NCBI RefSeq assembly: GCF_025965585.1
Contig: NZ_JAOPWR010000477.1
Coordinates: forward strand, 1 to 58,987
Direction: 5' to 3'
Length of the DNA: 58,987 bases
DNA from: Pseudonocardia sp.
GTDB lineage: Bacteria > Actinomycetota > Actinomycetes > Mycobacteriales > Pseudonocardiaceae
The position numbers and the translations under genes are program-made. Below the pieces are notes generated by a model. It saw only the letters and a program-made list of their open reading frames with translations. It had not been told where the DNA came from and did no database searches. Positions 1 through 58,987 of the stretch are shown piece after piece (position 1 is the stretch's first letter; the number at the start of each line of letters is the position of its first letter).

Positions 1-881
1 TGCACCTGGTGCAGCAGTCGCTCAGCGCACAGATCAGACAGCTCGAGGACGAGCTCGGGGTGCAGCTGCTGCGCAGGACCACGCGCACGGTCGAGCTGAG
101 CGAGGCCGGGGAGATCCTGCTCGGGCACGCCCGATCCATCCTGGACGCCGTCGGCAGCGCCCTCGAGCAGACGCGGCGCACGGCCTCGGGCGAGGCCGGC
201 AAGCTGGCCATCTGTTACACCCCGACGCTGGCAGCGGAGACGCTGCCCCGGCTCGTCACCGGCCTGCACGAGCGCCATCCCGGGGTCACCCTGCAGATGT
301 GCGAGATGTGGCAGTCCGAGAGCGTCAACGCGGTGCGCTCCGGCCGCTTCGACGTCGGCCTGGCCCGCTGCCCGGACGTCATCGACGGTGTGGAGTACGT
401 CCGGCTGCGCGAGGAGCCGCTCGGGGTGGTCCTCGGCGACAGCCACCCCCTCGCCCGTCGCGACCACGTCGAGCTGCACGACCTCGCGCGGAGCACGCTG
501 GCGATCTGGCCGCGGTCCCTCTCCCCCGGGTTCTACGACCTCGTCGTCGACTTCTTCCGCGGCCAGGGCTTCGCCGGTGCCATCCAGGAGTTCGAGTACC
601 TCACCTCGGCGGTCTTCCACAGCGACCCCGCGGCCCGCGCCGAGATCCGTAGGGGCGGGGCGTTCTCCGTCACCTTCGCGACGCAGTTCGACCCGGTGCC
701 CGACGGCTTCGCGTGGCGCCCCGTGGTCCCGGCTCCGATGGTGCCGGTGCAGCTGTTCTGGCGCACCGGAGCCGGGCCCGTGACGAGGAACTTCCTGACC
801 CTGGCCCGCGACGTCGGCGAGGACGAGGGATGGCTCGACCCTTCTTCTAGGCCACGCAGTGCAGCGGGTGCCCGTCGTTGA
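1..881 (+). CDS. LysR-family transcriptional regulator, 5' end cut by window edge
   Basis: The frame is open from base 3 to the TGA at 879-881. Its first visible residues, HLVQQSLSAQIRQLEDELGV, are the recognition-helix end of a LysR winged helix, so roughly the first 20-25 residues lie outside the window. The C-terminal part (from about base 200) has the periplasmic-binding-protein-like effector fold of the family, with LAICYTPTLAAETLPRLV as its first strand and helix. LysR proteins bind DNA as tetramers and respond to a small aromatic or acid effector. The last 35 bases overlap the convergent metallo-hydrolase gene, so this regulator is transcribed towards the catabolic operon it may control. 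The effector is unknown. Confidence 0.9.
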   Translation, partial: HLVQQSLSAQIRQLEDELGVQLLRRTTRTVELSEAGEILLGHARSILDAVGSALEQTRRTASGEAGKLAICYTPTLAAETLPRLVTGLHERHPGVTLQMCEMWQSESVNAVRSGRFDVGLARCPDVIDGVEYVRLREEPLGVVLGDSHPLARRDHVELHDLARSTLAIWPRSLSPGFYDLVVDFFRGQGFAGAIQEFEYLTSAVFHSDPAARAEIRRGGAFSVTFATQFDPVPDGFAWRPVVPAPMVPVQLFWRTGAGPVTRNFLTLARDVGEDEGWLDPSSRPRSAAGARR

Positions 882-1767
882 ACGCGACCATGTCGGCGAC
901 GACGCGGTCGAAGTCCAGCGCCACGCCCAGCGGCTCGCCACGCAGCTCGGAGTAGGCGCGGTGGAGGTTGCCCACCAGCCGTTCGCGGTCGGTCAGCCCC
1001 GCGAACTCACCGAGGTCGATCTGCCGGCCCCAGTCCAGGGGCGCGATCCCCGCCGCGAACCCCTCCTTGGCGCGGTCCTGCAGGAACCGCAGGTAGCGCA
1101 GCTGGTCGCCGATCGTCTCCGGCCCGCAGACGGCTCCGTGGCCCGGCGCGACGACGGCGGCACCGAGGCGGTCGACCTGCACCAGGGTATCGATCAGGCC
1201 CTGCACCGAGCCCATGACGACGAACGGCGTGCCCCCGTTGAACGCGAGGTCCCCGGTGAACAGCAGCCCGCGGTCCTCGATCCAGAGCGTCACGTCGTCG
1301 GTCGTGTGCGCCGGACCCCAGTAGCGCAGCTTGCCGGGGACGTCGTCGAACCACACCGTGAGCTCCTCGGTGAACGTCACCTCGGGCGCCCGGATCTCGA
1401 GGTCGCCCCAGTCGACGCCGGGGAACCACTCCTTGGTCGCGAACCCGGTGGCGAGGGTGGCGCTGCGGCACAGCTCGTGCCCGATGATCGTGGCCTCGGG
1501 GAAGAGGTAGTTGCCGTAGGTGTGGTCGGCGTGGTGGTGGGTGTTGATGACGGTGCGGATCGGCTTGTCGGTCAGCTCCGCCACCGCGCCGCGCAGCGCA
1601 CGTGCCCGCCGCTCGGTCATCGTCGTGTCGATCAGCGTGACGGCCTCGCGGCCGACGTGGATCCCGACGTTGTTCAGGCCCCAGCTGCCGTCGAGCTGCA
1701 CGTAGAGGTGGAACCCGTTGCCCAGGTCGTGCAGGTAGGGCTCGGGCATCCCCGACGCGGCGCTCAC
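847..1767 (-). CDS. MBL-fold metallo-hydrolase
   Basis: A 306-residue metallo-beta-lactamase-fold hydrolase. The binuclear metal motif THHHADH is intact, followed by the later ligand regions GPAHTTDD, LLFTGDLAF and APGHG. I place the start at GTG 1767 because its GTGA overlaps the TGA of the upstream monooxygenase gene, the usual sign of translational coupling; an ATG at 1749 is the alternative. It is the last gene of a three-gene overlapping operon (FAH hydrolase, luciferase-like monooxygenase, MBL). Relatives hydrolyse thioesters, lactones or other esters, so it may open a ring or ester made by the preceding enzymes. That substrate assignment is inference. Confidence 0.85.
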   Translation of the reverse strand: MSAASGMPEPYLHDLGNGFHLYVQLDGSWGLNNVGIHVGREAVTLIDTTMTERRARALRGAVAELTDKPIRTVINTHHHADHTYGNYLFPEATIIGHELCRSATLATGFATKEWFPGVDWGDLEIRAPEVTFTEELTVWFDDVPGKLRYWGPAHTTDDVTLWIEDRGLLFTGDLAFNGGTPFVVMGSVQGLIDTLVQVDRLGAAVVAPGHGAVCGPETIGDQLRYLRFLQDRAKEGFAAGIAPLDWGRQIDLGEFAGLTDRERLVGNLHRAYSELRGEPLGVALDFDRVVADMVAFNDGHPLHCVA

Positions 1768-3035
1768 GAGCCCGCCACCGGAGCGGCTCCGGTGAGCCCG
1801 AACTCCGGCATGATCTCGGTGCCGAAGAGCTCGAGCATCGGCAGCGCCTCCTCGCGCGGGATCATGCCCCAGTGGTACAGCCACACGAAGTAGTCGATCG
1901 GCATCTTCTCCAGGAAGCCCTCGACCTGGCGCTTGACCTGGTCCACGGTGCCGCCGATGAGCAGCCCGCTGTTGATCAGCCGGTCGGCGAGGTGCTCGCC
2001 GGGCTTGGGGACCGGACCCTCCTCACCGTCGTAGCGGGCCGCCTCCATGAAGCCGAAGCGCTCGTACCAGCCGTGCCAGACCGGCTGCTCGTAGAGCTCG
2101 ACGCTGCGCCGGATCCGGGCCCTGACCTCGTCGTCCGGCGTGCCGTTGGGGTAGACGTAGAACGTGCGGCAGACGCCGATCCCCTCGCCGAACCGCGGGC
2201 TGCGGCCGCGGGAGTTCGCACCCTCCATGTAGATCTCCATGAGCTGGCGCAGCATCTGGTGCGAGCCCATCAGGATCGTCGGGGTGACGTCCTCCTCGCC
2301 GCACCAGCGCAGCGTGCCGGGGCTGGCCCCGAAGGCCTGGAACAGCTGCGGGTGCGGGCTGGTGTAGGGCCGCGGCACGACGCTGACGCCCCTGATGGTG
2401 CCGTTCTCGTCCACCTCGCCCGGCGTGCCGTAGCGGCCGGTGATCGACTCGGCCGGCGGCCAGTTCGGGATGCCCTCGCGCGGGTAGGGCACCTGGTAGG
2501 TCGGGCCGTCGTAGGTCAGCAGGTCCTCGGCCCACGCCTTCTTCATGATCGCGAAGTTCTCGCTGAACAGCAGCCGGTTGCGCTTGTCGGCGTCGCTGGC
2601 GTCCGACGACGTCGCGGTGACGCCGAAGTGCTGGCACAGGATGTTCTGCCAGCGGGCCTGGTAGCCGCGCGCCATGCCGACGAACAGGCGCCCCTCCAGC
2701 ATGTGGTCGGCGATCGCGATCTCCTCGGCGAGGCGGATCGGGTCGTGCGACGGCAGGACGAGGCCGAGCTGCCCGTGCTTGAGGCGCTTCGTGTGACGCG
2801 CCAGGTAGAGGTTGAGCATCAGCGGGGCCGGGGAGATCTCCATCCCCTCGGAGTGCATGTGGTGCTCGGTGTGGCAGATGCCCCAGTAGCCCAGGTCGTC
2901 CGCCGCCTTGCAGAGCTCGACGAGCCCGGCCAGCATCCGCTGGTATGCCCCGTTGTCACGGCCGATCGGCCGGTGGGCGAGCATCTCGTCCTCGGCCCCC
3001 AGGGCCGGGTACACCTGCAGGATCACCTCGGTCAT
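1764..3035 (-). CDS. LLM-class (luciferase-like) flavin-dependent monooxygenase
   Basis: A 423-residue protein of the bacterial luciferase-like monooxygenase superfamily, a TIM-barrel using reduced flavin. The N-terminal third has the typical pattern of LCKAADDLGYWGICHTEHH, then LGLVLPSHDPIRLAEEIAIADHMLEGRLFVGMARG. Family members oxygenate small organic substrates with FMNH2 or use F420; the longer length and HTEHH context favour an FMN-dependent oxygenase. ATG 3035 overlaps the TGA of the FAH gene (ATGA, 3032-3035), and its own stop overlaps the MBL start, so all three are co-translated. The context suggests an oxygenation or ring-cleavage step in catabolism of a cyclic compound. The substrate cannot be read from the sequence. 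Confidence 0.87.
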   Translation of the reverse strand: MTEVILQVYPALGAEDEMLAHRPIGRDNGAYQRMLAGLVELCKAADDLGYWGICHTEHHMHSEGMEISPAPLMLNLYLARHTKRLKHGQLGLVLPSHDPIRLAEEIAIADHMLEGRLFVGMARGYQARWQNILCQHFGVTATSSDASDADKRNRLLFSENFAIMKKAWAEDLLTYDGPTYQVPYPREGIPNWPPAESITGRYGTPGEVDENGTIRGVSVVPRPYTSPHPQLFQAFGASPGTLRWCGEEDVTPTILMGSHQMLRQLMEIYMEGANSRGRSPRFGEGIGVCRTFYVYPNGTPDDEVRARIRRSVELYEQPVWHGWYERFGFMEAARYDGEEGPVPKPGEHLADRLINSGLLIGGTVDQVKRQVEGFLEKMPIDYFVWLYHWGMIPREEALPMLELFGTEIMPEFGLTGAAPVAGS

Positions 3036-3934
3036 CGCGTGCCTCCTCTGTTCAGGTCGATCGCCTGCCGGCCCGGGTCCTTCTTCGCGCCGACGGTGTT
3101 GCGCAGTACGCCGATCCCCTCCACCTCGAGCTCGACGACGTCGCCGGACGCGATCCAGCGGTCGAGCTCCAGCCCGCAGCCCCGGCCGACCGTGCCGCCG
3201 CCGAGCACGTCACCGGGCTGCAGCGGCTGGTCCTGCGAGAGGAGCGAGATGACTTCGGGGAAGCTGAAGTTCATGGCGCCGAGGTCGCCCTCGGACCAGG
3301 TCTCGCCGTTGATCCGTGCCGCCAGCCGCACGGTCCCGATGTCGATCGCGTCGGCGGTGGTCAGACACGGGCCGAGCGACGTCGCGAAGTCCTTGCCGAA
3401 CGCCGGGCCGATCCCGACCGCCATCTCGCGGAACTGGATGTCGCGGGCGCTCCAGTCGTTGAAGATCGTGTATCCGGCGATGCACGCGGCGGCCTCGGCC
3501 ACGCCGACCCGGTAGGCGGGCCGGCCGAGCACGGCGGCCACCTCGAGCTCGAAGTCGAGCTTGTCGGTGTAGTGCGGCCAGGGCACCTCGTCCCCGGGGC
3601 CGAAGACGGTGTCGGGATTGCCCTTCCAGTGGACCGGGATGTCGTACCACTCCGCGGGGACGGTGCCGAAGCTGTTCTTCACGTGCTCCTCGACGAGCAT
3701 GAAGTCGCGCATCGAGTTCGGCCGCGGGAGTGGCGCGCGCAGCCGGACGCGGTCCAGCGGCTCCCGTTCACCGGTTCCCTCCATCGCGGCCGCGGCGAGG
3801 GCCATGCCCTCGTCGCCGAGCCTCAGCAGTTCGAGCATCGTGGGGGGCCCGTCGATCGCGACGACCTTGCCGTCGTGCTGCACACCGATGCGCTCGCGGG
3901 CGTCCCCGGGACGGCAGTAGGTGACCAGTTGCAC
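3032..3934 (-). CDS. Fumarylacetoacetate hydrolase (FAH) family protein
   Basis: A 300-residue FAH-fold enzyme. The C-terminal catalytic domain shows the family pattern HYTDKLDFELEVAAVLG (a metal-binding Glu pair), then AGYTIFNDWSARDIQFREM and FGKDFATSLGPCL, then GDVLGGGTVGRGC. Such enzymes hydrolyse or decarboxylate 2-oxo or 1,3-diketo acids from aromatic ring cleavage (fumarylpyruvate, 2-keto-4-pentenoate and similar). The start is GTG 3934, because AGGGAGG lies six bases upstream; the frame continues a further 20 codons with no ribosome site. It is first in the operon with the LLM and MBL genes and is divergent from an alpha/beta hydrolase. The palindromic region at 3998-4030 probably controls both. 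Confidence 0.9.
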   Translation of the reverse strand: MQLVTYCRPGDARERIGVQHDGKVVAIDGPPTMLELLRLGDEGMALAAAAMEGTGEREPLDRVRLRAPLPRPNSMRDFMLVEEHVKNSFGTVPAEWYDIPVHWKGNPDTVFGPGDEVPWPHYTDKLDFELEVAAVLGRPAYRVGVAEAAACIAGYTIFNDWSARDIQFREMAVGIGPAFGKDFATSLGPCLTTADAIDIGTVRLAARINGETWSEGDLGAMNFSFPEVISLLSQDQPLQPGDVLGGGTVGRGCGLELDRWIASGDVVELEVEGIGVLRNTVGAKKDPGRQAIDLNRGGTR

Positions 3935-3997
3935 GCAGACCTCCCTGTCCGGTTGGCCCGACCGTAGGAGCACGGCGAGGGCGGAGGGAAACACCGG

Positions 3998-4030
3998 CTG
4001 ATGGTGGATTCACCATCAGCGGTGGTGAAT
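3998..4030. promoter_or_regulatory. Overlapping inverted repeats between divergent catabolic genes (candidate operator)
   Basis: CTGATGGTG (3998-4006) and CACCATCAG (4011-4019) form a perfect 9-bp inverted repeat around GATT. A second perfect repeat, ATTCACCA (4008-4015) with TGGTGAAT (4023-4030), shares the middle arm. Three alternating half-sites spaced about 12 bp sit between the FAH start (3934) and the hydrolase start (4094). This is what a dimeric or tetrameric regulator of both directions would need. The nearby LysR gene is a candidate partner, but GntR or IclR-type proteins would fit as well. Confidence 0.6.
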
Positions 4031-4093
4031 GCGGCGACGAGCGGGGATTGTGCTGGAATCGAGCGGCATCAGACCCGACGAAGGGAGCACCAC

Positions 4094-5044
4094 GTGGCCG
4101 ACCCGAACCCGCCGGGCTACGCCGGCTCCGTGGTGCGTCGGATCCCGGCACCACTCGAGGAGCTCGGGTTCCGGGGGCACGACGTCGTCACTGCAGACGG
4201 GACCAGCACGTTCGTCGTGCGGGGCGGTACCGGCCGGCCGGTCGTGCTGCTGCACGGGTACCCGCAGGACTGGACGGTCTGGTCGGACGTCATGGCGGAT
4301 CTCGTCGACACCCACGACGTGGTGGTGCCGACGTTGCCGGGCATCGGCGCCTCACAGGTCTGGCCCGGCGGGTCGTCCACCCCCGCACTGGCCGACTGGC
4401 TCTCGAGCGTCCTGGCCTGCTCCGGGATCGCCGGGCCGGTCACGGTTGTCGGACACGACGTGGGGGCGTGGATCGCCGCGGCGTTCGCGGCCGGCCACCC
4501 CGGGGAACTGACCGAGCTGATGCTGATCGACGCGTTCCTCCCGGGGATCTCGGACCGTGCTGCGCTCGCCCTCCGACCCGACAGTCCTCTCTGGCACATG
4601 CACCTCCACGCGCACGCCGACGCGCTGCGGGTCCTGGTCGGCGGACAGCTACGTACGTTCCTCGCCTGGTTCCTGCGATCGAAGAGCGGCACGGCCGGCG
4701 TCTTCCCGGACAGTCGCATCGACCATTTCGCCGCGGTCTACGGCGAGCCGGGTGTCCTCGAGGCCGCGTCCGGCTTCTACCGCGCACTGGCCGAGTCGAT
4801 CGACGCCGTCCGGGCCGTCGCGGCCGGGTCCGGCTTCGACGGGGACGTGTTCGTGGTCAGCGGTGAGACCGGTCGCGGCCGGCAGATGATCGACGAGGTC
4901 GCGGCGCTCTGGCCGAACGTCGACGGGCAGGCGCTGGCCGGACGCGGTCACTACATCCCGGAGGAGGCGCCCGCCGAGCTCGCGCGCCTCATCCGGTCGC
5001 TGGCTACCCGCGACGGTCCCGACGGCGGCACCTCCACCGCATGA
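4094..5044 (+). CDS. Alpha/beta hydrolase, epoxide hydrolase / dehalogenase-like
   Basis: A 316-residue alpha/beta hydrolase. The oxyanion motif HGYPQDW, the nucleophile elbow VGHDVGAW (Asp nucleophile, as in epoxide hydrolases and haloacid/haloalkane dehalogenases) and the catalytic His in GRGHYIPEE are all present. An Asp rather than Ser nucleophile argues against a simple esterase. The start is GTG 4094, with AAGGGAG eight bases before it; an open 31-codon upstream extension from 4001 runs through the operator and is not credible. The gene is divergent from the FAH operon and probably co-regulated with it. Its last 41 bases overlap a small convergent membrane-protein frame. Confidence 0.87.
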   Translation: MADPNPPGYAGSVVRRIPAPLEELGFRGHDVVTADGTSTFVVRGGTGRPVVLLHGYPQDWTVWSDVMADLVDTHDVVVPTLPGIGASQVWPGGSSTPALADWLSSVLACSGIAGPVTVVGHDVGAWIAAAFAAGHPGELTELMLIDAFLPGISDRAALALRPDSPLWHMHLHAHADALRVLVGGQLRTFLAWFLRSKSGTAGVFPDSRIDHFAAVYGEPGVLEAASGFYRALAESIDAVRAVAAGSGFDGDVFVVSGETGRGRQMIDEVAALWPNVDGQALAGRGHYIPEEAPAELARLIRSLATRDGPDGGTSTA

Positions 5045-5141
5045 GGTCCGCGTGCGGGTCACGGGCGAGCGCCAGCATCACGGCGCCCGCGGCCAGCAGC
5101 GCCGTCAGGCAGAGGACGGCGATGCCCGACTCCAGCACCAC
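5004..5141 (-). CDS. Small single-pass membrane protein (45 aa), hypothetical
   Basis: A reading frame begins at GTG 5141, three bases after the stop of the cyclase gene, and ends at TAG 5004-5006. It encodes 45 residues: a short N-terminus, one hydrophobic segment (IAVLCLTALLAAGAVMLALA) and a basic tail ending RWRCRRRDRRG. This is the positive-inside pattern of a small inner-membrane protein. Position as third gene after the SDR and cyclase, with almost no spacing, supports translation. It overlaps the 3' end of the convergent hydrolase by 41 bp, which also constrains the sequence, so coding is plausible rather than proven. No homologue is known to me. Confidence 0.4.
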   Translation of the reverse strand: MVLESGIAVLCLTALLAAGAVMLALARDPHADLMRWRCRRRDRRG

Positions 5142-5144
5142 CTC

Positions 5145-5831
5145 TCACCCCACGAGCGCGACGGCCCTGGTCGGGCCGCCGTGGGCACCCTGCAGCTTGA
5201 GCGGGAAGCCGACGAACGTGAACCGGGTGTTGACGATCTTGTCGAGGTTGGCCAGGTTCTCGTAGTGGGTGATGTGCTCCCGACGGCACATCATGTGGCA
5301 CGGGTAGCTGGTGCTCGCCGGGTTGTCGGGCGTCGGGCTGTCGACGCCGAACGTCTTGACCCCCCGCTCGACGATCCACTCGCTGGCCGACTCGCCGAGC
5401 CCGGCGAACTCGCTGAGGTAGCGCTTGTCGCCGTTGTACCTGTTCCACGTGGCGGTGTGGAACAGCACGATGTCGCCGCGCTGCACGTCCACCGGGGACG
5501 CGTCGACGACCCGGTCGAGGTCCTCGGCGGTGATGTCGGTCTGGGGCTTGAACTCCGTGACGTCGAGGCACACGGCGGTGCCGTAGAACAGCTCCAGCGA
5601 CATCTTCTCGATCGTCTCGGCGGACGGGTCCGGGTCGAGGTGGGAGAAGGAGTCGACGTGCGTCGGCCCGTTGTCGTTGAGCATGAACCCGGTGGTCTGG
5701 AACGAGAACCCGCTGTCGAAACGCGGGGCGGTCTCCTCGTGCGTGGCGTGGTCGAACTGCACGGTCTTGAGGTGCCCCGGGTAGACCTTCATGCCCTCGT
5801 AGATGTCCTGCGAGAGATCGATCAGCTGCAT
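5145..5831 (-). CDS. Cyclase family protein (kynurenine formamidase-like metal hydrolase)
   Basis: A 228-residue member of the cyclase / KynB fold. The metal-binding signature is seen as GPTHVDSFSHLDPD (HxxxHxD type). It begins with the usual LIDLSQDIYEGMKVYPGHL, and later has IVLFHTATWNRYNG and GVDSPTPDNP. Family members hydrolyse N-formylkynurenine, cyclic imides, isatin or similar amides. The start is ATG 5831, with AGGAG eight bases upstream; an N-terminal extension to 5921 is out-of-family Arg-rich sequence. It lies 8 bp after the SDR gene and downstream of the molybdenum hydroxylase genes. In an N-heterocycle pathway it would be a good amide or lactam hydrolase, which is inference. Confidence 0.85.
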   Translation of the reverse strand: MQLIDLSQDIYEGMKVYPGHLKTVQFDHATHEETAPRFDSGFSFQTTGFMLNDNGPTHVDSFSHLDPDPSAETIEKMSLELFYGTAVCLDVTEFKPQTDITAEDLDRVVDASPVDVQRGDIVLFHTATWNRYNGDKRYLSEFAGLGESASEWIVERGVKTFGVDSPTPDNPASTSYPCHMMCRREHITHYENLANLDKIVNTRFTFVGFPLKLQGAHGGPTRAVALVG

Positions 5832-5839
5832 GTCCACTC

Positions 5840-6610
5840 CTAATACATCACGACGCCTGCGGTCACGTTCAGGTCCTCGCCGGTGATCGCCGACGCGGCG
5901 TCGGAAGCGAGGTACGCGCACGCCGCGGCCACCTCCCCCGCCTCGACGAGCCGCCCCAGTGGTGCCGCCCCGGTGAACGCGGCGAGCGCCTCGGCCTCGC
6001 TGATGCCGCGCGCGGCGGCCTGACGGGCGATCACCTCGTCGATGCGCGGGCCGGCGACCGCGCCGGGGCAGACGGCGTTGACGCGGATCCCGTGCGGCCC
6101 CAGCTCCAGCGCGAGCGTCCGCACCAGCCCGATCACGCCCATCTTCGCGGCCGCGTAGGGCGTGCGGCCGTGCAGCGGGCGCTTGCCCGTCATCGACGAG
6201 ACCGCGATCAGGCTCCCCTCCCCCGCCGCGATCAGCGCCGGGACGAACGCGCGGAAGGTGAGGAACACGCCGTCGAGGTCGGTGGCGACGCAGTCACGCC
6301 AGTCGGCGAGCGCGATCTCGTGCAGCGGCGCCGTCGGGCCGGCGATCCCGGCGTTGGCGACGACGGTGTGCACGGGCCCGAGCTCGCGCGCCGCGTCGGC
6401 CACGGCCGCCACCGACGCCTCGTCGCGGACGTCGCAGGCCAGCGCGAGCGTCGTGGCCCCGCCGGCCTCGACGTCGTCGACCGTCTCCTTGAGCGTCGCG
6501 GGGTCCCGCGCCGTGACGGCCACGGCGAACCCCGCCGCCCCGAGCGCGACGGCGATGGCCCGCCCGATGCCGCGGTTGGCCCCGGTGACGACGGCGACCC
6601 GGGCGGTCAT
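5840..6610 (-). CDS. Short-chain dehydrogenase/reductase (SDR)
   Basis: A classical SDR of 256 residues. The Rossmann motif TGANRGIG is at the N-terminus, NAG follows in VVANAGIAG, and the catalytic Ser and YxxxK are seen in AVSSMTGK and YAAAKMG. The tail SAITGEDLNVTAG is typical of FabG-like 3-oxoacyl or alcohol dehydrogenases. It uses NAD(P)H to interconvert an alcohol and a ketone. It is co-directional with the molybdenum hydroxylase (64-bp gap) and the cyclase (8 bp). The gap upstream carries three 12-bp direct repeats right before the start codon, so the gene may have its own control. Confidence 0.92.
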   Translation of the reverse strand: MTARVAVVTGANRGIGRAIAVALGAAGFAVAVTARDPATLKETVDDVEAGGATTLALACDVRDEASVAAVADAARELGPVHTVVANAGIAGPTAPLHEIALADWRDCVATDLDGVFLTFRAFVPALIAAGEGSLIAVSSMTGKRPLHGRTPYAAAKMGVIGLVRTLALELGPHGIRVNAVCPGAVAGPRIDEVIARQAAARGISEAEALAAFTGAAPLGRLVEAGEVAAACAYLASDAASAITGEDLNVTAGVVMY

Positions 6611-6611
6611 C

Positions 6612-6667
6612 CGTGCCGGCTCGTGCGCCGATCCGTGCCCACTCGCGCACGGGGTCGTGCCGACTCG
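6612..6667. repeat. Three 12-bp direct repeats at exact 22-bp period
   Basis: CGTGCCGGCTCG (6612-6623), CGTGCCCACTCG (6634-6645) and CGTGCCGACTCG (6656-6667) start exactly 22 bp apart, about two helical turns. They fill the gap between the stop of the large hydroxylase subunit and the SDR start. Only two positions vary. The spacing would put a bound protein on one face of the helix, so these could be regulator sites. Chance in such GC-rich DNA cannot be excluded. Confidence 0.5.
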
Positions 6668-6674
6668 CGGGGGG

Positions 6675-9113
6675 TCACCGGTCCGCCGCCCGGATCGCCG
6701 CCCGGAGGCGGTCCGGGGTCATCGGCAGCTCCGTCACGCGGACCCCCAGCGGCGCCAGCGCGTCGTTGACCGCCACGTTGATCGCCGCCGGCGCCATCAT
6801 CCGGCCGCCCTCGCCGCCGCCCTTGATGCCGTGCAGCGTGTACGGCGACGGGGTCTCGTGGTGGCCGATCTTCAGCTCGGGCACCTCCATCGCCGACGGG
6901 ATGAGGTAGTCGAGGTAGCTGGAGGTGAGCAACTGCCCGTCGTCGTCGTAGACGAACTCCTCGTAGAGCGCCGTCCCGATGCCCTGCGCGGTACCGCCGA
7001 CGATGTGGCCGGCGAGCGAGCGGGGGTTCACCAGCGTGCCGCAGTCGTGTACGGCGGCGTAGGCGAGGAAGGTGACCGCACCGGTCTCGATGTCGACCTC
7101 CACCACCGGCACGTGGCAGGCGTGCCCCATGAACGGGTAGAAGACGCCGAGGTCCTTGCGGTCGGCCGAGGGCATCGTCGTGTACGGGTGGTCGAAGACC
7201 TTCGAGTCCTCGAGCCCGGACTCCATGTCCTCGGGGAAGCTGTGCTTGAACAGGTGCAGCATCACCGCGATGTCGGCGAGGGTCTTGCGTTGCTCGGGCA
7301 CGCCCTTGACCTGGTAGCCGCCGTCCACCCACTCCAGGTCGTCCGGATCGGCCTCCAGCAGGTGCGCCGCCGCCCGCAGCGCCTTCGCCTTGATCTTCGC
7401 CGTGGCGCCCTCGACGGCGCCGGCGAGCATCACCGTGGTGCGCGACCCACCCGGGCCCGTGGCGGGCAGCCCGTTCTTGCTGCCCTGGTAGACGATCGCG
7501 ACGTCGTGCGGGTCGCAGTCGAACTCCTCCGCGACGAGCTGCGCCACCATCGTCTCCGGGGAGTTGCCCCAGAACGCGCAGGAGTACAGCGTGGCGGTGA
7601 TCCCGCCGGTGGCGTCGACCTTGAGGGTCACACTCTCGGGCATGGACGTCACCGGGGCGCCGGGCTCGTCGAACCAGAACCAGAACTCCGTGGCCGAGAA
7701 CACCGAGCGCTCCTGCGCGGTGATCAGACCGATGCCGATGTAGCGCCCCTCCTCGCGGGCCTTCGCCTGCTCCGCGCGCCAGTGCTTGTACTCCGAGAGC
7801 TCCAGCGCCTTGTCCAGCACCGCGTCGTAGTCGCCGGAGTCGTAGACGTTCCCGGTCGGGATGAAGTGCGGGAACTCGCGGATGAAGTTGCGCCGCCGGA
7901 TCTCGACGGGATCGAGATCGAGCTCGCGGGCGGCCTTGTCCACCATCTGCTCGAGCATCCAGTTGTTCACCTCCGAGCCGAAGCCGCGGTAGGCGCCCTG
8001 CTGGTTCTTGTTGGTCATCGCCGCGCGCACCCGGTACCGCACGCTCGTCATCGCGTACGGCCCGACGACCTGGGCGAGCGCGTTGCCGTGGTGGCCCACG
8101 CCGAACTGGATGTAGGCGCCGTAGTCGTCGACGGTGTCGATGTCGATCCCGCGCAGGGTCCCGTCGCGCATCAGGGCCAGCCGCACGTCGTAGACGCGGT
8201 CCGAGCCGTGGTGGTCGCAGTTGGAGATGTTGTCGACGCGGTCCTCGAGGTACTGGACGGGCCGGCCCACCTCGCGCGAGCACATCCCGGCGATCACCGA
8301 AGGCTTGGTGGCGAACAGCTTCGAGCCGAAGCTGCCGCCGGCCGGTACGGGCCGGACGTCGAGCTTGTTGGCCGGGATCTTCAGCGTGCCGGCCACCATG
8401 AACAGGTAGCTGGTGAAGCTCAGCGAGTTGGTGTGCACGGTGAGCTCGCCGGTGGCGTGGTCGAAGTCGGCGACAGCGCCGACGGTCTCCAGCGGCTGGC
8501 CGCCCGAGCGGCGCCAGCGCAGCCGGTCGGTGACGATCACGTCGGCCTCGGCGAAGTCGCGCTCGACGTCGCCGAAGTCGAACGTGCGGTCATACGCGCA
8601 GTTGGAGCCCAGGTCGTCGTGGACAAGCGCGGCGCCGTCCTCCAGCGCCCGTTCCGGGTCGACGACGGCGGGCAGTGGCTCGTACTCCACCTCGATGAGC
8701 GCGAGCGCGTCCTCGGCGAGGTAGCGGCTGTCGGCCACGACCACCGCGACGCCCTCGCCGACGTAGCGCACCTTGTCCAGCGCGAGGCAGCGCCACGTGT
8801 GCTTGGCGGGATCGGGCCCGAAGTCGGGAAGCGGGCCGCACAGCTGCGCCGCCTGGGCTCCGGTGATCACCGCGTGGACGCCCGGGGCGGCCAGGGCCTC
8901 TGCGGCGTCGATGCCCGCGATCACCGCGTGGGCGTGCGGGCTGCGCAGCACCGCTGCGTGCAGCATGCCGGGCACGGTCATGTCGCCGATGTAGCCGCCG
9001 CGCCCGCGCAGGAACTTCGGGTCCTCGACGCGGCGGATCGACTTGCCGACCCACGTGCGGCCTTCCTTGTGCGTGCGGACGGGCGGGGCGTCGGGCCGGT
9101 CCATGGTGGTCAT
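6675..9113 (-). CDS. Molybdenum hydroxylase, large molybdopterin-binding subunit (xanthine dehydrogenase family)
   Basis: An 812-residue large subunit of the XDH/CO-dehydrogenase family. The N-terminal ald_Xan_dh domain (WVGKSIRRVEDPKFLRGRGGYIGD) precedes the molybdopterin-binding domains. AYRGFGSE matches the region that in CoxL carries the form-specific loop; it is not the Cys-bearing CO-dehydrogenase form I motif. The catalytic Glu is E768 in GGGEGG. The enzyme hydroxylates an aromatic N-heterocycle or aldehyde with water as oxygen donor. ATG 9113 overlaps the TGA of the iron-sulfur subunit (ATGA, 9110-9113). Subunit order in transcription is FAD, 2Fe-2S, Mo. With the dihydroxypyridine-monooxygenase-like gene at 14542 it points to N-heteroaromatic catabolism. 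Confidence 0.93.
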   Translation of the reverse strand: MTTMDRPDAPPVRTHKEGRTWVGKSIRRVEDPKFLRGRGGYIGDMTVPGMLHAAVLRSPHAHAVIAGIDAAEALAAPGVHAVITGAQAAQLCGPLPDFGPDPAKHTWRCLALDKVRYVGEGVAVVVADSRYLAEDALALIEVEYEPLPAVVDPERALEDGAALVHDDLGSNCAYDRTFDFGDVERDFAEADVIVTDRLRWRRSGGQPLETVGAVADFDHATGELTVHTNSLSFTSYLFMVAGTLKIPANKLDVRPVPAGGSFGSKLFATKPSVIAGMCSREVGRPVQYLEDRVDNISNCDHHGSDRVYDVRLALMRDGTLRGIDIDTVDDYGAYIQFGVGHHGNALAQVVGPYAMTSVRYRVRAAMTNKNQQGAYRGFGSEVNNWMLEQMVDKAARELDLDPVEIRRRNFIREFPHFIPTGNVYDSGDYDAVLDKALELSEYKHWRAEQAKAREEGRYIGIGLITAQERSVFSATEFWFWFDEPGAPVTSMPESVTLKVDATGGITATLYSCAFWGNSPETMVAQLVAEEFDCDPHDVAIVYQGSKNGLPATGPGGSRTTVMLAGAVEGATAKIKAKALRAAAHLLEADPDDLEWVDGGYQVKGVPEQRKTLADIAVMLHLFKHSFPEDMESGLEDSKVFDHPYTTMPSADRKDLGVFYPFMGHACHVPVVEVDIETGAVTFLAYAAVHDCGTLVNPRSLAGHIVGGTAQGIGTALYEEFVYDDDGQLLTSSYLDYLIPSAMEVPELKIGHHETPSPYTLHGIKGGGEGGRMMAPAAINVAVNDALAPLGVRVTELPMTPDRLRAAIRAADR

Positions 9114-9628
9114 GCCTGGGCTCCCGTCGGTGCGTCCGAGTCCGCCTTCATGCGCGCGGCGGCGGCGCAGACGGCCTCGGTGATGAACTGGTAGCCGGTG
9201 CAGCGGCAGAGGTTGCTCGCGATGCCCGCACGCACCTGGTCGTGCGTCACGTCGGGGTTCTGCTCGACGATCTCGCAGGCCCGCATGAGCATCCCGGGCG
9301 TGCAGTAGCCGCACTGCAGGCCCTGCTTGTCCCAGAACTCGTCCTGCAGGGGATGCAGCTCGGCGCCGTTCGCCAGCCCCTCGACCGTACGGATCTCCGC
9401 CCCGTCGACCTGGACGGCGAACGTCGTGCAGGAGCGGATGCTCGCGCCGTCGCGCAGCACGGTGCACGTACCGCAGACGCCGTGCTCGCAGCCGACGTGG
9501 GTGCCGGTGAGCCCGAGATCCTCGCGCAGCACGTCGACCAGCAGCTTGCGGGCCTCCACCGACACGGTGCTCGTGCGGCCGTTGACGGTCAGGGTGACGT
9601 CGTGCCTGTCCGCTGTGCCTCTGTCCAC
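9110..9628 (-). CDS. Molybdenum hydroxylase, [2Fe-2S] small subunit
   Basis: A 172-residue two-cluster iron-sulfur subunit. The first, ferredoxin-type cluster is bound by Cys in GCEHGVCGTCTV and a later RSC. The second, all-helical cluster is bound by QCGYCTPGM and NLCRCTGY. It passes electrons from molybdopterin to FAD. I choose GTG 9628 because GGAGGTGA lies five bases upstream; a GTG at 9637 overlapping the FAD-subunit stop is the alternative and would add three residues. A longer upstream reading frame is only a shadow of the FAD-subunit gene. Confidence 0.92.
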   Translation of the reverse strand: MDRGTADRHDVTLTVNGRTSTVSVEARKLLVDVLREDLGLTGTHVGCEHGVCGTCTVLRDGASIRSCTTFAVQVDGAEIRTVEGLANGAELHPLQDEFWDKQGLQCGYCTPGMLMRACEIVEQNPDVTHDQVRAGIASNLCRCTGYQFITEAVCAAAARMKADSDAPTGAQA

Positions 9629-9633
9629 GGGGC

Positions 9634-10539
9634 TCACCTCCGGTCCTGGGCGCGGGTCAGCGCCAGCTCGATGCCGCGGCGCAGGTAGCTGCGCGCGATG
9701 TCGGTGCGGGTCTCGGTGCTGCCGTGCACGTCCCCGGACGGCGCCAGCTCGGCGGTCGCGGCGTCCGCGGCCGCGCGGACCGACGCCGCGTCCGGCACCG
9801 TGCCGGTCAGCGCCCGTTCGGCGGCGTCGGCGCGCACCGGGGCGCCGGCGACACCGCTCAGCGCGATCGACGCGCGGGCCACGGTGTCGCCGTCCAGCTC
9901 GATGACGCAGGCGACGCCGACCAGCGCGAAGTTGCCGTGGGTGCGGGCGAACTCGACGAATGCCTCCCCGCGCCTGGCGCCGGCGGAGCGCGCATCGGCG
10001 TTGCCCCCGCCCCGCCGGGGGACGCGCACCTCGGTGAGGATCTCGCCGGGCTCGATGGCCGTCGAGAACGGGCCGCGGAAGAAGTCGGCGGCCGGGATCG
10101 TGCGCGACCCCTGCGGCCCGGCCACGACGAGGTCGGCCTCCAGCGCGAGCGCGACGGCGGGCAGCTCGGCGGCCGGGTCGGCGTGCGCGATGCTCCCGCC
10201 GACCGTGCCGCTGTTGCGGATCGGCGGGTGCGCGACGTACCCGAGCGCCTCGGCCAGCAACGGCGCGGTGAGCGCGACCTCGGGCGAATGCTCGGCGTGC
10301 GACTGGCGGACCATCGCACCGATCACCAGGGTGTCGCCCTCGGTCCGGATCCGCGTCAGCTCCTCGACGCGCCGCAGGTCGATCAGGTGCGCCGGCTGGG
10401 CCAGCCGGAAGTTCATCAGGGGCACGAGGCTCTGCCCGCCTGCGAGCACCCGCGCCTCGTCGTCGGCGTGGGCGCCCAGCAGCTCGACGGCCTCGGCCAC
10501 GCTCGTCGGCGCGGCGTAGTGGAACGGGGGCGGTTTCAC
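9634..10539 (-). CDS. Molybdenum hydroxylase, FAD-binding medium subunit
   Basis: A 301-residue FAD subunit of the XDH/CoxM family. The FAD-binding motifs are clear: RVLAGGQSLVPLMNFRLAQP near the N-terminus and PPIRNSGTVGGSIAHADPAAELP about residue 105. The CO_deh_flav_C domain follows (FALVGVACVIELDG). It accepts electrons from the 2Fe-2S subunit and hands them to NAD+, a quinone or oxygen. The start is GTG 10539 with AAGGAGGT four bases upstream. It is first in the three-subunit operon. The upstream gap of 158 bp to the PucR-type regulator is where an operon promoter would lie. Confidence 0.93.
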   Translation of the reverse strand: MKPPPFHYAAPTSVAEAVELLGAHADDEARVLAGGQSLVPLMNFRLAQPAHLIDLRRVEELTRIRTEGDTLVIGAMVRQSHAEHSPEVALTAPLLAEALGYVAHPPIRNSGTVGGSIAHADPAAELPAVALALEADLVVAGPQGSRTIPAADFFRGPFSTAIEPGEILTEVRVPRRGGGNADARSAGARRGEAFVEFARTHGNFALVGVACVIELDGDTVARASIALSGVAGAPVRADAAERALTGTVPDAASVRAAADAATAELAPSGDVHGSTETRTDIARSYLRRGIELALTRAQDRR

Positions 10540-10631
10540 GGCGACCTCCTTGTCGTCTGCGCGCCCACGGCAGGCAACGCACTGCCACCGGCGCCCGCCG
10601 ATCCTGTCGAGTCGGCGGACCGGCAGACCAT

Positions 10632-10671
10632 GTGTGGGCCCTCAGAGGAACCGGACATGTGCTGGCCACAC
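10632..10671. promoter_or_regulatory. Imperfect inverted repeat in the hydroxylase operon upstream region
   Basis: GTGTGGGCC (10632-10640) faces GGCCACAC (10664-10671), identical but for one extra G, in the 158-bp gap between the PucR-type gene stop and the FAD-subunit start. It could be an operator of the adjacent regulator. I see no convincing -35/-10 pair nearby. Confidence 0.25.
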
Positions 10672-10697
10672 TCACAAGGTGCGCACCTGATCGGGCG

Positions 10698-12560
10698 CTA
10701 CCGGTCCTCGACGCGGACGATGTCGCGCACCGTCAGCGCGAGCTGGAGATCCAGCCGGGTGTCGCTGCGGCGGAGGCTGCGCCCGGTGAGCTTCTCGATG
10801 CTCGCGAGCCGGTAGCCCACCGTGTTGGGGTGGACGACGAGTGTCCGGGCGGTGGCCGAGGTCGAGCAGCCGGCGGCGAGCCACACCCGCAACGTCGGGA
10901 GCAGGTCGCCGCCGCGCCGGGCGTCGTGGGCCACGACGGGCCGCAGCAGGTTCCTGGCGAACCGGCGCAACGCGCCCGGTGTGCCCTCCTCCAGGAGGAA
11001 CGCGGCCAGCCCGAGGTCGCGGACGTCGACGAGGCCCCCCGGTCGGACCGCGCGGCGCAGCCGGACGGCGCCGCGGGCCACCCGGTACGCGGCCTCGTGG
11101 TCGGTGGGCCCGTCCGCGACCGGGCCGACCGCCATCGTGGCGGTCCGTTCCGGCAGGGCGTGCTCGACCTGGGTGAGGATGCCGCGCAGCACGTCGTCGA
11201 GACCGGGCACGTCCGGGAGCAGGAGGACCTGCACGTCCTCGTGCGGCCCGACGAGCGGTGGCACGGTCCGGCGCGCGGCCGCGTGCACGACCTCGGCCAG
11301 CCGGGGAGCCGGCCCGGGCGGATCGAGCGTGAGCACCGCGACGACGTGCGGACGGGAGAGGTCGTGGCCGAGGGCGGCCGCCCGGTCCAGCACGCCCTGC
11401 GGGTGCAGCGGCCCGCCCGGGTGGAGCAGGTCGCCGATCAGGTCACCCGACAGCCGCTCCTCGACGTCCACCAGGTACTGCTGCTTGAGCACCTCGAGCG
11501 CCACCACCAGCGCGAACCGCTCGATCACCCGCCGTTCCACCGGCGCGGGCGCCGCGCGCGGGTTGGTCACCCACAGCCGCGCGGCCAGCTCGCCGCCGAC
11601 CACCACCGGCGCCACCCAGACACCGCGCGTTGCGGCGACGGGGTGCCCGACCGCCGACGCACCCGGGCGGCCCGGGCGGCCCGCGGGCACCTCGACCACC
11701 TCGTTCTGGCGGGCCAGCGTGTCCAACGCCGCCCGCACCGGCCGGCGACGGCGCGCGGCGCCGTCCGGCGGTGGGTGGTAGCCGCTCTCCGGCGCTCGCG
11801 CGAGCACCCTGCCGTGGCGGTCCTCGACCGTGACCGACGCCCCGAGCGTCTCGGCCAGTGCGGTGACCAGTCCGGCCAGCCCGACCTCGTCGAGCACCAG
11901 GCGCATGAGCCGGCGGTGCTGCCGCTCGGCCCATTCCATCACGGCGCGGCTGCGCTGCAGCTCGTCGTTCGTCCGCGAGAGCTCGGTGATCACGTTCTGC
12001 TGGTCGCTGCGCAGCCGCGCGGTCTCGCACGCCAGCGCGGCCTGGTCGGCGAGCAGTTCGATGAGCTCCACCTCGGCGGCGCCGAACTCCCGGGCGGCCA
12101 CGGAGTAGGCGACGATCACGCCGAGGAGCCCCGAGTCGGGTGCGTGCAGCGGCGCCGCGATCAGCGCCTGGTACCCCTGCTTGGGGGCCAGGTACCGCAG
12201 CCGCCCGTACCGGACGGCGCTGCCGACATCGGAGACAGCGACGGTGTGCCCGACGCGGTAGGCCTCGGCGGCGGGCGAGTCCAGGTTCGGTCCCGCGGGG
12301 TGGATGAGCAGCGACCCGGTGTCGCTGACGAGGGCGACGTAGTCACGGGACAGCCCCGACGAGCCCGCCACCCGCAGGTGCTCCTGGTCGGGTTCGGCGA
12401 GCATCACGGCGCAGTACTCGAAGCCGATCAGCGCGCAGGCCTGCTCGGCGACCCTGGTGAGCACCCCGTCCAGCGGTTCCGCGGCGTTGACGGCCCGCGC
12501 GATCTCGCCCACCACGCTCATCCACGAGCGCAGTGTCGACGGCACCTCCGGCGCACCCAC
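10698..12560 (-). CDS. PucR/CdaR-type transcriptional regulator with N-terminal GAF domain
   Basis: A 620-residue regulator. Residues about 25-180 form a GAF sensor domain (LTRVAEQACALIGFEYCAVML, QALIAAPLHAPDSGLLGVIV). A helical linker and a CdaR/GGDEF-like central region follow. The C-terminal 60 residues are the PucR HTH_30 domain (LLPTLRVWLAAGCSTSATARTLVVHPNTVGYRLASIEKLTG). Such proteins activate purine, aromatic or solvent catabolism on sensing a small ligand. It lies directly upstream of, and in line with, the molybdenum hydroxylase operon, which is the natural target. The GTG at 12560 has no clear ribosome site; ATG 12521 is an alternative that would shorten the protein by 13 residues. 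Confidence 0.85.
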   Translation of the reverse strand: MGAPEVPSTLRSWMSVVGEIARAVNAAEPLDGVLTRVAEQACALIGFEYCAVMLAEPDQEHLRVAGSSGLSRDYVALVSDTGSLLIHPAGPNLDSPAAEAYRVGHTVAVSDVGSAVRYGRLRYLAPKQGYQALIAAPLHAPDSGLLGVIVAYSVAAREFGAAEVELIELLADQAALACETARLRSDQQNVITELSRTNDELQRSRAVMEWAERQHRRLMRLVLDEVGLAGLVTALAETLGASVTVEDRHGRVLARAPESGYHPPPDGAARRRRPVRAALDTLARQNEVVEVPAGRPGRPGASAVGHPVAATRGVWVAPVVVGGELAARLWVTNPRAAPAPVERRVIERFALVVALEVLKQQYLVDVEERLSGDLIGDLLHPGGPLHPQGVLDRAAALGHDLSRPHVVAVLTLDPPGPAPRLAEVVHAAARRTVPPLVGPHEDVQVLLLPDVPGLDDVLRGILTQVEHALPERTATMAVGPVADGPTDHEAAYRVARGAVRLRRAVRPGGLVDVRDLGLAAFLLEEGTPGALRRFARNLLRPVVAHDARRGGDLLPTLRVWLAAGCSTSATARTLVVHPNTVGYRLASIEKLTGRSLRRSDTRLDLQLALTVRDIVRVEDR

Positions 12561-12595
12561 CCGAGCACTGTGACCGCGCAGGGCCGGACCGGCAA

Positions 12596-12608
12596 GGGGC
12601 GGAGCCCC
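12596..12608 (-). terminator. Short GC hairpin after the DUF3500 gene
   Basis: GGGGC-GGA-GCCCC in the 69-bp gap between the DUF3500 stop and the PucR-type gene. The stem is short and lacks a T-run, so it is a weak terminator candidate. Confidence 0.25.
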
Positions 12609-12629
12609 CCGCGGCCACGGTGCCGGCCG

Positions 12630-13769
12630 TCAGGCGTGGTGCTCGGCCCGGTGCGCGGTGAGCGCGTCGAGCCCGAAGTCGGTCTCGGGATCGCGCCATA
12701 CGGAATGCGCGTGGTTGGCGCCGCGGGCCGTGTCGTCCCACTCGAGGAGCAGCCGCGGGGCCTGCAGCCGGTAGTAGTGGGGTGCGCCCGGTTCGGTCGA
12801 GCCGGCCCAGGCGAAGTGGACGGTGTCCTCCTCGATGGGGGCCGCGAGGCCGGCGGGCACGCGCCCGCGGTACGCGGCGAGCAGGCCGCGCAGGATCTCG
12901 CGCTGGCCGGCGTCGAGAGCGGTGGCGGGGATGCCCTTCGGCTCGTCCGTGATCGCCAGTAGCCGGTGGTCGGCGGCGTCCAGGCCCGACGCCTGCTCCG
13001 CCTTCCGGCTCATGGCGGTGACCCGGTCGTGCAGCCGCTCCTCGGTGAAGTGCCCGCGCCAGATGTCGGGCAGGAGGATCATCTCGTCGCCGTGGGCGAT
13101 GCGGGAACGGTTGCCGCCGACGATGTCACTCGGCGCGCGGTCGAGCAGCACCGCGCGCGCGGCCGCGTCGGGCGACAGCGACCGCACCAGGTCCCTGGCG
13201 AGGTCCTCCACCCGGCCCAGCGGCCGCAGCAACCCGTCACCCACCAGCGGGGACGACGCGGGGTCGGCCCCGAGGAAGCACGGCGTGGTGGACCGGACGG
13301 CCCCGTCGACGACGAGCATGTTGAGGGAGACGTGGTGGCCGCCGAACCGCCATCCCCACACCCCGCTCGGCCCCGGCTCGCCGAAGATCCGCAGGTAGTA
13401 GAGCCCGGGGTCGCGACCCCGTTCGCGGCCCCAGTCGACGGCGAACTCCTCGACGTGGTCGAGCACGTTCTCCAGGCCCATGATCGCGGCGACCGTCACG
13501 TAGCCCGCGGTGGAGGTCCCCGCGGCGACGAGCTGCATCGCCAGGCTCTGCTGGGCGGGGCGCTGGACGCCGACGGGGAGCCCGCCGTGGTCCGTGGGCG
13601 TGTAGTACCAGCGCAGCCGCTCGGCGTCGGACTCCTCGGCTGTCCCCGGGGCCGCCCAGTGGGCGAGCGCCCGCTGGGCGGGGTCGAGCGTGGCCAGCCA
13701 GGCCTGCGCCGCGGCCGCCATGCGTTCCGCGACGGTGACCGACACCGGAACAGTGAGCTGGTCCGTCAT
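12630..13769 (-). CDS. DUF3500 domain-containing protein
   Basis: A 379-residue protein matching the DUF3500 family, recognised from its conserved WGWRFGGHHVSLN segment and the C-terminal block EWDDTARGANHAHSVWRDPETDFG. The conserved His, Asp and Glu residues suggest a metal-binding hydrolase or isomerase, but no activity is established to my knowledge. No signal peptide is evident. ATG 13769 overlaps the GntR stop (ATGA, 13766-13769), so it is the last gene of the PPOX / monooxygenase / GntR / DUF3500 chain. Tight coupling with a catabolic repressor makes a role in the same pathway likely. Confidence 0.82.
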   Translation of the reverse strand: MTDQLTVPVSVTVAERMAAAAQAWLATLDPAQRALAHWAAPGTAEESDAERLRWYYTPTDHGGLPVGVQRPAQQSLAMQLVAAGTSTAGYVTVAAIMGLENVLDHVEEFAVDWGRERGRDPGLYYLRIFGEPGPSGVWGWRFGGHHVSLNMLVVDGAVRSTTPCFLGADPASSPLVGDGLLRPLGRVEDLARDLVRSLSPDAAARAVLLDRAPSDIVGGNRSRIAHGDEMILLPDIWRGHFTEERLHDRVTAMSRKAEQASGLDAADHRLLAITDEPKGIPATALDAGQREILRGLLAAYRGRVPAGLAAPIEEDTVHFAWAGSTEPGAPHYYRLQAPRLLLEWDDTARGANHAHSVWRDPETDFGLDALTAHRAEHHA

Positions 13770-14545
13770 GGGATGGTCCTCTCTGCCGAGGCGAGCGCCT
13801 GCCGGATGGCGGCGCGGAGCAGGGGCGGCTCGTGCGCAGGGTCCATCGAGGCGATCAGCGCCAGCCCCGCCCGCGAGAGATGGCGGGCCAGGAGCGTCGT
13901 GGCCGCGGCGGTGTCGCGCTCCCGGCACAGCCGGGCGAGCTCGGCGTGCTCGCGGGCACCGAGCGTCCAGCCGCTGCCGTCCCTGCTCACGTAGATCTTG
14001 CGGTAGCGCCCGGTGTGCTCGGCCCACTGGGTCATCGAGCTCAGCATGCGCTCGCCGGCGTGCGCCACCAGCCTCATGTGGAAGCGGTGGTGCTGGTCCT
14101 CCCACACGTCGAAGCCCTGCGACTCGGCCGCGGCCACCGCGTCGACCAGGCGGTCGAGCTCGTCGAGGTCGGCGGCGGTGAAGCGGGGGACGCTCAGCCC
14201 GAGGGCCAGGGTCTCGTTCGACACCCGCATCGCGTAGAGGTGCTCGACCTCGTCCACCGACAGATCGGTGACCCGGGCCCGCTGGTTGATCTCCACCTCG
14301 ATCAGGCCCTCGCGCTGCAGCAGGCGGAAGGCCTCACGCACGGGCCCTCTGCTGACCTGGTGGTCCTTCGCGATCCGCGCCTGCGACAGCCAGGCTCCCG
14401 CCGGGACGTCGCCGGACAGGATGCGGCCGCGCAGGTCGGCGTGGATCACCTCGGTGGCGTCGCGGCCACCCGGGACGATCAGCCGGCCGGTGACCGCGTT
14501 CTCCTGCACCGGGCGGATTCTCCCGGACGCGACCGCCGGCGTCAT
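13766..14545 (-). CDS. GntR-family regulator, FCD subgroup
   Basis: A 259-residue GntR protein. The winged helix is at residues about 30-95 (LRGRILSGDVPAGAWLSQARIAKDHQVSRGPVREAFRLLQREGLIEV). The C-terminal FCD ligand domain follows, with His and Asp residues in DVWEDQHHRFHMRLVAHAG that typically bind a metal and an organic acid. FCD-type GntR proteins usually repress catabolic genes and release DNA on binding a pathway acid. The gene overlaps both neighbours by ATGA. The likely target is the divergent promoter region at 16257-16407 that serves this operon and the ThDP enzyme gene. Confidence 0.9.
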   Translation of the reverse strand: MTPAVASGRIRPVQENAVTGRLIVPGGRDATEVIHADLRGRILSGDVPAGAWLSQARIAKDHQVSRGPVREAFRLLQREGLIEVEINQRARVTDLSVDEVEHLYAMRVSNETLALGLSVPRFTAADLDELDRLVDAVAAAESQGFDVWEDQHHRFHMRLVAHAGERMLSSMTQWAEHTGRYRKIYVSRDGSGWTLGAREHAELARLCRERDTAAATTLLARHLSRAGLALIASMDPAHEPPLLRAAIRQALASAERTIP

Positions 14546-15738
14546 TGCCCCGGACCGTGCAGCCCGAAGATCAGGCGCGGATCACCCGGCCGGAACGTCC
14601 CGTCGAACTGGGAGCTGTCGCCGATCTCGCGGTTGCGTTCGAGGAGCCGGGAACCGAGCGCGAGCTGCGATTCCTCCCAGGCGGTGAGCGCCTTGATCAC
14701 GTCGCCGCCGGCGGCCTCGAGCTCCGCGGCGAGGACCCAGCCGTCCTCCGCCGCCTTCGCGGTGCCGGCCGCGGCGTGCGGCCGGACGGCGAAGGCGGCG
14801 TCGCCGAGCAGGCAGACCCGGCCGAACACCATGCGCGGCACCTCGATGTCGAAGACGGCCTGGACGAACGGCTCACGGATGCGGGCGGCGACCTCCGCGA
14901 TCGGCGGTGCCAGGAGCGCATCGGCGGAGCTCCGCAGCTCGTCGACGAGCTCGTCGCGCACCGAACCCGGCGGCAGCGACACCGATCGGCGTTGGCCGTC
15001 GCGGTCGGTGAGGAACTCGGCCAGGTCGGGCTCCGCCACGTTGCGGTACCAGACCATGTTGATCAGCCGCTCGCCCACGTCGATCGCGCCGTCGGGCCCG
15101 GGGATCGGGTAGGCGAGGATGTGGCTGCCGGGCAGGACCTGGTAGGTCAGCGCGTCGTGCAGGGCGTCGAACGTGCCCGCGTCGAGCTCGCGCTCGGGCA
15201 CGGTGCCGCGCCACGCGACGTAGCCCGCGTAGCGCGGCACGACGTCCGGGAGCAGCGTCGAACGTGCGAGCGAGCCGATGCCGTCGGCGCACACGAGCAG
15301 ATCGGCGCGCACCTCGTCGCCGTCGGCGAAGCGCACGCTCACACCGTCCTCGACGTCGGCGAACGACGCCATGTCGCTGCTCAGGCGGTAGCGCTCGGCA
15401 CCGAAGGCGTCGAGGAGGGCGCCGTAGATCGTGTTCCACGAGGAGAAGCGGTAGCGGTACTGCTGGGTGTGCCCCACCGAGCCGTCCCGGTCGAGGAAGC
15501 GGATCCACTCGGTGCTCGAGGTGATCCGCCCGACGGGGACCCCCAGCCGCTCGACCGGGTAGCGCAGGGTCTCGGGCAGGACGGCGATACCCGCCCCCCG
15601 GGCCTGCAGCGTCGCCCGGGACCGCTCGAAGACCGTGACGTCGCAGCCGATGTCCCGCAGCAACAACGCGGCGGTGAGGCCTCCCAGCGACCCGCCGACG
15701 ACCGCGACCGACGGCATGCCGCTGACCGGGCCGCTCAA
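14542..15738 (-). CDS. FAD-dependent monooxygenase, 2,6-dihydroxypyridine 3-monooxygenase-like
   Basis: A 398-residue class A flavoprotein hydroxylase. The dinucleotide motif VVGGSLGGLTAALLL is at the N-terminus, a DG-type motif follows in VCADGIGSLARS, and the second FAD site is CLLGDAAFAVRPHAAAGTAKAAEDG. Length, the AAAGTAKAAEDG block and overall layout resemble 2,6-dihydroxypyridine hydroxylase of nicotine catabolism; I rely on memory of the family, so the substrate is uncertain. The listed TTG start overlaps the PPOX stop (TTGA) but has no ribosome site; ATG 15717, seven codons in, still leaves the FAD motif intact. It would hydroxylate the product of the molybdenum enzyme. Confidence 0.83.
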   Translation of the reverse strand: MSGPVSGMPSVAVVGGSLGGLTAALLLRDIGCDVTVFERSRATLQARGAGIAVLPETLRYPVERLGVPVGRITSSTEWIRFLDRDGSVGHTQQYRYRFSSWNTIYGALLDAFGAERYRLSSDMASFADVEDGVSVRFADGDEVRADLLVCADGIGSLARSTLLPDVVPRYAGYVAWRGTVPERELDAGTFDALHDALTYQVLPGSHILAYPIPGPDGAIDVGERLINMVWYRNVAEPDLAEFLTDRDGQRRSVSLPPGSVRDELVDELRSSADALLAPPIAEVAARIREPFVQAVFDIEVPRMVFGRVCLLGDAAFAVRPHAAAGTAKAAEDGWVLAAELEAAGGDVIKALTAWEESQLALGSRLLERNREIGDSSQFDGTFRPGDPRLIFGLHGPGQ

Positions 15739-16256
15739 GGGCGACCGAAGGTCGCGATCGAGTCGACCTCGAGCTCGAACAGGACGCGGCGCTCGTCACG
15801 GCCGGGGTCGCGCAGCGCGTAGGGACCGGGGTTGCCCGTGTACTTGGTCCAGATCCGGTCGAGCTGGGCCGTGACACGCGGGCCCTCCTCCGGGTCGTCC
15901 TCGGAGATCTCGCGGGCGACCGTGGCCTTGATGCTGACCCAGTGGTAGGCGTTGGCCGGGTTCATCAGCAGGAACGTGGCCTGGGGCGCCTTGCGCAGCC
16001 AGTCCACCTTCCTGCGGTGCGTCGCGAGGTTGAGCAGCACCGTGTCGCCCTCGTAGTCGAACCACACCGGAGTCAGGTTCGACCGTCCCGTGCCACCGGT
16101 GACCGACACGACGGCCGTGACCGGCTCGTCGATCAGCTGCTTGTAGATCGGGTCCAGGTCGCCCAGGCTCGCGACCGAGGCGTGATCGCCGACCTCGAAC
16201 TGGCCGGGCTGAGTACCGTCCGCGACGTCCCGGAACTTCGCGACCGTGATCGCCAT
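15735..16256 (-). CDS. PPOX-class (pyridoxamine-phosphate-oxidase fold) F420/flavin-dependent protein
   Basis: A 173-residue split-barrel protein. The family pattern is LTPVWFDYEGDTVLLNLATHRRKVDWLRKAPQATFLLMNP, where the RKVDWLRK segment resembles the cofactor-phosphate binding part of F420-dependent PPOX proteins. Such proteins reduce small molecules with F420H2 or supply reduced flavin. The start is ATG 16256 with AGGGAG about six bases upstream; a GTG at 16271 lies inside that site. It heads the operon with the FAD monooxygenase, GntR and DUF3500 genes and is divergent from the ThDP enzyme. Confidence 0.85.
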   Translation of the reverse strand: MAITVAKFRDVADGTQPGQFEVGDHASVASLGDLDPIYKQLIDEPVTAVVSVTGGTGRSNLTPVWFDYEGDTVLLNLATHRRKVDWLRKAPQATFLLMNPANAYHWVSIKATVAREISEDDPEEGPRVTAQLDRIWTKYTGNPGPYALRDPGRDERRVLFELEVDSIATFGRP

Positions 16257-16360
16257 CCTTGGCTCCCTCACATCGATGTGCGGCTACTGCAGACAGTTCG
16301 AGAGGAACGTAGCGAGCGACCCACGTCATGTCCAGCGCGTGAACAGTGCCGATGTCATCG

Positions 16361-16390
16361 CTAGTGTGTCCTCCATTGTCGAAGTGTCAA
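16361..16390 (-). promoter_or_regulatory. Candidate promoter of the PPOX operon
   Basis: On the minus strand TTGACA (16390-16385) is followed after 18 bases by CACTAG (16366-16361). The -35 is a consensus match, the -10 is weak. The region lies in the 151-bp divergent gap, where TTGTC-GAAGT-GTCAA (16378-16390 area) could also serve as a GntR-type half-palindrome. Confidence 0.3.
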
Positions 16391-16407
16391 CACATCAGGG
16401 GTGACGA

Positions 16408-18000
16408 GTGCAGGGTCCGACCACAAGCCGGGCGCTGGCCGACGCGCTGGCCGAGGGCTTGCGCGACGCGGGCGTCGAGCGGATCTTCGGTGTTCCGGGC
16501 GGCGGCCCCAACCTCGACATGATCGGCGCCGCCGCCGAGCGCGGAATCGACTTCGTCCTCACCCACGGCGAGACCGCGGCGTGCATCGCCGCCTCGACCT
16601 ACGGCCGGTTGACCGGCACACCCGGCACGGCCGTCGTGACCCGCGGGCCCGGCCTGACCAGCGCGGCCAACGGCCTCGCGCAGGCGACGCTGGACCGGGC
16701 ACCGCTGCTCCTGATCAGCGACACCGTCACGGCGACCTCGGCGGACCGCACCGCACACCAGCGGCTGGACCAGGTCGCAACGGCCGCGCCGCTCACGAAG
16801 TGGAGCGGCACCCTCGGCCACGCGAACCCGAAGGACGTCGTCACCGCGGCGGCACGGCTGGCGCTCGACGCCCCGGCGGGCGCGGTCCACCTGGCCTTCG
16901 ACCCGACGGCCCCGGGAGATGCGCCACCCGGCCCGCCGGCCCGGACCGCCGCCGATCCGCAGAACACCGCGACCGCGCGCAAGCTGGTGGCCGCCGCGCG
17001 GCACCCGGTCGTCGTCGTGGGGGTCGACGCGGGCTCCGACGCGGCCGCCGTCCGCCAGGCCCTCGCCGGCCTCGACTGCCCGATCCTGGTCACCTACGAG
17101 GCGAAGGGAGTGGTGCCGGAGTCCTGGCCGAGCTTCGCGGGGCTCTTCACGGGTGCGGCGCTCGAACGGCCCCTGCTCGAGCGAGCGGACCTCGTCCTCG
17201 GCGTCGGGGTGGACCCGGTCGAACCGATGCCCGGCCCCTGGCCGGGTGACGCCCCGGTCGTCCTCGTGCACTCGCACCCGGTCGAGACCGCGTACTTCGG
17301 CGCCCCGCTGCTGCTCGTCGGCCCCTACGCGACGCTGCTGCCGGAACTGGTGGGAGTGGCCGCACCGGAGTGGCCGTCCGGCACCGGGAGCGCCGGGAAC
17401 ACGGTCAACCTCGACCGCCTCGGCGAGTACCCCTCGCCCCCGGACGGGGCCCTCACCCCGCTCGACGTGGTCCGGACGGCCCGCCGGTCGCTCGGCGACA
17501 TCCTGCTCACGGTCGACGCCGGCGCACACATGCTCGTGACGATGCCGGTGTGGGCGACGGACGGCCCCGACCCGGTGCTGATCTCCAACGGTCTGGCCAC
17601 CATGGGTTTCGCCCTCCCCGCGGCGATCGGGGCCGCGCTGGCCCGCCCCGGACGCCGGGTCGCCTGCCTGGTCGGCGACGGCGGGCTCGGCATGGCCATG
17701 GCCGAGATCGAGACCCTCGCCCGGCTGGCGCTCGACGTCACCGTCGTGGTCTTCAACGACACGGCGCTCACCCTCATCGCCCTCAAGCAGCGTGACGCGC
17801 AGGGCGGCCGCTCCGCCGTCACCTACCAGGCGACGGACTTCGCAGCGGTCGCCGTCGCCATGGGGGTGCCGGGAGTGGTCGCCGACAGCGTCGACGGGCT
17901 GCGCCGTGCCCTGGAGTCGCCGGCGCGGGGCCCGCTCGTCGTGGACGCCCGGATCGACCCCGGCTCCTACCGGCACGTGATCCGCACCATCCGCGGGTAG
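16408..18000 (+). CDS. Thiamine-diphosphate-dependent enzyme, acetolactate synthase / benzoylformate decarboxylase-like
   Basis: A 530-residue three-domain ThDP enzyme. The catalytic Glu is E55 in THGETAACIAAS, the Gly-rich GVPGGG loop precedes it, and the ThDP/Mg motif runs from GDG at 423-425 to N450-D451. The family includes acetolactate synthase, benzoylformate and oxalyl-CoA decarboxylases; the sequence lacks features that fix one. It is unlikely to be the biosynthetic acetolactate synthase, since no small subunit or ilv genes are nearby. The start is GTG 16408 after GGGG seven bases upstream. Divergence from the GntR-containing operon suggests joint control and a role in handling a 2-oxo-acid from the pathway. 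Confidence 0.87.
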   Translation: MQGPTTSRALADALAEGLRDAGVERIFGVPGGGPNLDMIGAAAERGIDFVLTHGETAACIAASTYGRLTGTPGTAVVTRGPGLTSAANGLAQATLDRAPLLLISDTVTATSADRTAHQRLDQVATAAPLTKWSGTLGHANPKDVVTAAARLALDAPAGAVHLAFDPTAPGDAPPGPPARTAADPQNTATARKLVAAARHPVVVVGVDAGSDAAAVRQALAGLDCPILVTYEAKGVVPESWPSFAGLFTGAALERPLLERADLVLGVGVDPVEPMPGPWPGDAPVVLVHSHPVETAYFGAPLLLVGPYATLLPELVGVAAPEWPSGTGSAGNTVNLDRLGEYPSPPDGALTPLDVVRTARRSLGDILLTVDAGAHMLVTMPVWATDGPDPVLISNGLATMGFALPAAIGAALARPGRRVACLVGDGGLGMAMAEIETLARLALDVTVVVFNDTALTLIALKQRDAQGGRSAVTYQATDFAAVAVAMGVPGVVADSVDGLRRALESPARGPLVVDARIDPGSYRHVIRTIRG

Positions 18001-18127
18001 TTCGTCCGACGGGCGGCGACGGGATCCTCACGGCGATCCAGGACGCCGTGGTCGACGCGGTCGCCGAGCCGGGGCAGGTGCTCCGAACCCGCCGCGGCTC
18101 GACCCGGCCGTCCCGGCGGTGCACGCC

Positions 18128-18133
18128 TAACGT
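18128..18133 (+). promoter_or_regulatory. -10 box of a leaderless transcript (aldo/keto reductase)
   Basis: TAACGT ends seven bases before the ATG at 18141, so transcription would begin at or near the start codon. GGGAGG lies between but is too close to the ATG to work as a normal ribosome site. Confidence 0.5.
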
Positions 18134-18140
18134 GGGAGGC

Positions 18141-19208
18141 ATGGAGTACCGCAGCCTCGGACGCACCGGAATGCAGGTCAGCCCCCTCTGCCTGGGAGCG
18201 ATGATGTTCGGCGCGTGGGGGGAGCCCGACCACGACGTCTCGATCGGGATCATCCACCACGCCCTCGACTCGGGCATCAACTTCATCGACACCGCCGACG
18301 TCTACAGCCAGGGCGAGTCGGAGGTGATCGTCGGCAAGGCACTCGCCGGCGGCCGCCGCGACGACGTGATCCTCGCCACCAAGTTCCACGGCCAGATGGG
18401 CGCGGACGTCAACGCCTCGCCCACCGAGCGCACCGGCGACCCGAACCACCGCGGCAACTCTCGTCGCTGGATCGTCCAGGAGGTGGACAACAGCCTCCGC
18501 CGCCTGCAGACCGACTGGATCGACCTCTACCAGGTGCACCGCCCCGATCCGGACACCGACGTCGAGGAGACGCTGTCGGCGCTCACCGACCTGCAGCGCC
18601 AGGGCAAGATCCGCGCGTTCGGGTCGTCGACGTTCCCGGCGCACGACGTGGTCGAGGCGCAGTGGACCGCCGAGCGACGGTCGCTGGGCCGGTTCGTCAC
18701 CGAGCAGCCGCCGTACTCGATGCTCGCGCGCGGCATCGAGAAGGACCTGCTGCCCGTCACCGAGAGGTACGGGATGGGGGTGCTGCCCTGGAGCCCGCTG
18801 GCCGGGGGCTGGCTGTCCGGGCGCTACCGCAAGGACCAGGACGTGCCGACGTCGACGCGCGGCGAGCGGATGCCCTCCCGCTACGACCTGTCGATCCCGG
18901 CCAACCGCGCCAAGCTGGACGCCGCCGACGCCCTCGCAGTGGTGGCGGAGAAGGCCGGGCTGTCGCTGATCCACATGGCGCTGGCGTTCACCCTCGCCCA
19001 TCCGGCGGTCACGGCCCCGATCATCGGGCCGCGCACCCGCGAGCACCTGGACTCACAGCTCGGTGCCGCCGACGTGACCCTGAGCAGCGACGTGCTGGAC
19101 GCGATCGACGAGGTCGTGCCGCCCGGCGTCACGCTCTCGCAGTTCGACGAGGGCTACGTGCCGCCGTCGCTGCAGGACCCGTTCCTGCGCCGCCGCCGCA
19201 CGGCCTGA
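18141..19208 (+). CDS. Aldo/keto reductase
   Basis: A 355-residue TIM-barrel aldo/keto reductase. The catalytic Asp and Tyr are in NFIDTADVYSQGESE, the Lys in VILATKFHG and the His in YQVHRPDPDTD. The C-terminal NADPH-binding region is APIIGPRTREHLDSQL. Such enzymes reduce aldehydes and ketones, often sugar-like or xenobiotic. The start is ATG 18141 because the conserved YRSLGRTGMQVSPLCLG begins there and a -10 box sits just upstream. It is a single gene, convergent with the MarR regulator (3 bp apart). Confidence 0.93.
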   Translation: MEYRSLGRTGMQVSPLCLGAMMFGAWGEPDHDVSIGIIHHALDSGINFIDTADVYSQGESEVIVGKALAGGRRDDVILATKFHGQMGADVNASPTERTGDPNHRGNSRRWIVQEVDNSLRRLQTDWIDLYQVHRPDPDTDVEETLSALTDLQRQGKIRAFGSSTFPAHDVVEAQWTAERRSLGRFVTEQPPYSMLARGIEKDLLPVTERYGMGVLPWSPLAGGWLSGRYRKDQDVPTSTRGERMPSRYDLSIPANRAKLDAADALAVVAEKAGLSLIHMALAFTLAHPAVTAPIIGPRTREHLDSQLGAADVTLSSDVLDAIDEVVPPGVTLSQFDEGYVPPSLQDPFLRRRRTA

Positions 19209-19211
19209 GGC

Positions 19212-19727
19212 TCACGCCTGCGCCGATCCCGGGCAGCCCAGCGGGTCGGGATCGGGCGGCGAGCCCGGCCGGTCGGAGGTGAGGCGGCGCAGCATCGACT
19301 CGCAGACCGCCCGGAAGCCGTCGACCTGCTCGGCGGTGAGCCCGTCGAAGAGGTTCTCCCGCACGCAGCGGACGTGCCCGGGCGCGGCCGCGCGCAGCAC
19401 GGCGCGGCCCTCCTCGGTCAGCACGACGTGCGTCACGCGGCGGTCGGTGGGGTCGAACTCGCGGCGCACCCATCCGTTGCCCTCGAGCCGGGCGACGGCG
19501 TGGCTCATGCGGCTCTGCGAGTGGTCCATGATCGCGGCGAGCTGGGTGATCCGGGCGGAGCCGCCGGGCCGCTCGGAGAGCTGCACGAGCACGCCGTAGT
19601 GCGTGTGGGCGATGCCGGAGTCGCGTTGCAGCTGCCTGTCCAGTGCGCGCATCAGGAGCATGTTCGACGAGAGGTACGCCCGCCACGTCGCCGCCTCGTC
19701 CGGTGTCAGCCATCGTTCGTCGCCCAC
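19212..19727 (-). CDS. MarR-family transcriptional regulator
   Basis: A 171-residue MarR protein. The winged helix is seen as ITQLAAIMDHSQSRMSHAVARLEGNGWVRREFDPTDRRVTHVVLTEEG, with the Asp-Arg wing typical of the family; helices at both ends form the dimer interface. MarR proteins repress efflux, stress or catabolic genes and are released by phenolic ligands. The GTG start at 19727 has CACTGT six bases upstream, a possible leaderless -10. It is divergent from the membrane glycosyltransferase (70-bp gap), a possible target, and convergent with the aldo/keto reductase. Confidence 0.9.
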   Translation of the reverse strand: MGDERWLTPDEAATWRAYLSSNMLLMRALDRQLQRDSGIAHTHYGVLVQLSERPGGSARITQLAAIMDHSQSRMSHAVARLEGNGWVRREFDPTDRRVTHVVLTEEGRAVLRAAAPGHVRCVRENLFDGLTAEQVDGFRAVCESMLRRLTSDRPGSPPDPDPLGCPGSAQA

Positions 19728-19797
19728 GTCGCCACAGTGCCACCCCGCCTGGCCACCCCGCCTGCCGTCCCGGCCCGCGCTCGGGCAGGATCAGCAC

Positions 19798-20988
19798 GTG
19801 GAAGGCGGGCTCCTCACCACCGGAGACGCGCTCCCGGCCGCACCGACGGTGGAAGCGCCGGTGCGTCGACGGGCGCTGACGGCGCTGGCCCCTGCGCTGG
19901 TGGACCTCGCCGTGCGGGCCGTCGGCGTCGCCGTGCTGGCCGTCATGGCCGGTCGTCACGACTCCGGGCCGGTTCGCGAGCTCTCCACCTGGGACGGCGC
20001 GTGGCTGCTCGCGATCGCCCAGCACGGCTACGCGGGCGTGCCCTCCGACATGCTCGACGCCTACGGCCACCACACCGCCGTCACCGCACTCGGCTTCTTC
20101 CCCGGCTACCCCGCCGCCGTCGCCGCCGTCGGGGTGCTGACCGGCGGGAACCTCGTCGCTGCCGGACTGCTGGTGTCGTTCGTGTCCGGGATCATCGGGG
20201 CGTACGCGCTGACCCGCCTCGGCGAGCTGGTGCCCGGCGGCTCGCGCCGTGCGGGCCTCATCCTCGTGGCGCTCTTCGCCGCCGCGCCCATGGGCGTGGT
20301 GCTCTCGATGACCTACTCCGAGTCGCTGTTCTGCGCGCTCGCCGCGTGGTCGCTCGTCGGCGTGCTGCGCCGGCAGTGGCTGCTCGCCGGGCTCTGCGCG
20401 GCCGCGGCCGGGCTGGTCCGGCCCACCGCGAGCGCGCTCGTCGGGGCCGTCGGGCTGGCGGCACTGGCCGCCGTCGTCGCCCGGCGCGACGGGCTGCGGC
20501 CCTGGATCGGCGGCCTGCTCGCCGCCACGGGCCTGCTCGGCTACCTCGGCTGGGTCGCGACCCGCACCGGCGAGCTCGACGGCTGGTTCCGCATCCAGCG
20601 CGAGGGCTGGGGCTGGTACCTCGACGGCGGCGGCGCCACGGCGAAGTACGTGGCCGAGGTGCTCGGCGGCGGGCAGCAGCTGTTCGACATCGCGATCCTG
20701 CTCGCGCTCGTGGGCAGCGCCGTGCTGCTGGTTATCGGCGTCCACCTGCAGCTGCCGTGGCCGCTGCTCGTGTACGGGGCGTTGAACCTCGTCACGGTCT
20801 GGGGCACCGAGGGGCTCATGAACAGCAAGCTGCGGCTGCTGCTGCCGGCGTTCGTGCTGTTGATCCCGATCGCGCTGGGTCTGGCCGGTCGGCGCCGCAG
20901 CACCATCGTCGCCGTGGTGGTGGCGGTGACGCTGGCGTCGGCATGGTTCGGCGGGTACGCCCTGACCATCTGGCCCTACGGCATCTGA
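19798..20988 (+). CDS. Multi-pass membrane glycosyltransferase, PIG-V/mannosyltransferase-like (GT-C)
   Basis: A 396-residue integral membrane protein with about eight to nine hydrophobic segments. The N-terminal loop LSTWDGAWLLAIAQHGY and the later GFFPGYP match the PIG-V type of GT-C polyprenyl-phosphate-mannose transferases; the WDG motif supplies the catalytic Asp. In actinobacteria such enzymes decorate cell-envelope lipids or proteins with mannose. The start is GTG 19798, with AGGA eight bases upstream. It probably acts at the outer face of the membrane. The acceptor is not known. Confidence 0.82.
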   Translation: MEGGLLTTGDALPAAPTVEAPVRRRALTALAPALVDLAVRAVGVAVLAVMAGRHDSGPVRELSTWDGAWLLAIAQHGYAGVPSDMLDAYGHHTAVTALGFFPGYPAAVAAVGVLTGGNLVAAGLLVSFVSGIIGAYALTRLGELVPGGSRRAGLILVALFAAAPMGVVLSMTYSESLFCALAAWSLVGVLRRQWLLAGLCAAAAGLVRPTASALVGAVGLAALAAVVARRDGLRPWIGGLLAATGLLGYLGWVATRTGELDGWFRIQREGWGWYLDGGGATAKYVAEVLGGGQQLFDIAILLALVGSAVLLVIGVHLQLPWPLLVYGALNLVTVWGTEGLMNSKLRLLLPAFVLLIPIALGLAGRRRSTIVAVVVAVTLASAWFGGYALTIWPYGI

Positions 20989-20991
20989 CGC

Positions 20992-20997
20992 TACGGT
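20992..20997 (+). promoter_or_regulatory. -10 box of a leaderless transcript (upstream peptide)
   Basis: TACGGT ends six bases before the ATG at 21004. A transcript from here would begin with the short upstream frame. Confidence 0.45.
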
Positions 20998-21003
20998 CGT
21001 GCG

Positions 21004-21045
21004 ATGACCGACGACGTATTTCCTCCCGCGGAGGCGGCATCGTGA
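21004..21045 (+). CDS. Short upstream reading frame (13 aa) coupled to the monooxygenase gene
   Basis: ATG 21004 opens a 13-codon frame, MTDDVFPPAEAAS, whose TGA (21043-21045) overlaps the GTG of the next gene as GTGA. A -10 box lies six bases before the ATG, so it would be translated leaderlessly, and the ribosome would reach GGAGG (21030-21034) and re-start at 21042. It may be a coupling device rather than a functional peptide. Confidence 0.4.
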   Translation: MTDDVFPPAEAAS

Positions 21046-21365
21046 CCGAGGGCAGCAGACGCGTCGGCCGGTACGTCCGGATGGTGGCGCACGAGGGACA
21101 GGGCGCGCGGCTCGCCGACACGCTGTTGAGAGTGGCAGACGGCATGCGCGGCGCACCGGGCTGCGAGCTGTACGTCATCAACGTCTCGAACGACGAGGCA
21201 GACACGGTGTGGGTCACCGAGGTCTGGGCCGACGAGGAGGCCTCCGACCGGGCCCTGAACGGCGAGCTGGGCGAGGTCGGCATCGGCGACGTGCTCGAGC
21301 TGCTGGCCGGGCCGCCGGAGCTGGTGGACATCACCCCGATCGGCGGCGCCGGCCTGCCGGGCTAG
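21042..21365 (+). CDS. Antibiotic-biosynthesis-monooxygenase-fold (ABM) small protein
   Basis: A 107-residue protein with the dimeric ABM ferredoxin-like fold, in the pattern of putative quinol monooxygenases: RYVRMVAHEGQGARLADTLLRVADGMRGAPGCELYVINVSNDEADTVWVTEVWADEEASDRAL. Relatives oxidise quinols or anthrones without cofactors, or bind haem. The start is GTG 21042, seven bases after GCGGAGG; it overlaps the stop of a 13-codon upstream frame. Its TAG shares CTAG with the stop of the convergent TerC gene. The physiological substrate is unknown. Confidence 0.83.
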   Translation: MTEGSRRVGRYVRMVAHEGQGARLADTLLRVADGMRGAPGCELYVINVSNDEADTVWVTEVWADEEASDRALNGELGEVGIGDVLELLAGPPELVDITPIGGAGLPG

Positions 21366-22369
21366 CCCTCGCGCTCCGCAGGCTCGGTCCGGTGGGCCTT
21401 GAGTGAGCCGGCGTGCGCCTTCGCCGCGGGGTCGCCCTTCGTCTTGGCCAGGCTGGCCACGGTGGTGATCACGAGCACCACCACGATCACGCCGAGGCTG
21501 ACGGGCGTGGAGATCTCCGGCACCGACGTGCTGATGTCGACGTGCGCCCAGTGCAGCATCAGCTTGACGCCGATGAACGCGAGGATCAGCGCCAGGCCGG
21601 CCGACAGGTAGACGAGCCGGTCGAGCAGACCCTGCACCAGGAAGAACAGGGCGCGCAGGCCCAGCAGCGCGAACGCGTTGGCGGCGAAGACGATGTACGC
21701 CTCCTCCGTCACGCCGAAGACGGCGGGGATGGAGTCGAGCGCGAAGAGCAGGTCGATGCTGCCGATCGCGATGAGCACGACGAGCAGCGGCGTCACCATC
21801 CGGCGGCCGTCGACCTTCGTGAAGATCCGGCCCCCGTGGTAGTCGTCGGTGACGGGGAGGAACCGGCGCGCGGCCTTGACCACGGCGTTGTCCTCGACGT
21901 CGGGGTCCTCGTCGCGGTGGCGGAACAGCTGCACCGCCGTGAAGACGAGCAGCAGCCCGAAGATCAGGAACATGAACGAGAACAGCGACAGCAGCGTGGC
22001 ACCGAGCGCGATGAAGACGGCCCGCATGATCAGCGCCAGGATGATGCCGAACGTGAGCACCTTGTGCTGGTGGCGCTCGGGCACCGCGAACGTGGTCATG
22101 ATGATCACGAAGACGAAGAGGTTGTCGACCGACAGGCTCTTCTCGACGAGGTAGCCGGCGAAGTACTGGGTGCCGAGGTCACCCCCGTAGGCCGCGGCGA
22201 ACCAGACGCCGAACGCGATCGCCACGCCGATGTAGAACAGCGACCAGGCCGTGGCCTCCTTGAACCCCACCTTGTGCGGCTTGATCGCCGCCACGACGAG
22301 GTCCATGGCCAGGAGCCCGACGATGACGGCGATCGTCACCGCCCACGTGAGCCCGCTGATCTCCAGCAC
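21362..22369 (-). CDS. TerC-family integral membrane protein
   Basis: A 335-residue TerC protein with nine predicted membrane segments. The paired acidic family motifs are visible in YLVEKSLSVDNLFVFVIIM and GSIDLLFALDSIPAVFGVTEEAYIVFAANAFALLGLRALFF. Relatives (TerC, Alx, MeeF) export manganese or support metal loading of secreted enzymes. The start is GTG 22369, with GGAGG five bases upstream. I looked for a yybP-ykoY manganese riboswitch ahead of it and did not find one. It runs convergent with the ABM gene and shares the CTAG stop. Confidence 0.92.
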   Translation of the reverse strand: MLEISGLTWAVTIAVIVGLLAMDLVVAAIKPHKVGFKEATAWSLFYIGVAIAFGVWFAAAYGGDLGTQYFAGYLVEKSLSVDNLFVFVIIMTTFAVPERHQHKVLTFGIILALIMRAVFIALGATLLSLFSFMFLIFGLLLVFTAVQLFRHRDEDPDVEDNAVVKAARRFLPVTDDYHGGRIFTKVDGRRMVTPLLVVLIAIGSIDLLFALDSIPAVFGVTEEAYIVFAANAFALLGLRALFFLVQGLLDRLVYLSAGLALILAFIGVKLMLHWAHVDISTSVPEISTPVSLGVIVVVLVITTVASLAKTKGDPAAKAHAGSLKAHRTEPAEREG

Positions 22370-22404
22370 GACGCCTCCAGCTTCGCTCGCCCATTACCAA
22401 CGCT

Positions 22405-22958
22405 TTACCCAACGGAGGCTGTCGTCCCCGGGTTCCCCGGGTGATGCAGCACTCGACGCGCCGCCGCGAACACCCCGTCCGGGGAGCATCCCCCAGCGAG
22501 CAGCGCACGAACGAGAGAGCCGCCGATCTCCCCCAACCGGGCGGCGCCGTCGGCGCCGAGGTGCGCCCACGGTGCGTGGCCGAGCGGTTGGTGTCGTCCT
22601 CGGTGCCCTTCCGCAGGGCCTCACCCGCGGGCGTCAGGGCACCACCGGCATCGAGGACGCCTCGGCCAGTCGCACAACGGCCGCGTTCCACTGCTCCTGG
22701 CTCCAGCCACGGCTGCCTGTCGCGAACGGCACCACGAACCCGCGCCCGGTGGCGGTGTAGCTGACGAGCGCGTCCAGCCCGGCCCCGACGAGGCCCACCG
22801 CGCCCATCGGCGCCGACCGCACGGCCAAGTAGCTCATCCGGCCCGGCTCGAGACCGGCCGCCACCAGGTGCTGCCCCGGCTCGGGGGCGAAGTAGGTCAT
22901 GGCGTGCAGAGGTTCGAGGCCGCGCGCGAGCCGGCCCGGGTCAGGGGTTCCCCGGCGC
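22405..22958 (-). pseudogene. Decayed SCO6745-like gene, split over three frames with an internal deletion
   Basis: Reading down the minus strand, RLARGLEPLHAMTYFAPE and YLAVRSAPMGAVG match the N-terminus of SCO6745-type actinobacterial proteins (about 280 residues), joined directly to a C-terminal GSRGWSQEQWNAAVVRLAE. Near 22660 the match moves to a second frame (RGVLDAGGALTPAGEALRKG). Near 22568 it moves to a third (WAHLGADGAARLGEIGG, then VFAAARRVLHHPG) ending at TAA 22405-22407. About 100 central residues are missing and no start codon with a ribosome site fits the N-terminal frame. Three frames, a deletion and no start mean it is dead. Family recognition is from memory. It lies divergent to the repeat-peptide operon. 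Confidence 0.7.
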
Positions 22959-23065
22959 GGCCGCCACCGCCGAAAGATCCACCAGCCGGGGACATGGTTC
23001 GGCCGCGAACGGGGTAGACGGCGGAGGTCACCGCTCCTGGTGACCCGACACGAGGAGGACGACCC

Positions 23066-23281
23066 ATGGCGCTCGACGACGACGACATGACCACGACCGC
23101 AGGCGGTGGCGCCGAGGGTCCCGCCGACTCCGGCGCGGGCAGCGGCGCCCCAGGCGTCCACGACGGCGGCGCGGACGGAGGCGCCGACTCCGGCGCCGAA
23201 GGACCGGCCGACTCCGGCGCAGGCACCCGGGGCGTCCACGACGGCGGGGCCGACGGAGGCGCGGACAGCGGTGCCAGCTGA
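23066..23281 (+). CDS. Acidic tandem-repeat small protein (71 aa), candidate peptide substrate of the downstream oxygenase
   Basis: The gene starts at ATG 23066, seven bases after GAGGAGG, a strong ribosome site. The product has a short leader (MALDDDDMTTTAGGG) and two near-identical units, residues 17-44 and 45-70, each containing EGPADSGAG and GVHDGGADGGADSGA. It has no Lys, Cys or aromatic residue, one Arg (R55) and only two His (H32, H58), at the same place in each unit. The 3' end overlaps the JmjC oxygenase gene by 11 bases. JmjC/ROX enzymes hydroxylate His, Arg or Asp/Asn in proteins, so this peptide could be the substrate; that is inference. No known family is recognised with certainty. 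Confidence 0.75.
   Translation: MALDDDDMTTTAGGGAEGPADSGAGSGAPGVHDGGADGGADSGAEGPADSGAGTRGVHDGGADGGADSGAS
23114..23275 (+). repeat. Two-unit tandem repeat inside the small acidic gene
   Basis: Unit 1 is 23114-23197 and unit 2 is 23198-23275. The shared residues are identical, yet at least nine codons differ only at synonymous positions (for example Glu GAG/GAA, Pro CCC/CCG, Ser TCC/AGC). The units differ in protein only in the linker (SGAP against TR). The duplication is therefore old and the amino-acid sequence has been kept by selection. Confidence 0.85.
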
Positions 23282-24542
23282 CGTCACCGGTCCCGTGACG
23301 GGCGCCGGGCAGTCCTCCGCGGACCGCCCGGCCCCGGCCCTCACCCGGGCCACCGGCCTCGACGCCGAGGTGTTCGGTGCGAAGCACTGGGGTCGCGAGC
23401 CGCTGCTGGTGCGCCGTGCGGACACCCACGGCTTCCGCGACCTGCTCGACCTCGACGGCGTCGACGAGCTGCTCTCCCGCCGCGGGCTGCGCACCCCGTT
23501 CCTGCGCCTGGCCCGCAACGGCGCGGTGGTGGACTCGAGCTCGTTCACCGGCCCCGGCGGGGTCGGCGCGGAGATCGGCGACCAGGTGCGCGACGACAAG
23601 GTCGCCGGGCTGTTCGCCGAGGGCACCACGGTGGTGCTGCAGGCGCTGCACCGCCTCTGGCCACCGGTGATCGACTTCGCCACCCGGCTCGGCGCGGAGC
23701 TCGGCCATCCCGTGCAGGCCAACGCGTACGTGACGCCGCGGGCGTCGCGCGGGTTCTCGGCCCACTACGACGTGCACGACGTCTTCGTGCTGCAGCTCGC
23801 CGGGCGCAAGCACTGGACCGTGCACGCGCCCGTGCACACCGACCCCCTGCGCGACCAGCCCTGGAACGACCACGCCCGCGCCGTCGCCGCCCGGGCCCGC
23901 GACGACGCGCCCGCGATCGACACGGTGCTGGAGCCCGGCGACGTGCTCTACCTCCCACGCGGCTGGCTGCACGCGGCCACCGCGCTGGGCGAGACGTCCG
24001 CGCACCTGACCGTGGGCGTGCACGTCGTCACCCGGTTCGCGCTGGTCGAGGCGCTCACCGCGCTCGTGGGCGACGACCCGGAGCTGCGTGCGTCGCTGCC
24101 GCTGGGGCTCGACCTCGCCGACCCCGACATGCTCGACCCACACCTCGACGACGTGCGCGCGGCCCTGCACGCCGCGATCGACCGGGTGCCCGCCGAGGCG
24201 GTCGCGCGCCGGGTGCGCCGTCACGTCTGGACCGGCGGCCGCCCGGAGCCGGTGCGCCCGGTGGCCGCCGCCGCGTTCGCCGAGGGGCTGGCCGAGGGCG
24301 ACACCGTCCGGCTCCGCGTCGGTCTGCACCACCGGCTGACCAGGAACGGCACCACCGTCGTGCTGGAGCTGCCCGACCGGCGGATCGAGCTGCCGGCCGC
24401 CACCGCCGACGCCGTCCGCGCGCTCCTCGGTGGGGACGCCCTGGTCGTGGGTGGCCTCCCGGGCATGGACGGGCCTGACCAGATCGTGCTGGTCCGCCGC
24501 CTGCTGCGGGAGGCCGTGCTGGTGCCGGCCGACCCGGCATGA
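23271..24542 (+). CDS. JmjC/ROX-type cupin Fe(II)/2-oxoglutarate oxygenase
   Basis: A 423-residue Cupin_4 (JmjC, ribosomal-oxygenase-like) protein. The N-terminal segment VFGAKHWGREPLLVRR is typical of the family. The iron ligands are H165 and D167 (HYDVHDVFVLQLAGRKHW) and H234 (VLYLPRGWLHAAT); QANAYVTP precedes the first. A C-terminal winged-helix-like half follows (RIELPAATADAVRALL). Relatives hydroxylate His or Arg in ribosomal proteins, but specialised ones act on other peptides. GTG 23271 overlaps the repeat-peptide gene by 11 bases; GTG 23295 is an alternative. Its TGA overlaps the next start as ATGA. Tight coupling to a peptide gene suggests the peptide is its substrate, untested. Confidence 0.88.
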   Translation: MPADVTGPVTGAGQSSADRPAPALTRATGLDAEVFGAKHWGREPLLVRRADTHGFRDLLDLDGVDELLSRRGLRTPFLRLARNGAVVDSSSFTGPGGVGAEIGDQVRDDKVAGLFAEGTTVVLQALHRLWPPVIDFATRLGAELGHPVQANAYVTPRASRGFSAHYDVHDVFVLQLAGRKHWTVHAPVHTDPLRDQPWNDHARAVAARARDDAPAIDTVLEPGDVLYLPRGWLHAATALGETSAHLTVGVHVVTRFALVEALTALVGDDPELRASLPLGLDLADPDMLDPHLDDVRAALHAAIDRVPAEAVARRVRRHVWTGGRPEPVRPVAAAAFAEGLAEGDTVRLRVGLHHRLTRNGTTVVLELPDRRIELPAATADAVRALLGGDALVVGGLPGMDGPDQIVLVRRLLREAVLVPADPA

Positions 24543-25420
24543 CCACCGCGACGCGCTGCGCGGACGTCGCCGACGCCGCGGACGATCCGCGCGAGGGCAC
24601 GGCACCCCCGGCCGAGCGCTGGTTCCTCGTCGAGCACCCGGGGCCCTGGGGCCGGGTCGCGCTCGCCCAGTCGGGCATCGTTCCGGGTGCGGTCGCCGCG
24701 CTCTCGGCCTGGGCACTCGCGGAGAACGGGCGGGTGCTGCTGGTCCGCAGGCACAGCCGCCGCACCGGTGCGGCGAAGCGGCGCTGGTTCCGCGTCGACT
24801 CCCGCCCGGGCCACGAGGAGATCCGCACCGGCACGTTCACCGACGAGGCCGACCTCGTGGCCGCCGTCCGTGCCGCGGGCGACCCGTTCGACGGGCCGCT
24901 GTACCTCGTCTGCACCCACGGGCGCCACGACACGTGTTGCGCGGTGCGCGGCCGGCCGGCGGCCGCCGCGGTGGCCGCCGCCGCGCCGGAGCGCACGTGG
25001 GAGTGCAGCCACATCGGCGGGTGCCGGTTCGCGCCCGCGCTCGTGCTGCTGCCGCACGGGTTCACGCTCGGCGGGGTCCCGCCGGAGTGCGTCCCGGCCG
25101 TCGTGCGCGACTACGCCGAGGGACGCCTCGAACCGCGCTGGGCCCGGGGCCGCTCGGTGCACTCTCCTGCGGTCCAGGCCGCGCAGCAGTACGCCCGCGT
25201 CGTCACGGGTGCCACGGCCGTCGACGCGCTCGAGCCGGTGTCCGTGGAGCCCGACGGCGCCGCGTGGGTGGTCCGGTTCCGCGACCCGGACGTCACCGTG
25301 CGGTTGCGGGAACGCCGCGTCGAGGCCGGCCGGCCGCTGACCTGCACCGCCACCGCGCCCGGCTGGTTGCGCGTCTTCGACCTCGTCGACGTCGAGCCGT
25401 CCCCTACCGGTCGGCCCTGA
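24539..25420 (+). CDS. Sucrase/ferredoxin-like protein (thioredoxin-like [2Fe-2S])
   Basis: A 293-residue Suc_Fer-like protein. The cluster-binding motifs are LVCTHGRHDTCCAVRGRP and WECSHIGGCRFAPALVLL, giving the CX8C and downstream CSHxGG pattern of thioredoxin-fold [2Fe-2S] proteins. The third block usually reads GGHRFA; here a Cys replaces the His (GGCRFA), so the cluster may have altered ligation. The start overlaps the oxygenase stop (ATGA, 24539-24542). In this operon it could supply electrons to keep the JmjC iron reduced, or act on the peptide itself. It overlaps the convergent App1 gene by 17 bases. Confidence 0.85.
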   Translation: MTTATRCADVADAADDPREGTAPPAERWFLVEHPGPWGRVALAQSGIVPGAVAALSAWALAENGRVLLVRRHSRRTGAAKRRWFRVDSRPGHEEIRTGTFTDEADLVAAVRAAGDPFDGPLYLVCTHGRHDTCCAVRGRPAAAAVAAAAPERTWECSHIGGCRFAPALVLLPHGFTLGGVPPECVPAVVRDYAEGRLEPRWARGRSVHSPAVQAAQQYARVVTGATAVDALEPVSVEPDGAAWVVRFRDPDVTVRLRERRVEAGRPLTCTATAPGWLRVFDLVDVEPSPTGRP

Positions 25421-26507
25421 TCTGCGCCGGGGCCGCCGGGTCGAGCAGCCCCAGGCCCGCCGCGTGCACGGCGATCTCCACGCTGTCGTCCACCGCCAGC
25501 ATCGGTACGCCCGCGGCGGTGACGTCGGCGGCCAGTGCGTCCACCTCCGCGACGCGCCGCAGCGTGGCCGTCGGGGTGCGCCGGATATAGATCGCCACGA
25601 TCCGGTCCGGGTGCTCGCGCGCGAGCGTCGCGTAGATCTCGGGATCGGCCTGCCCGCTGTCGCCGACGAGCACCAGCCCCAGCAGCGGGTGCTCGGCCAG
25701 CAGCCTGCGCACCACGCCGAGCTTGTGCTCCTGCGCGCCGATGCGGAACAGGCCGCTGCGCGACGGCCCCCAGTCGGTGAGCAGCATCGGCCCGAGCGGG
25801 AACCGGCGCAGCACGATGAACTCCAGCAGCATCTCGTGCAGGTTCCACGGGCTGGTGGAGAGGTAGAAGACCGGACGGCCGGGCGTGACGAGCGCACGGT
25901 AGAGCGCCGCGGCCCCCGGGAGCGGGGTGCGGTCGCCGACCTCGGTCATCAGCGCCGCCCGCAGGAACGCCCACCCGCGGCTCAGGCCGGTCTCGATGAT
26001 GGTGTCGTCGACGTCGCTGACCAGACCGATGCGCGCCTCGGGGTCCACGACGAGCACCTGGGCCCGCGCCGTCGTGCCGTCGGCCAGGGCGAGCCCGACG
26101 TCGTGCCAGCCGGGGACGAGGTCGGGCACGTCGAGCACGGCATCGAGGTAGCCGTCGTGGTCGGTGGTGTCGCTCTCCGCGCCGCCGGGGGCGTCGATCG
26201 TGACGGCGACGCGGGGCACCTCCACGGTGAGGAAGCGCGCCAGTGTGGAACGCAGCACGGCCTGCCGCGAGCGCCGGGTGGGCGGTTCGGCCACCGGCAC
26301 GCCCACCGCGGGCACCTCCACCGCCGGGCGCCCGCGCACGACCCGGCCCCCGACCCGGATCCGGCGCGTGGTGCCGTGGCCGACGAACGGGACGATCATG
26401 GGCAGGTGCCGGCCCCGTACCCGCAGCACGAGCAGCACCACCATCTGAACGGCGTCCTCGACGGTCATCGCGACACGGATCAGCACCGGACGCCATCGCA
26501 GGTCCAC
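25404..26507 (-). CDS. App1-family phosphatidate phosphatase-like protein (DUF2183)
   Basis: A 367-residue protein. The C-terminal half is the App1 catalytic domain of the HAD fold: VSDVDDTIIETG (DxDDT nucleophile motif), then FYLSTSPWNLHEMLLEF, the Lys in GAQEHKLGVVRRLL, and VLVGDSGQADPEIYATLA. The N-terminal half is a beta-rich domain. App1 in yeast dephosphorylates phosphatidate; bacterial roles are less clear. Start choice is weak: GTG 26507 keeps the conserved DLRWRPVLIRVAMTVEDAV, but no clear ribosome site is seen, and GTG 26525 or ATG 26468 are possible. It is divergent from the HAD gene. Confidence 0.85.
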   Translation of the reverse strand: MDLRWRPVLIRVAMTVEDAVQMVVLLVLRVRGRHLPMIVPFVGHGTTRRIRVGGRVVRGRPAVEVPAVGVPVAEPPTRRSRQAVLRSTLARFLTVEVPRVAVTIDAPGGAESDTTDHDGYLDAVLDVPDLVPGWHDVGLALADGTTARAQVLVVDPEARIGLVSDVDDTIIETGLSRGWAFLRAALMTEVGDRTPLPGAAALYRALVTPGRPVFYLSTSPWNLHEMLLEFIVLRRFPLGPMLLTDWGPSRSGLFRIGAQEHKLGVVRRLLAEHPLLGLVLVGDSGQADPEIYATLAREHPDRIVAIYIRRTPTATLRRVAEVDALAADVTAAGVPMLAVDDSVEIAVHAAGLGLLDPAAPAQIRADR

Positions 26508-26549
26508 CCCGCAGGAGTACCGCACGGCGGACACCACCGCCAGCCCACG

Positions 26550-26555
26550 TAAAAT
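26550..26555 (+). promoter_or_regulatory. -10 box of a leaderless transcript (HAD phosphatase)
   Basis: TAAAAT, an almost consensus -10 and unusually AT-rich here, ends seven bases before GTG 26563. CGGACA (26528-26533) sixteen bases upstream is a plausible -35. Confidence 0.65.
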
Positions 26556-26562
26556 GTGCTCA

Positions 26563-27234
26563 GTGCGCACCGTGCTCCTCGACCTCGACGGCACCCTCGT
26601 CGACTCCGCGGCCCTGATCACCGAACACCTCGCCGCCGCCATCGCCGCGGCCGGTGCCCCGGCCCCCCATCCCGCGCAGCTGCGCGGGCTCGTCGGGCCG
26701 CCGTTCGAGACGGCGCTGCCGGAGCTCGGGCTCACCGCGGAGCAGACCACCGCCACGATCGCCGCCTACCGCGGGACCTACGACGCCGTCGCAGCCACGC
26801 ACACGCCCCTCTACCCGGGCGTGCCCGCGCTGCTCGACGACCTGCGCGACGCCGGGCTGCGGCTGGCCGTCGCCACGTCGAAGCCCGAGCACCTGGCCCG
26901 CCGCATCGTCGACGGCGTGGGCCTCGGCGGCGCGTTCGCGCTGGTCGGCGGCGCCGATCACCCGGCGGGACGGATGGGCAAGGCCCGTGTCGTCGAGTCT
27001 GTGCTGGCCCGTCTCGCGCTCGACCCCGCGCGCGACGCCGTGGTCATGGTCGGCGACCGCCACCACGACGTCGACGGCGCGGCTGCGCACGGCGTGCCGA
27101 CCATCGGCGTGGCCTGGGGCTACGCGGAGCCGGGCGAGCTCGCCCGCGCCGTCGTCGTCGTGCCGGACATCGACGCGCTGCGCACGGTGCTCACCGGCGA
27201 CGACATCTGGTCGGCGGCCTCGCCCGCAGCCTGA
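26563..27234 (+). CDS. HAD-family hydrolase, phosphoglycolate-phosphatase-like
   Basis: A 223-residue HAD subfamily IA phosphatase. Motif I is LLDLDGTLVDSA, motif II is VATSKPEHLARRI, motif III is the Lys in RMGKARVVES and motif IV is VMVGDRHHDVDGAAAHGVPTIGVAWGYAEPGEL. The helical cap lies at residues about 15-85. Members dephosphorylate phosphoglycolate, pyrophosphate or nucleotides. The start is GTG 26563 rather than the ATG nine bases upstream, because the latter overlaps the -10 box and the conserved motif begins at the GTG. Confidence 0.9.
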   Translation: MRTVLLDLDGTLVDSAALITEHLAAAIAAAGAPAPHPAQLRGLVGPPFETALPELGLTAEQTTATIAAYRGTYDAVAATHTPLYPGVPALLDDLRDAGLRLAVATSKPEHLARRIVDGVGLGGAFALVGGADHPAGRMGKARVVESVLARLALDPARDAVVMVGDRHHDVDGAAAHGVPTIGVAWGYAEPGELARAVVVVPDIDALRTVLTGDDIWSAASPAA

Positions 27235-27356
27235 GGTCAGGACCCCGGCAGGCCCCGCGGCGCGCCCCCGCCGTCCACCTCGACGCGAGATCGGGCACGC
27301 GGGCTTCTCGGCGTCGGGACGGTCCTGATCACTGTGCCCACCCCCTCGGCCCCGGA

Positions 27357-28868
27357 TCAGTCCCCGGCCGGCGCCTGCACCCAGCCGTAGCTGCGGTTCA
27401 CCGCGCGCCCCCAGTTCGCCCGCTCACGACGGCGCACGTCGGGGTCCATCGCCGGCTCCCACGCTGCGGCGCGATGCCAGTTGGCGCGCAGCACCTCCAG
27501 GTCCGACCAGTGCCCGACGGCCAGGCCCGCAGCGTACGCGGCACCGAGCGACACCGCCTCCGAACCGAGCGGGCGCTCCACCGGCACGTCGAGGACGTCG
27601 GCCACGAACTGCATGAGCAGGTGGTTGGCCGTCATGCCGCCGTCCACCTTGAGGCGCGTGACGGGCACCCCGGAGTCGGCGTTCATCGCGTCGACGACCT
27701 CGCGGGTCTGCCACCCGGTGGCCTCCAGCACCGCCCGGGCGAGGTGGCCGCGGTTGATGAACGACGTCAGCCCGACCATGACGCCGCGCGCGTCGGGGTG
27801 CCAGCGCGGGGAGTACAGCCCGGAGAACGCCGGCACGATGTAGCAGCCACCGTTGTCGGGCACGGTGGCGGCGAGCGTCTCGATCTGGGCGGCGGTCTGG
27901 ATCATGCCCAGCGCGTCGCGGAACCACTGGACGAGCGACCCGGCCACCGCGATCGCCCCTTCCAGGGCGTAGACGGGCTCGTCGCCGAAGAGGTAGCCGA
28001 CGGTCGGGATCAGGCCGTGCGTGGAGCGGGCGAGGCGATCGCCGGTGTTCATCAGCAGGAACGCGCCCGTGCCGTAGGTGCACTTCGCCTCGCCGAGCGA
28101 GAAGCACGCCTGCCCCACCAGCGCGGCCTGCTGGTCGCCGAGCGCGCCCGACACCGGGACGCCGGGCAGCAGCGTGGTGCAGATGCCGTAGACCTCCGCG
28201 CTGGGCCGGATCTCCGGCAGCATCCGCCGCGGCACGTCGAGCGCCTCCAGCAGCGGGTCGGACCACTCCAGCTTGCGGATGTCCATGAGCATGGTGCGGC
28301 TGGCGTTCGTCACGTCGGTGACGTGCCTGCCCCCCTCGACACCGCCGGTCAGCTGCCAGATCAGCCACGTCTCCATGGTCCCGAACAGGACGTCACCCGC
28401 TTCGGCGCCGGCCCGTGCGCCCGGCACGTGGTCGAGCAGCCAGCGCAGCCGCGGCCCGGCGTAGTACGTGGCCGGCACGAGCCCGGAGATCGCCTCGACG
28501 AGCGGGGAGTGCCCGTCCTCGGCGAGGCGGGCGACGATGCCGTCGGTACGCGTGTCCTGCCAGGTGATCGCACGCGCGAGCGGCTCTCCGGTGTGCCGGT
28601 TCCAGATGACGGTGGTCTCGCGCTGGTTGGCGATGCCCAGGGCGACGAGGTTCTCCGGGGCCAGGCCGGCGCCGCGCAGGGCCGCGGGCACCACGCGCTT
28701 CACGTTGCGCCAGATCTCCGCGGCGTCGTGCTCGACCCTCCCGGGCTGCGGGTAGTGCTGGCGGTGCTCCAGCTGGGCGACGGCGAGCATCCGGCCCGAG
28801 CGGTTGAACAGCAGGCAGCGCGTGGACGTGGTGCCCTGGTCGATGGCGGCGACGACGTGCTCGGTCAC
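27357..28868 (-). CDS. glpK: Glycerol kinase (first copy)
   Basis: A 503-residue FGGY-family kinase with the full glycerol-kinase layout. It begins [16 protein letters not shown] (phosphate loop), then has [61 protein letters not shown], and in domain [22 protein letters not shown]. It phosphorylates glycerol to sn-glycerol-3-phosphate in the cytoplasm. The start is GTG 28868; upstream codons are out of family. It follows the IclR gene on the same strand, while a second glycerol kinase is in the glpF-glpK-glpD operon on the other. The two differ clearly along their length, so this is an old paralogue that may prefer another polyol. Confidence 0.92.
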
Positions 28869-28898
28869 GGGCGAACATCCGACCTGCGCGCGACTTTG

Positions 28899-28932
28899 CG
28901 TCCTCGCACGGTCCACGGACGGTGCGAGGACG
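28899..28932. promoter_or_regulatory. 34-bp near-perfect palindrome between regulator and first glycerol kinase
   Basis: Two 16-base arms, CGTCCTCGCACGGTCC and GGACGGTGCGAGGACG, pair with one mismatch around a 2-base centre. Flanks add TTTG and CGAAA. It fills the 97-bp gap between the IclR stop and the kinase start. It may be an operator, a terminator hairpin for the regulator transcript, or a dispersed genomic repeat. Confidence 0.55.
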
Positions 28933-28965
28933 CGAAACGGCGCGCGGATCGGAGTCGGCGGCCTC

Positions 28966-29727
28966 TCACAGAACACCCACCAGCGACGACGAGATCTCCC
29001 GCGACGCCGCGAGCAGCTGCTCGGCCAGCCGTGGCCGCAGCTCGCCGCCGACGCCGAAGAGCTCCTCGACCGGCCCGACCACGCCGATGGCCCCCGCGAC
29101 CATGCCGCCGCTGCCCCGCAACGGAGCGGCGGCGCCGCCGACGCCGGACTCGAACTCCCCCGCCTCGCTCGCCCACCCTCGCCGGCGGGCGGTGGTGAGG
29201 TGCGCTTCCAACGCCGCGACGGAGGTGCAGGTGCGGCCCGTCCACGGCTGCAGGTCCAGCTCGCGGGTCGGCGGGATGGCGATGGGTGCGAACGCGAGCA
29301 GGCACTTGCCCAGAGCCGTGGCGTGCAGCGGCTGCTCCTCGCCGGTGCGGATGTGCTGCGGCGAGCCGTCGGGCCGGAATACGTGGTGCACCAGCCGCAC
29401 GGACCGGGACCCGGCCACGCCCAGCTGCACGGCCAGACCGGTGCTGCCCGCGAGGGAGTCGGCCCAGTTCATCGCGGCGGCACGGAGATCGTGGCGGTCC
29501 CGCGGATGGCCGAGATCGCTCAGGCCCGCGCCGAGGAAGTAGCGGGCCGACCCGGCGTCCTGGTCGACGAACCCCACGTCGCAGAGGGTGCGGACGATGC
29601 CGTGCACGGTCGGACGGGGCAGGTTCAGCGCGGCGGCGAGCTCGGCCAGCCCCAAGGGCCGGTCGGTGCCGCCGAGCAGGCGCAGCACCGCGGCGGCTCG
29701 TTCGATCGACTGGATGGATCCCGGCAC
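28966..29727 (-). CDS. IclR-family regulator of the glycerol locus (GylR-like)
   Basis: A 253-residue IclR protein. The N-terminal winged helix is [17 protein letters not shown] to [28 protein letters not shown]; the C-terminal effector domain contains [26 protein letters not shown] and [11 protein letters not shown]. The equivalent Streptomyces protein, GylR, represses the glycerol operon and is relieved by glycerol-3-phosphate. The start is GTG 29727, seven bases after TAGGGT, so the mRNA is probably leaderless. It is divergent from glpF-glpK-glpD, with a 17-bp palindrome in between, and in line with the first glycerol kinase. Confidence 0.9.
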
Positions 29728-29734
29728 TCGCCCG

Positions 29735-29740
29735 ACCCTA
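29735..29740 (-). promoter_or_regulatory. -10 box of a leaderless transcript (IclR gene)
   Basis: On the minus strand TAGGGT is followed by seven bases and GTG 29727. Confidence 0.5.
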
Positions 29741-29771
29741 CGGGCGCGGTGTGATCTCCGCCCGCACCTGC

Positions 29772-29788
29772 GTTCGACAATGCCGAAC
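29772..29788. promoter_or_regulatory. 17-bp palindromic operator, GylR/IclR type
   Basis: GTTCGACAATGCCGAAC is a near-perfect palindrome: 5-bp perfect outer arms GTTCG/CGAAC and an inner CA/TG pair. It sits nine bases upstream of the glpF -35 and 45 bp upstream of the IclR start. A bound repressor could block both promoters. Confidence 0.6.
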
Positions 29789-29796
29789 GCCACCCG

Positions 29797-29825
29797 TTGC
29801 CGCTGCTCGCGGGGCTTCCTAGCGT
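29797..29825 (+). promoter_or_regulatory. Promoter of glpF-glpK-glpD
   Basis: TTGCCG (29797-29802), a 17-base spacer and TAGCGT (29820-29825) make a good housekeeping-type promoter. The leader after it contains a small hairpin, CCCGCT/AGCGGG (29834-29850), before the glpF ribosome site. Confidence 0.6.
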
Positions 29826-29869
29826 CAGCGGAACCCGCTATGGGAGCGGGCAGAAACCGGAGGACTTCG

Positions 29870-30700
29870 ATGAAGAACTCATTGCTCGGGGAGTTGAGTG
29901 CCGAGTTCCTCGGTACCATGATTCTCCTGCTCTTCGGTGCCGGAGTGGTCGCGCAGGTCATCACCAATCCTCAGGGCAGCCTGGGCAACCACAACTCGAT
30001 CGCCTGGGCGTGGGGCTTCGGTGTCACGCTCGGCGTCTACGTCGCGGCCCGGCTGTCGGGGGCCCACCTCAACCCGGCCGTGACGATCGCCCTCGCGGCG
30101 TTCAAGGGCTTCTCGTGGCGGAAGGTGTTGCCCTACTCGCTCGCACAGACGGCGGGCGCGTTCGTGGCCGCACTGATCGTCCGGTTCGTCTACGCGGACC
30201 TGATCAACTCGGTCGATCCCGGACACACCTTCAAGACCCAGATCATCTTCTCGACCCTACCCGGCAACGGGTCAGGACCCGTCTCGGTCACGACGGCGTT
30301 CTTCGACCAGATCGTCGGCACCGCCATCCTGGTCTTCGTGATCTTCGCGATCACGACGGCCGCGAACAACGCCCCGCTCGCGAACCTCGGACCGGTCGTG
30401 GTCGGCCTGCTCGTCGTCGCGATCGGGATGGCGTGGGGCGCGAACGCGGGATACGCGATCAACCCGGCCCGTGACTTCGGCCCGCGGCTGGCCTCACTGG
30501 TCACCGGGTACGGGACCGCGATGTTCGACCAGTACGGCGGGTTGTACTTCTGGCTACCGATCGTGGCGCCGATCATCGGCGGCCTGATCGGTGGCGCACT
30601 TTTCAAGTACGCGATCGAGGGCTTCCTGCCCGCCCCCGGCGAGGACATCACGGTGTCCGAGCCCATCGGGCGCATCCCGCCGTCAGCCCAGAACCCCTAG
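29870..30700 (+). CDS. glpF: Glycerol facilitator (aquaglyceroporin)
   Basis: A 276-residue MIP-family channel with six membrane helices and both re-entrant NPA loops: GAHLNPAVTIALAAF in the first half, and YAINPARDFGPRLAS in the second, where the Asp after NPAR is the mark of glycerol-conducting members. It lets glycerol diffuse across the cytoplasmic membrane. The start is ATG 29870, six bases after GGAGG. It is the first gene of an operon with glycerol kinase (12 bp) and glycerol-3-phosphate dehydrogenase (45 bp). A promoter and IclR-type operator precede it. Confidence 0.95.
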   Translation: MKNSLLGELSAEFLGTMILLLFGAGVVAQVITNPQGSLGNHNSIAWAWGFGVTLGVYVAARLSGAHLNPAVTIALAAFKGFSWRKVLPYSLAQTAGAFVAALIVRFVYADLINSVDPGHTFKTQIIFSTLPGNGSGPVSVTTAFFDQIVGTAILVFVIFAITTAANNAPLANLGPVVVGLLVVAIGMAWGANAGYAINPARDFGPRLASLVTGYGTAMFDQYGGLYFWLPIVAPIIGGLIGGALFKYAIEGFLPAPGEDITVSEPIGRIPPSAQNP

Positions 30701-30712
30701 AAGGAGAGTTCA

Positions 30713-32230
30713 ATGGCCGAGTTCGTCGGTGCCGTCGACCAGGGCACCACCAGCACCCGATTCATGATCTTCGACCACGCCGGCAACGAGGTGGGCCGCC
30801 ACCAGCTCGAGCACCTGCAGATCCTCCCGCAGGCGGGCTGGGTGGAGCACAACCCCGTCGAGATCTGGGAGCGCACCTCCGCCGTCATCCAGACCGGGCT
30901 GAACAGGACCGGCCTCACGTCGAAGGACCTCGTGGCGCTCGGCATCACCAACCAGCGCGAGACCACGGTGGTGTGGGACAAGCGCACCGGACGCCCGATC
31001 TACAACGCGATCGTCTGGCAGGACACCCGCACCGACCGCATCGCCTCGGCGCTGGACCGGGACGGGCGCGGGGACGTCATCCGGCGCAAGGCCGGCCTGC
31101 CGCCCGCCACCTACTTCTCCGGCGGCAAGATCCAGTGGATCCTGGAGAACGTCGAGGGCGCCCGCGAGGCCGCCGAGAGCGGCAACGCGATCTTCGGCAA
31201 CACCGACGCCTGGCTGCTGTGGAACCTCACCGGTGGCCGGGACGGGGGCGCGCACGTCACCGACCCCACCAACGCCAGCCGCACGATGTTGATGAACCTC
31301 GAGACCCTCGACTGGGACGACGAGCTGCTCGGCTTCTTCAACATCCCCCGGTCGATGCTGCCGGAGATCAAGCCCAGCTCCTGCCCGGAGTGCTACGGCC
31401 ACACCCTGCCGACCGGTCCGCTCGGCGGCGAGGTCCCGCTCACCGGCGACCTCGGCGACCAGCAGGCCGCGATGGTCGGGCAGGTCTGCCTCGCCCCCGG
31501 CGAGGCCAAGAACACCTACGGCACCGGCAACTTCATGCTGCTCAACACCGGTACCGAGCTCGTCCGGTCGAAGGCGGGCCTGCTCACCACGGTCTGCTAC
31601 AAGTTCGGCGACGAGCCGACGGTCTACGCCCTGGAGGGCTCGATCGCTGTCACCGGATCGGCGGTGCAGTGGCTGCGCGACCAGCTCGGCATCATCAGCG
31701 GCGCGGCGCAGAGCGAGTCGCTGGCCCGGCAGGTCGAGGACAACGGCGGCGTGTACTTCGTGCCCGCGTTCTCCGGCCTGTTCGCGCCGTACTGGCGTTC
31801 CGACGCCCGCGGCGCGATCGTCGGCCTCTCGCGCTACAACACCAACGCCCACCTGGCCCGGGCCACGCTGGAAGCCATCTGCTACCAGAGTCGCGACGTG
31901 TCCGAGGCCATGGAGAAGGACTCCGGGGTACACCTGGACGTGCTCAAGGTCGACGGCGGCGTCACCGCCAACGAGCTGTGCATGCAGATCCAGGCCGACG
32001 TCCTCGGCGTCGATGTCAGCAGGCCCGTCGTCGCGGAGACCACGGCGCTCGGTGCGGCCTACGCTGCCGGGCTGGCCGTCGGGTTCTGGAAGGACACGGA
32101 CGAGCTGCGCACCAACTGGAACGAGTCCAAGCGCTGGTCCCCGCAGTGGTCCGAGGAACAGCGTGACTCCGGTTACGCACGGTGGAAGAAGGCCGTGGAG
32201 CGGACGTTGGACTGGGTGGATGTCGACTGA
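30713..32230 (+). CDS. glpK: Glycerol kinase (operon copy)
   Basis: A 505-residue glycerol kinase. The family blocks are [22 protein letters not shown] at the N-terminus, [61 protein letters not shown], and [21 protein letters not shown]. It traps glycerol as glycerol-3-phosphate, the likely inducer of the regulator. AAGGAGAG lies seven bases before ATG 30713. Its place between glpF and glpD makes it the main catabolic kinase. A paralogue lies at 27357-28868. Confidence 0.96.
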
Positions 32231-32275
32231 GGCAAGGTCCCGAGCCGGCGCAGGAGCAACGAGAGGAACACTGAC

Positions 32276-33985
32276 ATGAGATCGGTCGCGCTCTCCCCGC
32301 AGGCCCGTGAGGCCGCATTGGAGGCGATGGCGTCGACCGAACTCGACGTGCTGGTCGTCGGGGGCGGGGTCGTGGGCGCGGGAAGCGCCCTCGACGCCGC
32401 CACCCGCGGCCTGACCGTCGGGCTCGTCGAGGCCCGCGACTTCGCCTCCGGAACGTCGAGCCGCTCCAGCAAGCTCATCCACGGTGGCCTGCGCTACCTG
32501 GAGATGCTGGACTTCCGGCTCGTCGCCGAGGCACTGTCCGAGCGGGGGCTGCTGATCGAGAAGCTCGCCCCCCACCTGGTGCGTCCCGTGCCGTTCATCT
32601 ACCCGCTCAAGCACCACGTGTGGGAGCGGCTCTACGCGGGCAGCGGCGTGGCGCTCTACGACACGCTCGCCCGGCTCAGCGGCCACCGCGCAGGGCTGCC
32701 GCTGCACCGCCACCTCACACGCACCGGCGCCCGCCGGATCGTCCCGTCGCTGCGCAAGGACTCCCTCGTCGGCGCTCTGCAGTACTACGACGCGCAGGTC
32801 GACGACGCCCGGCACACGATGTTCCTCGCCCGCACCGCCGCGGCGTACGGCGCGCACGTGGCCAACCGGGCCCGTGTCACCGCGCTGCTGCGCGAGGGCG
32901 AGCGCGTCACGGGCGCGGAGGTGCACGACCAGGAGTCGGGGCGCACCTTCCGGGTGCGCGCCAAGCAGGTCATCAACGCCACCGGCGTGTGGACCGACGA
33001 GACGCAGAGCCTGGTCGGCGAGCGCGGCCAGTTCAAGGTCCGGGCCAGCAAGGGCATCCACCTCGTCGTGCCGCGCGACCGGATCCAGGGGGACTCGGGG
33101 CTGATCCTGCGCACCGAGAAGTCCGTGCTCTTCGTCATCCCGTGGGGCCGGCACTGGATCATCGGCACCACCGACACCGACTGGAGCCTCGACAAGGCCC
33201 ACCCGGCCGCGTCCGCCGCCGACATCGACTACCTGCTCGACCACGTCAACGCCGTGCTGGAGCAGCCGCTCACGCACGCCGACGTGGAGGGCGTGTACGC
33301 CGGGCTGCGGCCGCTGCTCTCGGGCGAGTCGGACTCCACGTCCAAGCTCTCGCGCGAGCACGCCGTCGCCCACACCGTGCCGGGGCTCGTGGTCGTCGCG
33401 GGCGGGAAGTACACCACCTACCGGATCATGGCCAAGGACGCCGTGGACGCGGCGGTGCACGGCCTGGACGCGAAGGTGCCGGTGTCGGTGACGGAGAACG
33501 TGCCGCTGCTGGGCGCCGAGGGCTACGACGCCATGAAGAACAACCGCTACCAGCTGGCCCAGCACTACGGGCTGCACGTGGCGCGGATCGAGCACCTGCT
33601 CGGCCGGTACGGGTCGCTGGTCGACGAGGTGCTCGACCTCGTCGCGGACGACCCGTCGCTCGGTGAGCCGCTGGCCGGCGCACCGGACTACCTGCGCGCC
33701 GAGATCGTCTACGCCGCGAAGGCCGAGGGTGCCCGGCACCTGGACGACCTCCTGGCCCGACGCACCCGCATCTCGATCGAGACGTTCGACCGCGGCGTGG
33801 GCGTGATGGAGGAGGCCGCGAAGCTGGCCGCCCCCGTCCTGGGCTGGAGCGACGAGCAGGTGGCGCGCGAGGTGGAGCACTACGGCAAGCGGGTCGACGC
33901 CGAGCGCGAGAGCCAGAAGATGCCCGACGACGAGACGGCCGACTCGGCCCGCCTCGGGGCACCCGAGGTGGTCCCGCTGCGGTAG
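32276..33985 (+). CDS. glpD: Aerobic glycerol-3-phosphate dehydrogenase
   Basis: A 569-residue FAD-dependent dehydrogenase of the GlpD/GlpA type. The FAD motif is DVLVVGGGVVGAGSALDAATRG. SSRSSKLIHGGLRYLE, QYYDAQVDDARHTMFLARTAAAYGA and VVVAGGKYTTYRIMAKDAVD are family blocks, and a C-terminal domain follows. It oxidises glycerol-3-phosphate to dihydroxyacetone phosphate and feeds electrons to the quinone pool at the inner face of the membrane. ATG 32276 follows GAGAGG by about nine bases. It ends the operon, ahead of a perfect 14-bp hairpin. Confidence 0.96.
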   Translation: MRSVALSPQAREAALEAMASTELDVLVVGGGVVGAGSALDAATRGLTVGLVEARDFASGTSSRSSKLIHGGLRYLEMLDFRLVAEALSERGLLIEKLAPHLVRPVPFIYPLKHHVWERLYAGSGVALYDTLARLSGHRAGLPLHRHLTRTGARRIVPSLRKDSLVGALQYYDAQVDDARHTMFLARTAAAYGAHVANRARVTALLREGERVTGAEVHDQESGRTFRVRAKQVINATGVWTDETQSLVGERGQFKVRASKGIHLVVPRDRIQGDSGLILRTEKSVLFVIPWGRHWIIGTTDTDWSLDKAHPAASAADIDYLLDHVNAVLEQPLTHADVEGVYAGLRPLLSGESDSTSKLSREHAVAHTVPGLVVVAGGKYTTYRIMAKDAVDAAVHGLDAKVPVSVTENVPLLGAEGYDAMKNNRYQLAQHYGLHVARIEHLLGRYGSLVDEVLDLVADDPSLGEPLAGAPDYLRAEIVYAAKAEGARHLDDLLARRTRISIETFDRGVGVMEEAAKLAAPVLGWSDEQVAREVEHYGKRVDAERESQKMPDDETADSARLGAPEVVPLR

Positions 33986-34001
33986 CCGCTCCGCCGCCCC
34001 T

Positions 34002-34038
34002 GCGCGGATATCGCGACCCCTGGCCGCGATATCCGCGC
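34002..34038. terminator. Bidirectional hairpin between convergent glpD and DyP genes
   Basis: GCGCGGATATCGCG (34002-34015) and CGCGATATCCGCGC (34025-34038) form a perfect 14-bp stem with a 9-base loop. It lies in the 60-bp gap between two convergent stops. No T-run follows on either strand, as is common for such GC-rich hairpins. Confidence 0.7.
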
Positions 34039-34045
34039 CCGCCAC

Positions 34046-35545
34046 CTACTTGAACGACCGGATCGCCGGGATCGAGGGGGCGAAGAAGTACTCGCCGCCC
34101 TCCATGTGCACGAACCGGTTGAGGTTCACGTTCGGCTTGCGGCCGAGATTCTTGGAGAACGGCGCCGCGCCCCGGAACGGGAGCACGTCGTTCGCCCCCT
34201 GGCCGATCAGCGGGTCCACACCGGATTCGGGCTGGACGAAGTCGGCGTCGTTGATCCAGAACCGCTGGACGAACTCGAACTGGTCGAAGAGATCGGTCAC
34301 GTAGCAGGCGAACAGCAGCCCCCGCTCCTCCGTCGTCGTCCCGGTCAGCGCTTCCTCCTGCTTCAGCTCCGGCCCGAAGGCGATGCCACGGCGCATCATG
34401 CGGTGGGTCTGGGTGAAGGCCTCCGCCCGGGGGACGTCGCCCGGCGCCGGGTCCACGTCGTGCCGGACGTCGTCGCGCGGATAGGCCTTGCGGATGTGGG
34501 CCCCCCACGGGCAGACCAGGCCCTCGCGGTCCCCGTCGAATTCGAAGGCGTTGACGTCGGGCGTCCCGTCGGCGGTCGACGGGTCGTCCGCGCGCGGAGC
34601 GTTGATCAGCGCCGCACCGCTCTTCCACCGGCCGACCATCTGCGCCCCGAGCAGGTCGGCCGACGCCGGGTCCGACGCCGCGGGGTCGATCTGCGACGCG
34701 GCCGCCTCCTTCACCGACAGATCGAACTCGGGCACCCTCTGCGCGAGCCGGCGGAACACCAGGAACGCGCCGTTGGCCATCAGCGGGATCGGCGGCTCCT
34801 GCACGGGCCCCTTGATCGTCAAGTCGGCGGCGGCAGGATCCTGCGCCGGATAGCCGAACAGGAACTCACCGGGCCAGAGCAGATCGCGGCCCGGTTCGGC
34901 CTGGTCGGGATCGGGGCCGACCGTGGGATCGAGGGCAGCCCCGGGGGCGATGCGACCACGCACGGCCGGCTGCGAGACACCGTCGGCGTAGCCGAAGTGC
35001 TCGTGCCCCGCCACCGGCTCCGGCCGCACGGTGCCGACCTCGGTGGCCACGTGGTCCCAGCCGTTGGCCCCGGCCGGGGCGAGTCGCAACGCGATCGTGT
35101 TGTCGACCTCGGCCTCGGTCGCGCCGGCGACGAGGAACACTCCGTGCACAGGATCGCCCCCCGGTCGCAGGACCTTCCACGTCGCGGGATCGGGGTCGGC
35201 GAGGTCGGTGGCACTCGCAGCCATGCCCTTGCCGAACGTCGAGTCGGAATCGAGACCGCCGACGCCGAGCGCTGCCAGGCCGGCCTGGGTGAACGCCACG
35301 TTCAGGCCGGGGGTCGAGAGCAGGGCGGTGCTGCCGGTCGCCTTCGACGCCGCCACCGCCGCCCGCTGGTCGAGGCAGTCCTGCATGCTGGTGATCTGCA
35401 GGTCGTGCAGGAACGCTGCGAATGCGGCGGAGTCGACGATGCGGAAGAACACCAGCTTCTCGGACTTCTTCAGCAGGCCGACGAGGATGTCGCCCTGGAT
35501 CTCGTCGGTCGGGAACAGGGGCTCCGCGGTGAGGTCGCGCGCCAT
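34046..35545 (-). CDS. DyP-type haem peroxidase
   Basis: A 499-residue dye-decolourising peroxidase. The distal motif GYADG (GxxDG; catalytic Asp) is in HFGYADGVSQP. The proximal haem His is in CPWGAHIRKAYPR. Arg in MMRRGIAFG and the C-terminal NRFVHMEGGEYFFAPS complete the site. No signal peptide or Tat motif is seen, so it is cytosolic or packaged. The length and inserts suggest the larger class (C/D) subfamily, active on phenols and dyes. No encapsulin gene is in the window. It stands alone, convergent with glpD. Confidence 0.92.
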   Translation of the reverse strand: MARDLTAEPLFPTDEIQGDILVGLLKKSEKLVFFRIVDSAAFAAFLHDLQITSMQDCLDQRAAVAASKATGSTALLSTPGLNVAFTQAGLAALGVGGLDSDSTFGKGMAASATDLADPDPATWKVLRPGGDPVHGVFLVAGATEAEVDNTIALRLAPAGANGWDHVATEVGTVRPEPVAGHEHFGYADGVSQPAVRGRIAPGAALDPTVGPDPDQAEPGRDLLWPGEFLFGYPAQDPAAADLTIKGPVQEPPIPLMANGAFLVFRRLAQRVPEFDLSVKEAAASQIDPAASDPASADLLGAQMVGRWKSGAALINAPRADDPSTADGTPDVNAFEFDGDREGLVCPWGAHIRKAYPRDDVRHDVDPAPGDVPRAEAFTQTHRMMRRGIAFGPELKQEEALTGTTTEERGLLFACYVTDLFDQFEFVQRFWINDADFVQPESGVDPLIGQGANDVLPFRGAAPFSKNLGRKPNVNLNRFVHMEGGEYFFAPSIPAIRSFK

Positions 35546-35624
35546 GGCCGTCCTTCTTCCTGTGCGAGGGATGCTCGTCAGGAGGAGCGGGGCCGGGCGC
35601 CCGAGATACGACGAGATGCCCGAC

Positions 35625-35630
35625 TACCGT
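35625..35630 (+). promoter_or_regulatory. -10 box of a leaderless transcript (dehydratase)
   Basis: TACCGT ends six bases before GTG 35637. Confidence 0.5.
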
Positions 35631-35636
35631 GGCCGT

Positions 35637-36635
35637 GTGGGCTCTCTGATCGACATCGAGGACATCCGCGCGGCGGCCGCCGCCATCGCCGGGCACGTGG
35701 TGCGCACCCCGGCCGTGGTCTCCCCCGGGCTGACGGCGCACCTCGGCATCCCGGTCACGGTCAAGCTGGAACTGTTGCAGCGCACCGGTTCCTTCAAGGC
35801 GCGCGGCGCGTTCCACAAGCTGCTCGGGCTGTCGGCGGCCGAGCGCGCGGCCGGGGTCGTGGCGGTCAGCGGCGGCAACCACGCCACTGCGCTCGCCGAC
35901 GCCGCCGGTGCGCTGGGCATCACCGCCACCGTCGTCATGCCGGAGTCCGCGCCGGCACGGGCGGCCGCGGCGGCGCGCGCCTCGGGCGCCGACGTCCGGC
36001 TGACCCCGGACATGCCCGGCGCGTTCGCGCTGATGGACGAGCTGGTGGCCGCCGGGAGCACGCTCGTGCACCCGTTCGACGACGCGGTGGTGATCGCCGG
36101 GCAGGGCACGGTCGGGCTGGAGTTCGCCGCTGACGCGCCCGAGGTCACCGACGTGCTCGTCAGCATCGGGGGCGGCGGGCTCATCGCGGGCGTCGCGTCG
36201 GCGTTCCACGCCCTCGCGCCGCACGTGCGGGTGTGGGGTGCGGAGACCGAGGGTGCCGACGCGATGACCCGTGCTCTGGCCGCGGGCGCGCCGGTGCCGA
36301 TGACGCCCACGTCGATCGTGAGCACGCTCAGCGCCCCGTACGTCTCGACGCTGACGCTCGAGCACGTCCGCGCGCTGGTGGAGGACGTGCTAGTCGTCCC
36401 CGACGCCGACGCCGTGCGCGGCAGCCTCACCCTCGCCGAGGAGGCCAAGGTGTGGGCCGAGCCCGCGGCCGGGTGCCTGGTGCCGGCCGCGATGCAGGTG
36501 CTGGACCACGTGGGCCCGGACGCCCACCTGGGTCTGGTGGTCTGTGGCGGCAACGTCACCGCCGCGGACGTCGCGGCATGGACCGAGCGCTTCGCCGCCA
36601 CACCCCTCCCGGCCCGCACACCCGCATCCCACTGA
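35637..36635 (+). CDS. Threonine/serine dehydratase-like PLP enzyme
   Basis: A 332-residue fold-type II PLP enzyme. The PLP Lys is in TGSFKARGAFHKL, the phosphate-binding loop is SIGGGGLIAG, and SGGNHATALADAAG holds the substrate loop. It lacks the C-terminal ACT domain of biosynthetic IlvA, so it is the short catabolic or racemase-like type. It deaminates threonine or serine to 2-oxobutyrate or pyruvate, or racemises serine. The start is GTG 35637, placed by the leaderless -10 box; an ATG at 35616 lies upstream of it and is less likely. Confidence 0.87.
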   Translation: MGSLIDIEDIRAAAAAIAGHVVRTPAVVSPGLTAHLGIPVTVKLELLQRTGSFKARGAFHKLLGLSAAERAAGVVAVSGGNHATALADAAGALGITATVVMPESAPARAAAAARASGADVRLTPDMPGAFALMDELVAAGSTLVHPFDDAVVIAGQGTVGLEFAADAPEVTDVLVSIGGGGLIAGVASAFHALAPHVRVWGAETEGADAMTRALAAGAPVPMTPTSIVSTLSAPYVSTLTLEHVRALVEDVLVVPDADAVRGSLTLAEEAKVWAEPAAGCLVPAAMQVLDHVGPDAHLGLVVCGGNVTAADVAAWTERFAATPLPARTPASH

Positions 36636-36703
36636 CCCGAGGCCTCCCAGCCCGGGTGATCAACGCCGCGGAAGGGGGGCGGGGCGCCCGCGTTGAGCCC
36701 GGT

Positions 36704-37758
36704 GTGCGCGCGGACGTGGTGGTGATCGGGGCCGGGCAGGCCGGGCTCTCGGCCGCGTACGGCCTGCGCCGGGCGGGGTTCGAGCCCGGCTCCGGGTTGG
36801 TGGTGCTCGACGGCGAGGACGGTCCCGGCGGGGCGTGGCGTCACCGCTGGCCGACGCTGCGGGTGGACACCACCCACCGCATCCACGGCCTCCCGGGCCT
36901 GCCGTTCGACCCGGACGACCCGACGCGGCCCGCCGCCGAGGTGGTACCCGCCTACTTCGCCGACTACGAGCGCACGTTCGACCTCCGGGTCCTGCGCCCC
37001 GTGCACGTCTCCGCCGTCCGCGACGCCGCCCCCGACCTGCTCGTCGAGACCGACCGTGGCACCTGGCGCGCCCGCGCCCTCATCAACGCGACCGGCACGT
37101 GGACCCGACCCTTCCGGCCGAGCTACCCGGGCCAGGAGACCTTCCGCGGCCGCCAGCTGCACCCGGCGCAGTACGGGGAGCCGACGAGTTCGCCGGACAG
37201 CGCGTGGTGGTGGTCGGCGGCGGGACGTCGGCGGTCCAGCTGCTGCTGGAGATCGCGCCCGTGGCCGCGGCCACGACGTGGGTGACCCGGCGGCCCCCGG
37301 TGTTCCGCGACGGGCCGTTCGACGCCGAGGCCGGGCGCGCCGCCGTCGCGCGGGTGGACGAGCGGGTGCGCGCGGGCCTGCCGCCGCAGAGCGTGGTGGG
37401 GGCGACGGGGCTGGCGCTGACACCGGCCGTGCGGGCCGCGCAGGAGGCCGGGGTGCTCGACCGGCGGCCGATGTTCGACCGCATCGAGCCCGACCGCGTG
37501 GTCTGGGCCGACGGCACGTCCGAGCCCGCCGACGTGATCCTCTGGGCCACCGGCTGGCGGGCGGCCCTGGGCCACCTCGCCCCGCTGGGCCTGCGGGGAC
37601 CGGGTGGAGGCATCGCGATGGACGGCACCCGCGTGCCGGCCGACCCGCGCATCCACCTCGTGGGCTACGGCCCCAGCGCGAGCACGATCGGCGCCGACCG
37701 GGCAGGCCGCGCCGCCGCCCACGAGGTGGCCGCGCTGCTGGCCGCCCCAGCGGCCTGA
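36704..37758 (+). pseudogene. FAD-dependent oxidoreductase (CzcO/flavin-monooxygenase-like) broken by a 1-nt frameshift
   Basis: The first part, from about GTG 36704, encodes VVVIGAGQAGLSAAYGLRRAGF (FAD motif) up to LHPAQY and uses one frame until base 37174. The remainder, GADEFAGQRVVVVGGGTSAVQLLLEI (NADPH motif) to the TGA at 37758, is one base out of frame. Family members read QY-Arg-GA(D/E)EFAGQ here, so a single base is missing in the run CGGGG at 37174-37178. Apart from this the protein is complete, about 350 residues. Either it is a recent pseudogene or a sequencing error in a G-run. The start is uncertain; GTG 36656 is the alternative. Confidence 0.8.
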
Positions 37759-37816
37759 GCGGCTCCCCCCTGGGTTCGCGCGATGACCGCCCGCCGGCTC
37801 GTGGTGGCCCGGGCCG

Positions 37817-38302
37817 TCAGCGTCCTGGGCCGGCCTGGGTGGCCGGCAGGTTCCGGTACTCACGGATGATCAGCACGATGATCGCCACGTCGAGTGCGGC
37901 GAGGAACGGCAGCAGTACCGACCCGGTCTGCGTGGCGCGGTATATCTCATAGACCACGAACGCGCCGAGCACCACCACGGCCACCGGGTAGGCCGGCCGG
38001 ATCCGGCGCAGCATCGCGGCCACCAGGACGAGCTTCACGATGCCGTGCAGGCCGAGGTAGAGCACAGCGAACGTCCTGTTGCCCGACACGAAATCGGCCG
38101 TGCCGGACACGAAGTGCGTGGCCAGCGAGCCGTCCGGCGGCCCGAGCAGATCGCGGGAGATCACGTCGTTGATCAGCGCCTGCACCGTGGCCGTCGGGAT
38201 GAGCAGCAGCACGATCGCGCCGATCAGCTCGATCGCGCCGTCGAGCCCCTTGACCGCGAGCGCGATCTTGAACAGCAGCTCGCCCCCGCGGCCCTCGGTC
38301 AT
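37817..38302 (-). CDS. DUF2127 integral membrane protein
   Basis: A 161-residue membrane protein with four hydrophobic segments (GAIELIGAIVLLLIPTATVQ; TFAVLYLGLHGIVKLVLVAAML; YPVAVVVLGAFVVYEIYRA; LLPFLAALDVAIIVLIIREY), matching the DUF2127 pattern. Function is not established. The start is ATG 38302, overlapping the stop of the beta-propeller gene as ATGA, so it is the third gene of the envelope operon. The upstream extension of the frame is only the tail of its neighbour. Confidence 0.83.
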   Translation of the reverse strand: MTEGRGGELLFKIALAVKGLDGAIELIGAIVLLLIPTATVQALINDVISRDLLGPPDGSLATHFVSGTADFVSGNRTFAVLYLGLHGIVKLVLVAAMLRRIRPAYPVAVVVLGAFVVYEIYRATQTGSVLLPFLAALDVAIIVLIIREYRNLPATQAGPGR

Positions 38303-39492
38303 CGCGTGATCCCGGTGTGTCCCAGCGAGTAGCGGCCCGGCTGAGGCCACACGCAGAGGCCGTGCGGGCCCTTACCCACGGGGATCTCCTTGATCAGATG
38401 GCCGTCGACGGTCGAGAGCACGTAGACGACGTTGTTGTAGCGGCCCGAGAGCCACAGCTGGCTTCCGTCGGCGGTCACGTTACCCATGTCGGGGCTGCCA
38501 CCGCCGGGGATCTTCCACTTCGTCAGGACCGCGCCCGTGTAGGCGTCGAGCACGCTGACGGCACCCTCCTTGCGGTCGGTGACGAACAGCCGCTTCGCGT
38601 CGCGCGACATGTAGAGCCCGTGCGCCCCGAGCCCGGTCGGGATCTCGCGCAGGACCTTGGTCGCGGCGCCGTCGAGCACCCACACACCGCCCTCCTGGCT
38701 GTCGGCGATGTAGAACACCGACCCGTCCGGGGCGAGCTTGATGTCCTGCGGGCCCATGACGAAGTGGCGAACGGGCATGTCGATCGTGCGCAGGAGCTTG
38801 CGGTTCACGGTGTCGATCACGGCGACCCGGCCGGCGAACTCGCAGGTGAACACGGCCGTGCGCCCATCGGGCATGAAGTCGGCGTGGTCTATGCCCGCGC
38901 AGTCGGGCACCAGCAGGGTGCTCTGCACCTTCCATGTGTGCGGGTCGTAGAACACGAGGCGCTTGCGCTCCTCGGCCACCGAGATCGCCGACTTCCCGTC
39001 GGGCGTGAAGTACATGTTGTAGGGGTCGACCACGGGGATGTTCGCGCCCGGCTTGCCCGTCTTCGGGTCGAACGGCGTGAGCTTGTTCGTGGTGTCGTCG
39101 CTCGCGTACAGCGTGGTCATGTCGTAGGACGGGATGACGTGCTGCAGCTCGCCGCCGAGCCGGTACCTGCCCACCACCGCGAACGTCGCCGGGTCGATCA
39201 CCCACACGTCGCCCGACTTGGTGTGCGGCACGTAGACAAGCGGCTTGGCCGCCTTGGCTGCGTCCGAGAGCATGTTCGCCCCGGCGTCGGCGTAGATGTC
39301 GTGCGGGTCGGTCACCGGAGGCATGCCGGGCAGCGGGACGCCGGGGGCTGGGGCGGGGGCGGGCGCGGCCCCGGTGATGACCGGCACCGGGGTCGTGACG
39401 CCGGAGGCGCCGCTGTCGGGGGCTCCCGAGCAGCCCGCGAGCAGCACGAGGGCGATGCCGAGCAGCGCTGCGCGACGGAAGGGCAGTGGCAC
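38299..39492 (-). CDS. Secreted beta-propeller lipoprotein (YncE-like)
   Basis: A 397-residue exported lipoprotein. The signal PFRRAALLGIALVLLAGC has the lipobox LAGC with the lipidated Cys at residue 21, and a Pro/Ala-rich linker follows. The rest is a YVTN/YncE-type beta-propeller with repeats such as DVWVIDPATFAVVGRYRLG, VAVIDTVNRKLLRTIDMP and VSVLDAYTGAVLTKWKIP, ending with NNVVYVLSTVDGHLIKEIPVG. Such propellers bind partners or cell-wall material. The start is GTG 39492 after GAGAGG about eight bases upstream. It lies between a Tat-exported deacetylase and a DUF2127 membrane protein in a tight operon. Confidence 0.87.
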   Translation of the reverse strand: MPLPFRRAALLGIALVLLAGCSGAPDSGASGVTTPVPVITGAAPAPAPAPGVPLPGMPPVTDPHDIYADAGANMLSDAAKAAKPLVYVPHTKSGDVWVIDPATFAVVGRYRLGGELQHVIPSYDMTTLYASDDTTNKLTPFDPKTGKPGANIPVVDPYNMYFTPDGKSAISVAEERKRLVFYDPHTWKVQSTLLVPDCAGIDHADFMPDGRTAVFTCEFAGRVAVIDTVNRKLLRTIDMPVRHFVMGPQDIKLAPDGSVFYIADSQEGGVWVLDGAATKVLREIPTGLGAHGLYMSRDAKRLFVTDRKEGAVSVLDAYTGAVLTKWKIPGGGSPDMGNVTADGSQLWLSGRYNNVVYVLSTVDGHLIKEIPVGKGPHGLCVWPQPGRYSLGHTGITR

Positions 39493-39503
39493 GGCGGTCC
39501 CTC

Positions 39504-40283
39504 TCAGGCGAACAGTCGGCCGGCGGTGACCGGCTTGAGGCCGCGGGCGGCCAGGTCGTCGAGCAGGCCGGGGAGCGCCTCGAGCGTGCCGGGGTGGCCC
39601 AGGTGCATGCTCACGACGTCGCCCGCGACGGCCGCGCGGAGGTTGCGGCGGATCGCGGCGGCGCCGGGGTCGGTGAAGTCGCGGGAGTCGACGTCGTAGG
39701 ACAGCACGTGCCGGTAGCCGGCCGCACCTGCGAGCTCCAGCACCTCCTTCGTCGCGTGCTGCGCCGCCGACGGCCGGAAGAAGTCGCCCGGCGACCCCGT
39801 CAGCGCGGCGAGCCGGTCGCGGCAGCGCTCGATCTCGGCCCGGACCCCCGACACGCTCAGCGTGGTCAGGTCGGGGTGTGACCACGTGTGGTTGCCCAGC
39901 TCGTGGCCGTGGTCCGTGACGACCTTGACGGCGTCCGGGTACTGCTGCAGCCACGTGCCGATCGCCAGCACGGTGACGGCGGCGCCCCGGTCGGAGAAGC
40001 CGGTGAGGACCTTCGTGGCGAGGTCGAGGTCACCGGCTCCGTGGAACGTCAGCGCCACCTCGGGACGACCCGACGTGGCGTGCACGAACTCCGTGGCGAT
40101 GCCGGTGAACGGCGCCGTGGTCGTGGGAGCAGCGGCGGCCGCGGCCGTCGTGGCCTCCGGAACGGGGGTGGTAGTCACCGGGGAGGCCGCGGGGGCCGGT
40201 GCCGCGCAGGCCCCCACCGCGGCCACCGGGACGGCGGCGAGGAAGGCACGCCGGGACAGCTCCGCGCGTCGATGGGTGCTCAC
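39504..40283 (-). CDS. Polysaccharide deacetylase (NodB) lipoprotein, Tat-exported
   Basis: A 259-residue protein. The N-terminus has a twin-arginine signal (SRRAFLAAVPVAAVGAC) that ends in a possible lipobox Cys. The NodB domain follows an Ala/Thr/Pro linker. Motif 2, NHTWSHPDL, has the metal-binding His pair; motif 1 is TFHGAGD instead of the usual TFDDG, so the catalytic base is altered. It would act on peptidoglycan or another wall glycan outside the membrane. The start is GTG 40283, eight bases after a TAGGGT box. It heads the operon with the propeller lipoprotein and the DUF2127 protein. Confidence 0.87.
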   Translation of the reverse strand: MSTHRRAELSRRAFLAAVPVAAVGACAAPAPAASPVTTTPVPEATTAAAAAAPTTTAPFTGIATEFVHATSGRPEVALTFHGAGDLDLATKVLTGFSDRGAAVTVLAIGTWLQQYPDAVKVVTDHGHELGNHTWSHPDLTTLSVSGVRAEIERCRDRLAALTGSPGDFFRPSAAQHATKEVLELAGAAGYRHVLSYDVDSRDFTDPGAAAIRRNLRAAVAGDVVSMHLGHPGTLEALPGLLDDLAARGLKPVTAGRLFA

Positions 40284-40291
40284 GGGCGCGG

Positions 40292-40297
40292 ACCCTA
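40292..40297 (-). promoter_or_regulatory. -10 box of a leaderless transcript (deacetylase operon)
   Basis: TAGGGT on the minus strand ends eight bases before GTG 40283. Confidence 0.45.
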
Positions 40298-40323
40298 CTG
40301 TGCGCCCCGACGTGGGAATTCCT

Positions 40324-41862
40324 TTACCCGGAAACCCCCCGGTCAGGGGTGTGCTCGTCGCGCAGCACCCGCTTGAGCAGCTTGCCCGAGTCGGTGCGCG
40401 GCAGCGCGTCGCGCACCTGCCAGCTCCGCGGGTGCTTGTAGCGCGCGAGGTGCTCGGCGACGTGCGCCTCGAGCACGGCGACGTCGATCTCCCGGCCGCG
40501 GCGTGGCACCACCACGGCGTGCACGGTCTGGCCCCACTCGTCGGACGGCAGGCCGAACACCGCGGCGTCCATGACGTCGGGGTGGGCGTGCAGCACGGCC
40601 TCCACCTCGGCCGGGTAGACGTTCATGCCGCCGGTGATCACCAGGTCGCTGCCGCGGTCGCGGATGTAGAGGTAGCCCTCGGCGTCGAGGTGGGCGACGT
40701 CGCCGACCGACTTCCACCCGTCCCCGAGCGGCTCCCTGCCGTGATAGCCCGCGAACGTGATCGGCGACCGCACCTGCAGCTCCCCGGGCTCGCCCGCCGG
40801 CAGCGGCTCGCCGTCGGGCCCGACGACCCGCAGCTCGACGCCCGGCAGCGCCCGTCCGCACGAGCCCGGCCTGCCCAGCTGCTCCTCGGGCGGCATCACC
40901 GCGTCCACGCCCAGCTCGGTGGAGCCGTAGATCTCGAAGAGGAACCCCTCCCCCAGCTTCTCCGCGATCTCCACCTTGAGCGCGTACGGCACGGGCGCGG
41001 CGTTGACCACCAGCGATCGCATCGAGGAGACATCGGCGCGGGCCAACGCCTCGGGCGGCAGCGCCACGATCCGCTTGAGCGGCGTGGGCGCGGTGAAGGT
41101 GTTGGTGACGCGGTACTCGCGCACGAGGTCGAGCCAGCGCCCGGCCTCGAAGCTGCGCATGATCACGATCGTGCCGCCGAGGGCGTGGGTGAGCGTGGCC
41201 CACGACAGCGGGCCCGAGTGGTAGACCGGCCCGGTGGTCAGGTGCACCTCCTCGCCGGCGCGCAGCCGCAGGGTCGCCACCAGCGCCGCGGTGATCGCGG
41301 GGTCCACCCGGGTGCGCAGCGCTCCCTTCGGCTTGCCTGTCGTGCCCGAGGTGTAGATCATCTGGCCGCCGCCCTCCCCCGGCGGGAGCGGCGGGTCCTC
41401 CGAACCACCCGCGAGGACGTCGTCCCAGGCGAGGGCCCCGTCGAAGGGGTCGCCGCGGAACACCACCACCTCGCGGACGTCCGGCAGATCGGCGCGCACC
41501 GCCGCCACCCGTCCGGCCTGCTCGGCATCGACGAGCACGACGACCGCGCCGCTGTCGGCGATGACGTAGCGCATCTCGTCGGAGGTGAAGCGGTAGGCCA
41601 GCGGCACCGCCACCAGCCCGATCTTGCGCGCCGCGTGCAGCACGACGAGCACCTCGAGGCTGTTGGGCCCGCACCAGACGATCCGGTCGCCCGCGCCCAG
41701 GCCCAGCTTCAGCAACCCGTGGGCCAGGCGGTTGGCCCGCGCCTCCAGCTCGGCGAAGGTGACCGTGGGCCCGTCCGGGTCGATCACCGCGGGCTTGTCC
41801 GGGGTGGTGGCGGCGTGGGCGGTGAGGTGGTCGGGCGCGGCGGTCTGCACGTCATCGGGCAT
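40324..41862 (-). CDS. AMP-binding acyl-CoA synthetase (long/medium-chain fatty acid or aryl-acid type)
   Basis: A 512-residue ANL-superfamily ligase. The P-loop-like motif is MIYTSGTTGKPKGALRT, A5 is EIYGSTELG, A7/A8 is GWKSVGDVAHLDAEGYLYIRDRGSDLVITGGMNVYPAEVE, and the catalytic A10 Lys is in LPRTDSGKLLKR. It activates a carboxylic acid to acyl-AMP and then acyl-CoA. The start is ATG 41862, with AAGGTGG five bases upstream. It is divergent from a Baeyer-Villiger-type monooxygenase across a 240-bp gap in which I see no clear operator. The pair suggests breakdown of a cyclic ketone or steroid-like compound. Confidence 0.9.
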   Translation of the reverse strand: MPDDVQTAAPDHLTAHAATTPDKPAVIDPDGPTVTFAELEARANRLAHGLLKLGLGAGDRIVWCGPNSLEVLVVLHAARKIGLVAVPLAYRFTSDEMRYVIADSGAVVVLVDAEQAGRVAAVRADLPDVREVVVFRGDPFDGALAWDDVLAGGSEDPPLPPGEGGGQMIYTSGTTGKPKGALRTRVDPAITAALVATLRLRAGEEVHLTTGPVYHSGPLSWATLTHALGGTIVIMRSFEAGRWLDLVREYRVTNTFTAPTPLKRIVALPPEALARADVSSMRSLVVNAAPVPYALKVEIAEKLGEGFLFEIYGSTELGVDAVMPPEEQLGRPGSCGRALPGVELRVVGPDGEPLPAGEPGELQVRSPITFAGYHGREPLGDGWKSVGDVAHLDAEGYLYIRDRGSDLVITGGMNVYPAEVEAVLHAHPDVMDAAVFGLPSDEWGQTVHAVVVPRRGREIDVAVLEAHVAEHLARYKHPRSWQVRDALPRTDSGKLLKRVLRDEHTPDRGVSG

Positions 41863-42090
41863 CTGTCCACCTTCACCGATCACACGGCCGGACGCGAGAG
41901 GCTGCCCGATACGTCCCCGACCACCCGCCACTGCGTCGTTCAGCATCCGCACCCCGTTGGCGCCGACAGGATGGCCCGCGCCGAACAGGGCCCCGAGGTG
42001 AGCCGGTGGACGGCCTCGACCGGCTCGTGCAGGCCCTCACAAGCGACCGTTTGCACCATCACCGACTGGTCCGATCGGCCCAGCTCGCCC

Positions 42091-42096
42091 TAAGGT
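42091..42096 (+). promoter_or_regulatory. -10 box of a leaderless transcript (Baeyer-Villiger-type monooxygenase)
   Basis: TAAGGT ends six bases before GTG 42103. No convincing -35 is visible. Confidence 0.5.
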
Positions 42097-42102
42097 CACG
42101 CT

Positions 42103-43557
42103 GTGACCAGCGCGGGGAACATCGTCATCGTCGGCGCCGGGTTCGGCGGGATCGCCGCGGCCATCGAGCTCCAGTCCCACGGCTTCACCGACATCACGAT
42201 CCTCGACGCGGCGCCCGAGCTGGGCGGCACGTGGTTCCACAACACCTATCCCGGCGCGGCGTGCGACGTGCCCAGCCACAAGTACTCGTTCTCGTTCGCG
42301 CAGCGCCGCGACTGGTCACGGCTGTGCTCCCCGCAGGCCGAGATCCTCGACTACCTGCGCGACGTCGCCCACTCCTACGGCGTCGACCGGCGGATCGTGC
42401 CGAACACCACGGTGACGTCCTGCGCCTGGGACGACGCCGCGCGCCGCTGGACGGTCACGGCCGCCGACGGCCGCACCTTCGACGCCTACGCCGTGGTGAT
42501 CGCCACCGGCCAGCTCAACCGGCCGGTGACGCCCAGCATCGAGGGCGCCGGCACGTTCACCGGCCACACGTTCCACTCCGCCCGCTGGGACCACGACCAC
42601 GACCTGCGCGGCAAGCGGGTGGCGGTGATCGGCACGGGGGCGAGCGCCGTGCAGTTCGTGCCCGCCATCGCGCCCGACGTCGCGCGCATGACGGTCTTCC
42701 AGCGCACCGGCAACTGGTTCATGCCGCGGCGCAACCGCCCCTACCCCGCAGCCGTCCGCGCCGCGATCAAGCACGTCCCCGGCCTCCAGGCCTACCGGCG
42801 CCGCTACCTCACCCAGTACCTCGAGCTGCTCACGGCGATGATCCGCAACCCCGACCGGCTCGGGAGGCTCGGCCGCGCGCTGTCCTCGGCGTTCATGCGC
42901 TCCCAGCTCAAGGACCCCGAGCTGCGCCGGAAGATCTGGCCCGACTACACGTTCGGCTGCAAGCGCGTGCTGTTCAGCTCCACGTACCTGCCCGCGCTGC
43001 AGCGGCCGAACGTCGACGTCGTCACCGCACCGATCACGCGGATCACCCCCACCGGCGTGCAGGACGCCGAGGGCGGGCACCACGAGGTCGACACGATCAT
43101 CTGGGCCACCGGCTTCGCGACCCGCGACTTCATGTTCCCGATGGCGATCACGGGCACCGGAGGGCGGTCGCTCGCCGACGTGTGGGCGAAGGGCCCGCAC
43201 GCCCACCTGGGCATGACGGTGCCGGGCTTCCCGTCGCTGTTCGTGATGTACGGCCCGAACACCAACACCTCGGGCGGGTCGATCATCTTCTTCCTCGAGG
43301 CCCAGGCGCGCTACCTGCGCCTGGCGCTCACGCAGGTGCGCGAGCGTGGCGCGTCGGCGATCGACGTGCGCCAGGAGACCGAGGCCGCGAGCGACGCCGC
43401 CGTCCAGGCCGGCTTCACCGGCACGGCCTGGACGCGCTGCGACTCCTGGTACCGCGACGAGGAGGGCCGGATCATCACCAACTGGCCCCGCTACATGCGC
43501 GACTACGAGAAGGCCACGGCGACGCTGGACCCGGCGGACCACGTGTTCCTCCCGTGA
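42103..43557 (+). CDS. Flavin-containing / Baeyer-Villiger monooxygenase
   Basis: A 484-residue FAD/NADPH monooxygenase. Two Rossmann motifs, IVIVGAGFGGIAAAIEL and VAVIGTGASAVQFVPAI, flank the fingerprint FTGHTFHSARW, which matches FxGxxxHxxxW. The C-terminal ATG-type motif is TIIWATGFATRDF. The enzyme inserts oxygen next to a ketone to give an ester or lactone, or oxygenates heteroatoms. The start is GTG 42103, six bases after a -10 box. Divergence from an acyl-CoA synthetase fits degradation of a ketone via ester cleavage and activation of the acid. Confidence 0.92.
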   Translation: MTSAGNIVIVGAGFGGIAAAIELQSHGFTDITILDAAPELGGTWFHNTYPGAACDVPSHKYSFSFAQRRDWSRLCSPQAEILDYLRDVAHSYGVDRRIVPNTTVTSCAWDDAARRWTVTAADGRTFDAYAVVIATGQLNRPVTPSIEGAGTFTGHTFHSARWDHDHDLRGKRVAVIGTGASAVQFVPAIAPDVARMTVFQRTGNWFMPRRNRPYPAAVRAAIKHVPGLQAYRRRYLTQYLELLTAMIRNPDRLGRLGRALSSAFMRSQLKDPELRRKIWPDYTFGCKRVLFSSTYLPALQRPNVDVVTAPITRITPTGVQDAEGGHHEVDTIIWATGFATRDFMFPMAITGTGGRSLADVWAKGPHAHLGMTVPGFPSLFVMYGPNTNTSGGSIIFFLEAQARYLRLALTQVRERGASAIDVRQETEAASDAAVQAGFTGTAWTRCDSWYRDEEGRIITNWPRYMRDYEKATATLDPADHVFLP

Positions 43558-43585
43558 GCGGGTCGCGCCGCCCGTAGGAACCGGA

Positions 43586-43600
43586 CCGGGTGTGACCCGG
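43586..43600 (+). terminator. Short hairpin after the Baeyer-Villiger-type gene
   Basis: CCGGGT-GTG-ACCCGG, a perfect 6-bp stem 28 bases after the stop. It could be a terminator or an operator for the next gene. Confidence 0.3.
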
Positions 43601-43682
43601 CCTGGCGGACCGACCGGACGGGCTGTGGTTGGCCGTCCCGTGCCGATGTGCCCGGGCTCCGGGCGCTCCGAGGATGGCGGGC

Positions 43683-44075
43683 GTGGAACGCAACGCGGCA
43701 CCCGGTGTGCAGGAGGACGTCGCGGACCTCGGACGTCCGATCGCCTACCTCGCGCTCGCCGAGGGCACCCCCGTCCTCGACCGCGAACGCCGGCGGATCG
43801 GGGTGGTCGACCAGGTGATCGCCGACCTCGACCTCGACCTCTTCCACGGCGTCGTCGTGCACACCCACCCGCTGCCCGGACGGGACCTCTACGCCGATCG
43901 CGACCAGATAGCCGAGCTCCACGAGTGCGCGGTGCTGCTGGGGGTCACCGTCGACGACCTGCACGAGCCCGGCGACCCCGGCCCTCCGCGTCGGGACGAC
44001 CATCCACGCGGTCCCGAGACCAGGCTCGAGGCCGGGCTGCGCCGGGCCTGGGACCGGATCGCCGGCCGGCGCTGA
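43683..44075 (+). CDS. PRC-barrel-like small protein
   Basis: A protein of about 130 residues. The middle part, PIAYLALAEGTPVLDRERRRIGVVDQVIADLDLDLFHGVVVHTHPLPGRDLYADRDQIAELHECAVLL, has the strand pattern of a PRC-barrel/DUF2171-type domain. The C-terminus is charged and Pro-rich. No signal or membrane segment is seen. Such proteins often accompany stress or dormancy genes. The start GTG 43683 is weak; AGGA lies nine bases upstream. The DUF2267 gene follows after 15 bp. Confidence 0.6.
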   Translation: MERNAAPGVQEDVADLGRPIAYLALAEGTPVLDRERRRIGVVDQVIADLDLDLFHGVVVHTHPLPGRDLYADRDQIAELHECAVLLGVTVDDLHEPGDPGPPRRDDHPRGPETRLEAGLRRAWDRIAGRR

Positions 44076-44090
44076 CGCACGAGGAGCCCC

Positions 44091-44858
44091 ATGACCTACG
44101 AGCAGTTCCTGACCATGGTCGCCCGGATCGCGGACACCGACCAGGACGCCGCCGAGCGCGCGTCCGAGGCCGTCCTCACGGTGCTGGGCCAGCACGTGAG
44201 CCGCGGCGAGGCCGCTGACGTGCTGCAGAGCCTTCCGCCGGAGCTGCAGGCGTACGTCTGGTCACCGGGCAGCCCCGAGCGCTTCCCTCCGGAGGAGTTC
44301 CTGCGCCGCGTCGCCGAGCGGGAGGGCACCGACACGCTCACCGCGGAGCGGCACGCCCGGGCCGTGTTCACCGCGCTGCGCCAGGCGGTCGGGCCCGACG
44401 AGTACGAGGATGTCCGCGCCCAGCTCGGGAAGCACTACGCCGCTCTGCTCGACGCTGACGCCTTCGTGCCGTCTCTCGAACCCGTCGTCGGCGCGGTCGC
44501 CGCGAAGGCCGGGATCGACCACGACGCCGCACGCACGCTCATCGCGGCGGTGCTCGAGACGCTCGCCGAGCGCATCGCCCCGGGCGACTCCGACGACCTC
44601 GCGGCACGCCTGCCCGTGGCCCTGCACGCCCCGCTGCACCGTGGCCGCGACGCCGACGAGCAGTCCCGCCGGATGGGGCCCGAGGAGTTCGTCATCCGGG
44701 TCGCGCGGCGGACCGGCCTGCCGCTGGACGAGGCCGCACGACGCATCCCCGCGGTGTTCGCCACGCTGCGCCCGATCGTCGGCGACGAGTTCTTCGACAT
44801 CATCGTTCAGCTGCCGGACGGGTACCGCCCCCTGCTGGGCGCCGCCCGGACCGGCTGA
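44091..44858 (+). CDS. DUF2267 domain protein
   Basis: A 255-residue all-helical protein with tandem DUF2267-type repeats: YEQFLTMVARIADTD, EEFLRRVAEREGTDT and EEFVIRVARRTGLP each begin a unit. ADVLQSLPPELQAYV, EDVRAQLGKHYAALL and FDIIVQLPDGYRPLL end them. An additional degenerate unit lies between the second and third. The role is unknown; relatives are common in stress-response regions. The start is ATG 44091 with GAGGAG five bases upstream. It is followed after 16 bp by an MBL-fold gene. Confidence 0.85.
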   Translation: MTYEQFLTMVARIADTDQDAAERASEAVLTVLGQHVSRGEAADVLQSLPPELQAYVWSPGSPERFPPEEFLRRVAEREGTDTLTAERHARAVFTALRQAVGPDEYEDVRAQLGKHYAALLDADAFVPSLEPVVGAVAAKAGIDHDAARTLIAAVLETLAERIAPGDSDDLAARLPVALHAPLHRGRDADEQSRRMGPEEFVIRVARRTGLPLDEAARRIPAVFATLRPIVGDEFFDIIVQLPDGYRPLLGAARTG

Positions 44859-44874
44859 CCGAGAAGGAGGCACC

Positions 44875-45501
44875 GTGCTCCCGCGCATCGACCGAGTGGT
44901 CACCTCCGCGACCGTGACGACCGACGACGGGCCGCGGACCGTCGAGACCAGCACCTGGCTGCTCGGCGACGACGAGCAGGTCCTCGTCGTCGACGCCGCG
45001 CACGACCCCGCGCCGATCCGGGCCGCGGTCGGAGACCGGCGGGTGGTCGGGGTCGCGTGCACGCACGCGCACCGCCATCACGCGGACCAGGCCGTCGCGC
45101 TCGCGGACGCGGTCGGGGCGCCGATCATGCTGAACGAGGCCGACCATCCCCTCTGGAACGAGGTCCACGCCGGCCACGGGCCCGACGAGGACCTCCCGAA
45201 CGACGAGGAGATCGCCGTCGCACACGTCAAGGTCCGGGTGCTGCACACCCCGGGCCACACGCCCGGCTCGGTGTGTCTGTACGTGCCCGCGCTCGACGTC
45301 GTGTTCACCGGCGACATGCTGCTCAAGGGCGGCCCGCTGCGCACGGACCGGACGCTGAGCAGATACCCGCAGATCACCCGGTCACTGCGCGAGCGGGTGC
45401 TGGGGCTCCCGCCGGAGACGCGCGTCCTGCCCGGGCACGGCGACGAGACGACGGTCGGTGACGAGCGCGACCTCCCGGACCTCGTGGCGCCCGAGCCCTG
45501 A
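44875..45501 (+). CDS. MBL-fold hydrolase with an altered metal motif
   Basis: A 208-residue glyoxalase-II-like metallo-beta-lactamase fold. The later ligand motifs are intact: VLHTPGHTPGSVCLYV, DVVFTGDMLLKGG and VLPGHGDETTVGDE. The first motif reads THAHRHHAD, where the usual THxHxDH Asp is replaced by His, so the second metal site may differ or be lost. Relatives hydrolyse glutathione or other thiol esters. The start is GTG 44875, four bases after AAGGAGG. It belongs to a run of small genes with DUF2267 and a PRC-barrel-like protein. Confidence 0.82.
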   Translation: MLPRIDRVVTSATVTTDDGPRTVETSTWLLGDDEQVLVVDAAHDPAPIRAAVGDRRVVGVACTHAHRHHADQAVALADAVGAPIMLNEADHPLWNEVHAGHGPDEDLPNDEEIAVAHVKVRVLHTPGHTPGSVCLYVPALDVVFTGDMLLKGGPLRTDRTLSRYPQITRSLRERVLGLPPETRVLPGHGDETTVGDERDLPDLVAPEP

Positions 45502-45591
45502 CCGCACTGTTCCCCGAGGGCGAACGGCGGAGCCGCACCTCGCCTCGGCGGACCGAAGACGGGTGGAGCCGCCCCGAGCAGCATCGTCGTC

Positions 45592-46167
45592 ATGACTGCG
45601 AACCCAGCCGCCCCACCGGTCCCGCGCGGTGCCACCCCCGCGGGGGACGGCATCGTCGTCGGCGCCGGACCGGTGGAGGTCGAGGCCTACATCGACTTCG
45701 CCTGCCCCTTCTGCAAGCAGTTCGAGCTGATGGCCGGGCCGACCCTGGACCGGCTGCTCGAGGAACGGCTCATCGGCTTCGTCCGGCACCCGATGGACTT
45801 CCTCGACGCCGTCTCCACCACGGGGTACTCGACGCGCGCCGCAGCGGCCTCCGGGGCGGCGTCGGACGCCGGCATGTTCCACGAGTACGCCCGGACCCTG
45901 TTCGCGAACCAGCCGCCCGAGGGCGGCCCCGGCCTCACCGACGGTCAGCTCGTCGAGCTCGGACAGGAGATCGGCATCACCGACAAGCAGTTCGCCGAGA
46001 CGATCCGCAAGGGCACCTACCTGCCGTGGCCGCCGTACGTCACCCAGCGGGCCACCGAGCGCGGGATCGCGGGGACGCCCAGCGTCTTCGTGAGCGGCGT
46101 CGCGGTACCGGCCCGGCCGGGCCCGATCCTGGCCGCGGTCCAGGCCGCGATCGAGGGTCCCGTCTAG
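45592..46167 (+). CDS. DsbA-family thioredoxin-like protein, cytosolic
   Basis: A 191-residue DsbA/thioredoxin_4 protein. The redox motif is CPFC in VEVEAYIDFACPFCKQFELM, followed by a helical insert, and the cis-Pro loop is GIAGTPSVFVSG. There is no signal peptide or membrane anchor, unlike most actinobacterial DsbA relatives, so it probably works in the cytoplasm as a thiol-disulfide oxidoreductase. The ATG at 45592 has no strong ribosome site. Its TAG shares CTAG with the stop of the convergent 6-phosphogluconate dehydrogenase gene. Confidence 0.85.
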   Translation: MTANPAAPPVPRGATPAGDGIVVGAGPVEVEAYIDFACPFCKQFELMAGPTLDRLLEERLIGFVRHPMDFLDAVSTTGYSTRAAAASGAASDAGMFHEYARTLFANQPPEGGPGLTDGQLVELGQEIGITDKQFAETIRKGTYLPWPPYVTQRATERGIAGTPSVFVSGVAVPARPGPILAAVQAAIEGPV

Positions 46168-47639
46168 CCGTCGGTGCGGACCTCCGTGCCGTCCTGGCTC
46201 CAGCGGGTGTGGAACGCGCCCTCGGCGTCGGTGCGGCGGTAGGTGTGGGCGCCGAAGAAGTCGCGCAGGCCCTGGATGAGGTTGGCCGGGCCGCGCTCGC
46301 GGCGGTAGCCGTCGTAGTAGGAGAGCGAGCTGGAGAACGCCGGGATCGCCACGCCCTGCTCGGTGGCCGTCACGACGACGCGTCGCCACGCGTCCTGCGC
46401 GTCGGCGACGGCCTCGGTGAAGTACGGCACCATCAGCAGGTTCTCGATGTCGCCGTGCTCGGCGTAGGCGTCGCGGATCCGGTTGAGGAACTGTGCGCGG
46501 ATGATGCAGCCGCCACGCCAGATGGTGGCCATGGCACCGAGGTCGAGGTCCCAGTCGTTCGCCTCGGACGCCGCGCGCATCTGCGCGAAGCCCTGCGCGT
46601 ACGCCACGACCTTGCTGGCGTAGAGCGCCTGGCGGATGTCCTCGACGAGGCTCTCGGGGTTCTCACCGGCGCCGGGCGTCGGGCCGCCGAGCGTGGTGGA
46701 CGCGGCCTTGCGCTCGTCGCGCAGCGCGGACAGACCGCGGGCGAACACCGCCTCCGTGATGCCGGTGAGCGGGATGCCCAGCTCGAGGGCGTCGATCGCG
46801 GTCCAGGTGCCTGTGCCCTTCTGCTCGGCCTGGTCGACGATCACGTCCACCAACGGGCCACCGGTCTTCGCGTCGGTCTTCGCGAGCACCTTCGCCGTGA
46901 TCTCGATGAGGAACGACTCGAGGTCGCCGGTGTTCCACTCCTCGAAGATCGCCGCGATGGCCGGTGCGTCCAGGCCCGCGACGTGGGTGAGCAGGTCGTA
47001 GGCCTCGGCGATGAGCTGGATGTCGGCGTACTCGATGCCGTTGTGCACCATCTTCACGTAGTGCCCGGCCCCGCCCGGCCCGACGTGGACGCAGCACGGG
47101 GTGCCGTCGACGACGGCCGCGATGCTCGTGAGGATCTCCTCGACCTCCGCGTAGGCGGACGGGTCGCCGCCGGGCATGATGCTCGGCCCGAGCAGCGCGC
47201 CCTCCTCGCCGCCGGACACGCCGATGCCCATGAAGCGCAGGCCGTGGGCGGCGCACTCCTCGGTGCGGCGCACGGTGTCGGGGAAATGCGAGTTGCCGGC
47301 GTCGATGATGACGTCGCCCTCGTCGAGCAGCGGCGTGAGGTCGGCGATCACGCCGTCCACCGGCTTGCCTGCCTTGACCATCACGATGATCCGGCGCGGC
47401 TTCTCCAGCGCGGCGACGAACTCCTCGAGCGTCTCCGCGCCCGTGAACGCGCCCTCGTGGCCGTGCTCCTCCATGAACTCCTTGGTGCGCGCCGTCGTGC
47501 GGTTGTGCACGGCGATCGGCACGCCGCGCGAGGCGATGTTGCGGGCCAGGTTGGCCCCCATCACCGCCAGCCCGGTGACCCCGATGCGACTCTGTCCGGC
47601 TTCACGCTGCGCCGATGATTCGCTCGCAGGCTTGCTCAT
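46164..47639 (-). CDS. gnd: 6-phosphogluconate dehydrogenase, NADP-dependent, decarboxylating
   Basis: A 491-residue full-length enzyme. The cofactor motif is IGVTGLAVMGANLARNIASRG; VHNRTTARTKEF holds the NADP-phosphate-binding residues. The substrate signature is GPGGAGHYVKMVHNGIEY, with the catalytic Lys and downstream Asn; the C-terminal helical domain ends with GAHTYRR. It oxidises 6-phosphogluconate to ribulose-5-phosphate and CO2 in the pentose phosphate pathway. The start is ATG 47639, with GGGAG five bases upstream and a TAGCGT -10 at about 47678-47673. Single gene. Confidence 0.96.
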   Translation of the reverse strand: MSKPASESSAQREAGQSRIGVTGLAVMGANLARNIASRGVPIAVHNRTTARTKEFMEEHGHEGAFTGAETLEEFVAALEKPRRIIVMVKAGKPVDGVIADLTPLLDEGDVIIDAGNSHFPDTVRRTEECAAHGLRFMGIGVSGGEEGALLGPSIMPGGDPSAYAEVEEILTSIAAVVDGTPCCVHVGPGGAGHYVKMVHNGIEYADIQLIAEAYDLLTHVAGLDAPAIAAIFEEWNTGDLESFLIEITAKVLAKTDAKTGGPLVDVIVDQAEQKGTGTWTAIDALELGIPLTGITEAVFARGLSALRDERKAASTTLGGPTPGAGENPESLVEDIRQALYASKVVAYAQGFAQMRAASEANDWDLDLGAMATIWRGGCIIRAQFLNRIRDAYAEHGDIENLLMVPYFTEAVADAQDAWRRVVVTATEQGVAIPAFSSSLSYYDGYRRERGPANLIQGLRDFFGAHTYRRTDAEGAFHTRWSQDGTEVRTDG

Positions 47640-47794
47640 GGTTCTCCCTCGTCGTCACGGGTGGCGCGGGCGACGCTACCGACATCTCCGCGCCCTGCGC
47701 ATCCGATCGTGCGGTTGCCCATCTCCAGCCACCCGAACCGGTCAGCGACACGCCTACCGGACAACAGGCCCGATCCGCGGAAATCCGCCGGTGA

Positions 47795-47823
47795 GAGGCC
47801 CGGGGTGGGCCTCGGGATAGCGT
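47795..47823 (+). promoter_or_regulatory. Inverted repeat and leaderless -10 box ahead of a deacetylase lipoprotein
   Basis: GAGGCCC (47795-47801) and GGGCCTC (47807-47813) form a perfect 7-bp inverted repeat where a -35 would lie. TAGCGT (47818-47823) ends six bases before GTG 47830. A repressor site over the promoter is possible. Confidence 0.4.
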
Positions 47824-47829
47824 CGCGCC

Positions 47830-48633
47830 GTGCGTCATCGCTGTGCCTCGCGGAGGCTGTTCCTGGGTCTGCTCGGTGTCGGCGCGGCCGCCGTCCTGAG
47901 CGGGTGCGCGTCCCACGCCTCCGCGCCCGGCTCCCCTACCCCGGCCCCCGTGGCGCCCGTGCCGCCCCTGCCGCCGGTGCCCGCCGCGACGCCGGGGGCG
48001 TCGAAGGTGCTCTTCAGCGGCCCCACCGAGGGCGGGCGCATCGTCCTCACCGTCGACGACGGCACGTGCGCCCACTGCGTCGCGGGCTACGCCGACTTCG
48101 CCGTGCGCACCGGCACGCACCTCACGTTCAGCCCGAACGGCACCTACGCCCACGAGTGGCAGCCGCACGCCGAGGCGCTGCGCCCGCTCGTGGCGGCGGG
48201 CCAGGTCCAGGTCATGAACCACACGTTCTCCCACAAGGACCTGCGCAAGCTGCCGGCCGCGAAGGTCCGAGAGGAGCTGGAGCGCAACGACGAGTGGGTG
48301 CAGCAGAAATTCGGCATCACGACGCGCCCCTACTACCGGCCGCCGTTCGGCTTCCACAACGCGACGGTGGACGGGATCGCCGGCGAGCTCGGCTATACCC
48401 GCGCCGTGATGTGGAACGGCTCCTACTCCGACTCCGAGACCGTCACGCCGGAGTTCCTCATGAGCGAGGCCCGGAAGTACATGAAGCCGGGCGTGATCAT
48501 GCTCGGCCACGCCAACCACCCGACGGTGCTCGGCCTGTTCGACCAGCTCCTGGCCCTGATCCACGACCGGCAGCTGACGCCGGTGACGCTCGACGAGATG
48601 TTCGACACCAGCCGCGCGGTCGGAACCGTCTGA
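47830..48633 (+). CDS. Polysaccharide deacetylase (NodB) lipoprotein
   Basis: A 267-residue exported deacetylase. The signal RRLFLGLLGVGAAAVLSGC carries the lipobox LSGC; a Pro/Ala-rich spacer follows. NodB motif 1 is LTVDDGTC (canonical Asp-Asp), motif 2 is NHTFSHKDL with the metal His pair, and motif 3 is RPPFGFHN. It would remove acetyl groups from peptidoglycan or another wall polymer. The start is GTG 47830 by the leaderless -10 box. It is the second such enzyme in the window; unlike that at 39504 it keeps all canonical residues. Confidence 0.88.
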   Translation: MRHRCASRRLFLGLLGVGAAAVLSGCASHASAPGSPTPAPVAPVPPLPPVPAATPGASKVLFSGPTEGGRIVLTVDDGTCAHCVAGYADFAVRTGTHLTFSPNGTYAHEWQPHAEALRPLVAAGQVQVMNHTFSHKDLRKLPAAKVREELERNDEWVQQKFGITTRPYYRPPFGFHNATVDGIAGELGYTRAVMWNGSYSDSETVTPEFLMSEARKYMKPGVIMLGHANHPTVLGLFDQLLALIHDRQLTPVTLDEMFDTSRAVGTV

Positions 48634-48636
48634 CCT

Positions 48637-49503
48637 CTACATCTCGGCCGCGGCGGGCACGATCTCCTTGCCGATCAGGGCGAGCCGCTCGGTCTCCCAG
48701 ACCTTCGGCACGATGCCGTGCGCCTCCTGCACGCCCAGCGCCGCGAAGCCCTGCAGCATCGACTGGAGCTCGCCGATCTTCTCACCGTTCTCGCCGGGGT
48801 CGAGGGTGACCATCACGGTCTTCTCGATCTCGTCGTAGTCACGGCCGACGGCCTCGCAGTGCCCGCGAAGGACGTCGAGCTTGTGCTCCACGTCCGGCCC
48901 GCCGAACAGGTTGCAGGCCTGCGCGTACTGGGCGACGAGCCGCAGTGTCTTCTTCTCGCCGCCGCCGCCGATGAGGATCGGCGGGGTGCGCAGCGGCTGC
49001 GGCACGTTGAGCGTGCGGCCGAGCCGGTAGTGCTTGCCCTCGTAGGGCGCATCGGAGTCGCTCCACATCTGCCGACAGATCTGCAGCGTCTCCTCCAGCC
49101 GCTCGAAGCGCTCGGCGGTGGGCGGGAAGAACAGGCCGAGCCCCTCGGCCTCCTCGCGGTTCCAGGCCGCGCCGATGCCGAGCCACGCCCGGCCCTTCGA
49201 GAGCACGTCCAGGGTGGACACGATCTTCGCGAGCATGCCGGGTTCGCGGTAGGTGACGGCCGTGACCCAGGCCAGCAGCTCGACCTTCGACGTGCGGGCG
49301 GCGATGTAGCCCAGGGTGGTGTAGGCCTCGAGCATGTCGCTGTCGACCGGGCCGACGGGCCTGATCTGCCACAGGTGGTCCATGACGCTGACCCGCCCGA
49401 AGCCCGCCTCCTCGGCGGCGACGACGATGCGCGTCAGGTCGTCGGCGAGCCCGGCGGGCCCGCTTGGGTAGGTGAAGTTCGCGACGTGCAGACCGATCTT
49501 CAC
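48637..49503 (-). CDS. LLM-class F420-dependent oxidoreductase
   Basis: A 288-residue luciferase-like TIM-barrel protein of the F420-dependent subgroup. It shows AAEEAGFGRVSVMDHLWQI, then VSTLDVLSKGRAWLGIGAAWNREEAEGLGL, and PQPLRTPPILIGGGGEKKTLRLVAQYA. Such enzymes use reduced F420 for hydride transfer to or from alcohols, imines or activated double bonds. The start is GTG 49503, six bases after GGGAGG. It is convergent with the deacetylase (3-bp gap) and divergent from the histidine phosphatase. The substrate is unknown. Confidence 0.9.
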   Translation of the reverse strand: MKIGLHVANFTYPSGPAGLADDLTRIVVAAEEAGFGRVSVMDHLWQIRPVGPVDSDMLEAYTTLGYIAARTSKVELLAWVTAVTYREPGMLAKIVSTLDVLSKGRAWLGIGAAWNREEAEGLGLFFPPTAERFERLEETLQICRQMWSDSDAPYEGKHYRLGRTLNVPQPLRTPPILIGGGGEKKTLRLVAQYAQACNLFGGPDVEHKLDVLRGHCEAVGRDYDEIEKTVMVTLDPGENGEKIGELQSMLQGFAALGVQEAHGIVPKVWETERLALIGKEIVPAAAEM

Positions 49504-49659
49504 TGCTGCCTCCCTCGAGGTGTCCGTCCGGTGCGGACGTCCCGTACCCGACGCTAGTACCGCGCGCCGATGTCGGCTCGGCCCGAGGGTGGTACCGACA
49601 GGCCCAGGCGACCACCCGGCCCCGCCGAGACAGGACAGCGCGGCTCACGTTCCGGAATG

Positions 49660-49680
49660 CCGTTCCGTGAAACAGAACGG
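49660..49680. promoter_or_regulatory. Inverted repeat in a divergent promoter region
   Basis: CCGTTC (49660-49665) and GAACGG (49675-49680) form a 6-bp inverted repeat; the palindrome TTCCGGAA lies just upstream at 49650-49657. They sit in the 239-bp gap between the F420-type gene and the histidine phosphatase. IclR-type proteins bind such sequences. No coding sequence is seen in the gap. Confidence 0.35.
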
Positions 49681-49742
49681 TTGGGCTCGACGCGCCTGTC
49701 CGCGCCGTAGCGTGCGCAGGGTCGAGCGAGGGAGGACACAGC

Positions 49743-50495
49743 GTGGGTGAGTACGAGGTCGTGCTGCTGCGGCACGGCGAGACGATCGGCTACGACGGCG
49801 ATCTGGGGCTCACGCCCCGCGGTGAACAGCAGGCCACCGACCGCGGCACCGCGCTGGCGGCGGAGATCAAGCCGGGCACCACGGTCCGGATGCCGCACGC
49901 CCGCACGGCACGCGCGATCGCGACGGCGGTGACGGTGCGCGCGGCGCTGGTGGACGGCCTCGCCGACGGCGTGGACCTGGGCCCGCTGCACCCGGAGCCG
50001 TGGTTCGACAACCTGCGTTACTCGTTGCACGGCGAGGGTGTCGACACCTCCGCCGCGATCATCGAACGGCTCACCCTCGGCGACGAGGAGCTGCCGGACT
50101 GGGCCCGCGAGTACGACCGGTTCGACAGCGACTACCAGGAGGCCGCGGCGGCGGGCACCCCGATCGGGTACTGGCTGCACAACCCGACGCTGTACTTCGA
50201 GCCCCCGCACGTGGCCGCGCACCGGTTCTGGCGCGGGATCGCCGAGGCGCGCGACGACACGGCGGAGAACCTCATGGTCGTGGTGGCCACCCACTCCGCG
50301 CCGATGCGTGCGTTCATCGCCACCACGCTGGGCACCGACCCGGGCGAGCCGCACAACCTGGAGGACATCCGGGTCCGCGTGCGCGACGACGGGAGCACGA
50401 CCGTGACGTTCCGAGGGGAGACCACGGCGATGACCGTGCCGCCGCACCTGCCGCCGTGGATCGACCGCGCCTGGTTCGAGTCGTACGGCCGCTGA
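49743..50495 (+). CDS. Histidine phosphatase family protein
   Basis: A 250-residue histidine phosphatase. The catalytic motif is VVLLRHGETIGYDG (RHG), the acidic residue lies in the central region, and the second His is in VVVATHSAPMRAFIATTLG. The middle is longer than in phosphoglycerate mutases (WAREYDRFDSDYQEAAAAGTPIGYWLHNP), so its substrate is probably not phosphoglycerate. The start is GTG 49743, eight bases after GGGAGG. Confidence 0.85.
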   Translation: MGEYEVVLLRHGETIGYDGDLGLTPRGEQQATDRGTALAAEIKPGTTVRMPHARTARAIATAVTVRAALVDGLADGVDLGPLHPEPWFDNLRYSLHGEGVDTSAAIIERLTLGDEELPDWAREYDRFDSDYQEAAAAGTPIGYWLHNPTLYFEPPHVAAHRFWRGIAEARDDTAENLMVVVATHSAPMRAFIATTLGTDPGEPHNLEDIRVRVRDDGSTTVTFRGETTAMTVPPHLPPWIDRAWFESYGR

Positions 50496-50507
50496 CACGC
50501 GACGGCT

Positions 50508-51365
50508 CTAGATGTTGGTGCCGTCCGGCGGGATCCCGGGCGGCACCGACCCGGCGGGACCACTCCCGTGCTCGGGGTGGGCCGGGAGGTCCAGCGTGTA
50601 CGCCGTCATCGACAGCGAGCCGTAGGCGTAGCCGTCCACGAGGACGTCGGCCGGACGGTGGGCCGCCGCGCCGAGGCCGGCGAGGTAGAGCAGCGGGATG
50701 AAGTGGTCCGGCGTGGGCACGGCCACCTCGAAGTCGCGTGACTCCGGCAGCCGCAGCACCTCGTCCGGGTTGCTCGTCATGTGCTCCTTGGCGAGCTCGT
50801 CGAAGCGCTGCGCCCAGTCGAAACCCAGATCGGGCCGGGAGAAGTCGACTCCGCCGAGGTTGTGCACGACGTTGCCGCTACCCACCACCATCACGCCGCT
50901 CTCGCGCAGCGGGGCGAGCTTGGCACCCAGCTCCACGTGGTAGTCGAACGGCTTCATCGCGTTGATCGACAGCTGCACGACCGGGATGTCGGCGTCGGGG
51001 AACATGTGCGTGAGCACCGACCAGGTGCCGTGGTCGATGCCCCAGCTGTCGGAGTCGTGCCCGACCCAGGTCGGCTTGGCGATCTCCGACACCTCGTCAG
51101 CGATCTCCGGCGCGCCCGGGGCGGGGTACTCGACGTCGAACAGGTCCTGTGGGAAGCCGTAGAAGTCGTGGATCGTGCGCGGTTTCGGCATCGCGGTGAC
51201 GGCCGTGGCGTTGATGTACCAGTGCGCGGAGATCACCAGGACCGCGCGGGGCTTCGGCAGCGCGGCGCCCAGCGCCCGCCAGGACTCGGTGTAGCGGTTG
51301 TGCTCGAGGGCGTTCATCGGGCTGCCGTGCCCGATGAACGCCGCCGGCATCGGAGAGACCGTCAT
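50508..51365 (-). CDS. Class III extradiol ring-cleavage dioxygenase, DODA/YgiD-like
   Basis: A 285-residue LigB-superfamily protein. Zn/Fe ligands are seen in AFIGHGSPMNALE, ISAHWYINATAVT, DHGTWSVLTHMFPDADIPVVQLSIN and TPDHFIPLLYLAGL. Relatives include DOPA 4,5-dioxygenase; bacterial YgiD cleaves catechols poorly and may have another role. ATG 51365 has no ribosome site, but TAGGCT lies six bases upstream, so it may be leaderless; that box overlaps the stop codon of the DoxX gene. Both genes lie downstream of a palindromic promoter and are probably also co-transcribed. Confidence 0.88.
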   Translation of the reverse strand: MTVSPMPAAFIGHGSPMNALEHNRYTESWRALGAALPKPRAVLVISAHWYINATAVTAMPKPRTIHDFYGFPQDLFDVEYPAPGAPEIADEVSEIAKPTWVGHDSDSWGIDHGTWSVLTHMFPDADIPVVQLSINAMKPFDYHVELGAKLAPLRESGVMVVGSGNVVHNLGGVDFSRPDLGFDWAQRFDELAKEHMTSNPDEVLRLPESRDFEVAVPTPDHFIPLLYLAGLGAAAHRPADVLVDGYAYGSLSMTAYTLDLPAHPEHGSGPAGSVPPGIPPDGTNI

Positions 51366-51371
51366 GGGAGG

Positions 51372-51377
51372 AGCCTA
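51372..51377 (-). promoter_or_regulatory. Internal -10 box overlapping the DoxX stop codon
   Basis: TAGGCT on the minus strand contains the DoxX stop TAG and ends six bases before the dioxygenase ATG. Confidence 0.4.
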
Positions 51378-51734
51378 GGAGGCGAACCGGAGAACCGCGA
51401 CGACCAGCGCGAGCACGCCCAGCACGAGCGGCGGGACGAACTGCTCCTTGCGTCGGATGTGCACGACGACCGCCCCTGCCATCACCAGCGCCAGGCCGAT
51501 CGCGGCGATCGGGGTGAGGATCGGCGCGATGCCCGTCAGCCACGGCACGATCAGGCCGATGGCGCCGATCACCTCGATGGCGCCGATGAGCTTGATATTG
51601 CTGTCGGTGTAGTCCTCGGCGTAGCCCATGCCGGCGCTGACGAGCGCGGGCTTCGGCCGGGCGAGCTTCATGCCGCCCGCGGCCAGGAAGGCCACGGCGA
51701 GCACGATCTGCAGGATCCAGGCGACGATGTTCAT
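51375..51734 (-). CDS. DoxX family membrane protein
   Basis: A 119-residue four-helix membrane protein of the DoxX type. Helices are IVAWILQIVLAVAFLAAGGMKL, IKLIGAIEVIGAIGLIVPWLTGI, LTPIAAIGLALVMAGAVVVH and VPPLVLGVLALVVAVLRFA. DoxX proteins often act with redox enzymes at the membrane. I choose ATG 51734 because GGAG lies eight bases upstream; ATG 51746 is possible. It precedes the dioxygenase by nine bases. The promoter region (51770-51812) contains paired inverted repeats. Confidence 0.85.
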   Translation of the reverse strand: MNIVAWILQIVLAVAFLAAGGMKLARPKPALVSAGMGYAEDYTDSNIKLIGAIEVIGAIGLIVPWLTGIAPILTPIAAIGLALVMAGAVVVHIRRKEQFVPPLVLGVLALVVAVLRFAS

Positions 51735-51769
51735 GAGGTTCTCCATGCTGGGAGCCCGGCGGCGCCGAG

Positions 51770-51812
51770 CTTGAACACTCAAGAACCTAACGCACGAAGC
51801 ATGAGTGTTGAA
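51770..51812 (-). promoter_or_regulatory. Promoter with paired palindromic sites for the DoxX-dioxygenase operon
   Basis: On the minus strand TTCAAC (51812-51807) and TTAGGT (51790-51785) are 16 bases apart and form the promoter. The palindrome CTTGAACACTCAAG (51770-51783) lies just downstream of the -10. A related half-site TGAGTGTTGAA (51802-51812) covers the -35. Both share AACACTCA in opposite orientation. The layout fits a MarR- or HxlR-type repressor; no such gene is adjacent. Confidence 0.55.
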
Positions 51813-51837
51813 GTATTGGGCGGGACAGTGACTCAAC

Positions 51838-52087
51838 CGTGATCACGACGTCCTCGGCTTCCCCGTGGCCTTCGAGCTGCCCGCCGACGCCGACGAGGCC
51901 ACCCAGGACCAGCTCTGGTTCCTCTTCGGCGGCGTGATCCACCAGGTGCCCGGCGGCAGCCTGCTCGGCGTCGCCCACGAGCCGGTCGAGGACATCGGGC
52001 ATGGGCTTCCCGCTCGGGTTCCGCGACCCCGACGGCATCGCGCTCCAGCTGATGGGCGCCGGCTGGCGAGTAGGGGGCGCCGGCTAG
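51838..52087 (+). pseudogene. Remnant of a VOC/glyoxalase-family gene
   Basis: One frame encodes DVLGFPVAFELPADADEATQ, QLWFLFGG and VIHQVPGGSLLGVAHEPVED; a stop lies just upstream, so the usual N-terminal strand and start are missing. Near 52000 the match moves one frame to GFPLGFRDPDGIALQLMGAG and ends at TAG 52085-52087. FYxDVLGF and RDPDG near the C-terminus are marks of VOC (glyoxalase, bleomycin-resistance) proteins of about 120-140 residues. With the start lost and a frameshift, this is a pseudogene. Its final TAG overlaps the stop of the SCO1664-like gene as CTAG. Confidence 0.65.
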
Positions 52088-52881
52088 AACGCGGGCCAGG
52101 GGATGGCCGGCCCGTAGCCCGTCGGCTCCGGGTAGCGCGGGTCGGCCAGCAGGGCGTCGACCCGAGCGGAGAGCGTGCGGGTCTCGCGGCGCGTGATGTG
52201 CTCCCCCAGCACGTCGATGAAGGTGCCGTCGAGCTCGGTGCGCAGCTTCTCCAGCGCCTCGACGACGTCGCCGGGCAGCGGCTGCCCGACCCAGCCCCAC
52301 AGCACCGTGCGCAGCTTGTCCTCGACGTGCATCGTCAGGCCGTGGTCGACGCCGTACAGGTTGCCATCGGTGCCGGCGAGCACGTGGCCACCCTTGCGGT
52401 CGGCGTTGTTGACCACCACGTCGAACGCGGCCATCCGGCGCAGCGCCGGCGTGTCGGCGTGGACGAGGACGGCGGGCTCGCCTCGGTCGCCGCGGGCGCG
52501 CAGCACCCCGATCCAGCCCTGCGGCACCTTCTTCGGCGAGCAGACGTCCACGAACTCACGCTCGTCGTCGGTGTCCACCCAGACCTGCATCATCCCGGGT
52601 CCGAACGGCCCGTCCTCGCGCAGGACGGTGGGGGGGACGACGTCGAACCCCGCGGCCTCGGACACCAGGAACGCCGACATCTCGCGGCCTGCGAGCGTGC
52701 CGTCGGGGAAGTCCCACAGCGGGCGCTCACCGCGCACCGGCTTGTAGACGCACTTGACCGCGACGCCGTCGGCGCTGACCGTGCCGAAGAGGGTGGCGTT
52801 GGACGCGTCGACCAGGCGTCCGGTGATGTCGATGCGGCCGCGCCGCAGCAGCTCCGGCACAGCCGGATCCCGAGGGTCCAC
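52084..52881 (-). CDS. SCO1664-family protein (kinase-like fold)
   Basis: A 265-residue protein of the actinobacterial SCO1664 family, related in layout to PI3/4-kinase-like proteins: VKCVYKPVRGERPLWDFPDGTLAGREMSAFLVSEAAG (Lys-bearing strand), MMQVWVDTDDE, then AAFDVVVNNADRKGGHVLAGTDGNLYGVDHGLTMH (NADRKxxH and DHG catalytic-type motifs). Function is not established. The start is GTG 52881, near the DUF3090 stop; no strong ribosome site is seen. It forms a conserved trio with DUF3090 and a phosphoglycerate-mutase-like gene. Confidence 0.87.
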   Translation of the reverse strand: MDPRDPAVPELLRRGRIDITGRLVDASNATLFGTVSADGVAVKCVYKPVRGERPLWDFPDGTLAGREMSAFLVSEAAGFDVVPPTVLREDGPFGPGMMQVWVDTDDEREFVDVCSPKKVPQGWIGVLRARGDRGEPAVLVHADTPALRRMAAFDVVVNNADRKGGHVLAGTDGNLYGVDHGLTMHVEDKLRTVLWGWVGQPLPGDVVEALEKLRTELDGTFIDVLGEHITRRETRTLSARVDALLADPRYPEPTGYGPAIPWPAF

Positions 52882-52889
52882 GTACCGGC

Positions 52890-53453
52890 TCAGTCCGCGA
52901 CCGTGGACCTCTGGTGGTACCCGTTGAGGCGCACGCAGACGTGACCCTCCGGGTCCAGCGGCTCCGCGCACAGCGGGCACGGGGCACGGCCGGCCGAGAC
53001 GACCTTCTCGGCGCGGTCGGCGAACGCCTTCGCCTGCTCCGGGGAGAGGAAGACGCGCAGGGCGTCGGGGCCCTCCTCCGTGTCGTCGAGCACGACCGAC
53101 TCGTCGACCTCCTCCTCGGTGACCGCGAGGAGCTCCACCACGATGGACTTGGAGTCCGAATCCCAGCCCAGCCCCATCGTGCCGACGCGGAACTCCTCCT
53201 CCAGCGGCACCGACAGGGGGTCGAGATCGCTGCCGACCTCGTCGGGGACGCCCGCGCCGAACCGGCGCGACACCTCGGTGAGGAGCGCGGCGATGCGCTC
53301 GGCGAGCACGGTGACCTGCTGCTTCTCCAGCAGGACACTGATCGTGCGGGCCTCTTCGATCGCCTGGAGGTAGAACGAGCGGTCGCCGGGCTCGCCGACG
53401 GTCCCGGCGACGAAGCGCTCGGGCTGGCGGAAGACATGGATGACGCGTGACAT
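52890..53453 (-). CDS. DUF3090 family protein with zinc-ribbon tail
   Basis: A 187-residue protein of the DUF3090 family. It begins SRVIHVFRQPERFVAGTVGEPGDRSFYLQA, contains VLLEKQQVTVLAERIAALLTEV, and ends with a probable zinc ribbon, CPLCAEPLDPEGHVC. The start is ATG 53453. It lies between the histidine phosphatase gene (53 bp) and the SCO1664-like gene (8 bp), an arrangement kept in many actinobacteria. The biochemical role is unknown. Confidence 0.9.
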   Translation of the reverse strand: MSRVIHVFRQPERFVAGTVGEPGDRSFYLQAIEEARTISVLLEKQQVTVLAERIAALLTEVSRRFGAGVPDEVGSDLDPLSVPLEEEFRVGTMGLGWDSDSKSIVVELLAVTEEEVDESVVLDDTEEGPDALRVFLSPEQAKAFADRAEKVVSAGRAPCPLCAEPLDPEGHVCVRLNGYHQRSTVAD

Positions 53454-53506
53454 GGCGCTGTCCAGAGTAGGCCACTCACGGCGGTGCGGCACGGCCGTGC
53501 ACCGGC

Positions 53507-54211
53507 TCACGCTCCGGTGGCCCCGCCGACCACTGCGTCGGAGCTGCGCGCGGCCGGCTTGCGGCGCCGCTTGGGCTTCGGCGGGATCAGGCCGGCCACG
53601 TCGCCACCCGGGTCGTTGACGCGCTCGACGAAGGGGCGGGTCTCGGTGTAGTGGATGACGCTGATCGAGCAGGTGTCGACCATGATCCGCTGGAAGTTGT
53701 CCAGGTGGGACGCGAGCGCGTCGGCCAGCACCGCCTTGATGACGTCGCCGTGGCTGCACGCGAGCCAGACGGCCCGGGGACCGTGCTCGGCGGCGATCCG
53801 CACGTCGTGGCGGCGGACGGCGGCCACGGCGCGGGCCTGCATGCCCGCGAGCCCCTCGCCGTCGGGGAACACCGCGGCGGACGGGTGCGCCTGCACGACC
53901 TTCCACAGCGGCTCCTTGGACAGGTTCTTCAGCTCGCCGCCCGTCCAGCTGCCGTAGTCGACCTCGGCCAGGTCGTCCTCGATGACGGGGGTGAGCCCGC
54001 GGTCCTTCGCCAGCGGCGCCACGGTCTGCTCGCAGCGCAGCATCGGCGAGCACACGATCTCCGAGATCGGCACACCCGCGAGGCGCTCCACGACCTTCTC
54101 GGCCTGCTCCCGCCCCTTCTCGTCGAGCTCGACGCCGGGGGTGCGGCCGGCCAGCACGCCGGCGACGTTGGCCGAGGAGCGGCCGTGGCGGAGCAGGATC
54201 AGGGTGGTCAC
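53507..54211 (-). CDS. MSMEG_4193-family histidine phosphatase / phosphomutase-like protein
   Basis: A 234-residue histidine phosphatase. The catalytic motif is LILLRHGRSSANVAGVLAGRTPGVELDEKGREQA, SPMLRCEQT holds the second Arg, and the second His is in LACSHGDVIKAVLADALA. The basic tail PPKPKRRRKPAARS is notable. Members of this family always accompany DUF3090 and SCO1664-like genes, suggesting a joint pathway. The start is GTG 54211, eight bases after a TAGGCT box on the minus strand. Confidence 0.9.
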   Translation of the reverse strand: MTTLILLRHGRSSANVAGVLAGRTPGVELDEKGREQAEKVVERLAGVPISEIVCSPMLRCEQTVAPLAKDRGLTPVIEDDLAEVDYGSWTGGELKNLSKEPLWKVVQAHPSAAVFPDGEGLAGMQARAVAAVRRHDVRIAAEHGPRAVWLACSHGDVIKAVLADALASHLDNFQRIMVDTCSISVIHYTETRPFVERVNDPGGDVAGLIPPKPKRRRKPAARSSDAVVGGATGA

Positions 54212-54219
54212 GGTCAGCG

Positions 54220-54225
54220 AGCCTA
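54220..54225 (-). promoter_or_regulatory. -10 box of a leaderless transcript (MSMEG_4193-type operon)
   Basis: TAGGCT on the minus strand ends eight bases before GTG 54211. Confidence 0.45.
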
Positions 54226-54284
54226 CGTGGCCCCACCGGACGGCGACGGTGTCACCGTCGGGCCGGCGGCTGCGGCTCCGGGTC

Positions 54285-54986
54285 TCACGCGTCCTGCCCC
54301 GCGGACGCGAGGAACCCGTCGAGCAGGACGTCGACGGCCCAGGCGAACCGGTCGGCACCGGTACCACCCGTGATGCCGTCCGGCCCGCGGTGCACGGCCC
54401 GGTACAGCTGCGGGTGGGTGTCGGCGGACACCGAGGCCAGAGCGGCGACGAGGTCGGAGTCCTCCTCCTCGGCGCCCGGGCGCTCACGGCGGGTGCCGTG
54501 CTCGGCCGCGATGGTGGTGGCGTGGAGCAGGAGCAGGTCGACGCCCCAGGCGCACTGCTTCGGGCCCAGCCCGCCCTCGGCGAGCAGACCCAGGAGCGTG
54601 TCGAGCAGCCGCAGGTAGTTCGGGCCGGAGGGGCGCGTGAAGACCGACAGCCGCGCCACGCTCGGGAACGCGACCAGCACCGCGGTGTAGGACGTCAGCA
54701 GCGCGTGGAGGCGCTCCCGCCACGAGCCCTCGCCCTCGAGGTCGCCTCCGTCGAGGTCCACGGTGCCGAGCAACTCGTCGAGCACCGCGGCGTGCAGCGC
54801 CTCGGTGTTGCGGACGTAGACGTAGAGGGAGGCGGGGCCGGTGTCGAGCACCGCCGCCAGCCTGCGCATCGTCAGCCGCTCCAGGCCCTCTGTGCGCAGC
54901 AGCGCGACGGCCGCGCCGACGATGGCCTCGCGGCTCAGCGCGGGCTTGGCCGGGCGCTGGCGGCGGCTGACAGGTGCGTCGCTCAT
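54285..54986 (-). CDS. TetR-family transcriptional regulator
   Basis: A 233-residue TetR protein with the N-terminal helix-turn-helix LSREAIVGAAVALLRTEGLERLTMRRLAAVLDTGPASLYVYVRNTEALHAAVLDELL. The GPASLYVYV recognition helix and the C-terminal TetR_C-type helices are clear. It probably represses itself: a perfect 16-bp palindrome lies two bases upstream of the -10 box. ATG 54986 is six bases after that box (TACGCT), so the transcript is leaderless. It is co-directional with UppP, whose stop is 31 bp before the TetR start. Confidence 0.92.
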   Translation of the reverse strand: MSDAPVSRRQRPAKPALSREAIVGAAVALLRTEGLERLTMRRLAAVLDTGPASLYVYVRNTEALHAAVLDELLGTVDLDGGDLEGEGSWRERLHALLTSYTAVLVAFPSVARLSVFTRPSGPNYLRLLDTLLGLLAEGGLGPKQCAWGVDLLLLHATTIAAEHGTRRERPGAEEEDSDLVAALASVSADTHPQLYRAVHRGPDGITGGTGADRFAWAVDVLLDGFLASAGQDA

Positions 54987-54992
54987 GGCCTC

Positions 54993-55015
54993 AGCGTAGG
55001 ACGAACATGTTCGTC
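54993..55015 (-). promoter_or_regulatory. TetR operator palindrome with -10 box
   Basis: GACGAACATGTTCGTC (55000-55015) is a perfect 16-bp palindrome. TACGCT on the minus strand (54998-54993) lies directly downstream and ends six bases before the ATG at 54986. Binding of TetR here would block its own promoter. Confidence 0.75.
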
Positions 55016-55017
55016 AC

Positions 55018-55839
55018 TCAGGTGGCGGAGATCCAGCCGGAGCCCAGCGCGACGAACAGCAGCGCGCCCAGCGCGATGCGGTACCAGACGAACGCGTAGA
55101 CGCTGTGCCGCGCGACGAACCGCAGCAGCCAGGCGATCACCGCGTAGCCGACGACGAACGCGATCACGGTGGCCACGGCCATCTGGATGCCGCTCGGGCC
55201 GTCGCCCGCGCCGATGTCGGGCAGCGTGAACAGGCCGGCGGCGACCACCGCGGGGATCGCGAGCAGGAACGAGTACCGCACGGCCGCGGTGCGCGTCAGG
55301 CCGAGGAACAGGCCCGCGGTGATGGTGCCGCCCGAGCGCGACACCCCGGGAATGAGCGCCAGCGCCTGTGCGAAGCCGAGGATCACGCCGTCGGCGGGCT
55401 TCATCCCGGTCAGCTCGGTGCGCTGCCTGCCGACCCGTTCGGCGAGCCCGAGCAGGATGCCGAAGACGACCATCGTCGTGGCGATGAGCCACAGGTTGCG
55501 GGCCACGGTCTCGATCTGGTTCTTGAACAGCACGCCCAGGATCGCGATCGGGATCGTGCCGATGATCACCAGCCAGGCGATCTTGTAGTCGGCCGTGATG
55601 CGCACCATCGGCGTGCGGAACCCGCGGAACCACACCACGACGAGGTGCCCGATGTCCTTCGCGAAGTAGAGGATCACCGCCGCTTCGGTGCCGAGCTGGC
55701 TGACCGCCGTGAAGGCCGCGCCCGGGTCGTTGCCGAAGAACACCCCCGAGACGATCCGCAGGTGGGCCGACGAGGAGATCGGCAGAAACTCGGTCAATCC
55801 CTGCACAACACCCAGAACCAGAACTTCCAGCCAACTCAC
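55018..55839 (-). CDS. uppP: Undecaprenyl-diphosphate phosphatase (UppP/BacA)
   Basis: A 273-residue polytopic membrane enzyme with about eight membrane segments. The two catalytic motifs are [16 protein letters not shown] (with Glu and Ser) and [21 protein letters not shown] (with Arg). It removes a phosphate from undecaprenyl diphosphate to recycle the lipid carrier of wall synthesis, and confers bacitracin tolerance when overproduced. The start is GTG 55839, six bases after TACGGT on the minus strand. It is divergent from an aldo/keto reductase. Confidence 0.96.
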
Positions 55840-55845
55840 GCGGGG

Positions 55846-55851
55846 ACCGTA
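55846..55851 (-). promoter_or_regulatory. -10 box of a leaderless transcript (uppP)
   Basis: TACGGT on the minus strand ends six bases before GTG 55839. Confidence 0.45.
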
Positions 55852-55877
55852 CCGGGGGTGCGCGACCGTCCTGGCAA

Positions 55878-55883
55878 TAGGCT
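55878..55883 (+). promoter_or_regulatory. -10 box of a leaderless transcript (aldo/keto reductase 2)
   Basis: TAGGCT ends six bases before GTG 55890. The uppP and reductase boxes face away from each other in a 50-bp gap, so the two promoters must overlap. Confidence 0.5.
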
Positions 55884-55889
55884 CTCGGC

Positions 55890-56843
55890 GTGCAGCGGCG
55901 GCGGGTGGGATCCAGCGGGCTGGAGGTGTCGCGGATCGGCCTGGGCACCATGACGTGGGGCGACACCGACGCCGGCACGGACGTCGAGGGCGCCACGGCC
56001 CAGCTCACCTCGTTCGTCGACGCCGGGGGCACCCTCGTCGAGACCGCGGACGGCTACGGCGACGGCGCGGCGCAGCAGGTGCTGGGCGAGGTGATGGCCG
56101 CGAGCGTGCCCCGCGACTACCTGGTGCTGGCCGGACGCGGCACGCTGCCCGGCGGCCCGCTCGGTGACGGCGCCGCCCGCGGCGCCCTGCTGGCCGGCCT
56201 CGACGCCACGCTCAAGCGCCTCGGCACCGACCACCTCGACCTCTGGCAGCTCCCCGGCTTCGACGCCACCGTGCCGCTGGAGGAGACCCTGTCCGCGGTG
56301 CAGGTGGCCGTGATGTCGGGCCGTGCCCGCTACGCCGGCATGGTGGCTCCGCGCGGCTGGCAGCTCGCCACCGTCGCCGAACGGGGCCGGGCGCTGGGCG
56401 CCGTCACCGTGCCCGTGTCGGCGCAGGTGGAGTACTCCCTGCTCTCCCGTCACGCCGAGACCGAGCTGCTCCCGGCCGCCACCCACCACGGGGTCGGGCT
56501 GCTGGCCTGGGCCCCGCTCGGCCGCGGTGTCCTCACCGGGAAGTACGCCGACGGCATCCCGGCCGACTCGCGCGCAGCCTCCCCCGCCCACGCGCCCTAC
56601 GTGGAGGCGCGGCGCAACGAGCGCTCGGCGCGGATCGTGCAGGCGGTGCTCACCGCCGCCGACGGGCTGGGCACCTCGCCGCTCGCCGTCGCCCTGTCGT
56701 GGGTGCGCGACCGGCCCGGCGTCGCGGCCGCCGTGGTCGGCGCGCGGGACGCGGCGCAGCTCACCGCGTCGATGGCGACGGAGTCGGTGACGCTCCCCGC
56801 GGAGATCCGCGCCGCCCTGGACGACGTCAGCCTCCCGACGTAG
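55890..56843 (+). CDS. Aldo/keto reductase
   Basis: A 317-residue aldo/keto reductase. [20 protein letters not shown] begins it, [19 protein letters not shown] holds the Asp and Tyr, and the C-terminal cofactor region is [18 protein letters not shown]. In place of the usual K and H active-site segments it has VLAGRGTLP and [10 protein letters not shown], so the catalytic Lys and His appear replaced, as happens in atypical family members. The gene commonly sits beside UppP in actinobacteria. The start is GTG 55890 by a leaderless -10 box. Confidence 0.88.
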
Positions 56844-56871
56844 TGGGGGCCTCGGTCGAGGCGCCCTCCGC

Positions 56872-56899
56872 GTCCGAGCAGGAAGGTCCGAGCAGGAAT
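56872..56899 (+). repeat. Tandem 14-bp duplication
   Basis: GTCCGAGCAGGAAG (56872-56885) is followed at once by GTCCGAGCAGGAAT (56886-56899), one mismatch. It lies in the 213-bp gap after the aldo/keto reductase and looks like a slippage duplication. Confidence 0.7.
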
Positions 56900-56919
56900 C
56901 AGGCCTTCCGGCGGCCTGA
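56899..56919 (+). terminator. Hairpin after the aldo/keto reductase
   Basis: TCAGGCC (56899-56905), a 7-base loop and GGCCTGA (56913-56919) make a perfect 7-bp stem, about 55 bases after the stop. No T-run follows. Confidence 0.45.
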
Positions 56920-57015
56920 CGACCACGTCCCCGCGGAGAATGGGGCAAGCGCTCTCCCGTCGAGCCCGCACGATGTGGTCTCGGGCGGGACCTGGCAGCG
57001 GTCTCTGCGCGCGCC

Positions 57016-57021
57016 TAGGGT
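57016..57021 (+). promoter_or_regulatory. -10 box for the DUF5703 gene
   Basis: TAGGGT lies 35 bases before GTG 57057, leaving a short leader that includes the ribosome site GGGAGGTGA (57043-57051). Confidence 0.4.
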
Positions 57022-57056
57022 GGAAGGCCAGTTGTCGAACGGTGGGAGGTGAGCCG

Positions 57057-57323
57057 GTGGCACACGGCAGCACGACCGGCGCGGTCGAGGGAGACGTCGA
57101 CGGGAATCGGGCCCCCGGGGGGTGGTTCGAGGGCGACTGGGAGTACCGCCCCGTTCATCTTCCCGGTGACGTGTCCCGCATGACAGCAGCCGTGCGCCTG
57201 GCGATCCAGGCCGAGTTCGGTGGCTGGGAGCTCTCCCGGGTCCGCCTGTACCCGGGCGGGGTGCGCAAGGTGTGGCTGCGCCGCAGGCGCAGCAAGCAGA
57301 TGCTCCCCGAGCTCTCGATCTGA
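57057..57323 (+). CDS. DUF5703 family small protein
   Basis: An 88-residue protein matching the actinobacterial DUF5703 family: WEYRPVHLPGDVSRMTAAVRLAIQAEFGGWELSRVRLYPGGVRKVWLRRRR. The pattern WEYR, an amphipathic helix and a basic C-terminus are all that is recognised; function is unknown. The start is GTG 57057, five bases after GGGAGGTGA. It follows the UppP/aldo-keto reductase genes as in many relatives. Confidence 0.85.
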   Translation: MAHGSTTGAVEGDVDGNRAPGGWFEGDWEYRPVHLPGDVSRMTAAVRLAIQAEFGGWELSRVRLYPGGVRKVWLRRRRSKQMLPELSI

Positions 57324-57403
57324 AATCCGCTCCGTAGGGGCCACATGATCGTCCCCGGTCGGTGGGTACCTCGCCCGCGTCTCCCGCCGAGGCGGGCCCC
57401 TCC

Positions 57404-58399
57404 TCACGGCACGAGCACGACCTTGCCGGTGGTGCCCCGCGACCCCAGCCGGCGCAGTGCCTCGGGCGCCTCGCGCAGCGGCAGCTCCACACCGACCAGC
57501 GGATCGATCTTCCCGGCCGCCCACAGGTCGTCGAGGCGCTGCTGCCACCGCGGGATCAGCTCGGGCTTCATCGTCCGGTAGAAGCCCCAGTGCACGCCGG
57601 TGACCTCGTAGTTCTTGACGAGCACGTGGTTGGTGGGCGCGTCGGCGAAGCGGCCGGAGACGAACCCGATGACGAGGATCCGGCCCTCGAACGCCACGAC
57701 CTTGCGCGAGGCGTCGAAGATGTCGCCGCCCACCGGATCGAAGATCACGTCGGCGCCACCCCGTCCCGGTTTCGCCGGCCCGGTGATCTCCTTGACGCGG
57801 GCCACCAGGTCCTCCGACGAGTAGTCGATCACCTCGTCGGCGCCGAGCCCCTTGACCACGGCGCACTTCTCCGGCCCGCCCGCGGTGCCGATCACGCGCG
57901 CACCCATGGCCTTGCCGATCTGTACGGCCGCGGAGCCGACGCCGCCGGCCGCGGCGTGCACGAGCAGCGTCTCGCCCGGCTGCAGCCGGCCGCGGTGCTC
58001 CAACGCGCAGATGCCCGTCTGGTACGTGACGAACATGCCCGCGGCCTGGCCCGGCGTCATGCCCTCGGGCCACGGCAGCGTGGACTCGGCGTCGAGGACG
58101 GCCAGCTCGGCGTACCCGCCGCGGCCCATGGGCGGCGTGCCGAGCACCCGGTCGCCCACCTTCGCGGCCGCACCCTCCCCTACCGCGACGACCTCGCCTG
58201 CGATCTCCAGGCCGGGGGTGAAGGGCAGCGGGGGCTTCTCCTGGTACTTCCCCTGGCACACCAGGATGTCCGGGAAGTTGCAGGCCACGGCGGCCACCCG
58301 CACCAGCACCTGGCCCGGCCTCGGCTCGGGATCGGGGATCTCGCCCCACGTCAGGACGTCGGCGGGTTCGCCGAGCTCATGGACCTGCCACCCCAGCAT
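57404..58399 (-). CDS. NADPH:quinone oxidoreductase family (zinc-independent MDR)
   Basis: A 331-residue medium-chain reductase. The N-terminal GroES-like domain includes CNFPDILVCQGKYQEKPPLPFTPGLEIAGEVVAVG, and the Rossmann motif is HAAAGGVGSAAVQIGKAMGARVIGTAG. No zinc-binding Cys set is present, which places it with the quinone reductase/crotonyl-CoA-reductase side of the family. It reduces quinones or enoyl compounds with NADPH. ATG 58399 overlaps the stop of the SDR gene by one base (TGATG), so the two are co-translated. Confidence 0.92.
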   Translation of the reverse strand: MLGWQVHELGEPADVLTWGEIPDPEPRPGQVLVRVAAVACNFPDILVCQGKYQEKPPLPFTPGLEIAGEVVAVGEGAAAKVGDRVLGTPPMGRGGYAELAVLDAESTLPWPEGMTPGQAAGMFVTYQTGICALEHRGRLQPGETLLVHAAAGGVGSAAVQIGKAMGARVIGTAGGPEKCAVVKGLGADEVIDYSSEDLVARVKEITGPAKPGRGGADVIFDPVGGDIFDASRKVVAFEGRILVIGFVSGRFADAPTNHVLVKNYEVTGVHWGFYRTMKPELIPRWQQRLDDLWAAGKIDPLVGVELPLREAPEALRRLGSRGTTGKVVLVP

Positions 58400-58987
58400 C
58401 AGTGCGCCTCCCAGCTCACGGCGGGCGGAGGCGTGCTGCCCTTCGGACCGGGGACCCCGCGGAACCCGTACGGCCCGGGCTCGCGACCGGGCTGCACGAA
58501 CCAGCACTCGCCCGGCTCGGCGCGGTCGAGGATGCCCTCGAGGGCATCGGCCACCTCCTGCGCCGTGAGCAACGGGAAGTCGCCGAACTGATCCTTGGCG
58601 TGGGCGATGAGCGGCGTGTCGGCGAAGCCGGGGCACACGGCGTTGACGCGGATGCCCTCTGCGGCGAGCGTCGGGGCCGCGGAACGCACGTAGCCGACCA
58701 CGGCGTGCTTGCTCAGCGTGTAGAGCGCGTCGCCGGGCATGCCGGTCAGCCCCGCCAGCGACGACGTCGCGACGATGTGGCCCCCGCCGGCGCGGCGCAG
58801 CGCGGGCACGGCCGCGGTCAGGCCGAACACGATGTGGTCGACGTTGACGCCCATGATCCGCCGGTAGCCCTCGAGGTCGAGGCCCTCGATGCCCGACTGT
58901 CCGGCCGTGATCCCGGCGTTGAGGAACACGACGTCGAGGCGTCCGAACCGCTCCTCGGCCGCGGCGACCGCGGCCGTCACGGCGTCG
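58399..58987 (-). CDS. SDR-family oxidoreductase, 5' end cut by window edge
   Basis: The visible 195 or so residues begin inside the protein. The N-terminal TGxxxGIG motif lies beyond the window; FLNAGITAG (NAG motif), SSLAGLTGMPGDALYTLSKHA (Ser and YxxxK) and RVNAVCPGFADTP are present. The C-terminal tail GPYGFRGVPGPKGSTPPPAVS is unusual for a classical SDR. It precedes, and is coupled by TGATG to, the quinone oxidoreductase gene. The two may reduce the same substrate in sequence. Confidence 0.9.
   Translation of the reverse strand, partial: DAVTAAVAAAEERFGRLDVVFLNAGITAGQSGIEGLDLEGYRRIMGVNVDHIVFGLTAAVPALRRAGGGHIVATSSLAGLTGMPGDALYTLSKHAVVGYVRSAAPTLAAEGIRVNAVCPGFADTPLIAHAKDQFGDFPLLTAQEVADALEGILDRAEPGECWFVQPGREPGPYGFRGVPGPKGSTPPPAVSWEAH

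Follow-up and report, generated by a model that had tools for sequence, protein, structure and literature searches.

The JmjC-type oxygenases MINA53, NO66 and YcfD hydroxylate C-3, and FIH can hydroxylate Asp, as set out in PMC4543633. A JmjC enzyme acting on a RiPP precursor has been described for biphenomycin, where BipG hydroxylates Orn (PMC12707348). Beta-hydroxylation of Asp in a RiPP has been reported for the MNIO PesHI of nitrilobacillin (PMC13060819). PMC13097080 cites the same for SmaO, from a graspetide cluster, and also describes corallotide, a graspetide whose repeated motifs are hydroxylated by a 2OG oxygenase. The closest bacterial JmjC homologues (~30% identity) are placed in RiPP-like genomic contexts in a section of PMC12710340 concerned with RRE domains fused to PF08007 JmjC. 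That section mentions neither a peptide nor a Suc_Fer partner nor a family, and does not say whether the present clade is meant; it was the nearest remark retrieved in literature searches, in which no description of a peptide/JmjC/Suc_Fer operon was found.

Organization of the locus

The present locus lies on Pseudonocardia sp. contig NZ_JAOPWR010000477.1 (GCF_025965585.1). The window, that is, the whole stretch of DNA analysed, comprises 58,987 nt of the forward strand, with the unit at 23066-25420. The first-pass annotation had described three tightly coupled genes here, encoding a 71-residue acidic repeat peptide with a leader-like N-terminus, a JmjC/ROX oxygenase with intact H165, D167 and H234, and a Suc_Fer-like protein. 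The coordinates, the 11-bp overlap between the peptide and JmjC genes and the ATGA at the JmjC/Suc_Fer junction were all recovered as described, and the searches given below bear out the three gene assignments. The features are:

23052..23058, + strand, RBS-like GAGGAGG, 7 nt 5' of the peptide ATG (from the sequence)
23066..23281, + strand, repeat precursor peptide gene, 71 aa, ATG start
23066..23095, + strand, leader region MALDDDDMTT (script alignment of 58 leaders)
23114..23197, + strand, core repeat 1, EGPADSGAGSGAPGVHDGGADGGADSGA (sequence and alignment)
23198..23275, + strand, core repeat 2, EGPADSGAGTRGVHDGGADGGADSGA (sequence and alignment)
23271..24542, + strand, JmjC (ROX-type) Fe(II)/2-oxoglutarate oxygenase, 423 aa, GTG start (Pfam, PDB profile search, model and fold match)
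23709..24029, + strand, JmjC_2 domain match holding H165, D167, H234 and N151/Y153/K180 (Pfam, alignment)
24297..24539, + strand, C-terminal RRE-like/ROX winged-helix domain, proposed leader-binding site (fold match)
24539..25420, + strand, Suc_Fer-like (thioredoxin-fold ferredoxin family) gene, 293 aa (Pfam)

We read this operon, with moderate confidence, as a self-contained peptide-modification system in which the JmjC enzyme would hydroxylate the repeat core under the guidance of the leader. BipG offers a likeness in being a JmjC oxygenase with a residue of a ribosomal precursor as its target, the latter being proposed here, but the biphenomycin cluster, as presented in PMC12707348, has an MNIO, a radical SAM enzyme and others, whereas one oxygenase, an Asp-repeat core and Suc_Fer are present here; no further gene conserved across lineages stood beside the trio in this comparison, for which neighbours were clustered, not scanned singly for MNIO or radical SAM enzymes. 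PesHI and SmaO share with the proposed product a beta-hydroxyaspartate in a ribosomal peptide, although PesHI belongs to an MNIO system, while the present locus has a JmjC enzyme of the ROX type and a core in which Asp recurs many times. Corallotide resembles the locus in its large repeat precursor, 2OG-Fe(II) hydroxylating enzyme and partner protein; however, its Lys is hydroxylated after macrocyclisation by a graspetide synthetase (PMC13097080), and the conserved trio has no such gene. Among modified bacterial peptides, the candidate product appears to represent a kind not yet described.

The JmjC oxygenase and its C-terminal domain

The second gene product matches JmjC_2 PF08007 (E 3.4e-28), a domain present in 52 of 52 members, six controls included. 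An alignment of 17 orthologues shows no variation at H165, D167 and H234 or at N151, Y153 and K180, and the HxD...H iron ligands are invariant in the larger set of 52 sequences. By PDB profile search and by fold match of the model, the closest solved relatives are NO66, MINA53 and YcfD, with a Z of 24.0 over 369 aligned residues for the whole-enzyme model against NO66. The fold match to NO66 and MINA53 runs over the full length, including the C-terminal winged-helix/RRE-like domain, while that to YcfD covers the catalytic part; domain, fold and ligands are those of a ROX-type enzyme. Those three enzymes act on ribosomal proteins, whereas the gene studied here goes together with a repeat-peptide gene of its own and with Suc_Fer. 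A search for plasmid copies returned 21 records, none of which reached 60% identity or extended over 80% of the query.

A fold search with the C-terminal domain ranked ROX proteins (MINA53/NO66) first, followed mainly by RREs, with Z scores of 12.3 for MINA53, 8.2 for MccB, 7.7 for the PbtF RRE, 7.5 for TbiB1 and 6.5 for PqqD; the Pfam PqqD model gave no match to the domain. Since ROX proteins rank over RREs and the domain is common to ribosomal oxygenases, the fold alone is no proof of leader binding, although the modelled domain would most likely bind the leader. The same ranking counts against a RiPP-only reading.

Co-occurrence of the three genes

The first-pass annotation had proposed that its reading would fall if the three genes did not co-occur in other genomes, and the co-occurrence held. 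The JmjC gene was found in 40 of 200 genomes of the host family (Pseudonocardiaceae). The peptide accompanies it in every one of these, being recognised by profile in 37 and by eye in 3, and Suc_Fer lies adjacent in 39; in one of the 40, G469, the locus is split over two contigs. The 37 profile matches among the 200 genomes all fall within the 40 with JmjC, an overlap with a hypergeometric probability of 3e-37 when relatedness is ignored.

Across Actinomycetota, the in-family enzyme was found in 51 of 396 sampled genomes (56 minus five control genomes), and the peptide profile matched 12 of the 396, exactly the 12 best JmjC genomes. The peptide is present at 65 of 68 in-family loci and Suc_Fer at 55, so that a short precursor gene adjoins a dedicated candidate modifying enzyme in nearly every case. 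The figure of 65 was obtained by an automatic rule with correction by eye, in which L072 and a wrong L098 ORF were dropped and L083 was added; the three loci without peptide are L072, L087 and L097, the last two having only 2 bp and 137 bp of upstream sequence. Among the 22 loci fetched after the pattern was set, the peptide was recovered in 21 (L098 by eye) and Suc_Fer in 18. None of six control JmjC loci outside the clade has the peptide or Suc_Fer, on which grounds a generic Cupin_4 neighbourhood was rejected. These controls come from five genomes, and two of them have a different small upstream peptide.

These distributions bear on the explanation that the JmjC protein is an ordinary YcfD/NO66-like ribosomal oxygenase and the peptide a translational regulator or non-substrate neighbour. 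Its nearest solved relatives, in sequence and fold alike, speak for this, but the enzyme is patchy in the host family, the peptide is conserved at the amino-acid level, its profile matches only enzyme-bearing genomes in both samples and its type tracks the enzyme clade, and we consider this explanation improbable.

The repeat peptide

The peptide contains 17% Asp, no Cys and no aromatic residue, and searches of Pfam and NCBIfam gave no match to it at E<=1. Eight peptides searched against NCBIfam likewise gave no known family, the sole match being one of 9 residues to a daptide family, under its cut-off. It was found that the leader follows the consensus LxD[DE]D[IM]xT, with script-detected leaders in 58 of 65 peptides; at positions free in the script pattern, L occurs in 49 of 58 and D/E in 58 of 58. 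One of the 58 (L064) was placed wrongly by the script, and its true start, MAIEDDDIET, also fits the consensus. The motif was additionally recognised by eye in L062, L083, L084 and L098 and is partial in the GGAD peptide L071 (MNDDDTMGT). Two GGAD peptides, L069 (MSEQNLEGPADGG...) and L070 (MANPEQDPNQQEGPADGG...), have no leader motif; together with L071 they share one enzyme subclade with L072, whose upstream ORF is acidic and unrelated-looking. L069 and L070 slightly weaken the leader-guided reading.

Behind this conserved leader, the core is variable, with GGAD, Asp-rich, TDQG and EPTEDDENLD types. The two main ones, GGAD repeats and Asp-rich repeats, correspond to two enzyme clades with the leader common to both. 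The enzyme tree parts the core types in 4 label changes, the minimum possible, which was reached in 0 of 200 shuffles; in this test L087 was labelled Asp-rich though its peptide falls past the contig end.

The region has high GC, low complexity and many spurious ORFs, which might suggest that GC-rich repeats have created a false peptide ORF. The peptide was, however, recovered at the same place in relatives, with start, leader and repeat kept over many genera, and profile matches are confined to enzyme-bearing genomes. A 40-aa window with 30% Asp occurred in 0 of 2799 other ORFs, indicating that Asp-rich ORFs are not background; upstream Asp reached at least 38% in 13 of 17 second-tier loci, with L081 and L083 under the Asp threshold; L081 has masked bases, and these were excluded by the Asp-window script. 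Codon changes against nearer relatives are mostly third-position, those against L015 and L016 not. In all 7 close comparisons, non-synonymous codons are fewer than the random mean; relative to 500 simulations, L004 and L007 fall below all, L001 and L003 equal the lowest, and L002, L005 and L006 are within the simulated range. These last three are insufficient on their own, but conservation, Asp-window background and the overall codon pattern rule out a chance ORF, and the artefact reading retains a negligible probability.

Neighbouring genes and the nature of the product

Neighbouring ORFs of at least 100 aa were clustered at 46 loci; the flanks covered extended to at most 4 kb on each side at the 16 named loci and 7 kb at most of the rest. 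Within these 4 to 7 kb, no such ORF beyond JmjC and Suc_Fer is kept across lineages, and none encodes a protease or transporter conserved across lineages. The remaining clusters listed were accounted for by shadow ORFs or by synteny within lineages. There is therefore no support for leader removal or secretion, the product could equally be a hydroxylated protein that stays inside the cell or a RiPP, and 'dedicated peptide-hydroxylation system' is a safer description than 'RiPP'. Leader proteases can be encoded elsewhere in a genome.

The peptide might accordingly escape RiPP processing and persist in the cell as a small, stable acidic protein, with hydroxylation by JmjC adjusting its function, comparable to FIH and ankyrin repeats. 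Besides the lack of a conserved protease or transporter nearby, this would fit the long, low-complexity cores of varying repeat number (60 to 165 aa in 23 GGAD-class peptides measured) and the two peptides with no leader motif. The recurrent N-terminus with exchangeable cores is, in contrast, the usual leader/core pattern, and the absence of a nearby protease loses force if proteases are encoded elsewhere; this alternative appears rather unlikely. Suggested functions for such a protein are metal or cation binding and protein or nucleic-acid mimicry. The recurrent leader, the exchangeable repeat cores and the RRE-like C-terminal domain together fit a small RiPP-like or protein-hydroxylation system, as the first-pass annotation had suggested.

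Proposed mechanism and significance

In the leader-guided mechanism, the ribosome would make a short precursor in which a tandem-repeat core follows an N-terminal recognition stretch that bears the consensus motif in most members. This stretch would be bound by the C-terminal RRE-like domain of the JmjC enzyme, and the Fe(II)- and 2-oxoglutarate-dependent JmjC site would move along the flexible core, hydroxylating many repeated side chains. The hydroxylated residue would most likely be Asp, at C-beta, because no other polar residue is prominent in all core types, small residues flank Asp, and C-3 is the position that characterised ROX enzymes hydroxylate. The preference for Asp over Gly, Ala, Asn or His is suggested by conservation. 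Suc_Fer may perhaps serve as a redox or iron partner that keeps the enzyme iron reduced over many turnovers.

If this reading holds, ribosomal peptides gain a widespread class whose modifying enzymes belong to the fold family of human NO66/MINA53, and a candidate for an iterative hydroxylase becomes available along with its natural repeat substrate. The three small genes are directly testable in E. coli, and the leader motif and C-terminal domain make genome mining easy. A bolder and doubtful extension is a phylum-wide, previously undescribed class of poly-beta-hydroxyaspartyl repeat peptides, made by a leader-guided ROX oxygenase and acting as a metal-binding ribosomal metallophore or metal buffer, with Suc_Fer keeping or releasing iron. 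Binding of iron or another metal is suggested in this extension by the many adjacent carboxylate/hydroxyl pairs, and, were it true, it would hint that human NO66/MINA53 and RiPP enzymes have a leader-binding architecture in common.

The Suc_Fer partner

The third gene product matches Suc_Fer-like PF06999 with 60.6 bits against a curated cut-off of 34.9 (E 2.7e-16), and the putative [2Fe-2S] label is taken from the Pfam name. No credible solved structure was obtained by sequence search. Apd1 is a member of the Suc_Fer family. The likeness to Apd1/Aim32 is one of thioredoxin-like ferredoxin fold, but Apd1 has a 2Cys2His pocket (PMC11126956), whereas position 162 here, four residues past H158 and a putative ligand position, is occupied by Cys in 8 of the 30 motifs compared and by Asp in the other 22. 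Residues C125, C133, C134, H130 and H158 are conserved, so that a Cys pair and H158 are candidate ligands.

At 13 of 68 loci no adjacent Suc_Fer was found (one of these, L096, stops at a contig end), and the partner is therefore not strictly required. 2-Oxoglutarate oxygenases need no external electron donor for turnover. This, the absence at those loci and a fourth ligand position that is Cys or Asp, not His, would fit a role for Suc_Fer as a second modifier or a chaperone, binding the peptide or supplying iron; the match over the curated cut-off with conserved Cys and His stands against such a role, which we regard as a tentative possibility. Suc_Fer was sought genome-wide (E<=1e-10) in six genomes, the host's own and five with no or weak adjacent copy. 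None was found elsewhere in G204, G278, G279 and G181, while G139 has one distant copy and the host genome a second copy on another contig.

Operon Architecture

The three-gene system is real and conserved. All three genes were found where the first-pass annotation had placed them, within 23066-25420:

23066-23281, +, repeat peptide (71 aa), with a good ribosome-binding-site-like stretch ahead of the start
23271-24542, +, JmjC enzyme (423 aa)
24539-25420, +, Suc_Fer-like protein (293 aa)

The coupling described there also held: the GTG start of the JmjC gene at 23271 lies inside the last peptide codons, giving an 11-bp overlap, and the Suc_Fer gene starts at 24539 on an ATGA. Using Pfam, the two larger genes were assigned as JmjC_2 and Suc_Fer-like, and no family could be assigned to the peptide, which consists of MALDDDDMTTTAGGGA and then two EGPADSGAG...GVHDGGADGGADSGA repeats. 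No description of the three-gene system was found in the literature searched, and the system looks RiPP-like, a known enzyme fold occurring in a new pairing.

Conservation and Distribution

A JmjC scan of species genomes gave 16 loci, from Pseudonocardia, a Pseudonocardiales, Saccharopolyspora, Kribbella, a Streptomyces-labelled strain, Actinomycetospora, Actinoplanes and Symbioplanes. Each of the 16 carries a repeat peptide of this type directly upstream of JmjC, and Suc_Fer lies downstream in 12, one of which (L007) is truncated at a contig end. Among 396 Actinomycetota genomes searched by profile (E<=1e-30), 56 had JmjC; the genomes matched by the peptide profile were exactly the 12 best JmjC genomes, the host included, at the same places.

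The neighbourhood search of actinobacterial JmjC genes that had been suggested earlier showed that both partners recur, with the peptide in 65/68 and Suc_Fer in 55/68 in-family loci, counts that are not independent since many loci are close relatives. By tier, the peptide was found in 28/29, 16/17 and 21/22 loci and Suc_Fer in 22/29, 15/17 and 18/22. Six JmjC/Cupin_4 loci of other clades had neither the peptide (0/6) nor Suc_Fer (0/6). Twenty-two extra loci, matching mainly in the N-terminal part and set aside earlier, were retrieved later as a test; the peptide was present in 21, the miss having 137 bp of upstream sequence, and Suc_Fer in 18, one miss (L096) stopping at a contig end. Locus L072 was judged to be without a peptide in the 68-locus count.

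Within the host family, JmjC was identified in 40 of 200 genomes (E<=1e-100). The peptide profile matched 37 of the 200, all inside these 40, and in three further JmjC genomes a peptide below threshold was recognised by eye. Suc_Fer adjoins JmjC in 39 of the 40, the exception being genome G484. In genome G469 a contig break falls near the repeat peptide, with the peptide and the enzyme each close to the end of a different contig (L121, L122); such repeats may be lost from draft genomes. JmjC is present in only 3 of 11 listed host-genus genomes, the host included, so the distribution of the operon is patchy. The JmjC search of the host genome gave the window copy only, with no second JmjC.

Leaders and Core Types

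A leader with the consensus L-x-D-[DE]-D-[IM]-x-T was detected by script in 58 of 65 peptides. Four consensus positions were loosely imposed by the search pattern; the L and the first D/E were left free and occur in 49/58 and 58/58, respectively. One of the 58 leaders, that of L064, was taken at the wrong place, and its true start also fits the consensus. Among the other seven peptides, judged by eye, L062, L083, L084 and L098 fit the leader, L071 fits partially, and L069 and L070 do not fit. L069, L070 and L071 carry GGAD cores behind a lost or altered leader motif. Since these three and the peptide-less L072 form one subclade of the enzyme tree, the loss or change of the leader may have been a single event.

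The 17 enzymes that rank next (about 190-318 bits) belong to other lineages of the phylum, and most have a different peptide type. This second core type contains 25-37% Asp (12 peptides measured), as in LSEDDIETVTGG...DGDASDTDAADADASDGDA, and its leader has the same form as that of the first. At least 38% Asp was found upstream of the second-tier enzymes in 13/17 loci, and at least 30% Asp over 40 residues in 0 of 2799 background ORFs. In the 57 peptides measured, core Asp residues are flanked by small residues and Cys is absent; these Asp residues are mainly 4, 8, 9 or 12 positions apart in GGAD peptides and 2-3 apart in Asp-rich ones. The core types split on the enzyme tree with the fewest possible changes, assuming the label of L087.

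Two peptides were assigned by eye because of their differing repeats. L098 has a third core type (EPTEDDENLD type), in which a leader of the shared form precedes two copies of a EPTEDDENLDAPGEHSQDTGD-like repeat. L083 has a variant core of SADGTDQGVxGGTYGPRDA repeats (TDQG type) and lacks a downstream Suc_Fer.

Enzyme Structure

The predicted JmjC model (md53e219d6455, mean pLDDT 82.8) matches the ribosomal oxygenase (ROX) NO66 over its whole length (Z 24.0, 369 aligned), with an rmsd of 16.8 indicating that domain placement differs, and YcfD over the catalytic part only (Z 20.1, rmsd 4.6, 249 aligned). The C-terminal 81 residues were also modelled alone (pLDDT 91.9). Their best fold matches are MINA53 (Z 12.3, rmsd 1.7) and NO66 (9.6), followed mainly by RiPP enzymes bearing a RiPP recognition element (RRE): MccB (8.2), PbtF (7.7, RRE named in the structure title), TbiB1 (7.5), ThcOx (7.4), TruD (7.0), lasso B1 (6.7) and PqqD (6.5). 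In several of the others the matched part is presumably the RRE; GdmN, BmdB/BmdC and NGO1945, which also occur among these matches, are not known to be RREs. The RRE likeness of the modelled domain appears to be carried by the run of RREs, a single Z below 8 being weak alone. In fish and algae, Bregman et al. (PMC12710340) report fusions of RRE-like domains to PF08007, and they place the closest bacterial JmjC homologues in RiPP-like contexts.

Proposed Mechanism

The C-terminal domain of JmjC would bind the leader, and the JmjC site would hydroxylate core side chains repeatedly, most likely at Asp C-beta. This target is suggested by conservation, by C-3 hydroxylation by MINA53, NO66 and YcfD, and by hydroxylation of Asp by FIH, both described in PMC4543633. 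Suc_Fer could perhaps be a redox or iron partner; leader removal and export are unsupported. Published work gives a precedent for JmjC hydroxylation within a RiPP pathway, BipG (PMC12707348), and for Asp hydroxylation in RiPPs by other enzymes (PMC13097080, PMC13060819).

Neighbouring Genes and Additional Peptides

A TerC/Alx metal-homeostasis membrane protein is encoded close to the operon (21362-22369, -); conserved ORF clusters at that distance were found only in Pseudonocardia-type loci. The translated piece at 22637-22969 (-) partially matches an SCO6745-family profile of 263 positions, scoring 74.7 bits where the cut-off is 120, and looks like a shortened remnant. The host genome has a second, more distant Suc_Fer gene (L120; G000 contig C290, 2386-3144). 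In two genomes of one genus from the host's class, JmjC loci of another clade (L093 and L095) are directly preceded by peptides that share a C-terminal GRSDGND and may represent a further family of JmjC-associated peptides.
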